A program made the position numbers and the translations under genes. From Gammaproteobacteria bacterium (GTDB taxonomy: Bacteria; Pseudomonadota; Gammaproteobacteria; Steroidobacterales; Steroidobacteraceae), in NCBI GenBank assembly GCA_016874295.1, contig VGUH01000003.1:62001-126000 (forward strand): a DNA stretch of 64,000 nt. Reading direction: 5' to 3'. The notes beneath the pieces were generated by a model. It did no database searches. It was not told the DNA's origin and saw nothing but the letters and a program-made list of their open reading frames with translations. Shown here in pieces: positions 1 to 64,000 of the stretch (position 1 is the first letter of the stretch; every line of letters begins with the position of its first letter).

Positions 1-170
1 GCGATCGCCTCGCCCGCATGGTCGAGGCCGTGACTGCGCGTGCCGGCGAGCGCGACGAAGGCGTCGCCGAGCGCGACCGCGCGCGAGTCGAGCGTGAGCC
101 CGGTGATCGGCAGGCGGGGCGCCGCTGCGACGCCCGACAGCAGCTCGTCGAGGGCGAGGCGCGCGGTCAC
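1..170 (-). CDS. murE: UDP-MurNAc-tripeptide ligase MurE (5' part only)
   Basis: Only the first 56 or so codons lie in the window; the gene runs off the left edge. MurE adds meso-diaminopimelate to UDP-MurNAc-L-Ala-D-Glu in the cytoplasm. The visible part holds the N-terminal Mur ligase signature LTLDSRAV followed by GDAFVAL and a G-T-R-S-H-G stretch, which matches the UDP-binding domain of MurE. The start is a GTG whose TG belongs to the ftsI TGA stop (GTGA overlap), so translation is coupled to ftsI. The position after ftsI is the standard dcw order. The diaminopimelate-specificity motif lies outside the window, so the amino acid added is inferred from the Gram-negative context. Confidence 0.85.
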   Translation of the reverse strand, partial: MTARLALDELLSGVAAAPRLPITGLTLDSRAVALGDAFVALAGTRSHGLDHAGEAI

Positions 171-1885
171 AGCCCCTCCTCCGCGGCCGCGAGCGGCGTG
201 ACGCGCGCGAGGTCGTCCGGCGCGACCGTCATCAGGCGCAGCGCGCCCGACGTCACTGCCGAGAACACGGGCGCGGCGACGTCGCCGCCGTAATACAGGC
301 TGCCCTGCGGCTCGTCCACCATGACGACGACCGCGAGGCGCGGCGCGGTCGCGGGCACGACACCCGCGAACACGGACAGGTAGCGGTCCGTCGAGTAGCC
401 GCCGGACACCGCTTTCCACGCCGTGCCGGTCTTGCCCGCGACGCGGTAGCCGGCGACCGCAGCCTTGGAGCCGGTGCCGGCCGGGGTCACCGCTTCCTCG
501 AGCAGGCCGATCAGGTCGCGTGCGACGCTCGCCGGCAGCACGCGCTCGCCCGCGACCGGCCCGTCAACACGTCGGAATGTGACCGGCCGGTGCACGCCGA
601 AGGCGCCGATCGTCGCGTAGGCCTGCGCGAGCTGCAGCGGCGTCACCGAAAGGCCGTAGCCGTAGGATATCGTCGCGACGTTGACCGGCCGCCAGGTGCC
701 GGCGCCGGTCAGGAGGCCGGCGGATTCGCCAGGGAACCCGCTCGCGGTCACCTCGCCGAATCCGAGCGCGCGCAGCGTCGAGTGGATGTGGCTGCGGTCG
801 AGGGAGAGCGCGATCTTCGCCATGCCCACGTTGCTCGAGCGCGCGAGGACCTGGCCGACGTCGATCGTGCCGAGGTCGTGCTTGTCGCGTACGGTCAACG
901 TGCCGACCCGGAACGGCGTCGCGTCGATCGTTGTGTTCGCGCGGTAGCGGCCCGAGGCAAGCGCCGCCGCGACCACGAACGGCTTGATGCTCGAACCGGG
1001 CTCGAAGATGTCGGTGACCGCGCGGTTACGGTAGCGCGCGACCTCGTACTGCCCGCGGTCGTTCGGGTTGAAGGCCGGCTGGTTGACCATCGCCAGCACT
1101 TCGCCGGTCGCGACATCGAGCACGATGACGGTGCCGGCGCGCGCGCGGTGCTGGCGCATCGCGGCCTTCAGTTCGCGGTAGGCGAGGTACTGCACCCGCA
1201 GGTCGATGCTGGTGACGAGGTCCTGGCCCTGGGATGGAGCCTGCACGACCTCGACGTTCTGGATCACGCGCCCGCGCCCGTCCTGCAGCACGCGCTTCTC
1301 GCCGTTGACGCCCTTGAGCGTGCGGTCGAAGGCGAGCTCGAGGCCTTCCTGCCCCTCTTCGTCGAGGCTGGTGAAGCCGAGCAGGTGTCCGGTGACTTCC
1401 GCGTTCGGGTAGAAGCGCTTGTACTCGCGCTGGAAATAAACGCCGGGCAGCGTGAGCTTGCGCACCGCCTCCTTCCTGACGGGATCGACGTGGCGCTCGA
1501 CGTACAGGAACTCGCGGTCGAGGTTGCTCGTAACGCGCTGCTCGAGCCACTGGCGGTTGATGCCGAGGGCGCGCGCGAGCTTCGGGATTCCCTCGCCCGC
1601 TTCCGCGAACTCCGGCGGGTTGACCCAGACGCTCTCGACCGGCGAGCTGGCCGCGAGCGGCTCGCCGAAGCGGTCCTGGATCGCGCCGCGGTGCGCGATG
1701 ATCGGCGCCGTGCGCGCGTGACGCTTGTCCGCCTGCCGCTCGATGAACTCGCGGTCGAGGACCTGAAGCTGGACCGCGCGGCCGACCAGCACCAGCGAGA
1801 CGACAGTGAGCGCTGCCGCGAGGAAGCGCGCACGGCCGCGGAACTGCAGGGCGTCGAACTCGATCTCGCCGTCGCGCCGCCTCAT
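167..1885 (-). CDS. ftsI: Septal peptidoglycan transpeptidase PBP3 (FtsI)
   Basis: Class B penicillin-binding protein of 572 residues, the D,D-transpeptidase that cross-links septal peptidoglycan in the divisome. A single membrane anchor spans about residues 20-42, followed by the PBP dimer domain and the transpeptidase domain. All three catalytic motifs are present: S298-S-I-K301 (acylation serine), S350-S-N352 and K485-T-G487. The reading frame stays open further upstream, but the ATG at 1885 overlaps the ftsL stop (ATGA) and gives the expected short cytoplasmic tail, so it was chosen. It sits between ftsL and murE in the canonical division cluster and should be read from the promoter upstream of mraZ. 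Confidence 0.95.
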   Translation of the reverse strand: MRRRDGEIEFDALQFRGRARFLAAALTVVSLVLVGRAVQLQVLDREFIERQADKRHARTAPIIAHRGAIQDRFGEPLAASSPVESVWVNPPEFAEAGEGIPKLARALGINRQWLEQRVTSNLDREFLYVERHVDPVRKEAVRKLTLPGVYFQREYKRFYPNAEVTGHLLGFTSLDEEGQEGLELAFDRTLKGVNGEKRVLQDGRGRVIQNVEVVQAPSQGQDLVTSIDLRVQYLAYRELKAAMRQHRARAGTVIVLDVATGEVLAMVNQPAFNPNDRGQYEVARYRNRAVTDIFEPGSSIKPFVVAAALASGRYRANTTIDATPFRVGTLTVRDKHDLGTIDVGQVLARSSNVGMAKIALSLDRSHIHSTLRALGFGEVTASGFPGESAGLLTGAGTWRPVNVATISYGYGLSVTPLQLAQAYATIGAFGVHRPVTFRRVDGPVAGERVLPASVARDLIGLLEEAVTPAGTGSKAAVAGYRVAGKTGTAWKAVSGGYSTDRYLSVFAGVVPATAPRLAVVVMVDEPQGSLYYGGDVAAPVFSAVTSGALRLMTVAPDDLARVTPLAAAEEGL

Positions 1886-2157
1886 TGCGCGAGGATCTCG
1901 ACTTCGTCCGGCCGCGGGAACACCATCTCGCGACGGTCCGCGGCCACGCGCTCGACGATCGCGGGATTCGACCACGAGCCCTGCTCGAGCTGATACTGGC
2001 CCCAAACGATGTTGAGCGCATCGCGCTCGGCCGAAAGCCGCTCGAGCTCGACGAACAGCAGGCGCGACTCGTGGCGGGCACGTACCGCGGCGACCGCGGA
2101 TGCGAGCACCGCGAGCCACAGCACCGGCAGGGCGATCTGCCTCCAGCGGCGGCTCAT
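1882..2157 (-). CDS. ftsL: Cell division protein FtsL
   Basis: Small bitopic protein of 91 residues: short cytoplasmic N-terminus, one membrane segment (about residues 8-26), then a periplasmic coiled-coil stretch rich in Leu, Glu and Arg (HESRLLFVELERLSAERDAL). FtsL forms the FtsQLB scaffold that activates FtsWI. Sequence conservation in this family is low, so the call rests on size, topology and the invariant place between rsmH and ftsI. Both gene boundaries are ATGA overlaps, with rsmH upstream and ftsI downstream. The C-terminal VERVAADRREMVFPRPDEVEIL stretch, here cut to its visible core, fits FtsL homologues of high-GC gammaproteobacteria. Confidence 0.88.
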   Translation of the reverse strand: MSRRWRQIALPVLWLAVLASAVAAVRARHESRLLFVELERLSAERDALNIVWGQYQLEQGSWSNPAIVERVAADRREMVFPRPDEVEILAQ

Positions 2158-3101
2158 TCGCGCAGTCTCTCGGCGACGCGCATGACGGCGCTGCGCGCGC
2201 GCGGATTGCGCGCGATTTCCGCTTCGTCGGCGAAGGTCGCGCGACCGACCAGCCGCAGGCGCGGCCGCGCGACCGCCGGCATCTCCGGCAGCCCCGCCCA
2301 GGCCGGGTCCGCGCGTGAACCCGAGCGCAGGAAGCGCTTGACGATCCGGTCCTCGAGCGAATGGAAGCTGATCACGACCAGGCGGCCGCGCGGTTTCAGC
2401 GCCGCGACTGCCTGCGGCAGCGCCCGCTCGAACTCGCCGAGTTCGTCGTTCACGTGGATGCGCAACGCCTGGAACGTACGGGTCGCCGGGTGGCGACCCG
2501 CCTCGCGGCCGGGCACGGCCGCCGCGACGATGCCCGCCAGCCGGCCCGTGGTCGCGATCGGACCCGACCCGCGCGCGGCGACGATCGCGTGCGCGATGCG
2601 CTTCGCATGCCGTTCCTCGCCGAGCCGGGCGATCACGCCGGCGATCTCCCGCTCGTCCGCGCGCGCGAGGAAGTCGGCTGCGCTCGCGCCCTCATCCGGG
2701 TCCATGCGCATGTCAAGCGGGCCGTCGCGCAGGAAGCTGAAGCCGCGGCGCGCCTCGTCGAGCTGCGGCGAGGAGACGCCGAGATCGAACAGGACGCCGT
2801 CGGCGCTCGCGGGCTGAATGTGTTGCAGGAGCCGTGAGAACCGCGCGCGCACGAAACGTACGCGCGGGTCCGCGTCGAACAGCACGGCGGCAGCGGCCGC
2901 AGCCTCGGGATCGCGATCGAAGACAACCAGTTTCCCCTCTTCACCGAGCCGGCCGAGGATCTCCCCGGCATGGCCACCGCGACCGAATGTCGCATCCACG
3001 TAGCAGCCGTCGGACCGGATCGCGAGCGCCTCAATTGCCGCATTGCGGAGCACCGGCGCGTGTTCCCCGCCGGGAGATTCCGCGCACAGCGCCTCCGTCA
3101 C
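2154..3101 (-). CDS. rsmH: 16S rRNA (cytosine-1402-N4)-methyltransferase RsmH
   Basis: SAM-dependent enzyme of 315 residues that N4-methylates C1402 in the decoding centre of 16S rRNA. The N-terminal HAPVLRNAAIEAL, the SAM motif VDATFGRGGHAGEIL, DLGVSSPQLD and the late VVISFHSLEDRIVKRF are all family hallmarks. The open frame extends further upstream, but a GTG at 3101 that overlaps the mraZ stop (GTGA) places the protein start at the family's usual position a few residues before HAPVL. C1402 also receives a 2'-O-methyl group from RsmI, whose gene lies only about 1 kb away on the same strand at 4190-5047. Confidence 0.95.
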   Translation of the reverse strand: MTEALCAESPGGEHAPVLRNAAIEALAIRSDGCYVDATFGRGGHAGEILGRLGEEGKLVVFDRDPEAAAAAAVLFDADPRVRFVRARFSRLLQHIQPASADGVLFDLGVSSPQLDEARRGFSFLRDGPLDMRMDPDEGASAADFLARADEREIAGVIARLGEERHAKRIAHAIVAARGSGPIATTGRLAGIVAAAVPGREAGRHPATRTFQALRIHVNDELGEFERALPQAVAALKPRGRLVVISFHSLEDRIVKRFLRSGSRADPAWAGLPEMPAVARPRLRLVGRATFADEAEIARNPRARSAVMRVAERLRE

Positions 3102-3550
3102 AGCGAAAGAGAACCCAGCTCCGCCGACAGCGACCCCGGCCATTCCTCGCCGTTCAGCCACTGCTCGCGACGCTCGTCCCAGCGCTGTTCGTTCCACAAT
3201 TCGAAGCGCCGGCCCTGGCCGATCAGCCAGGCCGCGCGATCCAGGTTCGCGAACTTGCGCAACTCCTGCGGCAGCAACAGCCGTCCGTGGCCGTCGAGCT
3301 CGACGTCGGTGGCGTGACCGACCAGCAGCCGTTGCAGGCGGCGGGTGTGCTCGTCCAGCGTCGGCAGGCTCATCAACTTGCGCTCGATCTCTTCCCAGTC
3401 AGGCAGCGGGTAGATGAGCAGGCATTGGTCGCGGTCGATGGTGACCACCAGCCGGGCGTCGCCGCGTTCCTGCAGGCGCTCGCGGTACCGGGTGGGAATG
3501 ACCATCCGGCCCTTGGCGTCCAAGGTCACCTTTGTTGCACCGCGAAACAC
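3098..3550 (-). CDS. mraZ: Transcriptional regulator MraZ
   Basis: Member of the AbrB-like MraZ family, 150 residues from the GTG at 3550. Two tandem SpoVT/AbrB-type repeats are visible: VTLDAKGRMVIPTRYRE near the start and VELDGHGRLLLPQELR in the middle, each with the D-x-x-GR-x-x-x-P signature. MraZ represses the dcw operon, including itself. An ATG at 3595 is in frame, but it would add 15 residues without homology and would place the operator repeats inside the coding sequence. GTG at 3550 gives the normal start immediately before FRGA and the normal length of about 150 residues. It is the first gene of the division operon. Confidence 0.93.
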   Translation of the reverse strand: MFRGATKVTLDAKGRMVIPTRYRERLQERGDARLVVTIDRDQCLLIYPLPDWEEIERKLMSLPTLDEHTRRLQRLLVGHATDVELDGHGRLLLPQELRKFANLDRAAWLIGQGRRFELWNEQRWDERREQWLNGEEWPGSLSAELGSLSL

Positions 3551-3566
3551 GAATTGAAACGGGACG

Positions 3567-3606
3567 TTGTCCCATTTCCTCCCACTTTCTCCCACTTGCT
3601 GCCACT
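3567..3606 (-). promoter_or_regulatory. MraZ operator: four direct decamer repeats
   Basis: Read on the minus strand this is AGTGGCAGCA, AGTGGGAGAA, AGTGGGAGGA, AATGGGACAA: four head-to-tail 10-bp units with a near-invariant (A/G)TGGGA core. The period of one helical turn matches the known MraZ box (TGGGN units spaced by 5 nt) found upstream of mraZ in other bacteria. The repeats lie 17-56 bp before the mraZ GTG and run into the -10 hexamer, so bound MraZ would block its own promoter. The first unit deviates (TGGCA). Identification comes from the sequence plus the known family site; occupancy is inferred. Confidence 0.85.
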
Positions 3607-3632
3607 ATAGGCATGCGAATTGGCAGGGTCAA
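3604..3632 (-). promoter_or_regulatory. sigma70 promoter of the mraZ division operon
   Basis: On the minus strand TTGACC (3632-3627), a 17-bp spacer and TATAGT (3609-3604) form a strong sigma70 promoter, one of very few clean ones in this GC-rich window. The predicted start site near 3597 would give a leader of about 45 nt before the mraZ GTG. The -10 box overlaps the first MraZ operator unit, which fits autorepression. Confidence 0.8.
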
Positions 3633-3791
3633 CCGGTCGGACCGAGAAATTTCGTGACGCGTCAGTCACTTAGCGCAAGCGGTCGAGGCCCATGGTGACC
3701 GAGGCCAGTGATTCAAAAATCAGGGGCTTACGCGCCGTTTCTACAGCGACTTGTCAGGAGGTACCTGTTTTTTGTTCAGGGTGGGGAAAAA

Positions 3792-4161
3792 GGCGGGAGT
3801 CGGCCGGTAAGCCGGGTTCTGTCGTGGGCAATCATTCTTCTGGGATGCGCGTCACCGCGCACCTCGAGCGGCCTACCCGGAAGCACGCGCGGGCCGCGCG
3901 CTGCGGCTTGCGCCGCCTGCTTCCCTATTTGGCCTTGCTCCGGGCGGGGTTTGCCGTGCCGTCGCCGTTGCCGTCGACGCGGTGCGCTCTTACCGCACCA
4001 TTTCACCCTTGCCGTCGCGCTCGCGCGCTTGGGCGGTGTGTTTTCTGTTGCACTTTCCGTGGGCTCGCGCCCCCCAGGCGTTACCTGGCGCCGCACCCTA
4101 TGGAGCCCGGACTTTCCTCCACGCCCTCGCGGGCGCAGCGATTGCCTGGCCGACTCCCGCG
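3792..4161 (-). ncRNA. rnpB: RNase P RNA (class A)
   Basis: Catalytic RNA of RNase P, which trims tRNA 5' leaders; about 370 nt. On the minus strand the conserved elements come in order: GAGGAAAGTCCGGGCTCC with CATAGGG (CR-I), CAGGTAACGCCTGGG, GTGCAACAGAAA, GGTAAGGGTGAAA(T)GGTGCGGTAAGAGCGCACC in pieces of the usual order, CGGAGCAAGGCCAAATAGG, and ACAGAACCCGGCTTA (CR-V) near the 3' end. The termini GCGGGAGTCGGCC (4160-4148) and GGCCGACTCCCGCC (3805-3792) are complementary and form helix P1, which fixes both ends. Five T residues follow directly (3791-3787), consistent with termination there. A CACTAT hexamer (4173-4168) is a plausible -10; no good -35 was seen. Confidence 0.95.
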
Positions 4162-4189
4162 CACACCATAGTGCCTTGCGGACCCCACC

Positions 4190-5047
4190 TCAAGTCGTAC
4201 CGGGCGGCACGTCCCTGGCGAGCGCGAGCGCGCGCGCGTAGGCGTCGGCGCGCCGCACGCCGGTGAGGCTCGCCGCCGCGGCCGCCGCCGCGGACGGGGG
4301 CAGGTGCCGCAGCAGCACCCTGAGCGTCGCATCGAGCAGACCGGCACCGGGCTCCGCCGCAGGCGCGCCCGCGACCAGGATCACCGACTCGCCACGCGCG
4401 AGATCCGCGTCCGAGCGAGCCTGCGCGGCGAGTTCTGCGAGCGTGCCGCGATAAAAGGTCTCGAAGCGCTTGGTGAGCTCGCGCGCGACGCACGCGCGGC
4501 GCTCGCCGCCGCAGGCTCCCGCGAGATCCTCGAGGCATTGCGCTATCCGGTGCGGCGCCTCGTACAGCACCAGCGTGCGCGGCTCGGCGGCGAGCTCGGC
4601 GAGGCGCTGCCTGCGCGCCGCGGCACGCGCGGGCAGGAAACCCTCGAAGCAGAACCGGTCGCAGGGCAGCCCCGACGCCGAGAGCGCCGCGATCACCGCA
4701 TTGGGCCCCGGTACCGGCGTGACGGCGATCCCCGCCGCGACCGCCGCCGCCACGAGCAGGTAACCCGGATCGCTGAGCAGCGGCGTGCCCGCGTCCGACA
4801 CGAGCGCGATGTTTTCTCCCCGCTGCAGACGTGCGACGAGCTCGGCGACCCGCGCGCGCTCGTTGTGCTCGTGCAGCGAAAGGAGTGGCCGTTCGAGTCC
4901 GAGCTCGCGCAGCAACCGCCCGCTGTGGCGCGTGTCCTCGGCTGCCACCGCGGAGGCCGCCGCGAGAATTTCGCGTGCTCGCGCAGAAATGTCGCCGAGG
5001 TTGCCGATCGGCGTCGCGACGACGTAGAGCACGCCCGTCCCCGGCAC
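4190..5047 (-). CDS. rsmI: 16S rRNA (cytidine-1402-2'-O)-methyltransferase RsmI
   Basis: Tetrapyrrole-methylase-fold enzyme of 285 residues that methylates the 2'-OH of C1402 in 16S rRNA. Family motifs: VVATPIGNLGDIS (residues 9-21), EDTRHSGRLL, LVSDAGTPLLSDPG (82-95), PGPNAVIAALSASGLP, and FEGFLP followed by LVLYEAPHRI. Length is normal. It is divergent from lpoA, an arrangement also seen around E. coli yraL/yraM. The start ATG at 5047 lies about 77 bp from the lpoA start, so the two genes share a short divergent promoter region. rnpB follows 28 bp downstream on the same strand, with its own likely promoter inside that gap. Confidence 0.95.
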   Translation of the reverse strand: MPGTGVLYVVATPIGNLGDISARAREILAAASAVAAEDTRHSGRLLRELGLERPLLSLHEHNERARVAELVARLQRGENIALVSDAGTPLLSDPGYLLVAAAVAAGIAVTPVPGPNAVIAALSASGLPCDRFCFEGFLPARAAARRQRLAELAAEPRTLVLYEAPHRIAQCLEDLAGACGGERRACVARELTKRFETFYRGTLAELAAQARSDADLARGESVILVAGAPAAEPGAGLLDATLRVLLRHLPPSAAAAAAASLTGVRRADAYARALALARDVPPGTT

Positions 5048-5124
5048 TATAAGATGGTCTCCCGACCGCAGCTGCCACTACCGCAGTGTCGCGGCGGGAC
5101 GATCCTCGCCAAGGGCCGCTGCCG

Positions 5125-6930
5125 ATGCAAGCGAAACTCCGCAACGTCAGGAATGCCCTCGCCGCCCTGCTCGTGGCGACACTGGCCGCCGGCTGCCAGG
5201 CGACCCACCTGACGGGCCCGGGCGGCGACCCGGCAGAACGCGCCGCGCGCCTCGCGCGCGAGGGAGACCATGCGGGCGCGGCGAAGAGCTACGAGGCCGC
5301 GGCACAGGCGGCAGCCGCCGGCACGGGCAACGCGCTCTGGCTCGCCGCCGCGAATGAGTGGCTGCAGGCGCGCGACGCAGGCGCTGCGGAGAATGCGCTC
5401 GCCGGCCTCACGCGGCCGCTCGCCGCGGCCGACGCGCGCGAACAGCGCCGGCTCGACGCGGAGGTCGCACTCGCGCGCGGCGATACGGCGCGCGCTGCCG
5501 GGCTCCTGAAGGCGCTCGACGGCGACGATGCAACCATGCTCGCAACCCGTGCGCGCGTCCAGTTCGGCAGCCTGCAGGTGGCGGACGCGGTGTCCACCCT
5601 TATGGCGCGCGAGCGGCTGCTCACCGCCCCCGCCGACTGGCAGGCGAACCAGCGGCTGATCGTGGGAGGAATTCAGTCCGCGCTGCTGCGCGGCGCCAAT
5701 GCGCGCGCGCCAGCTGGCGCGGACCCGGTGCTCGCCGGCTGGCTCGAGCTCGGACGCATCCTGGCGGACGCACAATCCGGAGCGCTCGGCGTGCAGCGCC
5801 GCCTGCGGGCCTGGAAAGGCCGCTACCCGTCGCACCCCGCCAGCGAGTTGCTGTGGAAAGGCATCGCGGAGCGTCCGGTCGCGGGCGGCGATCGCCCGCA
5901 GCAGGTCGCGCTGCTGCTGCCGCTCTCCGGGCGGGCGGCCTCCGCGGGAGGCGCGGTGCGCGACGGTTTCCTCGGCGGCTACTACGACGGCAGCAATGCC
6001 GGGCGACCGCGCATCCGCGTCTACGACGTCGCCGAGCGTGACGCGCCGTCCGCATACCTGCAGGCGCTCGCGGACGGCTGCGATTTTATCGTCGGGCCGC
6101 TGACCCGCGAGGAAGTCGCTGAGCTCGCGTCGCTCGCCGACGGGCGCGCGACGACGCTCGCGCTCAACTTCCTGCCCGATGGAGTGCAGGTGCCGGACCG
6201 CTTCTACCAGTTCGCACTCTCGCCCGAGGACGAGGCGCGGCTCGCGGCGCGGCGCATCGCGGCGGACGGCCGGCTCTCCGGCGTGACGCTCGCGCCGCAG
6301 TCGGACTGGGGGCGCCGCGTCGTGGGCGCATTCGCGGAGGAGTTCGCGGCCGCGGGCGGGCGCATCGTGGACCGGGCAGACTACGTGCCGTCCACGGCCG
6401 ACTTCAACGAGACACTGCGCCGCCTGCTGCAGACGACCGGGCAACGCGGCAGCAGCCCGCGCCCCGACGCCGCGTTCATCTTCATCGCCGCGCAGCCCGT
6501 GCATGGCCGCCTGATCCGCACGCAATTGCGCTTCAACTACGCGAGCGCGCTGCCGACCTACGCGATCTCCGACATCTTCGATCCGTCCGGCGCGGGCAAC
6601 CAGGACCTCGACGGGGTGATCTTCCCGGACATGCCGTGGATCCTCGACCCGGTGGGCGCCGCGGGCGGCGCGCGCGAGACGGTCGAGCGCGCGTTCCCGG
6701 GCCGTGTCGGCCCGCTGACGCGGCTATACGCCTTCGGCTACGACGCGTACCGGCTGGTCAGCGAGCTGCCGCGCCTGCGCAGCGGCGTCGGCTACCTGCC
6801 CGGCGCCACCGGCCGGCTTTCGCTGGATGGCGACGGCCGCGTTCGCCGCGAGCTCGACTGGGCGCAGATCGTCACCGGGCGCGTTGCGCCCTGGCCGCCC
6901 CCTGCCCCGCTCGCTGCGCCCGCCCCGTGA
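5125..6930 (+). CDS. lpoA: Penicillin-binding protein activator lipoprotein (LpoA/LppC family)
   Basis: Outer membrane lipoprotein of 601 residues with a lipoprotein signal ending in TLAAGC (lipidated Cys about residue 24). LpoA reaches through the periplasm to activate the bifunctional synthase PBP1a. The N-terminal half is helical and Ala-rich, TPR-like. From about residue 260 (RPQQVALLLPLSGRAASAG) there is a periplasmic-binding-protein-like LppC domain with DFIVGPLTREEV and ALNFLP. An in-frame ATG lies 39 bp upstream, but the chosen ATG directly precedes the signal peptide. The stop overlaps yraN (GTGA). The rsmI/lpoA/yraN neighbourhood supports orthology. Confidence 0.9.
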   Translation: MQAKLRNVRNALAALLVATLAAGCQATHLTGPGGDPAERAARLAREGDHAGAAKSYEAAAQAAAAGTGNALWLAAANEWLQARDAGAAENALAGLTRPLAAADAREQRRLDAEVALARGDTARAAGLLKALDGDDATMLATRARVQFGSLQVADAVSTLMARERLLTAPADWQANQRLIVGGIQSALLRGANARAPAGADPVLAGWLELGRILADAQSGALGVQRRLRAWKGRYPSHPASELLWKGIAERPVAGGDRPQQVALLLPLSGRAASAGGAVRDGFLGGYYDGSNAGRPRIRVYDVAERDAPSAYLQALADGCDFIVGPLTREEVAELASLADGRATTLALNFLPDGVQVPDRFYQFALSPEDEARLAARRIAADGRLSGVTLAPQSDWGRRVVGAFAEEFAAAGGRIVDRADYVPSTADFNETLRRLLQTTGQRGSSPRPDAAFIFIAAQPVHGRLIRTQLRFNYASALPTYAISDIFDPSGAGNQDLDGVIFPDMPWILDPVGAAGGARETVERAFPGRVGPLTRLYAFGYDAYRLVSELPRLRSGVGYLPGATGRLSLDGDGRVRRELDWAQIVTGRVAPWPPPAPLAAPAP

Positions 6931-7295
6931 GCACGGCGCCGCACCTGGCGCTCGGCCGTGCGGCCGAGGAGGCCGCAGCGCGGTACCTGCAACGCCGGGG
7001 CTGCCGGATCCTCGCCGCGAATTTCCGCGCCAGGGGCGGCGAGCTCGACCTCGTCGTTGAAGACGGCGCGGTGCTGGCGATCGTCGAAGTCCGCTACCGC
7101 GCCTCGGACCGCTACGGCGGCGGCGCCGCGAGCATCACCCATGCCAAGCGTGCCCGGATCGTCCGCGCCGCACGCTTCCTGCTCAGCACCCGACCGGCGT
7201 TGGCGAAACTCCCCGCCCGCTTCGATGTCGTCGAGGTCAGCGGTCCCGCCGACGATCTCCGCTGCAAGCTCATCAGGGGAGCGTTCAGCCTCTAG
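6927..7295 (+). CDS. yraN: UPF0102 family protein YraN (endonuclease-like fold)
   Basis: Protein of 122 residues. The core shows GRAAEEAAARYLQRRGCRIL, ARGGELDLVVED and AIVEVRYR, matching the UPF0102 arrangement of a G-E-(I/L)-D and a VEV-(K/R) element in a restriction-endonuclease-like fold. The usual lysine in VEVK is an arginine here. The biological substrate of the family is not established. A GTG start overlaps the lpoA stop, so the two are co-translated as in E. coli yraM-yraN. The gene ends 43 bp before the convergent sspB. A 6-bp CGCCCG/CGGGCG hairpin lies in that gap but lacks a T run, so no terminator is claimed. Confidence 0.9.
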   Translation: MSTAPHLALGRAAEEAAARYLQRRGCRILAANFRARGGELDLVVEDGAVLAIVEVRYRASDRYGGGAASITHAKRARIVRAARFLLSTRPALAKLPARFDVVEVSGPADDLRCKLIRGAFSL

Positions 7296-7338
7296 CGCCC
7301 GAATCGACGCGGGCGGCGACCGGCGCGAGATTGCGCAG

Positions 7339-7731
7339 TTACTTGATGACGCGCAGTTTCGGCCGTGTGCCGGTGGAGTTGCCGGAATCGGCGGCGGGGG
7401 GGGGCGACTCGCCCTCGTTTTGGAACAGCATGCCCTGCCCCGTCTCGCGCGCGTAGATGCCGAGCACCGAGGTGACGGGAATGCGAACTTGCTGCGCAAC
7501 GCCGCCGAAGCGCGCCGAGAACTCGATCCACTCGTTGCCGAGCTTGAGCCCCTGCGTCGCCTGCCAGCTGACATTCAGCGTGATGCGCCCGTCGCGCACG
7601 TAGGCGCGCGGCACCTCGGCGGCGGGCGAGGCGGCGTCGACCACGAGGTGGGGCGTCTGGTTGTTGGCCGTCATCCACTCGTGCATGGCGCGCACGAGGT
7701 AGGGCCGCCTGGGCGTCTGCGGCGCGGCCAC
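7339..7731 (-). CDS. sspB: ClpXP protease specificity-enhancing factor SspB
   Basis: Adaptor of 130 residues that tethers ssrA-tagged peptides to ClpX. The folded domain (residues about 9-105) shows RPYLVRAMHEWMTANNQTPHLVVDA and VRDGRITLNVSWQATQGL, then the typical RIPVTSVLGIYARETGQGM. A Pro/Ser-rich linker follows, ending in the short ClpX-binding tail PKLRVIK. Length is a little short of E. coli SspB (165), mainly in the linker. It follows petC by 32 bp on the same strand. In many gammaproteobacteria sspA sits between these two genes; here there is no room for it. Confidence 0.93.
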   Translation of the reverse strand: MAAPQTPRRPYLVRAMHEWMTANNQTPHLVVDAASPAAEVPRAYVRDGRITLNVSWQATQGLKLGNEWIEFSARFGGVAQQVRIPVTSVLGIYARETGQGMLFQNEGESPPPAADSGNSTGTRPKLRVIK

Positions 7732-7763
7732 CGGCTCAGGCCTTCATTGCGGGCTGCTCGGCG

Positions 7764-8513
7764 TCACTTCACGTCCTTCCAGTATTCCTTGTAGAGGAAC
7801 CACGCGAAGGCCGTGAACATGAGCAGGAACAGGATCACCCAGACACCGAGCGCTTCCCGCCTGGCCCGGTGGGGTTCGGCCACGTACTCGAGGAAGGCGA
7901 CCGTGTCGCGCACGAAGCTGTCGAAGGCGGCCTCCGGCAAGTCGCCGGGCAGGTTTCCGGGCTCAAGGCCCACCAGGTGCTGGATCTCCTTGCCGCCCTC
8001 CACGGCGATCGTCTCGAAGCGTGGGCGCTGCAGGCCCTGCAGCGGCGCAAGCACGTGCAGCATGGCTGTGCCCGGCAGCACCGCATTGTTCACGCCGGCC
8101 GGCCGCATCGGATCCTCGTAGAACGAACCCAGGAAGGTGAACACGTAGTCAGGGCCGCGGCTGCGCGTGATCAGCGAGAGGTCGGGCGGCGCGTTGCCGA
8201 ACCACGACCGGCCCTGCTCCGCCGACAGCGCGGACAGCATCGGGTCGTAGATGCGCATGCCGGTGAACATGAGGTTCGCGCGCAGCTGGTCTTCGGTCAG
8301 CGCCAGATCCTCGGCGATCTGGCTGTAACGCATGTATTGCAGCGAATGGCAGCCGAGACAGTAGTTGACGAAGTTGCGCGCGCCGCGCTGCAGCGAGGCG
8401 AGGTTGCCGACGTCGGTGTCCGCGTCCTGCAGCGGCCAGCCCGCGGTCGCCGCATTCGCCGCGGCGGTGAACGCGAGCGCGGCGGCGGCCGCGAGGCGGG
8501 CCAGGGCGTTCAC
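7764..8513 (-). CDS. petC: Cytochrome c1 of the bc1 complex
   Basis: Haem-c subunit of ubiquinol:cytochrome c oxidoreductase, 249 residues. A signal peptide covers residues 1-23, the CLGCH haem site is at 52-56, and a C-terminal membrane anchor spans about 222-242 (VWVILFLLMFTAFAWFLY) with a basic tail. The same frame remains open far upstream through petB, but that is antisense-frame coincidence: the true start is the GTG at 8513, which overlaps the petB TGA (AAGTGAACG) and begins the signal peptide. It accepts electrons from the Rieske protein and passes them to soluble cytochrome c or possibly a HiPIP. Confidence 0.93.
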   Translation of the reverse strand: MNALARLAAAAALAFTAAANAATAGWPLQDADTDVGNLASLQRGARNFVNYCLGCHSLQYMRYSQIAEDLALTEDQLRANLMFTGMRIYDPMLSALSAEQGRSWFGNAPPDLSLITRSRGPDYVFTFLGSFYEDPMRPAGVNNAVLPGTAMLHVLAPLQGLQRPRFETIAVEGGKEIQHLVGLEPGNLPGDLPEAAFDSFVRDTVAFLEYVAEPHRARREALGVWVILFLLMFTAFAWFLYKEYWKDVK

Positions 8514-9775
8514 TTCGTCACCCGCGCCGGTTCGGGCCTGGTCCGGTCGATGCGCGTGTACCAGGGCATCAGCAGGAAGAACGCGAAGTAGACGATCGTG
8601 CCGATGACGGACATCATCGTGAATGGCGCGACCGCCGGCTTCAGGCCGCAGTAGCCGAGCATGATGAAGTCCGCCGCGAAGATCATCAGCGCGGTCTTGT
8701 AGACCGGTCCGCGGTAGCGGATCGAGTTCACCGGCGCACGGTCGAGCCAGGGCACGAAGAACAGCAGCAGCACCGCCGCGAACAGCACGAGCACGCCCCA
8801 GACCTGGGTGTTCAGGAACGCCGGCACGGCGCGCAGGATCGCGTAGTACGGCGTGAAGTACCAGACCGGGGCAATGTGCTCGGGCGTGAGCAGCGGGTTG
8901 GCCGGCTCGAAGTTCGGCGCCTCGAGGAACAGTCCGCCCAGCTCCGGCGCGAAGAACACGACGCCCGCGAACAGCACCAGGAACACGCCCAGCCCGAACA
9001 CGTCCTTGACCGTGTAATAAGGATGGAACGGGATGCCGTCGAGCGGCCGCCCGTCCGGGCCCTTCGCCTTCTTGATCTCGATGCCGTCGGGGTTGTTGGA
9101 CCCCACCTCGTGCAAAGCGAGCAGGTGCGCGACGACCAGGAAGATCAGCACCAGCGGCAGCGCAACGACGTGCAGCGCGAAGAAGCGGTTGAGTGTGATG
9201 TCCGACATGAAGTAGTCGCCGCGGATCCACTCGATCAGCGCGTCGCCGATCAGCGGGAAGGTGCCGAACAGCGACACGATCACCTGCGCGCCCCAGTAGG
9301 ACATGTTGCCCCAGGGCAGCAGGTAGCCGAAGAAGGCCTCGGCCATCAGCGCGACATAGATCAGCACGCCGAGGATCCACAACAGTTCGCGGGGATTGCG
9401 GTGCGAGCCGTACAGCAGCGCGCGGAACATGTGCAGGTAGACGACGATGAAGAACGCGGAGGCGCCGGTCGAGTGCAGGTAGCGGATCAGCCAGCCCCAC
9501 TCCACGTCGCGCATGATGTATTCGACCGAGCCGAATGCCTCCTCCGCCGACGGCTTGTAGCTCATGGTCAGGAAGATGCCGGTGACGATCTGCAGCGCGA
9601 GCACGAACAGCGCCAGCGAGCCGAAGTAGTACCAGAAGTTGAAGTTCTTCGGCGCGTAGTACGCGGCGGCATGCTCCTGCCACATCTTGGTCATCGGGAA
9701 GCGAGCGTCGATCCACGCGCCGAAACGCGCGAATCGGCCCGCGCCGGGGTCGGCAGCCGCCTTCGAATCCGCCAT
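8510..9775 (-). CDS. petB: Cytochrome b of the bc1 complex
   Basis: Integral membrane subunit of 421 residues with about eight transmembrane helices and the two quinone sites. Diagnostic stretches: LRYLHSTGASAFFIVVYLHMFRALLYGS, WILGVLIYVALMAEAFFGYLLPWG, and HYIAPVWYF-like HIAPVWYFTPYYAILRAVP (PEW-loop region, here PEHIAP). The ATG at 9775 shares its A with the petA stop (TGATG). It is the middle gene of petA-petB-petC. Confidence 0.95.
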   Translation of the reverse strand: MADSKAAADPGAGRFARFGAWIDARFPMTKMWQEHAAAYYAPKNFNFWYYFGSLALFVLALQIVTGIFLTMSYKPSAEEAFGSVEYIMRDVEWGWLIRYLHSTGASAFFIVVYLHMFRALLYGSHRNPRELLWILGVLIYVALMAEAFFGYLLPWGNMSYWGAQVIVSLFGTFPLIGDALIEWIRGDYFMSDITLNRFFALHVVALPLVLIFLVVAHLLALHEVGSNNPDGIEIKKAKGPDGRPLDGIPFHPYYTVKDVFGLGVFLVLFAGVVFFAPELGGLFLEAPNFEPANPLLTPEHIAPVWYFTPYYAILRAVPAFLNTQVWGVLVLFAAVLLLFFVPWLDRAPVNSIRYRGPVYKTALMIFAADFIMLGYCGLKPAVAPFTMMSVIGTIVYFAFFLLMPWYTRIDRTRPEPARVTK

Positions 9776-10377
9776 CAGGCCTCCTTCACGGGGTCGAGGC
9801 CGATCACGATGTGGTTGTCGTCGGCGAAGCTGTAGGGCGGGATCTCCAGGTTCGTGGGCGCCGGCACGCCGGCGTATACGCGGCCCGAGAGATCGAACGT
9901 GGAGCCGTGGCAGGGGCAGAAGAACCCGCCCGGCCAGCTGGCCGTCAGCACGCCGTCCGCGCTCGCGCCCGGCGTGAAGCGGTTCTGCGGCAGGCAGCCA
10001 AGGTGGGTGCAGACGCCGAGCAGCACCAGGTACTCCGGGCGGATCGCGCGCTCGGGGTTGCGCGCGTATTCCGGCTGGCGCGAGGCATTGGACCCGGGGT
10101 CGGCGAGCAGGCTGTCGTCCGCGCCGATGCGCCCGATCATCTCGGGCGTGCGGTGCACCACGAGCACGGGCTTGCCGCGCCACTCGATCTTGAGCATTCC
10201 GCCCGGTTCGAGCTTGCTGATGTCGATCTCGACCGGCGCGCCGAGCGCCTTGGCGCGCGCGCTCGGCTTCCAGGATGCCAGGAATGGCACGGCGGCGAAT
10301 GCGACGCCCACGGCACCGGTCAGCGTCGTGGCGGCGGTCAGGAGCTGCCGCCGTCCCTTGTCGATCGTTTCGTTCAT
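9775..10377 (-). CDS. petA: Rieske iron-sulfur subunit of the bc1 complex
   Basis: Protein of 200 residues carrying the [2Fe-2S] cluster. A Tat-type N-terminus (KGRRQLLTAATTLTGAVG) forms the membrane anchor, and the Rieske box 1 CTHLGC (123-128) and box 2 CPCHGS (154-159) provide the Cys and His ligands. The final residues bind the core as in other ubiquinol-cytochrome c reductases. It is the first gene of the operon; the ATG at 10377 begins 48 bp from the divergent protease gene start. A TATAAT hexamer lies in the intergenic gap on this strand (10416-10411) but has no recognisable -35 partner. Confidence 0.95.
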   Translation of the reverse strand: MNETIDKGRRQLLTAATTLTGAVGVAFAAVPFLASWKPSARAKALGAPVEIDISKLEPGGMLKIEWRGKPVLVVHRTPEMIGRIGADDSLLADPGSNASRQPEYARNPERAIRPEYLVLLGVCTHLGCLPQNRFTPGASADGVLTASWPGGFFCPCHGSTFDLSGRVYAGVPAPTNLEIPPYSFADDNHIVIGLDPVKEA

Positions 10378-10425
10378 CGGCCGATTTTCGTTCTTGCGTG
10401 GGAGTGTCGCATTATACACGGCGAC

Positions 10426-11631
10426 ATGTCGGGCATTCCGGGCTGGCTGCGCTGGATTTCTCCCTGGATCGCGCTCGGTCTTGCGGCCGCGCTCGGCTGG
10501 ATCCTGTTGCGGCCCGCGCCGGAGCCCGTCGCGCCGATGCCGGCGCCGCCGCCCGCGGATGCGGTCCTGCCCGCCCCGGTCGCGGAACCGGCTCCCCCCG
10601 CCGCGCCGCCCCGCTTCGTGAGTTACGCGGACGCGGTGGACGCCACCGCCCCGGCGGTCGTCAATATCTTCACCGAGCGTCGGGTCGTCGTGCCGAACGT
10701 CTCGGGCCTGCCGCCGCAGTTTGCGCAGCTGTTCGGCGACGTGTGGCCCGAATATCGCGAGCGCGTCGAGCGAAGCCTCGGTTCCGGGATCATCTTCGAC
10801 GCGCACGGGCACATCGTCACGAGCTATCACGTGATCGAGCGCGCGGCGCAGATCCGCGTGCAGTTGCAGGACGGGCGCGCGGCACCCGCCACGCTGGTCG
10901 GCGTGGATCGTGACACGGACCTCGCCGTGCTGCGGATCCAGCTGGACACGCTGCCGATCATGCCGCTCGGTCGCTCGGACCGGCTGCGGGTCGGCGAGCC
11001 GGTGCTCGCGATCGGCAATCCACTCGGGCTCGGTCAGACCGTGACCCAGGGCATCGTCAGCGCGACCGGGCGCGGCCAGCTCGGTGTGACGACCTACGAG
11101 AATTTCATCCAGACCGACGCGGCGATCAACTTCGGGAATTCGGGCGGTGCACTCGTGGACGCGACCGGCAAGCTGGTCGGCCTCAACAGCGCCATTGCCG
11201 GCCGCCAGGCGGGCATCGAGGGTATCGGTTTCGCGATCCCGGTCGACCTGGTGCGCGGCGTCGTGGATGCGATCATCCGCGACGGCAAGGTGGTGCGCGG
11301 CTGGATCGGCGTGGTGCCGGCCAATATCCCCGCCGAGGCGCTCGCGCAGTCGGGCCTGCCGGAAGGGTCGGTGTTGGTCAGCCGCGTCGACCCGGGGAGC
11401 CCCGCCGAGCGCCACGGTGTCGCGCGCGGCGACGTCATCACTCAGATGGGCGGCAAACCGCTGCGCGGCGCGCAGGACCTGCGCGCACGCATTGCGATGC
11501 TGCAGCCAGGCCAGACTACGCGCCTCCGACTCTGGCGCCGTGCGCCGGTGGTGGAGGACGGCCAGGAACACGACGTCCGCGTCGAGGTGATCGAGCGCCC
11601 CCAGGAAGCAGGCGCCATGCGCTCTTCCTGA
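10426..11631 (+). CDS. degS: DegS-type periplasmic serine protease
   Basis: HtrA-family protease of 401 residues: membrane anchor (about 10-28), a Pro/Ala-rich linker (30-62), a trypsin-like domain and one PDZ domain (about 290-380). The catalytic triad is complete: H135 (TSYHVI), D165 (DTDLAVL) and S239 (GNSGGAL). One PDZ domain and an uncleaved N-terminal anchor favour DegS, which starts the sigma-E response by cutting RseA, over DegP/DegQ, which have two PDZ domains. The linker is longer than in E. coli DegS (355 aa). It ends 7 bp before the convergent murA. The 48-bp gap to petA must hold both promoters. Confidence 0.85.
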   Translation: MSGIPGWLRWISPWIALGLAAALGWILLRPAPEPVAPMPAPPPADAVLPAPVAEPAPPAAPPRFVSYADAVDATAPAVVNIFTERRVVVPNVSGLPPQFAQLFGDVWPEYRERVERSLGSGIIFDAHGHIVTSYHVIERAAQIRVQLQDGRAAPATLVGVDRDTDLAVLRIQLDTLPIMPLGRSDRLRVGEPVLAIGNPLGLGQTVTQGIVSATGRGQLGVTTYENFIQTDAAINFGNSGGALVDATGKLVGLNSAIAGRQAGIEGIGFAIPVDLVRGVVDAIIRDGKVVRGWIGVVPANIPAEALAQSGLPEGSVLVSRVDPGSPAERHGVARGDVITQMGGKPLRGAQDLRARIAMLQPGQTTRLRLWRRAPVVEDGQEHDVRVEVIERPQEAGAMRSS

Positions 11632-11638
11632 ACGCGGC

Positions 11639-12919
<1,281 letters not shown>

Positions 12920-13165
12920 TCAGCCTGCGCCGCGCCGCGCCCACTCGCCGGGCGTCGGCGTATCGAGCGACAGGGCATGGATCGGGCCGCCCACCGCGCC
13001 GCCAAGAGCGCGATAGACGAGCTGGTGGCGCGCGATCGGGCGCAGCCCCTCGAACTGCGGGGCGACCACCAGCGCGGCGAAGTGCACGCCGTCGTCGGAC
13101 GCGACGCGCACCGTCGCCCCGGGCAGCGCCGCCTCGATCCGTCGGGTGATCTGTTCCGGCAACAT
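12920..13165 (-). CDS. ibaG: BolA-family protein IbaG
   Basis: Small BolA/IbaG protein of 81 residues, typically a partner of monothiol glutaredoxins in iron-sulfur trafficking and acid response. The pattern I-x-x-x-L-P-G-A-x-V-x-V near the start and the LRPIARHQLVYRAL segment with the conserved His fit the family. The frame has another start 30 bp upstream, but the ATG at 13165 begins at MLPEQI, the usual N-terminus. In E. coli ibaG closes the mlaFEDCB operon; here nothing precedes it but an inverted repeat, so it must have its own promoter in the 13166-13308 gap. Confidence 0.88.
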   Translation of the reverse strand: MLPEQITRRIEAALPGATVRVASDDGVHFAALVVAPQFEGLRPIARHQLVYRALGGAVGGPIHALSLDTPTPGEWARRGAG

Positions 13166-13179
13166 GGCGCAGATTCTAA

Positions 13180-13257
13180 TGGTGCCGGGTCGCACTTATC
13201 GCACTTATGGCGACCGGAGCCCACATCCATAAGTGCGATAAGTGCGACCCGGCACCA
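13180..13257. repeat. Perfect 31-bp inverted repeat with 16-nt loop
   Basis: Left arm 13180-13210 and right arm 13227-13257 are exact reverse complements over 31 bp, with a 16-nt centre (13211-13226). Each arm begins with TGGTGCCGGGTCG and contains a tandem CGCACTTAT duplication. The arms are less GC-rich than the surroundings. A transcript in either direction would form a very stable hairpin. It sits in the 143-bp gap between divergent ibaG and kdsD. The structure resembles REP/MITE-like intergenic palindromes, in particular those mobilised by RAYT (Y1) transposases, but no transposase and no second copy is seen here, so the class is inferred. Confidence 0.9.
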
Positions 13258-13308
13258 CCGGAAGGCCGGTGTATGATGCGAGGCTGCACCAATTGCCGCG
13301 CGCAACCG

Positions 13309-14292
13309 ATGAATGACGCCGTCGACAGCCAGCGCCTGATCGAGATGGGGCGCGAGGCGCTCCGGATCGAGGCCCGCGCCGTCGCGGCGCTGGTCGACCG
13401 GCTGGGCGGCGATTTCGAGCAGGCCTGCCGGACGCTCCTCGCCTGCCAGGGCCGCGTCGTGGTCTCCGGCATGGGCAAGTCGGGGCACGTCGGCGGCAAG
13501 ATCGCCGCGACACTCGCGAGCACCGGCACGCCCTCCTTCTTCCTGCACCCGGCCGAGGCGAGCCACGGCGACCTCGGCATGCTCGCCAAGGGCGACGTGG
13601 TGCTCGCGATCTCCTACTCCGGGGAGACCGCGGAGCTGCTGACGATCCTGCCGCTGATCAAGCGCATGGGCGCGCCGCTGGTCGCGATGACCGGCAATCC
13701 GCAGTCGACGCTCGCGCGCGAGGCGGATGCGCACCTCGACATCAGCGTGCCGGCCGAGGCCTGCCCGCTCAATCTCGCCCCGACCGCGAGTACCACGGCG
13801 ACGCTCGCGATGGGCGACGCGCTCGCGGTCGCGCTGCTCAAGCACCGCGGCTTCACCGAGGCGGATTTCGCGCGTTCGCACCCGGGCGGCTCGCTGGGCC
13901 GGCGCCTGCTGCTGCACGTCTCAGACGTGATGCGCCGCGGCGACGAACTTCCACGCGTGCAGCCCGATACGCCGCTCACCGAGGGGCTCCTGGAGATGTC
14001 CCGCAAGCAGCTGGGCCTCACGGCGGTGGTCGACGCCGAGGACCGGGTGCTCGGCATCTTCACGGACGGAGACCTGAGGCGCGCGCTCGACCGGCGCATC
14101 GACATCCACAAGTCGCGCATGGCCGACGTCATGACGCGCAACCCGCGCTCGATCCGGGCCGGCGAGCTCGCGGCCGAGGCCGTGCTGATGATGGAAAAGC
14201 ACGCCGTCAACGGGCTGCTGGTGCTGGACGACTCGGGAAGACTCGCCGGCGCGCTGAATGTTCACGATCTGCTGCGCGCGGGGGTGATGTGA
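13309..14292 (+). CDS. kdsD: D-arabinose 5-phosphate isomerase KdsD
   Basis: Converts D-ribulose 5-phosphate to D-arabinose 5-phosphate, the first step to Kdo for lipopolysaccharide. 327 residues: a SIS sugar-isomerase domain with VVVSGMGKSGHVGGKIAATLASTGTPSFF and AISYSGETAEL, then two CBS domains (about residue 205 to the end; FTDGDLRRAL, VNGLLVLD). The frame is open further 5' but runs through the inverted repeat, so the ATG at 13309 before NDAVDSQ was chosen; it matches the usual 328-residue length. It leads a plus-strand run of seven or eight genes. The stop overlaps kdsC. Confidence 0.95.
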   Translation: MNDAVDSQRLIEMGREALRIEARAVAALVDRLGGDFEQACRTLLACQGRVVVSGMGKSGHVGGKIAATLASTGTPSFFLHPAEASHGDLGMLAKGDVVLAISYSGETAELLTILPLIKRMGAPLVAMTGNPQSTLAREADAHLDISVPAEACPLNLAPTASTTATLAMGDALAVALLKHRGFTEADFARSHPGGSLGRRLLLHVSDVMRRGDELPRVQPDTPLTEGLLEMSRKQLGLTAVVDAEDRVLGIFTDGDLRRALDRRIDIHKSRMADVMTRNPRSIRAGELAAEAVLMMEKHAVNGLLVLDDSGRLAGALNVHDLLRAGVM

Positions 14293-14777
14293 CGCCGGCC
14301 GCCGAGATCGCACTCGTGGTGCTCGACGTGGACGGGGTGCTGACCGACGGCCGGCTCTGGTACGGCGCCGATGGCGAAGACCACAAGGCGTTCAACGTCC
14401 GCGACGGCCACGGCATCAAGCAGCTGATTGCCGCCGGCGTCGGCGTCGCGGTGATTTCCGGCCGCCGCTCGCCCGCGGTGACCGCGCGCATGCGCGAGCT
14501 CGGCGTCAGTGACGTCGCCCAGGGCGTCGGCGACAAGGCACGCGCGCTCGCGGAACTCCTGAAGCGCAACGCGATCGAGGCGCGGCGCGTCGCCTGCCTG
14601 GTCGACGACACCCCGGACCTCGGCCTGATGGCCGCGGTCGGACTGCCCGCAGCCGTCGCCGACGCGCATCCCGCCGTGCTGGCCGCGGCGCAGCACGTTA
14701 CGCGCGCGCCCGGCGGGCGCGGCGCGGTGCGCGAGTTCTGCGACTGGCTGCTCGAATCGCGCGGCACACACCCGTGA
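14289..14777 (+). CDS. kdsC: Kdo 8-phosphate phosphatase KdsC
   Basis: HAD-family phosphatase of 162 residues that releases Kdo from Kdo-8-phosphate. HAD motif I reads LDVDGVLTDG, preceded by VV; motif II/III elements ISGRRSPAV and VDDTPDLGLM follow, the latter with the usual G-D replaced by V-D-D-T. No cap domain, as in other C0-type tetrameric KdsC. GTG start within the kdsD stop (GTGA) and a stop shared with the lptC GTG. Confidence 0.93.
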   Translation: MTPAAEIALVVLDVDGVLTDGRLWYGADGEDHKAFNVRDGHGIKQLIAAGVGVAVISGRRSPAVTARMRELGVSDVAQGVGDKARALAELLKRNAIEARRVACLVDDTPDLGLMAAVGLPAAVADAHPAVLAAAQHVTRAPGGRGAVREFCDWLLESRGTHP

Positions 14778-15325
14778 TCGCGCGGCTGCTCCTGCTCGCC
14801 GGCTTCGTGGCGCTGATCGCGGCGCTGGTGCAGTGGCGCGTGGTGGACCGCGAGGTGGCGGTGGACGGCGACAATGCGGACAGCCCTGGCTATTTCCTGA
14901 CCGGCGTCGACCTCCAGGAATTCGGCGCGGATGGCGAGCTGCGCATCGGGCTGCAGTCCTTCTCGGCGAACCAGGATCCGATCAGCAGCGTCGTGCGCCT
15001 GGCGGACGTCGCGGTCGACTACCACGCGCCGTCCGGTCAGACCTGGCACCTGACCTCGAACGAGGCGCGCGTTCCGCAGGGCGGCCGCACGGTCGAGTTC
15101 GAAGGCGAAGTCCTGCTCGCCGGACGCCCGGGCAGCGAGCCGGAGGTTGCCGAACTGCATACGCCGCGCCTGACGCTCGACACCCTCGGCGAGGTGGCGA
15201 ATACGCGCTCGCCGGTCGAGCTCGCGTTCGGCAACCACCGCCTGCGCGCGGTCGGCATGCACGCCGACCTGAAGACCGGCAGCCTGCGGCTGGAATCGGA
15301 CGTCAATGGCCAATTCACGCAGTAG
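14774..15325 (+). CDS. lptC: LPS export protein LptC
   Basis: Bitopic inner-membrane protein of 183 residues: one N-terminal membrane segment (about 3-20), then a periplasmic beta-jellyroll that takes LPS from LptBFG and hands it to LptA. The DSPGYFLTGVDLQEFGADGEL stretch, shown here to 20 residues, fits the family's Y-x-x-x-x-x-x-x-x-x-F-x-x-x-G pattern. GTG start overlaps kdsC; its 3' end overlaps lptA by 20 nt. Confidence 0.88.
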   Translation: MIARLLLLAGFVALIAALVQWRVVDREVAVDGDNADSPGYFLTGVDLQEFGADGELRIGLQSFSANQDPISSVVRLADVAVDYHAPSGQTWHLTSNEARVPQGGRTVEFEGEVLLAGRPGSEPEVAELHTPRLTLDTLGEVANTRSPVELAFGNHRLRAVGMHADLKTGSLRLESDVNGQFTQ

Positions 15326-15899
15326 GCGTCTTGCGGCCGCGTTGCTTGCAGCTGCCTGCGGGGTCGCAGCCGCCCAGGAGCGTGCCCAGCTGCCGATCCA
15401 GCTCACGGCCAGTTCGCTGAACTACGACTCGCAGAAAGGCGTCGTCGAATACGACGCCGTGACGATCACCCAGGGCGAGATCCGGATCAGCGCCGACCGG
15501 GCGGTCGCGACCGGCGTCGATTTCAAGGACAGCACCTGGGAGTTCCGCGGGGCAGTGCGCATATCGACGCCGGATGCGGCGCTGGCGAGTGACACCGCGA
15601 GCGTGCGCTTCGCAGGCGGCGAAGTGGCCGCCGCGACGGTCACCGGCACGCCCGCGACCTTCGAGCACCGGCGCGAGGACGAACTCGCGCAGGGCCGCGC
15701 GAACCGCATCGATTACCACCTGCAGCGCGGCACGGCCGAGCTGGACGGCGATGCTTGGCTTTCCGACGGCAAGACCGAGATGACCGGCGGTAAGCTGGTC
15801 TACAGCACCGCAAACCAGCGCGTGGAGTCGCGCGATCCGGTCACGATCACGATCCAGCCGGGCGAACAGCCGGCCGCACGCCCGGACCCGAAGCCATGA
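15306..15899 (+). CDS. lptA: LPS transport periplasmic protein LptA
   Basis: Periplasmic bridge of the Lpt machine, 197 residues. A signal peptide runs to about residue 23 (ACGVAAAQ), then the OstA-like beta-jellyroll with [19 protein letters not shown] and repeated short strands ending in [10 protein letters not shown]. The start lies 20 nt inside lptC and the stop overlaps the lptB ATG (ATGA), so the three lpt genes are translationally linked. Confidence 0.92.
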
Positions 15900-16621
15900 G
15901 CGAGCTCGCGGCCACGGGGCTGGAAAAGAGCTACCGCAAGCGCAAAGTCGTCTCCTCGCTCTCGCTGTCGATCGCGAGCGGCGAGGTCGTCGGCCTGCTC
16001 GGCCCGAATGGCGCCGGCAAGACCACCGCCTTCTACATGATCGTCGGGCTGGTGCCCTGCGACGGCGGCCGCATCACGCTCGACGGCGAGGACATCACCA
16101 CGCTGCCGATGCACGCGCGCGCGCGGCGCGGGGTCGGCTACCTGCCGCAGGAGCCGTCGATCTTCCGGCGCCTCACCGTGATGGACAACATCCGGGCGAT
16201 CCTTGAAACGCGCGACGACCTCGATGACGCGGCACGCGCCGAAGCGCTCGAGAGCCTGCTCGAGGAACTGCACGTCGCGCACCTGCGCGACCATCTCGGC
16301 ATGAGCCTGTCCGGCGGCGAACGCCGCCGCGTCGAGATTGCACGCGCGCTCGCGGCGAACCCCGCCTTCATCCTGCTCGACGAGCCGTTCGCCGGCGTCG
16401 ACCCGCTTTCGGTGCACGACATCCAACGCATCGCCCGTCACCTGGCCGACCGCGGCATCGGCGTGCTGATCACCGATCATAACGTGCGGGAAACATTGGG
16501 AATCTGCGTCCGCGCCTACATCGTGAACCAGGGCACCGTCCTGGCCTCCGGAACGGCCGACGAGATCCTTGCAAATCCCGAGGTGCGCAAGGTCTACTTG
16601 GGGCAGGATTTCAGACTCTGA
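15896..16621 (+). CDS. lptB: LPS export ATPase LptB
   Basis: ABC ATPase of 241 residues that powers LPS extraction with LptF/LptG (not in this window). Walker A GPNGAGKT (36-43), Q-loop [13 protein letters not shown], signature [15 protein letters not shown], Walker [14 protein letters not shown] and H-loop [10 protein letters not shown] are all intact; the last two are typical of LptB. It precedes rpoN by 18 bp, the standard order. Confidence 0.96.
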
Positions 16622-16639
16622 CGGAGCGGCACCCGCCGC

Positions 16640-18058
16640 ATGATGAAGCCCAGCCTCCAGCTCCGGATCGGCCAGCAGCTGGCAATGACGCCCCAGCTGC
16701 AGCAGGCCATCCGGCTGCTGCAGCTGCCGACCATCGAGCTGCAGGCGCAGGTGCGGCAGGCGCTCGAAAGCAACGTGATGCTCGAAGCCGAGGAAGACTT
16801 CGAGGCGACCTGGCCGACCGGGGCGGCGCCGCAGGAGGCTGATGACGAGGGCGGCGGCGACGAGGATCCGGTAGTCGAGATCGGCGACGACTGGATCGAG
16901 CCAAGCGCGGCGGAATCCGAGGCGCCGTGGTCCGGTTCCGGCGACCGCGAGCTCGAGTTGCCCGACGAGACGGGTCGCACGCTGCGCGATCATCTGGCCT
17001 GGCAGCTGGAACTCGCGCACCTGCCGTCCGAGGCGCTCGCGATCGGCCGCGCGATCATCGATGCCGTCAACGACGACGGCTATCTCACCGAGCCACTCCA
17101 GGCGATCGCCGAGGCGCTGACCGGCGAGGTGCACACCGATGCCGCGGGAGTCGGCCGCGTGCTCGCGGTCGTGCAGCAGCTCGACCCTTCCGGCGTCGGC
17201 GCGCGCTCGGTCGCGGAGTGCATCGAGCTGCAGCTCGCGCAGATCGACGCGGCGACCCCGGGCCTCGCCACCGCCCGCGCCCTCGCCCACCGGCACCTCG
17301 AGCTGATGGCCGGCCATGATCTCGCGGCGCTGCAGCGCGAACTGAGCGTGAGCGGCGAGGAACTTGACGTCGCGCTCGCGCTGGTGCGCAGCTGCCACCC
17401 CCGGCCGGGGGCCGCCTTCCAGGCGGGCCGCACCGAGTACGTCGTGCCGGACGTGTACGCGCGCCGCACGCCCCAGGGCTGGGTCGTCGAGCTGAATCCC
17501 GCCGCCCTGCCCCGCGTGCGCATCAACGAGGGCTACGCCGGCATGATCACGCGCGCGCCGGACCACGCCATGCTGCGCGCGCAATTGCAGGAGGCGCGCT
17601 GGCTGCTGCGCAGCCTCGAGATCCGCAACGACACCATGCTGAAAGTCGCGCGCACCATTGTCGAGCGGCAGCAGGCCTTCCTCGACCGCGGCGAGGAGTC
17701 GATGCAGCCGATGGTCCTGAAGGATGTCGCTGAAGCCGTCGCCATGCACGAGTCGACCATTTCGCGCATAACGACCGGCAAGTACCTGCACACGCCGCGC
17801 GGTGTCTACGAGTTCCGGTTCTTTTTCTCGAGCCAGGTGGCGCACGATCACGGCGCCGGCGTCTCGTCGATCGCAATCCGTGCCAAGATCCGCAAGCTGA
17901 TCGCGCAGGAGGCGCCGGGCCGGCCGCTCTCCGACCAGCAGCTCGTCGAGCTGCTCGCCGCCGATGGCGTGCAGGTGGCGCGCCGCACGGTCGCGAAGTA
18001 CCGCGAGGCGCTCGGCATCGCGCCCTCGAGCGCGCGCCGGCAGGCCGCCGGGCGCTGA
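16640..18058 (+). CDS. rpoN: RNA polymerase sigma-54 factor RpoN
   Basis: Sigma-54 of 472 residues. Region I is Gln/Leu-rich (MKPSLQLRIGQQLAMTPQLQ, then AIRLLQL), region II is acidic (about 55-110), and region III contains the core-binding and DNA-binding domains with KDVAEAVAMHESTISRITTGKYL. The RpoN box appears near the C-terminus as ARRTVAKYREALGI. A second ATG follows immediately, so either Met may be used. It needs AAA+ activators, none of which is encoded here. Confidence 0.97.
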   Translation: MMKPSLQLRIGQQLAMTPQLQQAIRLLQLPTIELQAQVRQALESNVMLEAEEDFEATWPTGAAPQEADDEGGGDEDPVVEIGDDWIEPSAAESEAPWSGSGDRELELPDETGRTLRDHLAWQLELAHLPSEALAIGRAIIDAVNDDGYLTEPLQAIAEALTGEVHTDAAGVGRVLAVVQQLDPSGVGARSVAECIELQLAQIDAATPGLATARALAHRHLELMAGHDLAALQRELSVSGEELDVALALVRSCHPRPGAAFQAGRTEYVVPDVYARRTPQGWVVELNPAALPRVRINEGYAGMITRAPDHAMLRAQLQEARWLLRSLEIRNDTMLKVARTIVERQQAFLDRGEESMQPMVLKDVAEAVAMHESTISRITTGKYLHTPRGVYEFRFFFSSQVAHDHGAGVSSIAIRAKIRKLIAQEAPGRPLSDQQLVELLAADGVQVARRTVAKYREALGIAPSSARRQAAGR

Positions 18059-18098
18059 CGGGGCAAGCATTTCAGGCAATGAACAGGAGGAGCGAGCC

Positions 18099-18419
18099 AT
18101 GCAGTTGACGCTGACCGGCCACCACGTCGAGATCACGCCGCCGCTGCGCGACTACGTGCGCAAGAAGCTGGATCGCGTACTGCGCCACTTCGAGCGCGTC
18201 GTCGACGTCCACTGCGTACTCACGGTCGAGAAACTCGTGCACAAGGCCGAGGCGACGCTCGGGGTCAGCGGCGCGGTGATCCACGCGGACGCGCGGCACG
18301 AGGACATGTACGCGGCGATCGATGCGCTCGCGGACAAGCTCAACCGGCTGGTGACAAAGCACAAGGAGAAGCTCTCCGACCACCACGCGGCCGAGGTCAT
18401 GCGCGGGAGGCCCGCCTGA
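18099..18419 (+). CDS. hpf: Short ribosome hibernation promoting factor HPF
   Basis: Ribosome-binding protein of 106 residues of the RaiA/HPF family, which blocks the decoding centre in 100S or inactive 70S ribosomes. MQLTLTGHHVEITPPLRDYV and DMYAAIDALADKLNRLVTKHKEK are typical; there is no C-terminal dimerisation extension, hence short HPF. A strong AACAGGAGGAGC Shine-Dalgarno precedes the ATG at 18099. In E. coli this gene is followed by ptsN; here rapZ follows after 13 bp. Confidence 0.93.
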   Translation: MQLTLTGHHVEITPPLRDYVRKKLDRVLRHFERVVDVHCVLTVEKLVHKAEATLGVSGAVIHADARHEDMYAAIDALADKLNRLVTKHKEKLSDHHAAEVMRGRPA

Positions 18420-18432
18420 GCGCGGGCACCCC

Positions 18433-19296
18433 ATGACGCGCCTCGTCGTCGTCAGCGGCCTGTCGGGATCCGGCAAGAGCGTCGCGCTCAACATGCTGGA
18501 GGATCTCGGCTGGTACTGCATCGACAACATCCCGGCCGGTCTCGTGCAGGCGCTGGTCTCGCATTCGCTGCGCACCGAGGAACCCAGTTACCGCAAGCTC
18601 GCCGTCGGACTCGATGCGCGCAACCGCCCCGACGACCTGGTGTCGATCCCCGCGCTGGTCGCTGACCTCAAGCGCTCGGGACTGCGCTGCGAGGTGCTGT
18701 GCCTGCACGCCGAGGACGAGGTGCTCAAGCGCCGCTACGCGGAGACGCGGCGCCGGCATCCGCTCGCGCGCGCGGGCGTGTCGCTCGCCGACGCGATCGC
18801 CGAGGAGCGTCGCCTGCTGCACCCGCTGGTCGACAACGCGGACCTAGTCATCGACACGTCGCGCATGGGCATGCACGAACTGCGCGACCAGATCGCGAAG
18901 CGCATCGAGCCCAACGCGCCGGGCCGCCTGTCCATCCTGTTCGAGTCGTTCGGCTACAAGCACGGCATGCCCGGTGACGCGGACTTCGTGTTCGACGCGC
19001 GCACGCTCCCGAACCCCTACTGGGAGCCGGCGCTCAAGCCGCTCACCGGCCGCGATCCGAAGGTGATCGAGTTCCTCGAGGCGAGCCCGCGCGTGGAGCG
19101 CATGGTGGGCGACCTGGTCCGATTCATCGAGAGCCGGCTTCCCGAATACGAGGAGGCGAACCGCGGCTATCTCACGATCGCGATCGGCTGCACCGGCGGC
19201 CAGCACCGCTCCGTCTACCTGGTCGAGCGCCTCGCGCAGCACTTCCGGCCACGCTACCCGCAGCTGCTCGTGCGCCACAACGCGCTGCCGGCCTAG
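18433..19296 (+). CDS. rapZ: RNase adapter / nucleotide-binding protein RapZ
   Basis: Protein of 287 residues: N-terminal P-loop domain with VVSGLSGSGKS (Walker A 9-16), then the phosphofructokinase-like C-terminal domain ending in YLTIAIGCTGGQHRSVYLVERLA, the hallmark of the family. In enterobacteria RapZ guides RNase E to the GlmZ sRNA and senses glucosamine-6-phosphate; in other proteobacteria the partner is less clear. It closes the lpt-rpoN block and ends 6 bp from the convergent patatin gene. ptsN, hprK and a PTS HPr gene, common neighbours, are absent here. Confidence 0.95.
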   Translation: MTRLVVVSGLSGSGKSVALNMLEDLGWYCIDNIPAGLVQALVSHSLRTEEPSYRKLAVGLDARNRPDDLVSIPALVADLKRSGLRCEVLCLHAEDEVLKRRYAETRRRHPLARAGVSLADAIAEERRLLHPLVDNADLVIDTSRMGMHELRDQIAKRIEPNAPGRLSILFESFGYKHGMPGDADFVFDARTLPNPYWEPALKPLTGRDPKVIEFLEASPRVERMVGDLVRFIESRLPEYEEANRGYLTIAIGCTGGQHRSVYLVERLAQHFRPRYPQLLVRHNALPA

Positions 19297-19302
19297 CTTC
19301 CG

Positions 19303-20451
19303 TCAGTCGATGCGTGCGCCGTAGGCGCGATCGAGCCCGAGGAAGGCCGAGATCTCGGCGCGGCGCCGCGCGGCTGCATGCTCGCCGGCGGCGATCAGCT
19401 CGCGTGTGTAGGCGCTCTCGAACAGCAGGTAGGAGATCAGGCGCCCGCCGCGCGCGCCGCGCGCGCCGAGGATGCGCAGCAGGGCCCGGAGTGAGGCCGG
19501 CATCGCGTCCCGGTGCGCAAGGGCCGCGTCGACGGGATCGCGCTCCGGCTGCAGCACCAGCGTCTCCACGTGGCGCATGCCGAACGGCACGGGCCCCGGC
19601 CGGTGCCCGACGAGCAGCGCGTTGATCCGGTTCAGCCGCTCGAGGTCCGCCTGCAGGCCCTCGATGAAGAGCGAGTCGAGCATGAAGCCGAACTGCTCGG
19701 CTATGTTGGGCGCGGAGCCCGGCAACCCGCGCCCGACCCCGGGGTGGCGCACGCCGATCACCAGCACACGGTCCGCACCTAGGTGGATCGCCGGCGCGAA
19801 CGGCGTCGACTGGCGCAGCGCGCCGTCGCCGTAGTGGCTGCCCGCCATGGCAACCGGCGGGAACAGGAGCGGGATTGCGGCACTCGCCATCAGGTGCTCG
19901 ACGCCGAGCGCCGCGGGCGTACCGCGCCGCCCGACGTGCTCCCAGGACGAGAACGGCCGCGAGGTCTGGACGAAGGTCACGCTCTCGGCGTCGCTCAGCG
20001 AAGTCGCGGTAACCGCGACCGAATCCGGCCGGCCCGCCGTAACCGCGCGGGCGAGCGCACCGAAATTGACCTCGCGCGCGAGCAGCGCGCCGAGCGGTGA
20101 GTTGTCGAGCAGCGAGCGCGGCATCGGCAGCAGCCAGCCGCCGGACACCAGCGCGAGCAGGAGGTGCAGGCCGGAGCGCAGCATGTCGAGCGTGCCGGCC
20201 CGGAACACCTGGCCGGTGCGGAATCCGCCCCAGACCCGCGCCAGCGCCTCGCTTGCCCGGACGAAGTCGGCAGCGCCGGCGGCGAGCACGGCCGCGTTGA
20301 TCGCGCCGGCCGAGGTCCCGCACACCACCGGGAACGGCAGCGCGCTGCCCGGCGGGTACCAGCCCGCGATTGCCCGCAGCACTCCGACCTGCCAGGCCGA
20401 ACGCGCGCCTCCCCCCGGCAGCAGCAGTGCGATGCGCGGCATTTCGCTCAT
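19303..20451 (-). CDS. Patatin-like phospholipase
   Basis: Predicted lipid acyl hydrolase of 382 residues. The oxyanion motif is GGGARSAW (residues 13-20) rather than the more common GGGxRG. The nucleophile elbow is GTSAG with S47, and the catalytic Asp is in GDGALRQ (about D209); together they form the Ser-Asp dyad. No signal peptide, so likely cytoplasmic or peripheral. The frame extends further upstream, but MSEMPRI at 20451 starts just before the first strand. It is divergent from the peroxiredoxin gene with a 35-bp gap. Substrate unknown. Confidence 0.87.
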   Translation of the reverse strand: MSEMPRIALLLPGGGARSAWQVGVLRAIAGWYPPGSALPFPVVCGTSAGAINAAVLAAGAADFVRASEALARVWGGFRTGQVFRAGTLDMLRSGLHLLLALVSGGWLLPMPRSLLDNSPLGALLAREVNFGALARAVTAGRPDSVAVTATSLSDAESVTFVQTSRPFSSWEHVGRRGTPAALGVEHLMASAAIPLLFPPVAMAGSHYGDGALRQSTPFAPAIHLGADRVLVIGVRHPGVGRGLPGSAPNIAEQFGFMLDSLFIEGLQADLERLNRINALLVGHRPGPVPFGMRHVETLVLQPERDPVDAALAHRDAMPASLRALLRILGARGARGGRLISYLLFESAYTRELIAAGEHAAARRRAEISAFLGLDRAYGARID

Positions 20452-20486
20452 TCCGATACTATGCGATACGCTGAGGAGAAACCTCC

Positions 20487-21032
20487 ATGACACGAATCCT
20501 GCATGGCGCTGCCGCCGCCCTCTCGCTCCTGATCGCGGGCTCCGCGCTCGCCGCGGAGTCACCCGCGGTCGGTTTGCCCGCGCCGGACTTCCGGCTCCAG
20601 GACCAGACCGGCAAGTGGCACGAACTGGCCGGCTACCGCGGCAAGTGGGTCGTGCTGTACTTCTACCCGAAGGACAACACGCCGGGCTGCACCACGCAGG
20701 CCTGCGAGTTCCGCGACAACATCTTCGCCTACCGCGAGCTGGGCGCCGCGATCCTCGGGGTCAGCGTCGACGACGTGGATTCGCACAAGGCGTTTTCCGA
20801 CGAGTACAACCTGCCGTTCCCGATCCTGGCCGATGCGGAGAAGAAGACCACGGCCGCTTACGGCACGCTCACGAAGTACGTCGGCGTCGTGGAGCTCGCC
20901 CGGCGCGACACTTTCATCATCGACCCGCAGGGCAAGGTCGCGAAGCACTACGTCAAGGTGGACCCGAAGGGTCACTCCGAGGCGGTGATCGCCGACCTCA
21001 GGCAGCTGGTCGCTGCCGCGAACAAGACTTGA
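20487..21032 (+). CDS. Periplasmic PrxQ/Bcp-type peroxiredoxin
   Basis: Thiol peroxidase of 181 residues with a signal peptide (about 1-23, ending SALAAES), unlike cytoplasmic Bcp. The AhpC/TSA domain has YFYPKDNTPGCTTQACEFRD, with peroxidatic C68 and resolving C73 spaced five apart as in PrxQ. DTFIIDPQGKVAKHYVKVDP follows. The SD GAGGAG lies just before the ATG and can pair weakly with the next CCTC, a small hairpin that may tune initiation. The stop overlaps the TTG start of the MoxR gene (TTGA), linking it to the MoxR/VWA genes. Confidence 0.92.
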   Translation: MTRILHGAAAALSLLIAGSALAAESPAVGLPAPDFRLQDQTGKWHELAGYRGKWVVLYFYPKDNTPGCTTQACEFRDNIFAYRELGAAILGVSVDDVDSHKAFSDEYNLPFPILADAEKKTTAAYGTLTKYVGVVELARRDTFIIDPQGKVAKHYVKVDPKGHSEAVIADLRQLVAAANKT

Positions 21033-21883
21033 CGCACTTCCACGGTTCCGACAGCTACGTTGCGCCGCCCGAGCTCGCGCTCGCGGTCAATGCGGCGGTC
21101 ACGCTTGCGCGGCCGCTGCTGGTCAAGGGCGAGCCGGGCACCGGCAAGACCCAGCTCGCGCAGGAAGTGGCGCGCGCGCTCGACGCGCCGCTGTTCGAGT
21201 GGCACGTCAAGTCCACCAGCAAGGCGCAGCACGGGCTGTACGAGTACGACGCGGTCTCGCGGCTGCGCGACTCGCAGCTCGGCGACGGGCGCGTGCAGGA
21301 CATCGCCAACTACATCGTTCCCGGCATGCTCTGGCGCGCATTCGAGAGCGAACGCCGGGCCGTGCTGCTGATCGACGAGATCGACAAGGCCGACATCGAG
21401 TTCCCGAACGACCTGCTGCGCGAGCTCGACCGCATGGAGTTCTACGTATACGAGACGCAGCGGCTGGTGCGCGCGCAGCACCGCCCGGTAGTCTTCATCA
21501 CCAGCAACAACGAGAAGGAGCTGCCGGACGCGTTCCTGCGCCGCTGCTTCTTCCACTACATCCGCTTCCCGGACGCCGAGACCATGGAACGCATCGTCGC
21601 GGTCCACCACCCCGGCCTCAAGAAGACGCTGCTCGCCGAGGCGCTCGCGGCCTTCTACCGCATCCGCGAGATGCCCGGCCTCAAGAAGAAGCCCTCGACC
21701 TCGGAGCTGCTCGACTGGATCAAGCTGCTGGTCGCCGAGGACGTCCCGCCGGAGGCCCTGCGCGCCGACGACGCGAAGGCGGCCGTCCCGCCGCTCTATG
21801 GCGCGCTCCTGAAGAACGAGCAGGACGTGCACCTGTTCGAGCAGCTCGTGTTCCTGAACCGGCGCGCGGGCAGGCTCAGCTGA
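21029..21883 (+). CDS. MoxR-family AAA+ ATPase
   Basis: AAA+ ATPase of 284 residues. Walker A GEPGTGKT (34-41), Walker B VLLIDEIDKAD (112-122), sensor 1 VVFITSNNEKELPDAFLRRC. The start is inferred as TTG at 21029, sharing TGA with the peroxiredoxin stop; no ATG or GTG lies between that point and the conserved N-terminal region. MoxR ATPases act as chaperones for metalloenzyme or protein-complex maturation with VWA partners. The VWA gene follows 13 bp later, and a molybdenum enzyme pair follows that, so a maturation role is possible but not shown. Confidence 0.9.
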   Translation: MTHFHGSDSYVAPPELALAVNAAVTLARPLLVKGEPGTGKTQLAQEVARALDAPLFEWHVKSTSKAQHGLYEYDAVSRLRDSQLGDGRVQDIANYIVPGMLWRAFESERRAVLLIDEIDKADIEFPNDLLRELDRMEFYVYETQRLVRAQHRPVVFITSNNEKELPDAFLRRCFFHYIRFPDAETMERIVAVHHPGLKKTLLAEALAAFYRIREMPGLKKKPSTSELLDWIKLLVAEDVPPEALRADDAKAAVPPLYGALLKNEQDVHLFEQLVFLNRRAGRLS

Positions 21884-21896
21884 GGCGCCGGGCGCC

Positions 21897-23081
21897 GTGC
21901 TGATCCGCTTCTTCCTGATGCTCCGTACCGCCGGCGTGCCGGTGACGCTGACGGAGTTCCTCGCGCTGCTCGAGGCGCTGTCGAAGCGCGTGATCGAGCC
22001 GGTCGGCGCGATGGCCGAGCAGTTCTACTTCCTGTCGCGTGCGATCCTCGTCAAGGACGAGCGCCACTACGACCGCTTCGACCGCGTGTTCACCGCGCAC
22101 TTCCGCGGCGCGGAAGCGGCCTTCGCGGCGCTGCTCGCCACCGAGGTGCCCGCCGACTGGCTACGGAAGAACCTGGCGCTCTCGCTCAGCGACGAGGAGA
22201 AGGCGCGCATCCAGTCGCTCGGCGGCTGGGAAGCGCTGATGCAGGCGCTGCGCGAGCGCCTCGCCGAGCAGAAGGCCCGGCACGAGGGCGGCAATCGCTG
22301 GATCGGCACGGGCGGCACCTCGCCGTTCGGCCACGGCGGTTACAACCCGGAAGGCGTGAGGATCGGGGGCGCGGGCGGCAACCGCCGCGCGGTCAAGGTC
22401 TGGGAGCGGCGCGAGTTCGCGAATCTCGACGACGGCGAGCGGCTCGGCCGCCGCAACGTCAAGCTCGCGCTGCGGCGCCTTCGGCGCTTCGCACGCCAGG
22501 GCGCGGCCGAGACCTTCGACCTCGACGGCACGATCGACGCGACCGCGCGCCGTGCCGGGCTGCTCGACATCCGCATGCTCCCGGAGCGGCACAATGCCGT
22601 GAAGGTGCTGCTGTTTCTCGACGTCGGCGGCTCGATGGACGAGCACGTGCGGAGCTGCGAGGAACTCTTTTCCGCCGCGCGCAGCGAGTTCAAGCACCTG
22701 GAGCACTACTACTTCCACAACTTCGTGTATGAGTCGGTGTGGAAGGACAACCGGCGCCGGTACTCCGAGCGCACGCCGCTGCCGCAACTCATGCGCACCT
22801 ATAGCCGCGACTACCGCCTCGTGATCGTCGGCGACGCGACCATGAGCCCCTACGAGATCCTGCAGCCGGGCGGCAGCATCGAGCACTGGAACGAGGAGCC
22901 GGGCGCGGCCTGGATGAAGCGCCTGCTCGCCGCCTACCCGCGCCACGCCTGGCTCAACCCGGAGCCCGAGGAGCGCTGGGAATTCACGCCCTCGGTACGT
23001 ATCGCGCGCGAACTTGTCGAGGAGCGGATGTTCCCGCTGACGCTCGAGGGACTGGACGGGGCGATCCGCACGCTTCGCTAA
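21897..23081 (+). CDS. VWA-domain protein (CoxE-like), MoxR partner
   Basis: Protein of 394 residues. The N-terminal 200 residues resemble the VWA-containing CoxE family, with a Gly-rich segment (GGTSPFGHGGYNPEGVRIGG) before the VWA domain. The MIDAS sequence is DVGGSMDEH (242-250), so the first position of D-x-S-x-S is Gly where Ser is usual; metal binding may be weakened. No membrane segment, so cytoplasmic. GTG start. It is paired with the MoxR ATPase as in many genomes; the pair likely works as a chaperone-type machine whose client is unknown here. Confidence 0.88.
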   Translation: MLIRFFLMLRTAGVPVTLTEFLALLEALSKRVIEPVGAMAEQFYFLSRAILVKDERHYDRFDRVFTAHFRGAEAAFAALLATEVPADWLRKNLALSLSDEEKARIQSLGGWEALMQALRERLAEQKARHEGGNRWIGTGGTSPFGHGGYNPEGVRIGGAGGNRRAVKVWERREFANLDDGERLGRRNVKLALRRLRRFARQGAAETFDLDGTIDATARRAGLLDIRMLPERHNAVKVLLFLDVGGSMDEHVRSCEELFSAARSEFKHLEHYYFHNFVYESVWKDNRRRYSERTPLPQLMRTYSRDYRLVIVGDATMSPYEILQPGGSIEHWNEEPGAAWMKRLLAAYPRHAWLNPEPEERWEFTPSVRIARELVEERMFPLTLEGLDGAIRTLR

Positions 23082-23102
23082 CCGGGCACGTCCGCCTATA
23101 CT
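23074..23102 (+). promoter_or_regulatory. Possible promoter of the sorAB-like pair
   Basis: TATACT (23097-23102) is a good -10 in a 47-bp gap; a 17-bp spacer places TTCGCT (23074-23079) as a poor -35 lying within the end of the VWA gene. A strong GCGGAGGAACG Shine-Dalgarno precedes the ATG at 23129. Suggests the sulfite dehydrogenase genes are transcribed separately. Confidence 0.4.
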
Positions 23103-23128
23103 CGCCGCGGGCGTCACGCGGAGGAACG

Positions 23129-24331
23129 ATGGACCGGCGGCGGTTCGTGCTGGACGCATCGGCGAGCCTTGCATTCGGTCTGCTGCTGCCCGGCCGTGCC
23201 CTGGCGGCACCTCGGGCGGACTTGCCGGCCGGCGCCGTGGCTTCGGCCGTGCTGGACGCGCTGCCCGGCAAGCAGCCGCTGATCAAGCGGACCTTCCGGC
23301 CGCCGAACTACGAAACCCCGGTCGAATTCTTCCGTCATGCGCATACGCCGGCGGACGCGTTCTACGTGCGCTGGCACGCGGGCGTCCCTGACCTCGCGCT
23401 CGCCGACTGGCGGCTGCGGGTCGATGGACCGGCGGCGGGCACGCCCCGGGAGTACGGCGTGGCGGACCTGCGGCGCCGGTTCGAACGCCACGAGGTCACG
23501 GCCGTCAACCAGTGCTCCGGCAACCGTCGGGGCCTGTTCCACCCGCACGTGCCGGGGGTGCAATGGGGCTACGGCGCGATGGGCAATGCCACCTGGAGCG
23601 GCGTGCGGCTGAAGGACGTGCTGGAGCATACCGGCATCGCGCCGGGCGCGGTCGAGGTCGCGGCCGACGGCGGCGACGTCCCATTTCTCACCGGACCGGA
23701 CTTCGTGAAGAGCCTGCCGCTGTGGAAGGCGATCGACCCGGACACGCTGGTCGCGTTAGAAATGAATGGCGAGCCGCTGCCGCGCTGGAACGGCTTCCCG
23801 GCGCGGCTGGTCGTACCCGGCTGGACCGCGACCTACTGGGTCAAGGCGTTGACCACGATCTCGCTGCTCGATCGTCCGTTCGACGGCTTCTGGATGAAGA
23901 CCGCCTACCGCGTGCCGCGCGGCCTGTTCGGCGAGAGTGGATTCGCATCGCAGGACACGGACAAGAATTCACCGATCACGTCCATCCGCGTCAATTCGCT
24001 GGTCGTCGATCCTGCGCCGGGCGCGGCGATTCCGGTCGGGCGGCGCACCGAGCTCTTCGGCATCGCCTGGGACGGCGGCTCGGGGATCCGTCACATCGAG
24101 GTCTCGACGGATGACGGCGCGAGCTGGCAGCCCGCCGCGCTCGATCGCGATCTCGGGCGCTACGCCTGGCGGCAGTGGCGCTTCGCGATGCGCCCTGACA
24201 GGGCGGGCGAATACCCGATCGCCGTGCGCGCGCGGGCTGCCGACGGATCCACGCAGGCGGAAGCGCTCGTGCATAACCCGGCCGGCTACCACCACAACGT
24301 CGTGCAGCGGATACGGTATGTCGCATCCTGA
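23129..24331 (+). CDS. Periplasmic sulfite dehydrogenase-like molybdoenzyme (SorA type)
   Basis: Sulfite oxidase family protein of 400 residues with a Tat-like leader (DRRRFVLDASASLAFGLLL). The molybdopterin domain has the cysteine ligand C129 in VNQCSGNRRG, and the Mo-co dimerisation domain (SLVVDPAPGAAIPV to the end) follows. The family oxidises sulfite to sulfate, or in SoxC the related sulfane sulfur; electrons go to cytochrome c. The next gene encodes a small c-type cytochrome and overlaps by 14 nt, which fits SorAB. Because related enzymes exist with other substrates, sulfite is inferred. Confidence 0.85.
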   Translation: MDRRRFVLDASASLAFGLLLPGRALAAPRADLPAGAVASAVLDALPGKQPLIKRTFRPPNYETPVEFFRHAHTPADAFYVRWHAGVPDLALADWRLRVDGPAAGTPREYGVADLRRRFERHEVTAVNQCSGNRRGLFHPHVPGVQWGYGAMGNATWSGVRLKDVLEHTGIAPGAVEVAADGGDVPFLTGPDFVKSLPLWKAIDPDTLVALEMNGEPLPRWNGFPARLVVPGWTATYWVKALTTISLLDRPFDGFWMKTAYRVPRGLFGESGFASQDTDKNSPITSIRVNSLVVDPAPGAAIPVGRRTELFGIAWDGGSGIRHIEVSTDDGASWQPAALDRDLGRYAWRQWRFAMRPDRAGEYPIAVRARAADGSTQAEALVHNPAGYHHNVVQRIRYVAS

Positions 24332-24623
24332 TTGGCGCCTGCCGCTGCGGCGTGTGGCGCTGCTGTTCGTGCTGCTCGCACCTTCGGCGGGCGCGGAGGA
24401 ATTGCCGATCGCGCTCGCGCCGGGAACCGGGCGCGAGACGGTGCAGGCGTCCTGCGGCATGTGCCACAGCCTCGACTACATCGTCATCAATTCGCCATTC
24501 CAGGACCAGGCGGCCTGGGAAAAGACGGTCCGCAAGATGGTGAACGTGATGGGCGCGCCGCTCAGTGAGGAGCAGGTCCAGGCGATCGTCGCGTACCTGA
24601 GCCAGCACTACGCCGGGCTGTAA
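24318..24623 (+). CDS. Small monohaem cytochrome c (SorB type)
   Basis: Secreted cytochrome of 101 residues: signal peptide to about residue 26 (APSAGAEE), one haem motif CGMCH (46-50), and a C-terminal helix LSEEQVQAIVAYLSQHY. A Met ligand is likely in the KMVNVMG stretch. It overlaps the end of the molybdoenzyme gene, so it is the probable electron acceptor subunit. It ends 27 bp before the convergent amidohydrolase gene. Confidence 0.85.
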   Translation: MSHPDWRLPLRRVALLFVLLAPSAGAEELPIALAPGTGRETVQASCGMCHSLDYIVINSPFQDQAAWEKTVRKMVNVMGAPLSEEQVQAIVAYLSQHYAGL

Positions 24624-24650
24624 AGACCATGCCCGGCCGGCCCCGATCAT

Positions 24651-25919
24651 TCAGCGCGGCTGCTTGTAGATCTCCCCGCCCTTCATCACGAAGCGCACGT
24701 CCTCGAGGAGCGCGACGTCCTCGAGCGGGTTCCCGGCCACCGCGATGACGTCCGCGAGCAACCCCGCTTCGATCCTGCCGCGATCGGGCGTGCCGAGCAG
24801 CTCCGCGTTGACGATCGTCGCGCTCCGGATCGCGTTGAGCGGCGTGTCGCCGTGCTTCACCCGCGCCGTAAACTCCTTGGCGTTGTCCCCGTGCGGGAAC
24901 ACGCCCGCGTCGGTGCCGAAGGCGACCTTCAGGCCGTACTTCAGCGCTCGCTGGAAACTCTCGATGGCGAGCGGCCCGAGGTAGGCCTGCTTGGCCGCGA
25001 GCGCCGGCGGCAACTCGGTTTCCTTCAATGTGTCGATCAGGTGCAGGTTCGGCGTGACGAAGTTGCCATTCTTCCTGATGATCGCGGCCGCCTCGTCGCT
25101 CATCATCGAGTTGTGCTCGATACTGTCGATCCCCGCCTTGCTTGCGGCGATGATCCCCTCGGTTCCGTGGGCATGCGCGGCGATCCTGAGGCCGTGACGA
25201 TGCGCCTCTTCCGCCGCCGCACGCAGTTCCTCCAGCGAGTACTGCTGGGCGCCGGCCGGGCCCTCGAACGAGAGCACGCCCGCGGTTGCGCAGATCTTGA
25301 TCACCTTTGCGCCGTGCTTGACCTGGTAACGAACCGCCTTCAGCACCTCGTCGACGCCGTCGGCCCGGCCGGACATGAACTCCGGCGGTTCAACGCCCGG
25401 GCCAAGGCCAGTCGACTGGTCGCAGTGGCCGCCCGTGACCGACAGCGCGTGTCCGGCGGGAACCACGCGCGGCCCGGCGACCCAGCCGCGGTCGATCGCC
25501 TTCATGAGCGCGACGTCCGAGAAGCCGAGCCCGGTGCCGAGGTCGCGCACGGTCGTGAAGCCCGCGAGCAAGGTCGCCTCGGCGTGCGGAATCGCCCGCA
25601 TCGCGAAGTCGGCGCCCGTGAAGCGTACCGGCTCCGTTTCCCAACCCTCGGCGATGATGTAGTTGAGGTGGACATGGTCGTCCATGAGACCGGGCAGCAG
25701 CACCTGGCCGGGCAGCGCGATCACCTTCGCGCCGGCAGGCCGGGTGGTTGGGTTGACCGCGGCGATCTTCTCGCCGTCGACGACGACGACCGCGGGCCGC
25801 ACGATGCGACCCGTGACGACGTCCAGATACCCGTCGGCTTCGACGACGACGGGCTCCGCGTGGGCCGCGTACGCGGCGATGAGGGCGAGCGCGGCGACCG
25901 GCCCCGTCACGTGACGCAT
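24651..25919 (-). CDS. Exported amidohydrolase (imidazolonepropionase/prolidase-like)
   Basis: Metal-dependent amidohydrolase of 422 residues with a signal peptide (about 1-21, ends AAHAEP). TIM-barrel metal sites: DHVHL (H82, H84), the carboxylated lysine in VIKICATAG, AAHAHG, IEHN and the final Asp in FGTDAGVFPHG. This set resembles the Xaa-Pro dipeptidase/Sgx9260 subgroup of the superfamily, which cleaves carboxyl-terminal Arg/Lys or Pro dipeptides. Here it follows the cytochrome c gene by 17 bp. The exact substrate is unknown. Confidence 0.85.
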   Translation of the reverse strand: MRHVTGPVAALALIAAYAAHAEPVVVEADGYLDVVTGRIVRPAVVVVDGEKIAAVNPTTRPAGAKVIALPGQVLLPGLMDDHVHLNYIIAEGWETEPVRFTGADFAMRAIPHAEATLLAGFTTVRDLGTGLGFSDVALMKAIDRGWVAGPRVVPAGHALSVTGGHCDQSTGLGPGVEPPEFMSGRADGVDEVLKAVRYQVKHGAKVIKICATAGVLSFEGPAGAQQYSLEELRAAAEEAHRHGLRIAAHAHGTEGIIAASKAGIDSIEHNSMMSDEAAAIIRKNGNFVTPNLHLIDTLKETELPPALAAKQAYLGPLAIESFQRALKYGLKVAFGTDAGVFPHGDNAKEFTARVKHGDTPLNAIRSATIVNAELLGTPDRGRIEAGLLADVIAVAGNPLEDVALLEDVRFVMKGGEIYKQPR

Positions 25920-25936
25920 GCTTCTGCTTCCCGGCT

Positions 25937-26440
25937 TCAGGGTTTCGCGCCCGGCGGCGGCGCCGGGAACTGGACGAAGGGCCCCGTGGGCGTCTGGTCC
26001 GGCGGCACGTAGGCCGGCGCGGGCTCGCCGGCCGGTCCGAGATGCTGCAGGTACGCGAAGATCGCCTTCAGGTCACCGTCGCGCATGGCGACGAGGTTGA
26101 ACCAGGGCATCGGCGGGCGCGGCGGACTGCGCGCGCGCACCATGAATTGCTCGGCTGTCATGTCCTGCACGGCGAGGCGCAGATTGGTCGCATACGTTGT
26201 TCCCCACGGCCCGCGGTAACCCACACGCTCGCCCAGCAGCCACTGCGATTCATCAACCTTGCCTGCGGATGGCGCGTAACCCGCCGTATGGCAGTCGTTG
26301 CAGCCGGCGACCTGCACGAGATATTTCCCGCGCACCAGCTGCGCGGACATTTCGGGCGATGCGGTCTCTGCAGACTCGGTGACGGTCACGACCATGGCGG
26401 CCGCCGCGAGCGCGGCAAGCATCGGTTTCCTGAAAGTCAT
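25937..26440 (-). CDS. Monohaem cytochrome c, exported
   Basis: Secreted protein of 167 residues with a signal peptide (1-25) and one haem site C47-N-D-C-H51. A PPMPWFNLVAM segment probably supplies the Met axial ligand, and the C-terminal tail is Pro-rich. The Q-W-L-L-G-E and TYATNLR features are common in cytochromes that accompany dehydrogenases. It sits between the penicillin acylase and amidohydrolase genes on the same strand, 39 bp and 17 bp away. No cognate dehydrogenase is next to it. Confidence 0.85.
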   Translation of the reverse strand: MTFRKPMLAALAAAAMVVTVTESAETASPEMSAQLVRGKYLVQVAGCNDCHTAGYAPSAGKVDESQWLLGERVGYRGPWGTTYATNLRLAVQDMTAEQFMVRARSPPRPPMPWFNLVAMRDGDLKAIFAYLQHLGPAGEPAPAYVPPDQTPTGPFVQFPAPPPGAKP

Positions 26441-26479
26441 CGGTCCCCCTGGCTCCGGATTGGCGAATGATAGCGGCGA

Positions 26480-28843
26480 TCAGCGCACGACGGGCAGAAG
26501 CCGCAACATGTGCGCGGCCTCGCCGGGCAGGAACGGCGTCGCCTCGCCGCGCACCCAGGCGGCGTGGCCGGCGCGGTAGAACGGCGACAGCGGGTGCCCG
26601 CTCTGCCCGCCCGGCATGTGGAAGTAGCCCTCCGCCTCGCGGCCCGGCGACACGCTGAAACGTTCCGAAGCACCGAAGCCCGGCGACTGCACGCGCGGCA
26701 TCGACCAGTCGCCCGGCAGCGGCTCGGCCGGCATGTCGAGGAACCGCCCGAGAACCGGCATGGCCTCGCTGATCGGGTGGCGGATGCGCGCGACGTTGAT
26801 CGCGCCCCAGCGGCAGTCGGCGAGATTCGCGCAAGCGGCGGGTCGGTCGCGCACCGTGCGCACCGCGATGTCCGCGAGCCAGGTGTCCCAGTCCGCAAAG
26901 CGCGGGTCGAGCAGGTGCGGCGGGCGCACCGCGAGCAGCCGCCAGGCCACCTCGGTGAAGCGTTCCGGTGCGCGCCAGTCGAATTCGGGCCAGCGTGCGA
27001 GCGCGGGCGCGGCGATCGTGCGGAAGGCGCGCTCCGCCACGTGCCGCTCGAAATCACGCAGCAAGCGATAGCCCGCGTCGTCGACGGCTGCGCGCCCACT
27101 CCAGCCCGCAACCAGGGCTGCAGCCTCGGCTTCCCCCGCACGCCCGAGCGCGGCGAGCAGGACCGGCTGCCAGTACGCGAGATAGTCCGCGCGCTCGTCG
27201 AGCTGGATCGCGAGCATGTCGATCGCCGTCGCGGCGTCGAGCCTCGTCAGCCGATCGCGGATCTGCCGCGCGCGCGCAGCGGCCGCATAGTCGCCGTCGC
27301 CGATGCGTGCGAAGTCTTCGCCGCCCACCACTCGCGCGTTCGCGCTCCAGGCGAGGCCCGCCGGCGGATCGAGCAGTCGCGGCGCTGCCTCGCGCGGCAA
27401 CCAGCCCTGCCAGCCCGCGCCCGCGGCGTGCCACGGCGAAGGCCGCTTCGGATCGATGCCGGCCCGCAGCGGCAGGCGGCCGGAGAGCACCCAGCCGATC
27501 CGGCCGCCGGCATCCGCGATCATGACGTTCTGAGCCGGCATGCCTGCGCCGCCGATCGCCGCCGCGGCGCCATCGAGATCGCGCGCCCGCTCGAGGCCGA
27601 GCAGCGCCATGTCGGTCGCGCCCGTGCGGTGAGCGGTCCAGGCGAGCGCGAGGTCGTGCCCATCGCCGTCGTCGCCGATCACCGGACCCCAGATCGTGCG
27701 CCGCAGCTCGAGCGTCACGGGGTCGGCTCCCGCGACCTCGATGGTCTCGCGATCGAGCTCGAATGCCCGCGGCCCGTCCGCGGTCAGGTAGGTGTCCGCC
27801 TCCGGCCCCGCCTCGAGGCGCACGAGGTCCTGGAAGTCGCCGTAGCTGTTCGTGAATCCCCAGGCGACGCGGCCGTTGCTGCCGGCGACGATCGCAGGCA
27901 CGCCGGGCAGGCTCGCCCCGGTGACGTCGAGTCCCTCGGCGGCAGCGACCAGCCGCGCGCGATACCAGACGTTAGGCACGCGCAGGCCGAGGTGCATGTC
28001 GTTCGCGAGCACTGCGCCGCCGCCGCGCGCGCGGCTGCCGGCCACGGCCCAGTTGTTGCTGCCGACCTTGGCGGCATCGCCCGCACCGGGTGCGTCGAGC
28101 GATTCGAACAGCGAACGGTCGAGGGTACGCAGGTCGTACTGTTCCGCGGCCGGCATCGGAACCTCGGGCAGGCGGCTGCCGTCGAGCGGCGCCTCCCACG
28201 CCGGGTCGGGCTCGACCAGCAGGCGATAGACCGCGTCCGGCAGTGCCGCCGCCAGCCGGCCGCGCTGCTGCTCGTCGGCATCGTCCAGCCCCTGCAGGTC
28301 GATCCACATCGCGTGCACGACGAGGATCGAGTCCTCCGCGCACCAGGGTGCGGGCGACTGTCCGAGCAGGAGGTATTCGAAGGGCCGCGCAGCGAGCGCG
28401 GCCGTGCCGGCGTTGACGCCCTCGGCGTAGGCCTCGAGCAACGCGCGCTCGCCCTCGCCGAGCGCGGCGAGCGCCTCGCGCGCGCGCAGCCGAAACTGGT
28501 GCGTGCGGATGTGCCGGTCGGTCTCCACGAGGCCGGGACCGAGGAGCGCCGCGAGCTCGCCCGCACCGGTGCGGCGCAATAGGTCCATCTGGAACAGCCG
28601 GTCCTGCGCGTGGGCGTAGCCGGTCGCGCGGGCGACGTCGGCGCGGCTCGCGCCGCGGATCACGGGCACGCCCGCGGCGTCACGCTCGATCTCGGCCGGG
28701 GCAGACAGGCCCGCGAGCGTCGTCTCTCCCTCGATGTCCGGCAGGCTCGCGCGCAGCGCGAACCAGACGGCAGCCGCCGCCGCGAGCACGACGACGGCGA
28801 GCGCGCCGAGGATCCAGGCGGCGACCCGGGCGGTGCGCCTCAT
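26480..28843 (-). CDS. Penicillin acylase family amidase (Ntn hydrolase)
   Basis: Proenzyme of 787 residues. An N-terminal anchor or signal (about 8-30) is followed by the alpha chain (EIERDAAGVPVIRGASRADV and GYAHAQDRLFQMDLLRR), a spacer, and the beta chain starting at the Ser nucleophile S262 in GSNNWAV. Autocleavage before this Ser is the family mechanism. The beta chain has NDMHLGL, VPAIVAGSNGRVAWGFTN and FHMPGGQSGHPLSPFY. Members hydrolyse acyl-homoserine lactones or side-chain amides, so quorum quenching or amide scavenging is possible. ATG at 28843 overlaps the pyk stop (ATGA); the frame is open further upstream but only through pyk. Confidence 0.9.
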   Translation of the reverse strand: MRRTARVAAWILGALAVVVLAAAAAVWFALRASLPDIEGETTLAGLSAPAEIERDAAGVPVIRGASRADVARATGYAHAQDRLFQMDLLRRTGAGELAALLGPGLVETDRHIRTHQFRLRAREALAALGEGERALLEAYAEGVNAGTAALAARPFEYLLLGQSPAPWCAEDSILVVHAMWIDLQGLDDADEQQRGRLAAALPDAVYRLLVEPDPAWEAPLDGSRLPEVPMPAAEQYDLRTLDRSLFESLDAPGAGDAAKVGSNNWAVAGSRARGGGAVLANDMHLGLRVPNVWYRARLVAAAEGLDVTGASLPGVPAIVAGSNGRVAWGFTNSYGDFQDLVRLEAGPEADTYLTADGPRAFELDRETIEVAGADPVTLELRRTIWGPVIGDDGDGHDLALAWTAHRTGATDMALLGLERARDLDGAAAAIGGAGMPAQNVMIADAGGRIGWVLSGRLPLRAGIDPKRPSPWHAAGAGWQGWLPREAAPRLLDPPAGLAWSANARVVGGEDFARIGDGDYAAAARARQIRDRLTRLDAATAIDMLAIQLDERADYLAYWQPVLLAALGRAGEAEAAALVAGWSGRAAVDDAGYRLLRDFERHVAERAFRTIAAPALARWPEFDWRAPERFTEVAWRLLAVRPPHLLDPRFADWDTWLADIAVRTVRDRPAACANLADCRWGAINVARIRHPISEAMPVLGRFLDMPAEPLPGDWSMPRVQSPGFGASERFSVSPGREAEGYFHMPGGQSGHPLSPFYRAGHAAWVRGEATPFLPGEAAHMLRLLPVVR

Positions 28844-30276
28844 GCGGGGCGGCGCTGGACCTTCAGGATCTTCATCGAGTTCGTGCCGCCCGAGACGCCC
28901 GAGAACTCGCCCTTGGTGACGATGATGAGATCGCCCTCGGCGGCGAGCCCGTCCTTGAGAAGGCGCTCGAAGATCGCCGGATAGATCTCCTCGGGGCGCG
29001 GATGCGTGACGTCGAAATCGACCGGGTACACGCCGCGGTAGAGCGTCACGCGCCGCTGCGTCGCCGCATGGCGCGTGAAGGCGTAGATCGGGATGTCCGA
29101 GCGCATGCGCGACATCCACAGGGCCACCGAGCCGGACTCGGTCAGCGCGACGATCGCGCGCACGTCGAGGTGGTTCGCAAGGTACATCACGGCCGCGGCG
29201 ATCGCCTCGTCGGTACGCGTGTAGTGGCCGTCGATGCGCAGCTCCGGGCGGTTCGAGAGCTGCCACTTCTCCGCGCCCTCGATCACCTGCGCCATCGCGC
29301 GCACCACGCGTCCCGGGTGGCGGCCGACCGCGGTTTCGGCCGAGAGCATCACCGCGTCGGTGTCGTCCATCACCGCGTTCGCGACGTCCGAGACCTCGGC
29401 GCGGGTCGGCACCGGGGCGTGGATCATGGACTCCATCATCTGCGTGGCGGTGATCACCAGCCGGCTCTTCGCGCGCGCGAGCGCGATGATGCGCTTCTGC
29501 AGGCCGGTGAGCTCCGCGTAGCCGACCTCGACGCCGAGGTCGCCGCGCGCGACCATCACGGCGGCGGTCTCGTCGATGATCGACTCGAGGTTGTCGATCG
29601 CCTCGCGCCGCTCGATCTTGGCGACGATGCGGCCCTCGCCGCCCGCGCTGCGCAGCAGGTCCCAGGTCTCGGCAATGTCGGCGCGGTCGCGCACGAAGGA
29701 CACCGCGAGGTAGTCGACGCCGAGCTTCGCGGCCATGTGGATGTCGTCGCGGTCCTTGGTCGTGAGCGCGCCCGCCGACAGACCGCCGCCCAGCTTGTTC
29801 AGGCCCTTCATGTCGCTGAGCTCGCCGCCGGTCAGCACTTTCGTGTGCACCTGCGTGCCCTCGACGCCGGTCACCTCGAGCGCGATCAGGCCGTCGCTCA
29901 GCAGCAGCGTGTCGCCCGCGCGCACGTCGCGCGGCAGCGACTGGTAGGCGACGCCGACTGCCCGGTCGGTGCCGCCGGCCGGGTCGTGCGCGGGGTCCAG
30001 CGTGAAGCTCTCGCCCTCGACGAGCGTCGCGCGACCGCCCGCGAAGCGCTCGATGCGCACCTTGGGGCCGCGCAGGTCGCCGAGCACGCCGACCACCCGC
30101 CCCGCTTTCGCGGCCGCCGCCCGCGCCCGCTCGATGCGCCGCGCGTGGTCGTCGAAGCCGCCGTGGGAGAAATTGACGCGCACCAAGTCGACACCGGCCG
30201 CCACGAGGTCGGCGAGCGCCGGCTTCGGGTCGGTGGCAGGCCCGAGCGTCGCGACGATCTTGGTGCGCCGTGGCAT
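28840..30276 (-). CDS. pyk: Pyruvate kinase
   Basis: Transfers phosphate from PEP to ADP, the last step of glycolysis. 478 residues. TKIVATLGPATD at the start, RVNFSHG, the metal/substrate segment VAKIERREAIDNLESIID, MVARGDLGVEV, ATQMMESM and AETAVGRHPG are all conserved. The ATG follows the pgk stop by 6 bp. The order tkt-gap-pgk-pyk is common in proteobacteria, but there it is usually followed by fba, and here the next gene is a penicillin acylase. Confidence 0.96.
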   Translation of the reverse strand: MPRRTKIVATLGPATDPKPALADLVAAGVDLVRVNFSHGGFDDHARRIERARAAAAKAGRVVGVLGDLRGPKVRIERFAGGRATLVEGESFTLDPAHDPAGGTDRAVGVAYQSLPRDVRAGDTLLLSDGLIALEVTGVEGTQVHTKVLTGGELSDMKGLNKLGGGLSAGALTTKDRDDIHMAAKLGVDYLAVSFVRDRADIAETWDLLRSAGGEGRIVAKIERREAIDNLESIIDETAAVMVARGDLGVEVGYAELTGLQKRIIALARAKSRLVITATQMMESMIHAPVPTRAEVSDVANAVMDDTDAVMLSAETAVGRHPGRVVRAMAQVIEGAEKWQLSNRPELRIDGHYTRTDEAIAAAVMYLANHLDVRAIVALTESGSVALWMSRMRSDIPIYAFTRHAATQRRVTLYRGVYPVDFDVTHPRPEEIYPAIFERLLKDGLAAEGDLIIVTKGEFSGVSGGTNSMKILKVQRRPA

Positions 30277-30282
30277 TGCCGT

Positions 30283-31464
30283 CTAACCTCCTGCCGCGCG
30301 CTTCTCGAGCGCGGCGACCGCCGGCAGCGTCTTGCCTTCCACGAACTCGAGGAAGGCGCCGCCACCCGTTGAAATGTACGAGATGTCCCGCTCGATGCCG
30401 TACTTGTCGATCGCGGCGAGCGTGTCGCCGCCGCCCGCGATCGAAAACGCGGCACTCGCGGCGATCGCCTCAGCCAGCGCCTTCGTGCCACCGCCGAACG
30501 CGTCGAACTCGAACACGCCGACCGGCCCGTTCCAGATGATGGTGCCGGCCTTCGCGACGATCGCGGCGATGGCGCGCGCCGAGTCGGGCCCGATGTCGAG
30601 AATCATCTCGTCGGTGCCGACGGCGGTTGCAGGCCTGGTCACGGCTTGCGCGGTCGCCGCGAACTCGCACGCGACCACGACGTCGGTGGGGACCGGCAGC
30701 GCGATGCCCTTGGCCTTCGCGAGCGCCGCAAGGCGCTGCGCGACGTCGATCATGTCGGCCTCGTGCAGCGACTTGCCGACCGGCAGGCCCGCCGCGGCGA
30801 GAAAGGTGTTGGCGATGCCGCCGCCCACCACCAGCGCGTCCACCTTGGCGAGCAGGCTCTCGAGCACTTCGAGCTTGGTCGAGACCTTGGAGCCGCCGAC
30901 CACGGCCACCAGCGGCCGCTTCGGGTTGCCGAGTGCGCGCTCGAGCGCGTCGAGCTCGGCCGCCAGCAGCGGGCCGGCGCAGGCAACCGGCGCCGCAAGC
31001 GCGACGCCGTGCGTGCTGGCCTCGGCGCGGTGCGCGGTGCCGAAGGCGTCCATGACGAACACGTCGCACAGCGCCGCCATGCGCGCCGCGAGCGCCGGGT
31101 CGTCCTTCTTCTCGCCCTTCAGGAAGCGCACGTTCTCGAGCAGCACGACCTCGCCCGGGCCGGCGGCTACCGCCTCGAGCTCGCCGGCGTGGAAGCGGAC
31201 CGGCCGGCCGAGCAGTCGTTCGAGCTCCCTGGCGACCGGCGCGAGCGAGAGCGACGGGTCGCGCTCGCCCTCCTTCGGGCGGCCAAGGTGGGACATGACC
31301 AGCACGCGCGCCCCTGCGTCGGCCGCCAGCCGGATGGTCGGCACGGCGGCGCGCAGGCGCGCGTCGCTCGTCACCTTGCCGTCGGCAACCGGGACATTGA
31401 GGTCCTCGCGGATCAGCACGCGCTTGCCCGCGAGCGCGAGGTCCGTCATGCGGATCGCCTTCAC
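30283..31464 (-). CDS. pgk: Phosphoglycerate kinase
   Basis: Glycolytic kinase of 393 residues making ATP from 1,3-bisphosphoglycerate. [86 protein letters not shown] and [13 protein letters not shown] are diagnostic. Lies 16 bp after gap and 6 bp before pyk on the same strand. Confidence 0.97.
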
Positions 31465-31480
31465 GGGGGAGGCCCTGCCC

Positions 31481-32491
31481 CTAGCCTGCGCGCGACCAGG
31501 CGAGCGTCGTGTCGAGCATGCGGTTCGAGAAGCCCCACTCGTTGTCGTACCAGGCGCAGACTTTCACCAGCGTGCCGTCCAGCACCTTGGTGAGCTGCGC
31601 GTCCACCGTGCCCGACGCCGGGTTGTGGTTGAAGTCGATCGATACCAGCGGCTCCTCGGTGTACTCGAGGATGCCCTTCAACGCGCCCGCCGAAGCCTTC
31701 TTGAGGATCCCGTTGACCTCGGCCGCCGTGGTTGCGTGCTTCGCGACGAACGTAAGGTCGACGATCGAGACATTGATGGTCGGCACGCGCACCGCGAAAC
31801 CGTCGAGCTTGCCCTTCAGTTCCGGGAGCACGAGGCCGACCGCGGCGGCGGCGCCGGTCTTGGTCGGGATCATGGACATCGTCGCCGAGCGTGCGCGCCG
31901 CAGGTCCGAGTGATACACGTCGGTCAGCACCTGGTCATTCGTGTAGGCGTGCACCGTCGTCATGATGCCGGACACGACGCCGAGCGCCTCGTGCAAGGGC
32001 TTCACCAGCGGCGCAAGGCAGTTCGTGGTGCAGGAAGCGTTCGAAATGACCGTCATGTCCTGGCGCAGCGTCTGGTGGTTGACGCCGTAGACGATGGTCG
32101 CGTCGACGCCGTCCGCGGGCGCCGAGACGACCACTTTCTCCGCGCCGCCGGCGAGGTGCTTGCCCGCCTTTTCCTTGTTCGCGAACAGGCCCGTGCACTC
32201 GAGCACGATGTCGACTCCGAGCTCGCCCCAGGGAAGCTTCGCCGGGTCGCGCTCGGCGAGCACGCGAATGCGGTCGCCATTGACGACCATGTGGCTGCCG
32301 TCCACAGCGACCTTGCCGGGGAACGGTCCATGGGCCGTGTCATGGCGCGTCAGGTGCGCGTTGGTATTCGCGTCGCCAAGGTCGTTGATCGCGACGATGC
32401 TCACTTCGCCCGTGCGCTTCGCCTCGTAGAGGGCGCGCAGGATGTTGCGGCCGATGCGGCCGTAGCCGTTGATGCCAACCTTGATCGCCAT
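31481..32491 (-). CDS. gap: Glyceraldehyde-3-phosphate dehydrogenase
   Basis: NAD(P)-dependent GAPDH of 336 residues. Rossmann start [19 protein letters not shown], catalytic cysteine in [32 protein letters not shown], and [15 protein letters not shown] near the end. The residue after the second strand is Asp (NDLGD), as in NAD-preferring enzymes. Begins 2 bp after the tkt stop; the frame is open further upstream, but the ATG at 32491 gives the exact family N-terminus. Confidence 0.97.
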
Positions 32492-32493
32492 GG

Positions 32494-34500
32494 TCACTTC
32501 TCTCCGTGCAGTAATGACTCCGCCGCCTCGACGACCGCGGCGGAGGTGAAACCGAAACGCCTGAACAGGTCCTTGGCCGGCGCCGAGGCGCCGAATCCCG
32601 TCATTCCGACGACGCGACCGCGGGCGCCGACGTAGCGCCACCAGCCGTCCGGCACGCCGGCCTCGATCGCGACCCGGGCCGTGACCGCGGGCGGCAGCAC
32701 CGCGTCGCGCCAGGCGGCGTCCTGCGCGTCGAACTCGCTGGTGCAGGGCATGGACACCACGCGCACGCGGCGGCCGCGCTCCGTGAGGGCGCGCGCCGCC
32801 TCGACCGCGAGCGCGACCTCCGAGCCGGTCGCGATCAGCAGGCACTCGGGCGGCCCGGCGCAATCGACCAGCACGTAGCCTCCGCGAGCGACCGCCGCGA
32901 GCTGGGCGGCGTCGCGCGCCTGTTGCGGCAACGACTGGCGTGTCAGCGCGAGCACGGTTGGCGCCGACCGGCGGCGGATCGCGGCGCCCCAGGCCTGCCA
33001 GGTTTCGGCCGTGTCGCAGGGCCTCCAGACCTCCAGATGCGGGATCATGCGCAGCGAAGCGAGGTGCTCCACCGGCTGGTGCGTCGGGCCGTCCTCGCCG
33101 AGGCCGATCGAGTCGTGCGTCAGCACGAACACGCTGCCCGCGCGGATGATTGACGCCATGCGCAGCGCATTGCGCATGTAGTCCGAGAACACGAGGAACG
33201 TGCCGCCGAACGGCACGAAGCCGCCGTGCAGCGCGACGCCGTTCATGATCGCGCCCATGCCGAACTCGCGCACGCCGTAGTGCAGGTACTCGCCCGCCGG
33301 CTGTGCGGCCGAGAACGCCGCCGTGCCCTTGATGCGCGTGTTGTTCGAGCCGGTGAGGTCGGCGGATCCGCCGAGCAGCTCCGGCATGCGCGCACCGAGC
33401 GCGTTCAGCACAGCCTGCGAGCTCTGGCGCGTCGCGACCGGCTGCGCCGCCGCCTGCGCGGCGGCCGCGCCTTCCGCGATCCATGCGTCGAAGCCGTACG
33501 GCAGCTTCACCTCGGTGCGCCGGCGGAACTCCGCCGCGAGCTCCGGGAACTCGGCCTCGTAGGCCTTGAACCGGCGCCGCCAGCGGTTCTCCGCTCGCTT
33601 GCCCGGCGCGCGCGCGTCCCAGGCCGCACGGATCTCCTCCGGCACCACGAACGGCTCGTGCGGCCATGCCAGCGCCTTGCGCGCGAGCGCGACTTCGTCC
33701 GGGCCGAGCGCCGCGCCGTGGCACTCTTCCTTGCCCTGCTTGTTCGGCGCGCCGAAGCCGATGATGGTCTTGCAGCAGATCAGCGTGGGCTTGCCCTTCT
33801 CGCGCTTGGCGCGGCGGACGGCGCGCGCGATCGCATCCGGGTCGTGGCCGTCGATATTGCGGATCACCTGCCAGCCGTAGGCCTCGAAACGCTTCGGCGT
33901 GTCGTCGGTGAACCAGCCGGCGACCTCGCCGTCGATCGAGATGCCGTTGTCGTCGTAGAAGCAGATCAGCTTGCCGAGTCCCCAGGTACCCGCGAGCGAG
34001 CAGGCCTCGTGCGAGACGCCCTCCATCAGGCAGCCGTCGCCGAGGAACACCCAGGTGTGGTGGTCGACGATCTCGTGGCCGGGACGGTTGAAGGCGGCGG
34101 CGAGCTTCTTCTCGGCGAGCGCCATGCCGACCGCGTTCGCGAGCCCCTGCCCCAGCGGCCCGGTCGTGGTCTCGATACCGACCTCGACCTCACGCTCCGG
34201 GTGGCCTGCGGTGCGCGCGCCGAGCTGGCGGAAGTTCCGCAGCTCGTCCATGAATAGCGGATACCCGGTCAGGTGCAGCACGGAATACAGGAGCATCGAC
34301 CCGTGGCCGTTCGAGAGGACGAAGCGGTCCCGGTCGGCCCAGTGCGGGTTGCCGGGGTTGTGCTTCAGGAAGTCGCGCCACAGGACCTCGGCGATGTCCG
34401 CCATGCCCATCGGCATCCCGGGATGCCCGGAGTTGGCGCGCTGCACGGCGTCCATGCTGAGTGCGCGGATGGCGTTGGCGAGTTCGCGGCGGCTGGGCAT
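32494..34500 (-). CDS. tkt: Transketolase
   Basis: Thiamine-diphosphate enzyme of the pentose phosphate pathway, 668 residues. [22 protein letters not shown] at the start, [16 protein letters not shown], the ThDP motif [18 protein letters not shown] to [29 protein letters not shown] and the C-terminal domain are intact. First gene of the tkt-gap-pgk-pyk operon, and divergent from metK with a 53-bp gap. A promoter for it must lie within that gap or in the metK start region. Confidence 0.97.
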
Positions 34501-34540
34501 TCAATCACTCCGGCGTAAACCGGCATTGTCGCCCATGGCG

Positions 34541-34546
34541 TATAAT
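34541..34546 (+). promoter_or_regulatory. TATAAT -10 element directly before metK
   Basis: A perfect TATAAT ends only 7 nt before the metK ATG. A transcript starting at the usual distance would begin at or next to the ATG, so metK mRNA would be leaderless or nearly so. No convincing -35 is found 16-18 bp upstream, and no Shine-Dalgarno precedes the ATG. Function is inferred from position and match alone. Confidence 0.45.
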
Positions 34547-34553
34547 TTTTCGA

Positions 34554-35750
34554 ATGGCGGCCAATTACCTTTTCACCTCCGAGTCGGTCTCCGAAGGCCA
34601 TCCCGACAAGGTCGCGGACCAGATTTCCGACGCGGTGCTGGACGCCCTGATCGCGCGCGATCCCGGGGCGCGCGTCGCCTGCGAGACGATGGTCAAGACC
34701 GGCGTCGCGATCGTCGCGGGCGAGATCACGACCAGCGCCTGGATCGATCTCGAGGCGCTGGTGCGCTCGGTCATCGTCGACATCGGTTACCAGTCCTCCG
34801 ACGTCGGCTTCGACGGCCGGACCTGCGGCGTGGTCAACATCATCGGCAAGCAGTCCACGGACATCGCCCGCGGCGTCGACCGCGCGGATCCGGAGAACCA
34901 GGGCGCCGGCGACCAGGGGCTCATGTTCGGCTACGCGAGCGACGAGACCCCCGCGCTCATGCCCGCGCCGATCCACTTCGCGCACAAGCTAGTCGAGCGG
35001 CAGGCGAAGCTGCGCAAGGGCCGCCACGCGCGCCTGCCCTGGCTGCGTCCCGACGCCAAGAGCCAGCTCACATTCGCCTACGAGGACGACCGGCCGGCCG
35101 GCATCGAGGCGGTGGTGCTCTCGACCCAGCACGCGCCGGACGTCACGCAGAAGGACCTGCGCGAAGCGGTGATGGAGGAGATCATCAAGCCGGTGCTGCC
35201 GGCGCGCTGGCTCGGCCGGCGCACGAAGTACCACATCAACCCGACCGGTCGCTTCGTGACCGGCGGGCCGGTCGGCGACTGCGGCCTCACGGGCCGCAAG
35301 ATCATCGTCGACAGCTACGGCGGCATGGCCCGCCACGGCGGCGGCGCGTTCTCGGGCAAGGACCCGTCCAAGGTCGACCGCTCTGCCGCCTACGCGGCGC
35401 GCTATGTCGCGAAGAACATCGTCGCCGCGCACCTCGCGCGGCGCTGCGAAGTGCAACTGTCCTACGCGATCGGCGTGGCGCGGCCCACTTCCGTGTCGGT
35501 CAGGACCTTCGGGACCGGCCGGTTTCCCGACGCAGGTCTCGAAAAACTGGTCGAGGCGCACTTCGACCTGCGCCCGTTTGGCATCATCCGCATGCTCGAC
35601 CTGATCCACCCGATGTACCGCCCGACCGCGTCCTACGGGCACTTCGGGCGCGAACCGGCCGAGATGGCGTACGATGGCAAGGCGTTCACGGCTTTCAGCT
35701 GGGAACGCACGGACCGTGCGGAGGCCCTGAGGAAAGCCGCCGGTCTCTAG
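34554..35750 (+). CDS. metK: S-adenosylmethionine synthetase
   Basis: Makes SAM from methionine and ATP. 398 residues. [69 protein letters not shown] and [31 protein letters not shown] in overlapping order are the classic motifs. The ATG at 34554 begins four residues before YLFTSES. Followed by the SAH riboswitch and ahcY, making a methyl-cycle unit. Confidence 0.97.
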
Positions 35751-35770
35751 TCAGTCCCGGAAGGGACCCG

Positions 35771-35838
35771 GACCTCGAGGAGCGTTGCAACGGGTGAAGA
35801 CCCGCCAGGCTCGAGGGCCGCGAATGGCAACGGCGCTC
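35771..35838 (+). promoter_or_regulatory. S-adenosylhomocysteine (SAH) riboswitch
   Basis: The 113-bp gap between metK and ahcY contains the SAH riboswitch consensus. Helix P1 joins CTCGAG 35774-35779 with CTCGAG 35810-35815. Hairpin P2 joins CGGGT 35791-35795 with ACCCG 35800-35804. The 5' strand GAGCG plus TTGC (35780-35788) pairs with GCAA 35827-35830 and CGCTC 35834-35838, closing the pseudoknot. Conserved GAGGAGCG-TTGCAACGGG, CCGCCAGGCTCG and GGCAACGGCGCTC are present. In this class SAH binding turns the downstream gene on. A Shine-Dalgarno AGAGGAGAG follows before ahcY. Confidence 0.92.
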
Positions 35839-35863
35839 TCGCTCGCAGAGGAGAGAAACGACC

Positions 35864-37279
35864 ATGAATGCCGTGATCAATGCCCAGTTCAAGGACTACG
35901 CGGTTGCCGACCTCGGCCAGGCCGCTTTCGGCCGGCGCGAGATCGCGATTGCTGAGACCGAGATGCCGGGCCTCATGTCGGTGCGCGCGGAATTCGCGCA
36001 GGCCCAGCCGCTCGCCGGCGCGCGCATCGCGGGCTCGTTGCACATGACCATCCAGACGGCGGTGCTGATCGAGACGCTCGCCGCGCTCGGCGCCGAGCTG
36101 CGCTGGGCGTCCTGCAACATCTTCTCGACCCAGGACCACGCCGCCGCCGCGATCGCGGCCGCCGGCATCCCGGTGTTCGCGCACAAGGGCGAGACGCTCG
36201 AGGAATACTGGGACTTCGCGCATCGCATCTTCGAGTGGCCGGCCGGCCGGCACGCCAACACGATCCTCGACGATGGCGGCGACGCGACGCTGCTGCTGCT
36301 GCTCGGCAGCCGCGCCGAGCAGGACCCGTCGGCGGTCGCGAAGCCCGCTAACGAGGAGGAAACCGCGCTCTACGCCTCGATCAGGAAGCGCCTCGAGACC
36401 CAGCCGGGCTGGTATTCCGCGCGCCTCGCCGAGATCCGCGGCGTGACCGAGGAGACCACGACGGGTGTCAAGCGCCTGTACAAGCTGGCGGAAGAGGGCC
36501 GCCTGCCCTTCCCTGCCATCAACGTCAATGACTCGGTCACCAAGTCGAAGTTCGACAATCTCTACGGCTGCCGCGAGTCGCTGGTGGACGGCATCAAGCG
36601 CGCGACCGACGTGATGATCGCGGGCAAGATCGCGCTGGTCGCCGGCTACGGCGACGTCGGCAAGGGCTGCGCGCAGTCACTGCGCGGGCTGGGCGCGACC
36701 GTGTGGATCACCGAAATCGACCCGATCTGCGCGCTGCAGGCCGCGATGGAGGGCTACCGCGTCGTGACCATGGACGAGGCCTGCGACAAGGCCGACATCT
36801 TCGTCTCGGCGACCGGCAACGTGAACGTGATCACCCACGACCACATGCGCCGCATGAAGCACCAGGCGATCGTGTGCAACATCGGCCACTTCGACAGCGA
36901 GATCGACATCGCATCGCTGCGCCAGTACCGCTGGGAGAACATCAAGCCGCAGGTCGACCATGTGATCTTCCCGGACAGCAAGCGCATCATCGTGCTCGCG
37001 GAAGGGCGGCTCGTGAATCTCGGCTGCGGCACCGGGCATCCCTCGTTCGTGATGTCGAACTCGTTCACCAACCAGGTGCTGGCGCAGATCGAGCTGTTCG
37101 CGCACGGCTCGAAGTACGAGCACCGCGTGTACGTGCTGCCGAAGGCCCTCGACGAAAAGGTCGCGCGGCTGCACCTCGAGCGCATCGGCGCGAAGCTCAC
37201 GGTCATGACGCCGGAACAGGAGCGCTACCTCGGCATCCCCGCGGCCGGGCCGTTCAAGCCCGACCATTACCGCTACTGA
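35864..37279 (+). CDS. ahcY: S-adenosylhomocysteine hydrolase
   Basis: NAD-dependent enzyme that cleaves SAH to adenosine and homocysteine, relieving inhibition of methyltransferases. 471 residues, the long proteobacterial form. [35 protein letters not shown], the NAD motif [34 protein letters not shown] and the C-terminal KPDHYRY tail are diagnostic. Expression should be controlled by the SAH riboswitch just upstream. metF, a frequent next gene in this operon, is not present. Confidence 0.97.
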
Positions 37280-37286
37280 GGCTTCG

Positions 37287-38036
37287 TTGCGCGTACTGCA
37301 GTTCACGGACCCGCACCTCACCGGATCGCCGGACATGCGGGTCCGCGGCGTCGCGACCGCGGCGACGCTCGCGCGCTGCGTCGCGCACGCGAAGCGCCGG
37401 CATCCGCAGCCGGACGCCGTGCTCCTGACCGGCGACCTGGTGCACGACGACCCGCTGGGCTACGCGGCGTTGCGCGAGCGGTTCGCGGACGCCGGCGCAC
37501 CCGTGCACTGCCTGCCCGGCAACCACGACGACCCGGCCGGCCTGGCGGGCAACCTCGCCGGTGCGCCGTTCGCACACGACTTCGCGCGCCGCCACGGCGC
37601 CTGGCTGTTCGTGATGCTGGACAGCACAGTGGCCGGCGAGCACGGCGGTCACCTCGGCGTGGAGCAGCTGGCGCAGCTCGACGCGGCGCTCGCGGCGCAG
37701 CCGGACGCCTTCGCCCTGGTCTGCCTGCACCACCACCCGGTGCCGCACGGCAGCGCCTGGCTCGATGCGCTGATGCTCGACAATGCCAGGGAATTGTTCG
37801 CGGTCCTGGCGCGCCACCCGGGCGTCCGCGGGCTCGCCTGGGGGCATACCCACCAGCCATTCGAGGGCATGCACGGCCACATCCGGCTGATGGGCACGCC
37901 ATCGACCTGCATGCAGTTCGCGCAGAACGCGGACGAGTTCGAGGTCGACGACCGGCCTCCCGCCTACCGCTGGCTCGAGCTCGGCGCGCACAGCGGCATC
38001 GAGACCGGCATCGAGTGGGTCGACGAACATGCCTGA
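37287..38036 (+). CDS. Metallophosphoesterase (Icc/CpdA-like)
   Basis: Calcineurin-like phosphoesterase of 249 residues. All metal-binding blocks are visible: TDPHLTG (D8, H10), TGDLVHDD, PGNHDD, CLHHHPV and GHTHQPF. The Icc/CpdA branch hydrolyses cAMP or related cyclic nucleotides, but substrates vary and cannot be read from the sequence. TTG start inferred 7 bp after ahcY because FTDPHL directly follows; no ATG is available. The 3' end overlaps the next gene by 8 nt, forming a run ahcY-phosphoesterase-TraB. Confidence 0.85.
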   Translation: MRVLQFTDPHLTGSPDMRVRGVATAATLARCVAHAKRRHPQPDAVLLTGDLVHDDPLGYAALRERFADAGAPVHCLPGNHDDPAGLAGNLAGAPFAHDFARRHGAWLFVMLDSTVAGEHGGHLGVEQLAQLDAALAAQPDAFALVCLHHHPVPHGSAWLDALMLDNARELFAVLARHPGVRGLAWGHTHQPFEGMHGHIRLMGTPSTCMQFAQNADEFEVDDRPPAYRWLELGAHSGIETGIEWVDEHA

Positions 38037-38907
38037 ACCGCACCGCAATGTGTCCGCCCGCGCCGCATTCGCGGCGCTCGCCCTGTGCGCGGCGGCCGCG
38101 GCGCAGGCCGAGCCCGCGCTGTGGCGCGTGAGCGCGGACGGGCGCACGGTGTGGCTGTTCGGCTCCGTGCACCTCCTGCCCGCGGGCGGTTTCACGGTCG
38201 ACGGCGCGCTCGAAGACGCGTTCCGGGCCGCGGACCGCGTGTGCATGGAGATCGACAATGACGCCGTCGACCAGGCGACGCAGGCGGCGGTCACGCTCGG
38301 CCGTGCCGTGGATCCCGAGGGCCGTGACCTGTTCGAGCTGCTCGGCCCCGAAGCCGGCCGGGTGCGCGCGGCCGCCGAGGACGCGGGCGTGCCGATCGAC
38401 GCGCTCGCGATGTTCGAACCCTGGTTCGCCGGCATCACGGTCTCGGTGCTCGCCCTGCAGTCGCACGGCTACGACATGCAGCACGGCGTGGAGCAGGTGA
38501 TCCAGGCCGCAGCGCGCGAGGCCGGCAAGTCGGGCTGCGGCCTCGAGACGCTCGACGGCCAGCTAGCGATGCTCGATACGCTGTCGCCGGAACTGCAGGC
38601 CGAGATCCTGCTGCAGGAGCTGGCGGAAGCGGAGAATATCGACGCGCAGGTCGGGCCGATGGTCGACGCCTGGCGGGCCGGCGACCTGGCGGGCCTCGAG
38701 GACAGCCTCGCGGAGGACTTCGCTAAATACCCGGAACTCGCGGAAATCCTGATCTACCGGCGCAACGAGCGTTGGGCCGGCCAGGTGGACGACATGATGG
38801 AAGGCGATGAGGACGTGCTGCTGGTGGTCGGCGCCATGCACCTGGTCGGGGAACGCGGCCTGCCGGCGCTGCTCGCGGCGCGCGGGCACCGGGTCGAGCG
38901 GCGCTGA
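38029..38907 (+). CDS. TraB/GumN family protein, exported
   Basis: Protein of 292 residues with a signal peptide (about 1-27). Two conserved histidine motifs mark the TraB/GumN (Tiki-like metalloprotease) family: LFGSVHLL (45-50) and [10 protein letters not shown] near the C-terminus. [20 protein letters not shown] (core) and [12 protein letters not shown] fit it. The biochemical role of bacterial members is not settled. It overlaps the upstream gene by 8 nt and precedes hemL by 7 bp. Confidence 0.87.
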
Positions 38908-38914
38908 AGCGGGC

Positions 38915-40192
38915 ATGTCGCACTTCGAGGAAGCCTCGCGGGTCATCGCCGGCGGCGTGAACTCCCCGGTCCGCGCGTTCCGCGGCGTCGGCGGCGAGCC
39001 GCTCTTCATCCGCCGCGCGCGCGGTGCCCACGTCGAGACCGAGGACGGCCGGCGCCTGATCGACTACGTCGGCTCCTGGGGCCCGATGATCCTCGGCCAC
39101 GCCGACCCGGCCGTAATCGCCGCGGTCACGCGCCGCGCCGCCGACGGGCTGTCGTTCGGCGCGCCGACGCTGATCGAGACCGAACTCGCGCGCGCGATCG
39201 CCGCGCTCGTGCCGTCGATCGAGCTCCTGCGCATGGTGAGCTCCGGCACCGAGGCGACCATGAGCGCGATCCGGCTCGCGCGCGGCTACACCGGGCGCGA
39301 GCGCATCGTGAAGTTCGAGGGCTGCTACCACGGCCACTCGGACTCGTTGCTCGTCAAAGCCGGGTCGGGCGCGCTGACGCTCGGCATCCCGGATTCCGCC
39401 GGCGTGCCGCCGGCGGTCGCGGCGGCGACCACCACGCTGCCCTTCAACGATGCCGGCGCGCTCGAGCGCTGCTTCGCCGAGGCCGGTGACGAGGTCGCCT
39501 GCGTGATCGTCGAGCCGGTCGCGGGGAACATGGGCTGCGTGCCGCCGGCGCCGGGATTCCTGCCGAGGCTCCGCGAGCTGTGCACGCGCCACGGCGCCGT
39601 GCTGGTGTTCGACGAGGTGATGACGGGCTTTCGCGTCGCGCGCGGCGGCGCGCAGGAACTGTACGGCGTGGTTCCGGACCTCACGACGCTCGGCAAGATC
39701 GTGGGCGGCGGCATGCCGGTCGGCGTCTTTGGCGGGCGCCGCGAAATCATGCAGAAGCTTGCGCCGCTCGGGCCGGTGTACCAGGCGGGTACGCTCTCCG
39801 GCAACCCGGTGGCGATGGCGGCCGGGCTCGCGACGCTCGAGGCGGTCGCGAAGCCGGGCTTTCACGCGCGGCTGGCGGCAGCGACCGCAGGCCTCGTCGA
39901 CGGGCTCGCGGGTGCCGCGCGCGCGGCCGGCGTACCGGTCGCGGTGAACCAGGTGTGCGGCATGTTCAGCCTGTATTTCAACGCCGGGCCGGTCACCAAC
40001 TACCGCGAGGTGATAGCGAGCGACGCCGCGCGCTTTCGCAGGTTCTTCCACGGCATGCTGGCGGCGGGCGTGTACCTCGCGCCCTCGCCGTACGAGGCGG
40101 GTTTCGTCTCCGCGGCGCACGGCGAGGCGGAAATCGCCGCGACCGTCGCGGCGGCGGGCCGCGTTTTCACGGCGGTCGCGCGGGACGGCTGA
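38915..40192 (+). CDS. hemL: Glutamate-1-semialdehyde 2,1-aminomutase
   Basis: PLP enzyme that makes 5-aminolevulinate for haem. 425 residues. [75 protein letters not shown] and the PLP lysine K261 in [13 protein letters not shown] are conserved. The frame is open upstream, but the ATG at 38915 gives the standard MS-(H)-F start. Its stop overlaps the next gene's ATG (TGATG). Confidence 0.96.
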
Positions 40193-41082
40193 TGCGCGCA
40201 TTCGCCTGGTTCCTCGGAGCGATCGGCGGAACTCTGCTGCTCGCCGCGCTGCTCGCATTCCCGGTCTGGCAGGTCGCGCACGCGGCCGATCCGGACTGGC
40301 CGTTCCACCGGGTCGTGAGCCGCTTCTGGCAGCTCCTGCTGCTGCTCGGACTCCTGGTCGCGCTCCGGCGCCTCCATCTGTCCAGCCGCGCCGACTGGGG
40401 CTACGGCCTGGCACGGCCCGCGTTCCTGCGCCAGGCCGGCGCGGGGTTCGCGCTCGGCCTCGCGACCATGCTGCCGATGACGCTCGCGATGCTGGCGCTC
40501 GACATCCTGGCGCCGCGCGCCGGCCTGGATGCCGCGGCGCTCCTCAAGGCGTTCGCAGCCGGCGCGCTGATGGGCCTTGCCGTCGCGCTCGTCGAGGAGA
40601 CGTTTTTCCGCGGCCTGATGTACCGCGCCGTGTCGCGCGAGTCCGGCCACTGGACGGCCGCCTGGCTCACGGCGCTGGTCTACGCGGCGATTCACTTCTT
40701 CGCGCGCACGAAGATTCCGGCCGACGAGGTCGCCTGGGACAGCGGGTTCCGCCTGCTCGGGGGCGTGCTCACGCACTTCGCGAACCCGCTGCCGGTGCTC
40801 GACTCGTTTGTGACATTGCTGCTGGTCGGGTTGCTGCTGGCCGGCGTGCGGCAGCGCACGGGCGCGATCGCCGCCTGCATCGGCCTGCACGCCGGCTGGG
40901 TCTCGGTCATCAAGGCCACCAAGGACCTGACCGTCGTGGACGCTGAGGCCGCCGCGTCGTTCCTCGTGGGTCCGTTTGACGGCTACACCGGCTGGCTGGT
41001 CGCGGGCTGGAGCCTGCTGCTCTTCGCCCTCGCCATCGCGCGTGGCTGGCTCAAGCCACCGGCGGTCGCGAGCCGCGCCTGA
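40192..41082 (+). CDS. CPBP-family intramembrane protein (CAAX-protease-like)
   Basis: Membrane protein of 296 residues with about eight hydrophobic segments. The CPBP signature is complete: VEETFFRG (E135, E136, R140), then AIHFF and GLHAGWV as motifs 2 and 3. Family members are putative glutamic-type intramembrane proteases or anchor factors; the bacterial substrate is unknown. Translationally coupled to hemL by TGATG. Ends 11 bp before the convergent LON-domain gene. Confidence 0.9.
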   Translation: MRAFAWFLGAIGGTLLLAALLAFPVWQVAHAADPDWPFHRVVSRFWQLLLLLGLLVALRRLHLSSRADWGYGLARPAFLRQAGAGFALGLATMLPMTLAMLALDILAPRAGLDAAALLKAFAAGALMGLAVALVEETFFRGLMYRAVSRESGHWTAAWLTALVYAAIHFFARTKIPADEVAWDSGFRLLGGVLTHFANPLPVLDSFVTLLLVGLLLAGVRQRTGAIAACIGLHAGWVSVIKATKDLTVVDAEAAASFLVGPFDGYTGWLVAGWSLLLFALAIARGWLKPPAVASRA

Positions 41083-41093
41083 CGCGCTTCACG

Positions 41094-41684
41094 CTACTCG
41101 GCGCGGCTGCGCGTCACCTCGGGTTCGAGCACTGCGAGCCTTTCGAGCGGGTCGGCGAGCTCCAGCAGCGCCTGCCGGTCGGTGAGCGAAAGCGGCAGGA
41201 GTTCCGCGAGCCGATTGCCGACCCAGGCCGCGTCGCCGCGCCGCTCCACGTGGCGATACGTCTCGTCCGCCTCCGGCAGGGCCTGCAGCACCACGTCCGC
41301 GAGCCAGGCCTGGTCGGGCGGGACCGGGACGACGGGGTCTGCCGCGATGTCGAGGACGCGACCGCGGTTCAGGCCGTCGGGCTCGCGCCAGGCCTCGACC
41401 ACGCGCACCCGTTCGCGGCCGATGCAGCTGATGCCGAGCAGGCTGCCCTCGAGCCGGTCGAAATCCACGATCCGTGCCTCGGTGCCGGTGGCCGCAAAGC
41501 TCGTCGCCGCTTCCGCCTCCTCGCCCTCGCCGAGCAGCACCACCGCGAATCCCGTCTGCGCGCGCAGGCACTGGCTGACCATGTCGAGGTAGCGCGGCTC
41601 GAAGATCCGAAGCGGCAGCGGCCCGCCCGGGAACAGCACCGCGCGCAGCGGAAACAGCGGGAGCTCCCGCACCTCCGCATTCAC
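41094..41684 (-). CDS. LON substrate-binding domain protein
   Basis: Stand-alone Lon N-terminal (LON/PUA-like) domain of 196 residues. LPLFPLRAVLFPGGPLPLRI, FEPRYLDMVSQCL and GISCIGRERVRV fit; there is no AAA+ or Lon protease part. Such proteins are common in proteobacteria, role unknown. GTG start overlaps the mpl stop (GTGA), so it belongs to the Yip1-mpl-LON operon. Confidence 0.88.
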   Translation of the reverse strand: MNAEVRELPLFPLRAVLFPGGPLPLRIFEPRYLDMVSQCLRAQTGFAVVLLGEGEEAEAATSFAATGTEARIVDFDRLEGSLLGISCIGRERVRVVEAWREPDGLNRGRVLDIAADPVVPVPPDQAWLADVVLQALPEADETYRHVERRGDAAWVGNRLAELLPLSLTDRQALLELADPLERLAVLEPEVTRSRAE

Positions 41685-43045
41685 GGCGCCCGTGACCTCA
41701 GCGCGTCCAGCAGCCGCCCGTGCAGGCCGCCGAAGCCACCGTTGCTCATCACCAGCACGCGGTCGCCCGGCTCGAGCTCCGTCGCCAGGGCGGCGACCAG
41801 CGCGGGCACCTCGGGCAGCACGCTCGCCTTGCCGCCGAGCGCGGCCGCGACGCTGTCGAGATTCCAGTCGACGCCGGCCGGCTGGTAGATCCAGACCCGG
41901 TCCGCGCCCGCGAGCGCCTCGGCCAGCTCGTCGCGGTGCACGCCGAGGCGCATGGTGTTCGAGCGCGGCTCGAGCACGGCCACGATGCGCCCGCCCTCCC
42001 CCTGCCGGCGCAGCCCGTCGATCGTGAGCGAGATCGCCGTCGGGTGGTGCGCGAAGTCGTCGTAAACGCGGATGCCGCCGACTTCACCGCGCAGCTCCAG
42101 GCGTCGCTTCACGCCGGCGAAGCGCGCGAGCGCCGCCGCCGCCGCGGCCGGCAGTACGCCCATTCCCGCCGCGCAGGCGACGGCCGCAAGGCCGTTCTCG
42201 ACGTTGTGCATGCCGATCAGCGGCCAGCGCACGATCCCGACCGGCGCATCGCGGTGCAGCACCTCGAATGCGCTGCCGTCCGGGACGGTGAGCCGCGCGC
42301 GCCACTCCGCCGCCGACTCGCGCGCGAACCCGGCGAGCGGCGTCCAGCAGCCCATCGCAAGCATCGTCTTCAGGTTCGCGTCGCCCGCGTTCCAGGTGAT
42401 CCTCCCGCCGCCCGGCACGGTACGCACCAGGTGGTGGAACTGGCGCTGGATCGAGGCCAGGTCGGGATAGATGTCGGCATGGTCGTACTCGAGGTTGGTG
42501 AGCAGCAAGTGACGTGGCCCGTAATGCACGAATTTCGCGCGCTTGTCGAAGAAGGCCGTGTCGTACTCGTCCGCCTCGATCACGAACGGGCCGCCGCCTG
42601 CACGCGCGGTCACGCCGAAGTTGGCCGGCACGCCGCCAATCAGGAAGCCGGGCTCGCGGCCCGCGTCCTGCAGTACCCAAGCGAGCATCGCGGAGGTGGT
42701 CGTCTTGCCGTGCGTGCCGGCGACGGCCACGACTTCGCGCCCGCGCAGGAAATTCTCGGCTAGCCACTGCGGGCCGGAGATGTACGGCAGCCCGCTGTCG
42801 AGCAGCCGCTCGACGACGGGCTTGCCGCGGCTCATGACATTGCCGACCACGACCACGTCCGGCCTGAGATCGAGCTGTGCCGGCTCGTAGCCCTCGATCA
42901 GCGAGATGCCGAGTGCCTCGAGCTGCGTGCTCATCGGCGGGTAGACATTCGCGTCGGAGCCGGTGACGCGGTGCCCCGCCGCGCGCGCGAGTACGGCAAT
43001 GCCGCCCATGAATGTGCCGCAGATGCCGAGGATGTGCAGGTGCAT
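41681..43045 (-). CDS. mpl: UDP-MurNAc:tripeptide ligase Mpl (murein recycling)
   Basis: Attaches the recovered L-Ala-D-Glu-mDAP tripeptide to UDP-MurNAc, a gammaproteobacterial peptidoglycan recycling step. 454 residues. MHLHILGICGTFMGGIAVLA at the start, ATP site VAGTHGKTTTSAMLAW, EADEYDTAFFDKRAKFVHY and LTNLEYDHADIY are Mpl-specific. The ATG at 43045 overlaps the upstream stop (TGATG). The frame is open further 5' but has no homology there. Confidence 0.95.
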   Translation of the reverse strand: MHLHILGICGTFMGGIAVLARAAGHRVTGSDANVYPPMSTQLEALGISLIEGYEPAQLDLRPDVVVVGNVMSRGKPVVERLLDSGLPYISGPQWLAENFLRGREVVAVAGTHGKTTTSAMLAWVLQDAGREPGFLIGGVPANFGVTARAGGGPFVIEADEYDTAFFDKRAKFVHYGPRHLLLTNLEYDHADIYPDLASIQRQFHHLVRTVPGGGRITWNAGDANLKTMLAMGCWTPLAGFARESAAEWRARLTVPDGSAFEVLHRDAPVGIVRWPLIGMHNVENGLAAVACAAGMGVLPAAAAAALARFAGVKRRLELRGEVGGIRVYDDFAHHPTAISLTIDGLRRQGEGGRIVAVLEPRSNTMRLGVHRDELAEALAGADRVWIYQPAGVDWNLDSVAAALGGKASVLPEVPALVAALATELEPGDRVLVMSNGGFGGLHGRLLDALRSRAP

Positions 43046-43557
43046 CAGGTCGCGCCGCCGAACAGCGCCTGCGACAGGGCGATGCTGCCGATCGTCCAGG
43101 TGACGGCGATCGCGAAGCCGGTGACGAGGCCGGTATCCAGCGCGGTACGCAGCACGTGGCCGACGATCAGCAGGTACCAGAGCACGATCAGGACCGAGCC
43201 GGCGGTGGCAAACAGCGCGATCGCCTGGCTCGATTCCGCCGGCAGACCGGCCAGCAGCAGTGCTGCCATTGCCGGGGACAGCAATGCGTAGGCGCCGTAC
43301 ACCGCGACCAGCGTCTGTGGCAGGCGGTGCAGGCGGCCGGTGACCGCGAGCAGGAAACCGATGACGGCCAGCGAGAGGGCAAGGTCGAATGCCGTGCGCG
43401 CGACGACGCGGTAGCCGTCGTCCAGCAGGATGATCATCACGTCGACCGCGGCGTACAGCAACGCGAAGACGGCGACGGATGCCCAGGACGAGGGAAGGTT
43501 CGCCGGACCCCCGCGCAGCATCGCGATCTGGAACAACTCGCGCAGGAGACCGGTCAT
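43045..43557 (-). CDS. Yip1-domain-like membrane protein
   Basis: Integral membrane protein of 170 residues with five hydrophobic helices (about 27-47, 58-75, 82-104, 112-134, 146-165). The overall pattern, including a short cytoplasmic N-terminus and PAMAALLLAGLP, resembles the bacterial Yip1 family (DUF1282-type). No catalytic residues are evident; function unknown. It is divergent from rnd with 54 bp between starts, and its stop overlaps the mpl ATG. Confidence 0.65.
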   Translation of the reverse strand: MTGLLRELFQIAMLRGGPANLPSSWASVAVFALLYAAVDVMIILLDDGYRVVARTAFDLALSLAVIGFLLAVTGRLHRLPQTLVAVYGAYALLSPAMAALLLAGLPAESSQAIALFATAGSVLIVLWYLLIVGHVLRTALDTGLVTGFAIAVTWTIGSIALSQALFGGAT

Positions 43558-43611
43558 GCTGCGGACGCTCGCCTTGGGCCGCAACGGCGGCATGCGCATA
43601 ATAAGGTGGCG

Positions 43612-44703
43612 ATGACCGGCGGCGAAACACCCATCCGCGATCCCGCGGCGCTCGAAGATCGTATCGCGGCGTGGCCGGACGGTGCGCCGCTCGCGCTCGA
43701 CACCGAATTCGTACGCGAGCGGACCTACTATCCGCGGCTGTGCCTGGTGCAGGCCGCGCTTGCTGGCGAGATCCTGCTGGTGGACGCGCTCGCGATCCCG
43801 GACGGCGGCGCGCTGGCGCGCGAGCTCGCGGGCGCCGGGCGCCGCAAGCTGGCGCACGCCGCGCGCCAGGACATCGAGGCGCTGCTGCCGCTCACCGGCG
43901 AGCCGCTCGCGCCGGTGTTCGACACGCAGCAGGCCGCGGCCTTGCTCGGTTTCCCCGCGCAGGTCGGTTACGCGGAGCTCGTGCAGCAGCTGCTCGGCGT
44001 CGAGCTCGCGAAGGGCCACGCGCGCACCAACTGGGCGCGCCGCCCGCTGTCGCGCGAGCAGCTCGCCTACGCGGCCGACGACGTGCGCTACCTGCCCGCG
44101 CTCGCGGACGCGCTCGAGGAGCGGCTCGCCGCGGCCGGCCGCCGCGTCTGGCTGGAGGAGGAGTCGGCGGCATTGCGCGATGTCTCGCTCTATCGCGTGG
44201 ACCCGGACGCGGCCTGGCGCCGGCTCAAGGGCCTCGAGCGGCTGGACGCGCCGGCGCTGGCGGCGGCGCGCTCGCTCACCGCCTGGCGCGAGCGCCGCGC
44301 GATGGCGCGCGACCGGCCGCGCGGATGGGTCCTGCCCGACGCCGCGATCCTCGAGCTCGCGGCGATCCGGCCACGCACGCGCGAGGCGCTCGAGCGCATC
44401 GACGCGGTCCCGCCCGGCACCGCGGCGCGCGCCGCGGACGACCTGCTTGCGGCGATCGTCGCGCCCGCAGAGCCGGACAGTTCCATCGGCGAGGGCACAA
44501 GCCGACCGGGTCCCGGGCAGCTGAAGCTGCAGAAGATGCTCCAGAAACGGCTCGCCGAGATCGCGGCCGAGCTCGTCATCCAGCCCGAGGTGCTGGCGAC
44601 GCGCCGTGAACTGGCTGCGCTCGCGCGCGGCGAGCGCGACGTGCCGGCGCTCTCGGGCTGGCGAAAGGGCGTGGTCGGCGAGCCGCTGCTCGCGGCGATC
44701 TAG
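43612..44703 (+). CDS. rnd: Ribonuclease D
   Basis: 3'-5' exonuclease of 363 residues for tRNA and other RNA 3' ends. The DEDD site is visible: D30 and E32 in LALDTEFVRERTYYPRLCLV, Asp in AARQDIEALLP, and YAADDVRYL. An HRDC-like region follows (WRERRAMARDRPRGWVLPD). The frame is open far upstream, but the ATG at 43612 lies behind AAGGTGG and gives the normal start. Convergent with the methyltransferase gene, 10 bp away. Confidence 0.95.
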   Translation: MTGGETPIRDPAALEDRIAAWPDGAPLALDTEFVRERTYYPRLCLVQAALAGEILLVDALAIPDGGALARELAGAGRRKLAHAARQDIEALLPLTGEPLAPVFDTQQAAALLGFPAQVGYAELVQQLLGVELAKGHARTNWARRPLSREQLAYAADDVRYLPALADALEERLAAAGRRVWLEEESAALRDVSLYRVDPDAAWRRLKGLERLDAPALAAARSLTAWRERRAMARDRPRGWVLPDAAILELAAIRPRTREALERIDAVPPGTAARAADDLLAAIVAPAEPDSSIGEGTSRPGPGQLKLQKMLQKRLAEIAAELVIQPEVLATRRELAALARGERDVPALSGWRKGVVGEPLLAAI

Positions 44704-44713
44704 CCGGATCGTT

Positions 44714-45427
44714 TCAGGCGCGCATCTCCCAGACGTGCGCAGTCCACAGACGCCGGCTGCCGCGTTCGGACAGGCGGATCACCCGGTCCTTGATGAGGCG
44801 GATCACCGCGGGCTGCTCGGCGAGCGCCGAGGGCAGCGGAATGAGCTTCTCGGTCAGCATGCGTATCGGTCCGAAGATCGCGCGCGCCTTGTCCATGATC
44901 GAGGTTTCGTCCTGGAGCGAACCGGTGGGGAGCAGCAGCTTCCCGCCCCTGTGGAGGAGACGCCTGGCGGCCTCGAGCATGCGCATCGGCAGCTCGGCGC
45001 CGGTCGGGCCGCCGGCCAATCCCGAAGGGAACCAGCCTGAAACCCTGGCCAGCTCGTCCGGAATGCCGGAAACGTCGCCGATCACCACATCGGCCATCGC
45101 GCTCTCCGGAAGCGCATCGAACATGTCGCCCTCGAAAAACCGGATCCGGTCGCCGACGCCCTGCGCCGCGGCATTGGCCGTGGCGATCTCGACGGTGCCG
45201 CGGGCGGCATCGACGCCGAGAACCGTGCCGGCGCCGAGTTTGGCGGCAACGATTGAGAGTATGCCGGAGCCGCAACCGGCATCGATGACCGTCGACCGGT
45301 CCTCGATTTCCATGGCGTCGGCGAGCAGCATCGAAATCGTCGAGGGGCGAAACGTATCGGGCCCCACCCTCAATTCAAACGGGCCGCAGCGACCTTTCCA
45401 GACGATGGTCTCGGTCTGCATCCACAT
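44714..45427 (-). CDS. Class I SAM-dependent methyltransferase
   Basis: Protein of 237 residues with SAM motif I VIDAGCGSGILSIVAAKLGA (47-66) and a DVVIGDVSG post-motif. The fold region resembles PrmA and protein arginine methyltransferases (GxG with later acidic ribose-binding Asp). A C-terminal segment after the Rossmann core (LPSALAEQPAVIRLIKDRVI) is not typical of PrmA. Substrate unknown. Lies 26 bp downstream of adk and may be co-transcribed with it. Confidence 0.75.
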   Translation of the reverse strand: MWMQTETIVWKGRCGPFELRVGPDTFRPSTISMLLADAMEIEDRSTVIDAGCGSGILSIVAAKLGAGTVLGVDAARGTVEIATANAAAQGVGDRIRFFEGDMFDALPESAMADVVIGDVSGIPDELARVSGWFPSGLAGGPTGAELPMRMLEAARRLLHRGGKLLLPTGSLQDETSIMDKARAIFGPIRMLTEKLIPLPSALAEQPAVIRLIKDRVIRLSERGSRRLWTAHVWEMRA

Positions 45428-45453
45428 AATCTTTTCCCGCGGCAGGCCGGCGG

Positions 45454-46098
45454 CTAGGCGATGGCGCGTTCGAGGCGGTCGTCGACTTCATCCAGGCTGC
45501 CATCCGCGTCGATGCGGCGCAGCAGGCCCTTGCGGGCGTAGTAGTCGATGAGCGGTTGCGTGCGCTCGCGGTAGACCGCGAGCCGCTCGCGCACCGTGGC
45601 CTCGTTGTCGTCCGGCCGCTGGAACAGGTCGTGCGGCCCGCCGTCGACGCAGCGGTCCTGCGCCGCCGGCGGATTCGAGACGACGTGGAACACGCGTCCG
45701 CAGCGACGGCAGCTGCGCCGCCCGGCGAGACGCGCGAGCAGCACCTCGGGATCGATGTCGAGCATCACGACCGCGTCGAGCGGCTGGCCGATGGCGACCA
45801 GAAGTTCCGCGAGCCCGTCCGCCTGCACGAGGGTGCGCGGAAAGCCGTCGAGGATGAAGCCGCGCTTCGCGTCGGGCTTCGCGAGCCGCTCGCGGATGAT
45901 GCCGAGCATGGTGCGGTCATCGACCAGCTGGCCGGCGTCCATCACGGCCTTGGCCGCGCGCCCGAGCTCGCTGCCCGCGGCGACCGCCTCGCGCAGCAGA
46001 TCGCCGGTGGACACCTGCGGCACACCGCGGCGCGCCTGCAGGCGCTGCGCCTGTGTGCCCTTCCCCGAGCCGGGTGCGCCGAGCAGTACGAGTCGCAT
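45454..46098 (-). CDS. adk: Adenylate kinase
   Basis: Converts AMP and ATP to 2 ADP. 214 residues, long form with a LID domain. P-loop GAPGSGKGTQAQRL (7-20), FILDGFPRTLVQADGL, LAGRRSCRRCGRVFH. The LID contains CxxC and a further Cys in DRCVDGG, suggesting a metal-binding LID of the Cys3-Asp type. Divergent from the phosphofructokinase gene, 68 bp apart. Confidence 0.96.
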   Translation of the reverse strand: MRLVLLGAPGSGKGTQAQRLQARRGVPQVSTGDLLREAVAAGSELGRAAKAVMDAGQLVDDRTMLGIIRERLAKPDAKRGFILDGFPRTLVQADGLAELLVAIGQPLDAVVMLDIDPEVLLARLAGRRSCRRCGRVFHVVSNPPAAQDRCVDGGPHDLFQRPDDNEATVRERLAVYRERTQPLIDYYARKGLLRRIDADGSLDEVDDRLERAIA

Positions 46099-46166
46099 GG
46101 GGCGCCCATGCTGCCCGCGGCTTCAGGTCGCGTCAAACCGCAGGTGTAGGCTATGCTTCGCCCCCC

Positions 46167-47453
46167 ATGAAAGGACGCAGCCAGCCGAAACCCCGGGCGC
46201 GGAACGCGCTGTACGCGCAGTCGGGCGGCGTGACTGCCGTCATCAACGCGACGGCCGCGGGCGTGATCGAGGCCTGCCGCAAACACCGGGGCCGCATCGC
46301 GAATCTCTACGCCGGCCGCGACGGCATCGTCGGCGCGCTGACCGAGGACCTGATCGACACCAGTCGCGAGAGTGCGGCGACGATCCGCGCATTGAAGCAC
46401 ACGCCCTCGGGCGCGTTCGGTTCGGCGCGTTACAAGCTGAAGGACCTGGAGCGCGACCGCGCCAGGTACGAGCGCCTGATCGAGGTGTTCCGCGCGCACG
46501 ACATCGGCTACTTCTTCTACAACGGCGGCAACGACTCGATGGACACGGCGCTGAAGCTGTCGCAGCTCGGCGCACAGACCGGCTATGCCGTGGCCTGCAT
46601 CGGCATCCCGAAGACAGTCGACAACGACCTCCCCGTCACCGACTGCTGCCCCGGGTTCGGTTCGGTCGCCAAGTACGTCGCGGTCTCGACGCTCGAGGCC
46701 TCGCTCGACGTCGCCTCGATGGCGCGCACCTCGACGCGCGTGTTCATCCTCGAGGTGATGGGCCGCCACGCGGGCTGGATCGCGGCCGCCGGCGGCCTCG
46801 CCGCGCGCAAGGCGGGCGACCCGCCGCACATCATCCTGTTCCCCGAGATCGCCTTCGACCGCGAGAAATTCCTCGCGCGCGTGAAGCAGACCGTGGACGT
46901 GAAGGGCTACTGCGTCATCGTCGCCTCCGAGGGCGCGCGCGACGCGGACGGCAAGTTCCTCTCCGACATGGGCACCCGGGATGCTTTCGGCCACGTGCAG
47001 CTCGGCGGCGTCGCGCCGACGCTCGCGCAGATGATCAAGCAGGCGCACGGCTACAAGTACCACTGGGCGCTCGCCGACTACCTGCAGCGCGCCGCGCGCC
47101 ACGTCGCCTCGAAAGTGGACGTCGAGCAGGCCTACGCGGTCGGCCGCGCCGCGGTCGAGCTCGCGCTCGCCGGGAAGAACGCGGTCATGCCCGTCATCCG
47201 CCGCCGCTCCTCGAAGCCCTACCGCTGGGACATCTCCTCGGTAGCGATCGAGGCGGTTGCCAACAAGGAGAAGATGGTGCCGCGCGAGTTCATCACCGCG
47301 GACGGCTTCGGGATCACCGCGGCCGCGCGCCGCTATCTCGAGCCGCTGATCGGCGGCGAATCCTACCCGCCTTATGAAAATGGCATCCCGGCCTACGCGA
47401 CGCTGAAAGGCGCTCGCGTGCGCCGGCGGCTGAGCACGACTTTCACGGTATAA
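46167..47453 (+). CDS. pfp: Pyrophosphate-dependent 6-phosphofructokinase
   Basis: Reversibly phosphorylates fructose-6-phosphate using PPi. 428 residues. The PPi-type determinants are present: Asp at the position that is Gly in ATP enzymes (GGNDS, 120-124) and Lys in PKTVDND (148-154), where ATP enzymes have Gly. The first Asp of the common GGDDS is Asn here. [10 protein letters not shown] follows. The ATG at 46167 gives a normal N-terminus. Together with the H+-pyrophosphatase immediately downstream it suggests a PPi-based glycolysis. Confidence 0.93.
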
Positions 47454-47479
47454 TTCGCGGTTTCCAGGGAGTTCTCTAC

Positions 47480-49516
<2,037 letters not shown>

Positions 49517-49548
49517 CCGGGAGGGGTCGTCTCCGCTAGAATCGGCCC

Positions 49549-50583
49549 ATGCCCGTCGATTCTGGCGCGCAGACAGTCGGTCCGTTCACCGAGCTGGTGG
49601 AGTTGTACGGTCCGCGGGTGTGGAACACGCTCGCCGCCAACGTGCCGCGCGACCTGCGCTGGAACTGGCTGCTGCTGATGATCGCGATCGCCCTGCTCAT
49701 CTTTGTGCTGCGCAGGGGGCGCGGCGCGAAGGGGGCGGACGGCCGCGAGCGGTCGTGCGGGCTACTCGAGTACCTGCTGCCGCGCGATATCTACACGCAC
49801 GTTTCAGCGCGCGTCGACGTGTGGCTCTGGGTCTTTGAGCGCGCGCTCCGGCCGTTCTGGGCCGTGCTGCTGCTCGGCTCGCTCGGGCCGCTGATCGAGA
49901 GGACCGTCATCGGAACGTTGACTGCGGGCCTGGGGGCCGGGCCCGCGATCGAGCCGAACCTCGCGTGGATGCTGCTCTACAGCCTGGTGCTGCTGCTCGG
50001 CTACGACTTCACGTTTTTCCTGCTGCACTACGCGGAGCACAGGATTCCGGCGCTCTGGGCCATCCACCAGGTGCATCATTCGGCCGAAGTGCTGACGCCG
50101 CTGACGCGCTACCGCGAGCACGTCCTGGAGGGCCCGCTCTACGCGTCCGCGGCCGCGATCGGCTATGCGGTTCCGGCCGCAGCCTTCGCCTGGCTGTTCG
50201 CGGGCAGCATCAAGGAGATAACGCTCTTCAACATCGGCATTTTCGCGCTGCTATTCGGGTTCAATGGCGCGTTCCGCCATTATCACGTGCAGTTCCGCTA
50301 CCCGCGCTGGCTCGAGCAGTGGCTGCAGAGCCCCGCAATGCACCACACGCACCACAGCTACCTGCCCCAGCACCGGGACACGAACTTGGCCGTCGTCACC
50401 AGCATCTGGGACCGGATGTGCGGCACGCTTTACGTCCCGGCGCCGGACGAGTACACGCCCTGGGGGCTGGGGCCGGAACGCCAGGCCGAGTGCCGCAGTT
50501 TCACGCAGAACATTGCCGCGCCGTTTCGCGACTGGCAGCGGATGCTGCGCGCGACGGCACGCCGGGCCACCCCGCAGCCGTGA
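49549..50583 (+). CDS. Fatty acid hydroxylase / sterol desaturase family protein
   Basis: Integral membrane di-iron enzyme of 344 residues. Histidine clusters: HYAEH, HQVHHS, and MHHTHHSY, in the order and spacing of the superfamily, among four or more membrane segments. It may hydroxylate or desaturate a lipid such as a fatty acid, sterol or hopanoid precursor; the substrate is not shown. A TAGAAT hexamer lies 6 nt before the ATG and would again imply a near-leaderless transcript. The stop overlaps the HiPIP GTG. Confidence 0.88.
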   Translation: MPVDSGAQTVGPFTELVELYGPRVWNTLAANVPRDLRWNWLLLMIAIALLIFVLRRGRGAKGADGRERSCGLLEYLLPRDIYTHVSARVDVWLWVFERALRPFWAVLLLGSLGPLIERTVIGTLTAGLGAGPAIEPNLAWMLLYSLVLLLGYDFTFFLLHYAEHRIPALWAIHQVHHSAEVLTPLTRYREHVLEGPLYASAAAIGYAVPAAAFAWLFAGSIKEITLFNIGIFALLFGFNGAFRHYHVQFRYPRWLEQWLQSPAMHHTHHSYLPQHRDTNLAVVTSIWDRMCGTLYVPAPDEYTPWGLGPERQAECRSFTQNIAAPFRDWQRMLRATARRATPQP

Positions 50584-50870
50584 CGCGCCTGACCCGCCGC
50601 CACTTCGTGTTTCGCGCGGCTTTACTCGGCATCGCCGGCGTCGCGTTCACGCGGGCGGCGCAGGCGGCTGGGTCCTGCGTGACGCCGGAATCCGAGTCGC
50701 TGCGCGCCTCGCTCAACTACGTGGGCACGGCCGCCGACCCGAGCGTGGCCTGCGCGCGCTGCGCATTCTTCACCGCCGACGCGGCCGGCGGGCCCTGCGG
50801 GACCTGCCAGATCCTCGGCGGCCCGGTCGACGCGACGGGCCACTGCGATTCCTTCAGCCCGCCGTCCTAG
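50580..50870 (+). CDS. High-potential iron-sulfur protein (HiPIP)
   Basis: Periplasmic electron carrier of 96 residues with a Tat-like leader (RRHFVFRAALLGIAGVAF). The [4Fe-4S] ligands follow the HiPIP pattern: CARC, then GPC, then a Cys 15 residues later in DATGHC. There are extra cysteines (SCVTP and GTC) not needed for the cluster. HiPIPs accept electrons from bc1 complexes and feed oxidases or reaction centres. GTG start overlaps the previous gene. Its TAG stop lies in a CTAG shared with the convergent cytochrome remnant. Confidence 0.85.
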   Translation: MTRLTRRHFVFRAALLGIAGVAFTRAAQAAGSCVTPESESLRASLNYVGTAADPSVACARCAFFTADAAGGPCGTCQILGGPVDATGHCDSFSPPS

Positions 50871-51421
50871 TCGCCGCCCCGCTGGCGCGCGACCCTCTCC
50901 GGCGTGACCGGCGGCGCGCGGTTGCCCCAGCTCGCGCGCAGGTAGTTGCCGAGCGCGGCGATCTCGCCGTCATCGAGCCGGTCCGCATAGGCGGGCATCG
51001 CCTCCCAGGCCGGCGAGGCGATTGACTCGGGCCGGTCCGAACCGTACAGGATCACGTTGATCAGCGAGGACGCGTCCTCACCCTGCACCACGGCGCTGCC
51101 GGCGAGCGGCGGCCCGTCGAACAGCCCGCCGCGGCCCGAGTCGCCGTGGCATTCGCGACAGTGCTCTTCATAAAGCGGCCTGCCGGGCCGCCCTTCCTCT
51201 GCGGTCGCTGCCGGCCCTTCGTAGTCGGCGCCGCCGAGACTCGCGAGGTACACCGCGATCGCCCGCAGGTCCGCGGGCGTCAGGTGGCGGGTGCTGTTCG
51301 CGATCACCGCGTTCATCGGCCCGAAACTGCCCGCACGCGCGCTGTAGCCTTTGCCGAGGTAGCCTGCGATCTGCTCCGTCGTCCAGGCGCCGAGCCCCTG
51401 CTTCGTCGCGGCGAGATCGAG
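50867..51421 (-). pseudogene. Cytochrome c remnant, 5' part lost (dehydrogenase c-subunit type)
   Basis: About 185 codons with homology to the multi-haem cytochrome c subunits of membrane dehydrogenases. The tail of one cytochrome domain (LGAWTTEQIAGYLGKGYSAR, LTPADLRAIAVYLASLGGAD) is followed by a complete domain with CRECH and a later MPAYADRLDDGEIAALGNYL. The first haem domain and the signal peptide are missing: homology stops at about 51421, exactly where another gene's remnant begins on the opposite strand. The frame stays open upstream but encodes antisense of that other gene. Probably not functional. Confidence 0.75.
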
Positions 51422-51907
51422 GGGCGGCGGCAGGCGATCCACGCGATCGAGGCGCTGAGGCAGTTCATGCCGGGCTGCGAAACGGCCAAGCTGCGGAACT
51501 TCGGCATGACGATCGGCATCCGCGACACGCGCAAGATCGACGCGCTCTACAATCTCACGGCCGCCGACGTGCGCGAACAGGGCCGCTTCGCGGACTCGAT
51601 CGGCATCTTCCCCGAGTTCATCGACGGCTACGGGCTCCTGATCCTGCCGACCACCGGCCGCTACTTCCACGTGCCGTACCGCGCGCTCGTGCCGCGCGGC
51701 GTCGGGAACCTGATCGTCGCGGGCCGCTGCATCGGCGGCGACCGGGTCTCGCACGCGGCGGTGCGCAACATGATGTGCTGCGCGGTGAGCGGCCAGGGCG
51801 CGGGCGTCGCCGCCGCGGTTTCGCTGCAGCGGGACCAGGCGTTCGCGGCGGTCGACGTCGCCGCCGTGCAGGCGGAGCTGCGCCGGCAGGGCGCGCGCAT
51901 CGACTGA
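51410..51907 (+). pseudogene. FAD-dependent oxidoreductase remnant, 5' part lost
   Basis: About 165 codons matching the C-terminal part of the FAD_oxidored family: EALRQFMPGCETAKL, IGIRDTRKIDALYNLTAADV, VPYRALVPRGVGNLIVAGRC and the end helix VQAELRRQGARI. The N-terminal FAD-binding GxGxxG part is missing. Homology starts at about 51410, a few bases past the cytochrome remnant on the other strand, so both genes lost their 5' ends at one point. Either a genomic deletion/inversion or an assembly join. Confidence 0.75.
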
Positions 51908-51930
51908 GCGGCGCGCGCCCCGATCCCCGG

Positions 51931-53136
51931 TCAGCCGTCGCCCGGCAGCAGGATCTCCCAGCAGGCGCCGCGCATGCAGTGGTTCGACAACATGGCCGAC
52001 CCGTAGCCGCCCACGTTCAGCAGGGCGAGGAAGTCACCCTCCGCGAGCGGTGGCAGCTCGACGTCCTCGGCGAGCAGGTCGAGCGCCTCGTTGATATTCC
52101 CGGAAATCGTCACGCGCTGACGCGGCGCGCCCGGCTGCAACCGCAGCGGCGCGGCGACCATCGGGATGCGGTAGTAAGCCCAGTGATTCGCGATGCCGAG
52201 ACCGGCATCGACGCCGACGAAGCGCGTGCCGGCCTTGTCCTCCACCGTGTTCGCCTGCACGAGCAGCAGGCCGGCGTCCTTCACCAGGTAATCGCCCGGC
52301 TCGACGGCGATCCTGAGGCCCCGCGGCACGGCGTGGCGCGCGATGACGGCGGCCCAGCGGTCGAGGTCCAGCGGCACGTCCGATTCCGTCATGCGCACGC
52401 CGAGCCCGCCGCCGACGTTCAGCCGCCGGATTCCGGGATGCGCATCGAGCAGCCGCATGGTGTTCTGCAGCACCTGCTCCAGCACCGCGAGCGCGTCTCC
52501 CTGGTAGCCGCAGCCGACGTGGAAGTGCAGCGTGTCGACCACGAGGCCCAGACCCGCGGCGGCCGCGAGCGCCTCGTCGAAGCGGTCGGGGTACACGCCG
52601 AACTTGGTGGGCTTGTCGCCCGCGTACTGCAGCCGCTCGTTGTAGCCGGCGCCGATGCCGGGATTCAGGCGGATGCCGATGCGCCGGCCCGCGCCGCGGC
52701 GGCCGAGACGCCGGATCGTGCTGATCGCGTCGCAATTGACGTGCACGCCCGGGTGGGAGGCGAGGATGTCGAGGTCGGCCTCGGAGACGGCGTGGCCGGT
52801 GAACGAAACCTGCTCCTCGCGGAAGCCGTGCGCGAGCGCGAGCCGCACCTCCGCGGGCGAGCAGGCGTCGATGCCGCAGCGGCCCGTCGCCTGCAGCGCG
52901 TCGAGCAGCGGCCCGTGACGGTTCGCCTTGAGCGCGAAGTACACGTCGTGCGGCACGCCGGCCGCGTCGAGCGCCGCGTGCAGCCGCTCGAGATTGTCGC
53001 GCACCCGCCCGGCGCGGTAGACGTAGGCGGGCGTACCCGCGGACGCGAGCGGCGCGAGATCCTGGCCGCCGAACTCGAGGCGCCCGTCCCGATACCGGAG
53101 GTCGGGCCGTTCCCACCAGTGCGTGCCGGCCGTCAT
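51931..53136 (-). CDS. PLP-dependent decarboxylase, LysA-like but atypical
   Basis: Fold-type III (alanine racemase-like) PLP protein of 401 residues. PLP lysine K70 in YFALKANRH, HFHVGCGYQGDAL, NVGGGLGV and EPGDYLV match diaminopimelate and other group IV decarboxylases. The family's C-terminal C-E-S-x-D element is replaced by GNINEALDLLAED, and the final Tyr region reads NVGGYGSAMLSNHCMRG, so the substrate is unlikely to be simply meso-DAP. Start chosen at ATG 53136; an in-frame TTG at 53148 would overlap the upstream stop (TTGA). Co-directional with the M20 peptidase. Confidence 0.8.
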   Translation of the reverse strand: MTAGTHWWERPDLRYRDGRLEFGGQDLAPLASAGTPAYVYRAGRVRDNLERLHAALDAAGVPHDVYFALKANRHGPLLDALQATGRCGIDACSPAEVRLALAHGFREEQVSFTGHAVSEADLDILASHPGVHVNCDAISTIRRLGRRGAGRRIGIRLNPGIGAGYNERLQYAGDKPTKFGVYPDRFDEALAAAAGLGLVVDTLHFHVGCGYQGDALAVLEQVLQNTMRLLDAHPGIRRLNVGGGLGVRMTESDVPLDLDRWAAVIARHAVPRGLRIAVEPGDYLVKDAGLLLVQANTVEDKAGTRFVGVDAGLGIANHWAYYRIPMVAAPLRLQPGAPRQRVTISGNINEALDLLAEDVELPPLAEGDFLALLNVGGYGSAMLSNHCMRGACWEILLPGDG

Positions 53137-53144
53137 GCGCGGTC

Positions 53145-54443
53145 TCAACGGGTCAGGCGGTAGATCAGGACCGCGGACCGCTGCGCCATGGGCGTCAGCG
53201 TGTCGAGTCCCGTGAACTCGCCCGGCGCGTGCGAGTTGCCGCCGCCGCCGCTGCCGAGGCCGTCGAGGCCGGGCAGCAGGTGCGAGATGAAGCCGATGTC
53301 GCCGGCGCCGCGCTCGCCCGGGTCGAGCGCCGCCACGGGCCCGAGGCCGAGGTCGCGGCTCGCGCCGTCGAGCACTGAGAGCAGCGCCTCGTTGCCGGGC
53401 GTCGGCGTCATGGGCGGATAGGCCCCGTCGTCGAAGCGCAGCGTCGCCCCGGTGCGCGGCAGGTGGCGCGCGACGATCGCCTGCATCCGCTCGACGGCCG
53501 AGCGCTCCTGCTCGAGGCTGATGTAGCGGAGGTCGCCGCGCGCGATCGCGACCGGCGCGATCACGTTGGTCTTGCCCTCCGCCGTGCCGCGGTAGTCGTC
53601 GAGCTCGGCCTTCGTGCCGCCGACGATCACGCTGGGATTGAGGGTGAGGTATCTCTCGCTCCCGAGTTCCGCCTGGAACGCCGCGAGGATACGTGCCGCC
53701 TCGTATACCGCCCCGCTGCCGCGCTCCGGACCGAAGATGCCGCTCGAATGCCCGGTCTCGCCCGTCACCTCGAGCGTCCAGCCGTTGATGCCGCGCCGGC
53801 CGATGGTCGCCGTACCGTCGATCGCCGCCTCGAAGCTGAGTGCGATGTCGCTGCGCCGCGCGAGATCCAGCATAGGCTCGCGCGCCATGGCGAGCGGCAT
53901 GCCCGCGTCCTCCTCGTCGCCCGTCAGCATCACGACGATGCGGCGGTCCTTCAGCGCCCCCGCGGCGTGCAGCGCCTTGAGCGCCTGCAGCATCACGACG
54001 TTCCCGCCCTTCATGTCGGTCGCGCCCGTACCGTAGGCGCGAGTCCCGTCGCGGCGGAACGGCTCGCCGCGCAGCACGGTGTCGAGATGGCCGAGGAGCA
54101 GCAGGCGCTTGCCCTTCCTGCCGTCGATCTCGGCCACGAGGTGCCCGGCACGCTTCATCTCCGGCGGCATTTCCACCCAGTGCGTCCGGAAGCCGATGGC
54201 GCGCAGCTCGGCGGCAAATGCGTCGCCCACGGCGCGCACGCCCGCAAGATTCTCGGTCGGGCTCTCGATGTCGACGACCCGCTGCAGCAGGGCCTCGGCG
54301 TCCGCCTGGCCTGCCGCGGTATGTCGGGCGATGGCTCGCTCGGTGCGATCGAGGCCAGCGTGCGCGGCGGCCGTCGCGCCGAGCGATAGCAGCAGGATGG
54401 CGATCGTGCGGCGGATGAAATTCGTGCTCACGGGGGCTTCCAT
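53145..54443 (-). CDS. M20 family metallopeptidase (glutamate carboxypeptidase-like), exported
   Basis: Secreted zinc peptidase of 432 residues: signal peptide (about 10-29, ends AAAHAG), metal ligands H119 and D143 (GHLDTV, GATDMKGG) and E177/E178 in TGDEEDAG, and a final His in GNSHAPGEF. The dimerisation domain has NGWTLEVTGETGHSSGIFGP. Resembles carboxypeptidase G2, which releases C-terminal glutamate. The downstream gene on the same strand is the LysA-like decarboxylase, so the pair may release and then decarboxylate an amino acid. Confidence 0.88.
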   Translation of the reverse strand: MEAPVSTNFIRRTIAILLLSLGATAAAHAGLDRTERAIARHTAAGQADAEALLQRVVDIESPTENLAGVRAVGDAFAAELRAIGFRTHWVEMPPEMKRAGHLVAEIDGRKGKRLLLLGHLDTVLRGEPFRRDGTRAYGTGATDMKGGNVVMLQALKALHAAGALKDRRIVVMLTGDEEDAGMPLAMAREPMLDLARRSDIALSFEAAIDGTATIGRRGINGWTLEVTGETGHSSGIFGPERGSGAVYEAARILAAFQAELGSERYLTLNPSVIVGGTKAELDDYRGTAEGKTNVIAPVAIARGDLRYISLEQERSAVERMQAIVARHLPRTGATLRFDDGAYPPMTPTPGNEALLSVLDGASRDLGLGPVAALDPGERGAGDIGFISHLLPGLDGLGSGGGGNSHAPGEFTGLDTLTPMAQRSAVLIYRLTR

Positions 54444-54534
54444 CGGCAATGAAGCCCGCACGTTACCCGACGTCCGTGGCCGGCACCAGAACTGCCGTAT
54501 ATAGTGGCTGCACATCGAACTTGGAGCCTGCCTC

Positions 54535-54969
54535 ATGACGCGCTGCAATCGACTTGTATCCCTGGTTCTGGTCGCTGGAATGTCCGCGGTGTCCGCCGTC
54601 GCTCAGGAGGCTGCGACAACCGCGGCCGAACCCGCCGCGGCGCCCGCCCCGGCGCTCCACTACTCCAACAAGTGGTGTCTCGAGGTCAGCGAGGGCGCGA
54701 ACAACGACGGCGTCATCCGCTTCCGGTTCACGCCGAAGGACGGCACGGCGTTCGAGATCCCGGTGAACCTCAAGAAGGGGCGCGGCGAGGACGGCTGCGC
54801 GCGCGACATCCGCGACACCTTCAAGAAATCGCTCGACAAGAACGTTTACAAGGTCGAGGTGGACGACGGCGAGGACGTGCTCGTCAAGAAGCGCAAGGGG
54901 CCGGACTTCGCGATCGAGATCGTCGAGCACACGGTCAAGGGCACGCGCATCAACCTCGACCGCGAGTAG
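54535..54969 (+). CDS. Small secreted protein of unknown function
   Basis: Protein of 144 residues, not recognised. A signal peptide (1-23, ending SAVAQE) and an Ala/Pro/Thr-rich linker are followed by a charged domain of about 100 residues with one Cys near the start (NKWCLEVSEG) and another in EDGCARD, possibly a disulfide. The rest alternates strands with Lys, Asp and Glu, suggesting a beta-rich fold. SD is weak. It starts 91 bp from the divergent M20 gene and ends 20 bp before the convergent sulfotransferase. Codon usage matches its neighbours. Confidence 0.7.
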   Translation: MTRCNRLVSLVLVAGMSAVSAVAQEAATTAAEPAAAPAPALHYSNKWCLEVSEGANNDGVIRFRFTPKDGTAFEIPVNLKKGRGEDGCARDIRDTFKKSLDKNVYKVEVDDGEDVLVKKRKGPDFAIEIVEHTVKGTRINLDRE

Positions 54970-54989
54970 TCCGGATCGCGCGGCGCGCC

Positions 54990-55877
54990 TTACCAGCGCT
55001 CGTCCTGCGCATAGCCGAGCTCCACCAGCAGCGGCCCGGCGATGCGCTTGAAGATGCGGCGGTCGCGCGCATCGAGGTCGCGCTGCCAGCGGCCGATGGA
55101 TGACGCGCTGACCGCGCCCAGCGCCTCGGGGTTCTGGGCGAAGCGCGTCGCGTCGCGGAACGGCGAGTCGGCATGCGCGTGCGCCAGCATCCCCTCGTCC
55201 CAGTCCTCGCCGAGAAAGGCCATCAGCCGCTCGAGCACGGGCCGCGGATTCAGGACCAGGTCCTCGTAACGCACGGTGTGGAAGCGCGCATCGCCCCACC
55301 AGCGGCGCGAGCCCTCAAGGTCGCGCACCCAGCGCCGCGCGCAGCCGGCGATCGGCTTCCAGGTCCCGGTCGGCACGAGCTTGCCCTCCACGATCCTGTG
55401 GCGCGGGTGGGTCCGCAGCGAGCAGGCGACGTCGCGGCCGTCGCGCAGCACGTGCACGAAACGCGCCGCCGCGAAGCAGCGATAGATCTCGCCGATTCGG
55501 CTGATGTTGCGCGGCGTCTTCTCCGCCCAGCGCGCCTTGCCGGCCTTACGCATGCAGAGTCCGGCGAAAGCCTCGATGAAGGCCGGCCGCGAAGCCGCGG
55601 AGTCGCGCAGCGCGCGCACCTCCTCGCGCCCGAAACCGAAGCGGTCCGCGAGCCAGTCCGCGTCGATCGCGCGGCGCCTGAACAGGCTCGACTCCGGCCC
55701 GCAGCAGATGCGCCGGTGCGAGTCGAGCATCATGCGCAACAGCGTCGTTCCCGAACGGCCGCAGCCGCCCAGCACGATGGGCGAGAACGAGCCGCTGCCG
55801 ACAGCCGCGAATGAATCGGCCGGGTGGCCGATGCCGATCATGGCGGCGAAGTCCTTCAGGAAACGGGGTGCGCCCAT
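54990..55877 (-). CDS. Sulfotransferase family protein
   Basis: PAPS-dependent sulfotransferase of 295 residues. The 5'-phosphosulfate loop is IVLGGCGRSGTTLLRMMLDS (35-54), the 3'-phosphate region is HVLRDGRDVACSL, and RYEDLVLNPRPVLERLMAFL follows. No signal peptide. The acceptor is unknown; such enzymes are common in environmental bacteria for lipid, glycan or peptide sulfation. Divergent from the desuccinylase-like gene. Confidence 0.87.
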   Translation of the reverse strand: MGAPRFLKDFAAMIGIGHPADSFAAVGSGSFSPIVLGGCGRSGTTLLRMMLDSHRRICCGPESSLFRRRAIDADWLADRFGFGREEVRALRDSAASRPAFIEAFAGLCMRKAGKARWAEKTPRNISRIGEIYRCFAAARFVHVLRDGRDVACSLRTHPRHRIVEGKLVPTGTWKPIAGCARRWVRDLEGSRRWWGDARFHTVRYEDLVLNPRPVLERLMAFLGEDWDEGMLAHAHADSPFRDATRFAQNPEALGAVSASSIGRWQRDLDARDRRIFKRIAGPLLVELGYAQDERW

Positions 55878-55966
55878 GCCCCGGGGACTCTACGGCATCG
55901 GCCCGCGGCGCGCGACGCGGGGTCGAACGGTTGGCTGCAGTTGTCAGTCCGTGCCACCATTCAGCC

Positions 55967-56902
55967 ATGTCACTCGCCAGCATCCTGCTCGCGGCCGCCG
56001 TTACCGTGCCGGCGGGTGTCGCCACCCACGCCGACGGTCGTGCGCCGATCGAGTCGCTCTACCGCGCGAGCCTCTCGCTCGTGGACCGCGGCTGGACGGC
56101 GGAAGTGATCGCCGAGTCCGCGCCGTCAGGCAGCGCGGCGCCGCTGCCCATCATCGCGCTCACTTCGCCCGGCCGGGGACCGGCGGTCTGGATCCTCACG
56201 GGCGTGCACGGCGAGGAGCCGGCCGGGCCCAACGCCGTGGCGGCCTCGATCGAGGACCTCGCGCGGCTCGGAGCCGCGCGGCCGGTCGTGCTGCTGCCGC
56301 TCCTGAACCCGCAGGGTTATGCGCGCAACTGGCGTTATCTCAACGTCGCGACTTATTCGCAGGATGTCGACGGCCAGAGCGTCGGCGATTCCTCGCACCT
56401 GCTGCCCAGCGTGGATGATGCGGCCCGGGCACGCGCCGCGGCGGCGTCGAGCCCGGAGGCCGCCGCCGTCACCGCCTGGATCCTTGCGCGGCAGGCGGAC
56501 TACCCCGCCGCGGTCAGCGTCAACCTGCACGAGGATAACCTGATCGACGAGGGCTACGTGTATTCGCAGGGCGTGCGGGGCGCGCAGGACCCGCTCGCGT
56601 CGTCGGCCGTCGGCGTGCTGCGCGCGCACGGCGTGCCGATCAGGATGAGCGGGACGACGCGCTTCGACGAGCCGATCGAGGGCGGCATCGTCGGCCCGGT
56701 CACCGACAGCTCGGTCGACGAGCTGATGAGCGCGCGCGAGGTCGTCGTCGACGGCCGCGTGCTGCCGGGCCCGCGGGCGGACACCGTGCTGGTGCTCGAG
56801 ACCCCCGCCGCGGCGCTGCCGCTCGCGCAGCGGGTCGCCGCGCAAGCGGCGCTGCTCGGCCTGATCGCGAAGGAACTCGCCGCGCCGGCCGGCGGGCGCT
56901 GA
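55967..56902 (+). CDS. Exported zinc carboxypeptidase/desuccinylase-like protein (M14 superfamily)
   Basis: Protein of 311 residues with a short signal peptide (about 1-23). Metal ligands fit the M14/aspartoacylase pattern: GVHGEEP (H81, E84) and NLHED (second His about 187). NPQGYARNWRYLN and the late ETPAA (catalytic Glu position) support it. It could cleave a peptide or an acyl-amino acid in the periplasm; substrate not shown. An open frame extends upstream, but the ATG at 55967 starts the signal peptide. Confidence 0.8.
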   Translation: MSLASILLAAAVTVPAGVATHADGRAPIESLYRASLSLVDRGWTAEVIAESAPSGSAAPLPIIALTSPGRGPAVWILTGVHGEEPAGPNAVAASIEDLARLGAARPVVLLPLLNPQGYARNWRYLNVATYSQDVDGQSVGDSSHLLPSVDDAARARAAAASSPEAAAVTAWILARQADYPAAVSVNLHEDNLIDEGYVYSQGVRGAQDPLASSAVGVLRAHGVPIRMSGTTRFDEPIEGGIVGPVTDSSVDELMSAREVVVDGRVLPGPRADTVLVLETPAAALPLAQRVAAQAALLGLIAKELAAPAGGR

Positions 56903-56953
56903 ATCCGCGGATGCAGCCGACCGCCGCGCCCCGGGCGCTGTTCCCGGACGGGC

Positions 56954-57385
56954 GCGCCGCGTTTCATCGACAACATGCCGAACAATTTCCCGAATGCCGG
57001 CTTCATCGCGGCGCTGCTGCTCAACGCGAAGATCATCGACGCGCGCCGCCACCCGCTTGACGCCTGCCTGTCGTGCTGGCGGCAGCTGTTCGTCAAGGGT
57101 CAGAATTTCATTTACGACCTGACCGAGATCGGCGAGTACTACCTGCAGTACCAGCGCATGATGGATCACTGGACCCGCGTGCTCCCGGGGCGCGTACTCA
57201 CCGTGCAGTACGAGGAGGTCATCGCGGACTTTGACGCGCAGGTGCGGCAGCCGATCTACGACCGCTCAGTGAGCCATTTCCGCCACTACGAGCATCACCT
57301 CGGCGAGCTGATCGACGTGATCGCGCCGATCCGCGCCCGCTACCGCCGCTATGAACGTCCGGGAATCGCGCCGGGCGGCACGTAG
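56954..57385 (+). pseudogene. Sulfotransferase C-terminal remnant
   Basis: Matches only the C-terminal part of TPR-linked sulfotransferases: FIDNMPNNFPNAGFI, NAKIIDARRHPLDACLSCWRQ, QNFIYDLTEIGEYY, VQYEEVIADF and QVRQPIYDRSVSHFRHYEHH. The N-terminal TPR part and the PAPS loop are missing. Between EEVIADF and VRQPIYD about 40 residues normally present are also absent, an in-frame deletion. No Shine-Dalgarno precedes the ATG at 56975. Its 3' end overlaps the convergent hydroxylase by 37 nt. Non-functional as a sulfotransferase. Confidence 0.8.
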
Positions 57386-57912
57386 TCGAAGATGAAGTTG
57401 ATCCGGTCCTCCGCGCCCTTGTTCATGACGCTGTGGACCTTCTGGTTGTTGATCTCGTAGGCCTCCCCCACCTGCAGCTGGTAGGGACGCCCGTCGATCA
57501 TGAAGCGCACGCGCGGGTTGGTGACAATCGGCACGTGGATGCGGTGGCCGAGGCCGAACGACGGGTGCGAGTCGCGGTGCGGCAGGATGCGCCCCCCCGC
57601 CAGCAGCTTCGCGGCCATCGCCCGGATGATGGTGCCGCCGGGCGGGTAGAACTTGCCGATGATCTCGTGCATCACCGGCACCGCGAACTGGGCCAGGCGG
57701 TCCCAGCCCGGCTCTTTCGTCACATCGATCGCCGGCCAGCCATCGACATTGGCGAACAGCAGCACGATCGAGCGCGTCTGGTCGTGCACCTCGTAGTCGG
57801 TCTGGCGCACGACGTTCTCGTTCCAGGCGGCCTCGTCCTGGGCCAGCACGGCGGCGCCGAGCGCCGCCATGTCGACCTGGCCGAAGCTGCGGATCGGGAC
57901 GTCGATGTCCAT
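57349..57912 (-). CDS. Aspartyl/asparaginyl beta-hydroxylase family protein
   Basis: Fe(II)/2-oxoglutarate dioxygenase of 187 residues, cupin fold. The metal triad is H112 and D114 in LPHRDSHPSF, and H160 in NQKVHSV; VRFMIDGRPYQLQVGEAY supports the family. In TonB-receptor-rich bacteria such genes often follow a TonB-dependent receptor gene. Here the reading frame just upstream ends in a TonB-receptor C-terminus, so the original neighbour was probably a receptor. Substrate unknown. Confidence 0.83.
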   Translation of the reverse strand: MDIDVPIRSFGQVDMAALGAAVLAQDEAAWNENVVRQTDYEVHDQTRSIVLLFANVDGWPAIDVTKEPGWDRLAQFAVPVMHEIIGKFYPPGGTIIRAMAAKLLAGGRILPHRDSHPSFGLGHRIHVPIVTNPRVRFMIDGRPYQLQVGEAYEINNQKVHSVMNKGAEDRINFIFDYVPPGAIPGRS

Positions 57913-57919
57913 GCCGGGC

Positions 57920-58054
57920 TCAGAACTCGTAGCGGAACTGGACGCTGTAGGTTCGCGGCTGAATGATCGACAGGCGCGGGACCGCCCAAAGGACGGTCGA
58001 AACCGCCGCTGAAAGGGCCTGCGGCTCCGGGGACTTGCAATTCGAGTCCGTCAT
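57920..58054 (-). pseudogene. 44-codon chimeric frame ending as a TonB-dependent receptor
   Basis: Starts at an ATG that overlaps the Rieske stop (ATGA) behind a very strong GGGAGGAAAGAC Shine-Dalgarno, and encodes 44 residues. The last 12 residues, PRTYSVQFRYEF, are the typical final beta-strand of a TonB-dependent receptor with terminal Phe. The first 25 or so residues (MTDSNCKSPEPQALSAAVST and on) do not look like a receptor start. Best read as the 5' end of the next operon gene fused by deletion to the 3' end of a receptor gene. Confidence 0.7.
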
Positions 58055-59319
58055 GTCTTTCCTCCCGCAGCCTTCCCGATACTAGCGAGCGGCCGCCTGT
58101 CGGGCAATCCGCCCCCGGTGGCGCTTCTCAGCGTCTCGACGACCCAGTCGGCGAAATCCCGCGTAAATGTCTCCATGACCGCCGAAAGCGGGCCTGGCTG
58201 GTAGAAGCGCGAGTCCACCCCCGCCTGGTTGCGCTCGATGATCCGCTTGTCGGCGATCGTGGTGACGTCCCAGAGCCAGGTGAGGTCGGCGAGCCGATAG
58301 TCCCGGCCCTCGACCGCGTCCTCGCGCACCAGCCAGATGACCTCGCAGTCGGTCAGGTTCAGGCCGCGCGGCGCGAAGCGGTACAGCACGACGTGGTCGC
58401 AGTACGCGAGCGCGAAGGTCAGCGCCCCGAGCTGCAGGTCGGTCGCGCCGCCGTCGTAGCCCCTGATCGAGCCGAGCAGCGGCGCCACCGGCTTGCCGTC
58501 GCGGCTGCCGGTCTCTTGCCCGCGCAGCAGCGGGTAGCGGTCGAAACCGTGCTCGAGACCGAAGGCCGGGGCGCGCAGCCAGGAGCGGCGGATGGAGTTC
58601 TGGGTCAGGCCGACGGCAGGCGCCCTCGCCATCACTTCGGCGAGCATCGTGACGCACTCGGCATCCGGGAGCGCGCGGCCGTGGCCCACGGAGTACTCCG
58701 GGTGCGCGGGCTGGCAGTGGTAGCACTCGCAGTAGTTCTCGACCGCGAGTTTCCAGTTGCTCGCGATCGGGTAGTTCTGCCGGTGCGCGACCCGGGTCTT
58801 CGCGAGCCCGTACGGCGCGAGCGCGGGCGCCATCGCGCGCTCGAACTCGCCGAAGTCCGGCGCGGCCACGTCGAAATTCACGAACACGAGACCCTCGAGC
58901 ACGCGCACCCGCAGGCGGCGCAGGCCGTGCGCGGCGCGGTCGAAGCCGGGTTCCATGCGCGCCGCGCCCTTCAGCGCCCCGTCGAGCCCGTAACTCCACC
59001 CATGGTAGGGGCAGGTGAACCGCGTATCGTGGCCGGCCGGCACGTCGCAGATTCGCGAGCCGCGGTGACGGCAGACATTCAGCAGCGCGTTGATCCCGCC
59101 CTCGCCATCGCGCACGATGATCACCGACTCGCCCGCGATCTCGTACAGGAACCAGTCGCCGCGCTCCGGCACCTAGCTCTGGTGGCCGGCGTAGTGCCAG
59201 GCCTTAAGCATGATGTGACGGACCTCGAGCTCGTAGATGCCCGGGTCCTTGTAGGCCGCCCCGGGCAGCGAGCGCCCGGGCCGGTATTCCTCGAACAGCT
59301 TCTGCAATGAGTCACTCAT
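58051..59319 (-). pseudogene. Rieske-type ring-hydroxylating oxygenase alpha subunit with in-frame amber
   Basis: The full frame has 422 sense codons interrupted by a single TAG at codon 49 (59175-59173). Start ATG at 59319 overlaps the upstream permease stop (ATGA). N-terminal 48 residues (LFEEYRPGRSLPGAAYKDP) and the following VPERGDWFLYEIAGES align without a gap to family members. Rieske ligands C83, H85, C103, H106 (CRHRGS, CPYHGW) and mononuclear iron site NYCECYHCQPAHPEY are intact. A GTG follows the TAG directly, so reinitiation would give a 373-residue protein with both metal sites. Interrupted gene, sequencing error or readthrough cannot be told apart. Confidence 0.85.
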
Positions 59320-60116
59320 GCAGATCTCCGCCGGTTGGTGACGAAAGACGCGATCCCGACCGCCAGTGCGACCAGCGCGATGATGAGGGTCGTGATCGCG
59401 TTGATGTCCGGCGTCACCCCGAGCCGTACCTTGGCGAAGATGTACATCGGCAGCGTCGTCGCCCCGGGGCCTGACACGAAGCTCGAGATCACGAGATCAT
59501 CGAGTGAGAGCGTGAATGACAGCAGCCACCCCGAGACCAGCGCCGGCAGCAGCATGGGCACCGTCACGTCGAAGAATACGGCCAGCGGCCGGCCACCGAG
59601 ATCCATCGCGGCCTCCTCGAGCGACTCGTCCATGGCGGCGAGCCGCGAGCGCACCACCACCACCACGTAAGCCATCGAGAAGGTGACGTGGGCGATCGTG
59701 ATGGTGGTCGCGCCGCGGTTCATCGGCCAGCCGATGAGGTCCGCCATCGAGATGAACAGGAACAGCAGCGACAGGCCGGTGATGATCTCCGGCATCACGA
59801 GCGGCGCCGTCACCATGCCGGACAGCAGCAGCCTCCCGCGCAGGCGGCCGAGCCGGTGCAGCGCGAGTGCGACGATCGCGCCGAGCGCGGTCGCGAAGCT
59901 CGCACTCAGGAAGGCGATCCGAAGGCTCAGCAACGCCGCCTCGAGCAGCTTCTCGTCCTCCAGCAGGCTCGCGTACCAGCGCAGCGAAAAGCCGCCCCAC
60001 AGCGTGACCAGGCGCGAGTCGTTGAAGGAGTAGATCACGACCGAGACGATCGGGACGTACAGCAGCGCGTAGCCGAATGCCACGATCGAGACCAGGCCCG
60101 GCGAGCGAATCCTCAT
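59316..60116 (-). CDS. potI: ABC transporter permease, PotI-like
   Basis: Inner membrane permease of 266 residues with six transmembrane helices. The coupling EAA-loop is ESLEEAAMDLGGRPLAVFFD. Closest by eye to PotI/PotC of polyamine importers, with FTLSLDDLVISSFVSGPGATTLP, the usual signature. Pairs with the PotH-like permease. ATGA overlaps on both sides. The substrate could be putrescine or another small amine or betaine. Confidence 0.88.
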   Translation of the reverse strand: MRIRSPGLVSIVAFGYALLYVPIVSVVIYSFNDSRLVTLWGGFSLRWYASLLEDEKLLEAALLSLRIAFLSASFATALGAIVALALHRLGRLRGRLLLSGMVTAPLVMPEIITGLSLLFLFISMADLIGWPMNRGATTITIAHVTFSMAYVVVVVRSRLAAMDESLEEAAMDLGGRPLAVFFDVTVPMLLPALVSGWLLSFTLSLDDLVISSFVSGPGATTLPMYIFAKVRLGVTPDINAITTLIIALVALAVGIASFVTNRRRSA

Positions 60117-61030
60117 CGCCCGGTCTCCTGCTCGCGCGCCTGCAGGCGCTGGAACCACATGATCGGCGCGATCAGGAGCAGCAGCAGCACCACCGAGACC
60201 GCCGAGGCCACCGGCCAGTCGCGATTGACGAAGAACTCGTCCCAGAGCACGCGCCCGATCATCAACGTGTCGGCGCCGCCGAGCAACGCCGGGATGGTGA
60301 ACTCGCCGACCGCCGGGATGAACACCAGCAGGCAGCCGCCGATGATGCCGGGCGCCGAGAGCGGCAGCGTGACGTCCACGAACGCCCGCCAGCGGCGCGC
60401 GCCGAGGTCCGCCGCGGCATCCAGCAGGTCGAGGTCGTGCCGCTCGAGATTCGCGTACAGCGGCAGGATCATGAATGGCAGGTAGGAATAGACGATGCCG
60501 AGGTACACGGCGAAGTCGTTGTAGAGCATCTGGATCGGGGCGTCGATGACGCCGGTCCACAGCAGCAGCTCGTTGATGACGCCGCGGTTGTTGAGCAGAC
60601 CGATCCAGGCGTAGACGCGCAGCAGGAAGGAGATCCAGAACGGCAGGATCACCGCGAGCAGCAGCAGGTGGCGGCGGCTCGGCGGCTGGCGCGCGATGAA
60701 ATAAGCCATCGGGTAGCCGAGCAGCAGGCACAGCAGGGTGCCGATCGCCGCCATCTTCAGCGACGACAGGTAGATGATCCCGTAGTAGCCGTCCTTGAAC
60801 AGGAATACGTAGTTCGAGAAAGTGATCCGCAGGCCCTCGAAGCCCTCGGCGCCCCACTCGAGCAGCGGCGTGAACGGCGGCTGGGCGACGACCGGATCCG
60901 CCAGGCTGATCTTCAGGATGATCAGGAACGGCGCCAGGAAGAACAGCAGCAGCCAGAAGTACGGGAACTTCACCGCGCGGCGCAGCCAGCGCAGGGACCG
61001 GTCGTCGTGGCCCTCTGCGGCGTCGCTCAT
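60113..61030 (-). CDS. potH: ABC transporter permease, PotH-like
   Basis: Inner membrane permease of 305 residues. Six helices, PFWISFLLRVYAWIGLL, NDFAVYLGIVYSYLPFMILPLYANLE and the EAA-like loop DLLDAAADLGARRWRAFVDV are PotH hallmarks. The ATG at 61030 overlaps the ATPase stop (ATGA); the open frame extends beyond but inside the ATPase gene. Confidence 0.9.
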   Translation of the reverse strand: MSDAAEGHDDRSLRWLRRAVKFPYFWLLLFFLAPFLIILKISLADPVVAQPPFTPLLEWGAEGFEGLRITFSNYVFLFKDGYYGIIYLSSLKMAAIGTLLCLLLGYPMAYFIARQPPSRRHLLLLAVILPFWISFLLRVYAWIGLLNNRGVINELLLWTGVIDAPIQMLYNDFAVYLGIVYSYLPFMILPLYANLERHDLDLLDAAADLGARRWRAFVDVTLPLSAPGIIGGCLLVFIPAVGEFTIPALLGGADTLMIGRVLWDEFFVNRDWPVASAVSVVLLLLLIAPIMWFQRLQAREQETGR

Positions 61031-62133
61031 GTGCGCAGCAGAATGGTGCTGCCGACCTCCCAGGACAGGAACACCTCGTCGTCCCATTCCACGATCAGCT
61101 TCGCCGACCGGCGCAGGTTCTGGGCGCTCACCTGCACCACCGCCCCGCTGCGGGCACGCACGCGATACAGCGACTGGTCGCCGAAGTAGCCGAGGTCGCG
61201 GACCACGCCCTTGACGACATTGCGATCGGCGCCGGCGGGCGCCTCGCGGCTGATCGTGATCTTCTCCGGCCGCACTGCGACGGTGACCGTCTCGCCGGCG
61301 GCTGGCACCTCCTCGCAGGCAGCCTCGAGGTCGGCGTCGAGCGCATCGCAGTGCAGCGTAAGCCGGCCGTTCGCGCGGCCAGTCACCCGCCCCTCGATCA
61401 GGTTGATATTGCCGACAAAGCCGGCGACGTACCTGTTGGCCGGGTACTCGTAGACCTCGCCGGGCGTGCCGACCTGCGCGATCTTTCCCTCGTGCATGAC
61501 GGCGATCCGGCTCGCGAGCGTCATCGCCTCGTCCTGGTCGTGGGTCACGACCACGAAAGTGGTGCCGAGCTGGTACTGGATGTTGGCGAGCTCGAACTGA
61601 GTGTGCTCGCGCAGCTTCTTGTCGAGCGCGGCCAGCGGCTCGTCGAGCAGCAGGAGCTTGGGCCGCTTCACGAGCGATCGCGCGAGTGCGACGCGCTGCT
61701 TCTCGCCACCCGAGAGTTTCTCGGGCTTGCGCCCCGCAAGCGGCCCGAGCTTCACCATCGCCAGCATCTCGGCGACCCGCTCGCGGATCTGCGGCGCAGG
61801 CACGCCCTCCTTCTTCAGGCCGTAGGCGACGTTCTGCTCGACGGTCATGTGCGGAAACAGCGCGTAGGACTGGAACATCAGGTTGACCGGGCGCTCGTAC
61901 GGCGGCACATCGGTCATGTCGGCGCCGTCGATCAGGATCCGCCCGCTGGTCGGCTGCTCGAAGCCCGCGAGCATCCTGAGCAGGGTCGTCTTGCCGCAGC
62001 CGGAGGCGCCCAGGATCGCGAACAGTTCGCCCTTCTGGATGTCGAGCGACACGTCGTCGACGGCGGTGACCTCGCCGAAGCGCTTCGTGACGCCGTCGAT
62101 GCGAACCAGCGGCGGGGGCTGCGGGTCGTTCAC
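61027..62133 (-). CDS. potG: ABC transporter ATP-binding protein, PotG-like
   Basis: ATPase of 368 residues. Walker A ILGASGCGKTTLLRMLAGFE, Q-loop QSYALFPHMTV, signature LSGGEKQRVALARSLVKRP, Walker B LLLLDEPLAALDKKLR, H-loop VTHDQDEAM. The C-terminal TOBE domain (VAVRPEKITI) is present, as in PotG and PotA. GTG start overlaps the binding protein stop (GTGA). Confidence 0.92.
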   Translation of the reverse strand: MNDPQPPPLVRIDGVTKRFGEVTAVDDVSLDIQKGELFAILGASGCGKTTLLRMLAGFEQPTSGRILIDGADMTDVPPYERPVNLMFQSYALFPHMTVEQNVAYGLKKEGVPAPQIRERVAEMLAMVKLGPLAGRKPEKLSGGEKQRVALARSLVKRPKLLLLDEPLAALDKKLREHTQFELANIQYQLGTTFVVVTHDQDEAMTLASRIAVMHEGKIAQVGTPGEVYEYPANRYVAGFVGNINLIEGRVTGRANGRLTLHCDALDADLEAACEEVPAAGETVTVAVRPEKITISREAPAGADRNVVKGVVRDLGYFGDQSLYRVRARSGAVVQVSAQNLRRSAKLIVEWDDEVFLSWEVGSTILLRT

Positions 62134-63221
62134 AGCCCGGTCTTCACGCGCGACCAGAGGCGCGAGCGCAGTCGCTCGATGATCGGGTCGCCGACATGGC
62201 CCCTGTACAGGGATTTCCGCACCGAGTCGGTCGGAAAAACAGCCGGGTCGTCGCGGATTTCGGGAGGCAGCATGGGAATCGCGGTCAGGTTCGGCGTCGC
62301 ATAGCGGGTCTCGACCACGATCGGCGCCGCCACTTCGGGCCGCATCAGGTAGTCCAGGAACTTGTGGGCATTGTCCGGGTGCGGTGCGTCGGCCGGTATG
62401 AACCAGAGGTCGAACCAGGCGAGCGTACCCTCCTTCTGTATCGTGTACGCGAGGGGCACGGGCTTGCCCACCTGCTGCGCGCGCATCATCGCCTGCGCGT
62501 AGTCGCCTGACCAGCTCATGGCAATGCACACTTCCTCGTTCGGCAGGTCGATCAGCATCTTCGCCGAACTGAAGTAGCGGATGTAGGGCCTGACGCTCTT
62601 CAGCAGCTTCTCGACATCGGCGAGGTCTTTCGGGTCATAGCTGTTCGGGTCGCGTCCCAGGTAGAGCAGCGCCATCGGGATGACATCGGTCGGCTCGTCG
62701 AGGAAGGTCACGCCGCAGTCGGCGAAGCGCTTCACAACCTCCGGCTTGAACAGCATGTCCCCGCTCGTCACCGGTGCGTCGGGCATGCGTTCCGCGACCA
62801 GCCGCTCGTTGTAGGCGAATCCCGTCGTGCCCCACATGTAGGGCACGCCGTAGCGGTTGCCCGGGTCGCCCTCCGCGACCCACTGCATGACCCAGGGATC
62901 GAGGTGCCGGAGGTTCGGCAGCTTCGACTTGTCGAGCGGCCGGTAGACGCCGATCGGGATCAGGCGCGCGGAATATCGCTCGGCGTGCACGACGACGTCG
63001 TAGCCCGTGCGGCCGGCGAGCAGGCGCGCCTCGGCCATTTCGGTCGAGTCATAGGTGTCGTAGTTGACCTTGATGCCGGTCTCGCGCTTGAAGTTCCTGA
63101 TGGTGTCCGGCGCGATGTAGTCGGGCCAGGTGAACACGTTCAGGACCTTTTCCTCTTCCGCAGCCGCCGCGCCAGCCGCAGCCAGCGCACACAGCGCGAA
63201 CAGCACCGACGCGGGATTCAC
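62130..63221 (-). CDS. potF: Periplasmic substrate-binding protein, PotF-like
   Basis: Solute-binding protein of 363 residues with a signal peptide (about 1-21). LNVFTWPDYIAPDTIRNFKR, YDVVVHAERYSARLIPIGVY, PYMWGTTGFAYN and IAMSWSGDYAQAM place it near PotF, the putrescine receptor. In PotF the usual stretch is VVPSD; here it is VVHAE, so part of the ligand pocket differs and the ligand may not be putrescine. GTG start 4 bp downstream of the acyl-CoA dehydrogenase stop. Confidence 0.88.
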   Translation of the reverse strand: MNPASVLFALCALAAAGAAAAEEEKVLNVFTWPDYIAPDTIRNFKRETGIKVNYDTYDSTEMAEARLLAGRTGYDVVVHAERYSARLIPIGVYRPLDKSKLPNLRHLDPWVMQWVAEGDPGNRYGVPYMWGTTGFAYNERLVAERMPDAPVTSGDMLFKPEVVKRFADCGVTFLDEPTDVIPMALLYLGRDPNSYDPKDLADVEKLLKSVRPYIRYFSSAKMLIDLPNEEVCIAMSWSGDYAQAMMRAQQVGKPVPLAYTIQKEGTLAWFDLWFIPADAPHPDNAHKFLDYLMRPEVAAPIVVETRYATPNLTAIPMLPPEIRDDPAVFPTDSVRKSLYRGHVGDPIIERLRSRLWSRVKTGL

Positions 63222-63225
63222 GGGG

Positions 63226-64000
63226 TCACAGTCCCCCGAGGCCGCGCTTGGCGAGAGCGCGCGCGATGACGAGGCGCTGGACCTCGCTCGCTCCTTCCCA
63301 GATGCGGTCTACGCGGAGCTCGCGGAAGAAGCGCTCCGCGGCGTTCTCGCGCATGTAGCCGCGACCCCCGAGGATCTGCAGTGCGCGGTCGGCGATCCGG
63401 TTCGCCGCCTCGGAAGCATAAAGCTTGGCGATCGAGCAGCGCACGTGCAGGGACTTCAGGTCCTCGCCGCGGTCGTGCGCCTCGGCGGCCTCGAAGGTGA
63501 TCAGCCGCGCGGCCCACAGCTCGGTCACGCTGTCGGCCAGCATCGCCTGCACCATCTGCTTCTCGGCGAGCGGCTCCCCGCCGACCATCCGCGTCGCCGC
63601 GAACGCGCTCGCCTCCTCGATCAAGCGCGCGGCGGCGCCGCAGCAGCGCGCGGCGATCATCAGCCGCTCGTGGCGGAACCAGGCGTGCGAGAAGCGCATG
63701 CCGTCGCCCTCCTCACCGATGCGGTTCGCCTCGGGGACGAATGCCTCGGTGAAGCGGCAGATCGGGTGATGGGCGTTGAACGTGTGGCTGAAGGCCGGCG
63801 TGCGCACGACCTCGATGCCGGGCCCCGGCTTGTCCACGAAGAAGAGCGAATCCGAGCCGGCATGCGGGCCGTCGACGAGGCGCGCCTGCAGGATGAAGTA
63901 GTCGGCGAGGTTGGCACTCGTGACGTACCACTTCTCGCCGGAAATCGCGTAGCCGCCCTGGACGCGCCGCGCCACGGTCTCGACCACGACGTCCGAGCCC
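63226..64000 (-). CDS. Acyl-CoA dehydrogenase (3' part, runs off the right edge)
   Basis: The last 257 or so codons of a flavin-dependent acyl-CoA dehydrogenase. ISGEKWYVTSANLADYFILQ is the middle domain; the C-terminal helical domain includes QILGGRGYMRENAAERFFRE and WEGASEVQRLVIAR, with the catalytic Glu in WEGAS. The N-terminal part is outside the window. It lies directly upstream of potF (4-bp gap), so the operon order is acyl-CoA dehydrogenase, potFGHI, Rieske oxygenase. Confidence 0.92.
   Translation of the reverse strand, partial: GSDVVVETVARRVQGGYAISGEKWYVTSANLADYFILQARLVDGPHAGSDSLFFVDKPGPGIEVVRTPAFSHTFNAHHPICRFTEAFVPEANRIGEEGDGMRFSHAWFRHERLMIAARCCGAAARLIEEASAFAATRMVGGEPLAEKQMVQAMLADSVTELWAARLITFEAAEAHDRGEDLKSLHVRCSIAKLYASEAANRIADRALQILGGRGYMRENAAERFFRELRVDRIWEGASEVQRLVIARALAKRGLGGL

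Follow-up and report, generated by a model that had tools for sequence, protein, structure and literature searches.

Remnants of a cytochrome c gene and an FAD oxidoreductase gene meet at a probable deletion junction in a Steroidobacteraceae genome

For clam symbionts, pseudogenes formed by large deletions have been discussed in terms of RecA-independent illegitimate recombination or replication slippage (PMC3202245). The window analysed here is a stretch of 64,000 nucleotides from contig VGUH01000003.1 of a gammaproteobacterium of the family Steroidobacteraceae (assembly GCA_016874295.1). It contains a cytochrome c gene on the minus strand and, on the plus strand, an FAD oxidoreductase gene of the PF12831 family, both truncated at their 5′ ends at a single point at approximately 51404–51421. 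Chimeric joins in metagenome assemblies would also yield two half genes that meet without a spacer. The junction is best explained as a real and recent illegitimate deletion within a variable interval, a reading to which we assign a probability of roughly 0.65.

The junction itself (51407–51421, no strand assigned) spans about 15 bases that the edge alignment allows to be assigned to either family, and it may represent a short-homology join. The DNA search places the FAD-side edge at approximately 51404–51413, and the cytochrome-side edge lies at approximately 51415–51421. A sequence-only reading of the window had put the loss of both 5′ halves at 51410–51421, which proves correct to within a few bases. 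The edge on the FAD side is abrupt. With positions 51261–51570 as the query against 217 genomes of the family, all 68 strong non-self DNA matches (E ≤ 1.2e-20) begin at or beyond 51404, 63 of them at 51404–51413 and five further to the right. The DNA searches covered these 217 genomes and 396 genomes of the order, with the best three or two candidates scored per genome, and on this basis no strong match spans the join outside the window's own genome (G000). The join-spanning matches listed from other genomes are short or weak only (E ≥ 5e-6).

The FAD oxidoreductase remnant (51407–51907, plus strand) encodes approximately 166 residues and lacks the FAD-binding N-terminal half. It covers positions 254–416 of the 416-position PF12831 profile (E = 2.8e-43), with positions 1–253 missing, and the full-length profile match and N-terminal GxGxxG motif taken to define an intact member are not found in it. 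Comparison with the best 80 of at least 455 related loci confirms the C-terminal homology to the family, at 72–87% identity. In 76 of these 80 loci an open frame of at least 291 codons with a GxGxxG motif is present upstream of the matched part, and from the relatives the loss from the FAD gene is judged to be about 0.9–1.0 kb. Two loci (L071 and L090) are truncated by a contig end. A further locus (L099) has a shorter frame without the GxGxxG pattern, and in another (L114) the frame breaks just within the match; these two are possibly further pseudogenes or sequencing errors. Across the 81 columns at which 95% or more of the other sequences agree, the remnant shows no departures, a weak test as 50 of the 80 sequences also score zero. 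This lack of any sign of decay fits a very recent event and an assembly artefact alike. The window's genome also contains a second relative of the FAD oxidoreductase (L015, G000:C18:17874-18368), with 40% identity and an open frame of 472 residues. In the genus mate G001 only a tail of the FAD family is found, with 49% identity over FAD residues 408–487 and 70% over the last 43. A search for the upstream part at this locus (L013; G001:C3, 1411-1635) gave nothing convincing within 3.1 kb. The tail could derive from the same gene, as an older remnant at another place, or from a different gene. The other five genus mates gave no FAD match at E ≤ 0.001.

The cytochrome c remnant (50867–51421, minus strand) was delimited by PF00034/PF13442 matches and by edge alignment with relatives. 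It consists of the C-terminal 184 residues, in a frame that is open to 50867, and contains a single haem motif (CRECH), whereas the frames of intact relatives, of approximately 410 residues, contain three CxxCH motifs; we take the subfamily to be that of tri-haem cytochromes c. The missing N-terminal part carries the two further haem motifs and corresponds to about 0.7 kb of the gene (693 nt by the relative L017). At its 3′ end the remnant is arranged tail to tail with a small plus-strand gene (50580–50870) that has no Pfam match and whose product, labelled by eye, is presumably a high-potential iron–sulfur-like protein. Of the 10 fetched cytochrome loci, 5 have a homologue of this small gene in the vicinity of the cytochrome, in three of them tail to tail as in the window, so that the left side of the join has the look of a natural locus.

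The two remnants are in all likelihood dead, since one has lost the FAD-binding domain and the other the N-terminal part with two of the three haem motifs. Gene-like open frames of 253 residues (plus strand) and 295 residues (minus strand) are present here, each of which runs through the antisense of the other remnant. Functional reuse of these fused frames was considered and is unlikely, one being without the FAD-binding half and the other beginning in antisense sequence with no signal peptide by eye. For annotation, neither enzyme should be credited to the genome from this locus.

The surroundings of the junction were compared by an 18-kb DNA search across all seven genomes of the genus, namely the window's own and six mates. 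The left block, from pfkA to hppA, is present in all six genus mates with 78–85% DNA identity and ends with a plus-strand gene (47480–49516) which we take to be hppA-like. The single right-hand anchor is a plus-strand gene (55970–56902) that presumably encodes an M14-like deacylase. In the genus mate G003, contig C78 and the window are colinear over the stretch that runs from about 19.3 to 49.5 kb in the window, through the hppA-like gene, and C78 then continues with the M14-like gene (at 56.0 kb in the window) in the same orientation relative to hppA. The spacing between the two anchors is 17.2 kb in G003 versus 6.5 kb in the window. As G003 retains the same flanking order but has different genes in between, the interval from hppA to the M14-like gene is, by this comparison, variable. 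A scan of ten ORFs in the G003 interval identified MtrC/MtrF-like and MtrB/PioB-like proteins, a kinase, a response regulator and a fatty-acid hydroxylase. The MtrC/MtrF-like and MtrB/PioB-like genes are carried by loci L141 and L142 (G003:C78:145001-179900), and the predicted gene content suggests that the variable site of G003 holds an extracellular electron transfer locus.

Both anchors lie on one contig in one of the six genus mates, G003, where the right anchor is a single gene; no such contig was seen in the other five. On contig C97 of G006, colinearity with the window begins at the M14-like gene and continues to the right. The right-hand order is different in G001, which has this gene on the opposite side of the transporter genes. 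The transporter genes of the right flank are 78–81% identical in G001, G004 and G006, and 70–73% identical in G002, G003 and G005, the latter values being no better than that of a second copy in G000 (72%). Coverage of neighbouring ORFs was compared with the use of a crude gene caller. Among the 20 G003 ORFs of the colinear block, 19 are covered to at least 81%, one of these by a 27%-identical match only, and the remaining one (130 residues) to 69%. Nine of the 12 G006 ORFs are covered to at least 84%, two have no match and the sulfotransferase is covered to 38%. Truncation thus appears to be rare nearby, not general.

The G006 sulfotransferase-like gene encodes 675 residues and directly follows the M14-like gene. 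At the corresponding place in the window, 5.5 kb from the junction, there is a C-terminal remnant (56945–57385, plus strand; labelled sulfotransferase-like by eye) that shows two losses relative to its G006 counterpart. The 99 bp missing from the remnant lie exactly between two 8-bp copies of CAGGTGCG, which are 99 bp apart in G006. The direction of the change is presumably a loss in the window, G006 providing the only intact copy compared. A short N-terminal sulfotransferase stub near 56911, in another frame and seen by eye only, is possible.

The window's own assembly (2.37 Mb in 46 contigs, 98.83% complete and 0.13% contaminated) was searched for the missing 5′ halves with the N-terminal parts of the relatives. 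Neither half was found, and the matches obtained were fragments of 29–43% identity only. Both remnants therefore resemble deletion pseudogenes: the genes are intact in relatives, and the missing portions were not recovered from the genome. The sequence-only reading had offered two explanations, either a deletion that removed both starts or a wrong join of two contigs. Deletion is the better supported of these, and a misjoin of unrelated contigs is disfavoured because the anchors keep their order in G003 and the assembly yielded no leftover 5′ half.

We infer a single event that removed about 1.6 kb or more. The deleted segment would comprise about 0.7 kb of the cytochrome gene and about 0.9 kb of the FAD gene, plus anything that lay between them; a possible route of loss is slippage, or the joining of ends, where a short sequence was shared. 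By eye, a stretch of 9–15 nt at the join is compatible with either family, and the D-L at the edge has its match in one of the cytochrome relatives, L126. The microhomology was tested with simulated joins of the relatives' genes. Under a strict rule 3 nt are shared (P = 0.15), and mean scoring gives −6 nt (P = 0.31), neither of which is significant. A cumulative rule, adopted after the strict result, gives 21 nt with the FAD edge at 51401 (P = 0.08 by the mean, P = 0.59 by the best match). The join showed no notable repeat. That the two genes shared a short sequence there is accordingly possible, but lacks significance in the simulated joins.

Taken together, the abrupt FAD edge, the lack of both 5′ halves in the assembly, the anchor order of G003, the sulfotransferase losses and the rarity of truncation nearby support deletion, as do the left block in all six genus mates, the colinearity of G006 on the right and the FAD tail in G001. 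Against it, the junction occurs in no other genome among the 217 of the family and 396 of the order (best two to three candidates per genome), and no examined locus pairs the cytochrome with the FAD gene. The anchor order is found in one of six genus mates, with a right anchor of one gene and a different right-hand order in G001; the transporter identity is low in G002, G003 and G005, and the overlap at the join is not significant.

The rival that survives best, which we consider rather unlikely, is a local assembly artefact: strain variants would have been collapsed or merged into a mosaic in this interval, and the genes of the living cell would be intact or differently ordered. The named relatives are mostly metagenome assemblies, going by their record titles, both remnants are open frames, that of the FAD gene without decay, and the restriction of the join to this one genome, within the candidates scored, would also be expected of such an artefact. 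However, the missing halves are not found in an assembly that is 98.8% complete with 0.13% contamination, one genus mate has the flanking anchors in the same order, and almost all shared genes in the vicinity are of full length. The sequence that could be shared at the join is moreover at most about 21 nt, which is short for a k-mer join.

An illegitimate replacement, in which a transferred fragment ending inside the FAD gene broke the cytochrome gene and the two genes were never neighbours, appears improbable. It is nevertheless a live rival because the two genes are patchy and unpaired. With the own genome counted, the FAD gene is present in 28 of 120 family genomes (E ≤ 1e-40) and the cytochrome gene in 18 of 120 (E ≤ 1e-25); five of the six genus mates are without a FAD match at E ≤ 0.001, and G003 has other genes in the interval. 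The sequence-only reading had held that the FAD family often accompanies such cytochromes and had suggested that an intact locus may have stood here. No cytochrome was found at any of the 80 FAD loci (the best of at least 455; 45 of them are flanked by 5 kb or more on each side) and no FAD gene at any of the ten fetched cytochrome loci, so the proposed association is not supported, and the intact divergent arrangement was likewise not found in these 80 and ten loci. That such a locus once stood here can therefore only be inferred. Replacement would require both an incoming end inside the FAD gene and the loss of the cytochrome start, no notable repeat is seen at the join, and the FAD tail of G001 suggests an older presence of the gene in the genus. 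An inversion with one breakpoint inside each of two co-oriented genes would match the back-to-back geometry of the 3′ halves, but it is highly improbable and was dropped, as the assembly gives no sign of a reciprocal 5′-to-5′ junction and contains neither 5′ half, which also argues against a simple misjoin of two intact loci.

The double truncation is correctly placed and represents an ordinary kind of genome decay. If the deletion is real, it adds another case in which genes were recently lost from a variable interval. It is a decidedly doubtful proposal that, in this genus, the stretch between hppA and the sulfotransferase remnant forms a hotspot where genes are gained and where short-homology deletion proceeds rapidly. 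If that were true, adjacent scars that differ in age could serve as a time series for the loss of genes from a partly reduced genome.

The junction shares with the chimeric joins of metagenome assemblies the appearance of two half genes without a spacer, and differs from them in that one genus mate keeps the gene order and the missing halves were not found in the assembly. From the deletion pseudogenes of clam symbionts (PMC3202245) the present case differs in that one junction truncates two genes, the repeat at the join is a candidate only, and the genome, at 2.37 Mb, is not of symbiont size. The likeness to that system lies in the gene remnants left by large deletions and in the neighbouring sulfotransferase remnant of the window, one loss of which falls exactly between two 8-bp copies.
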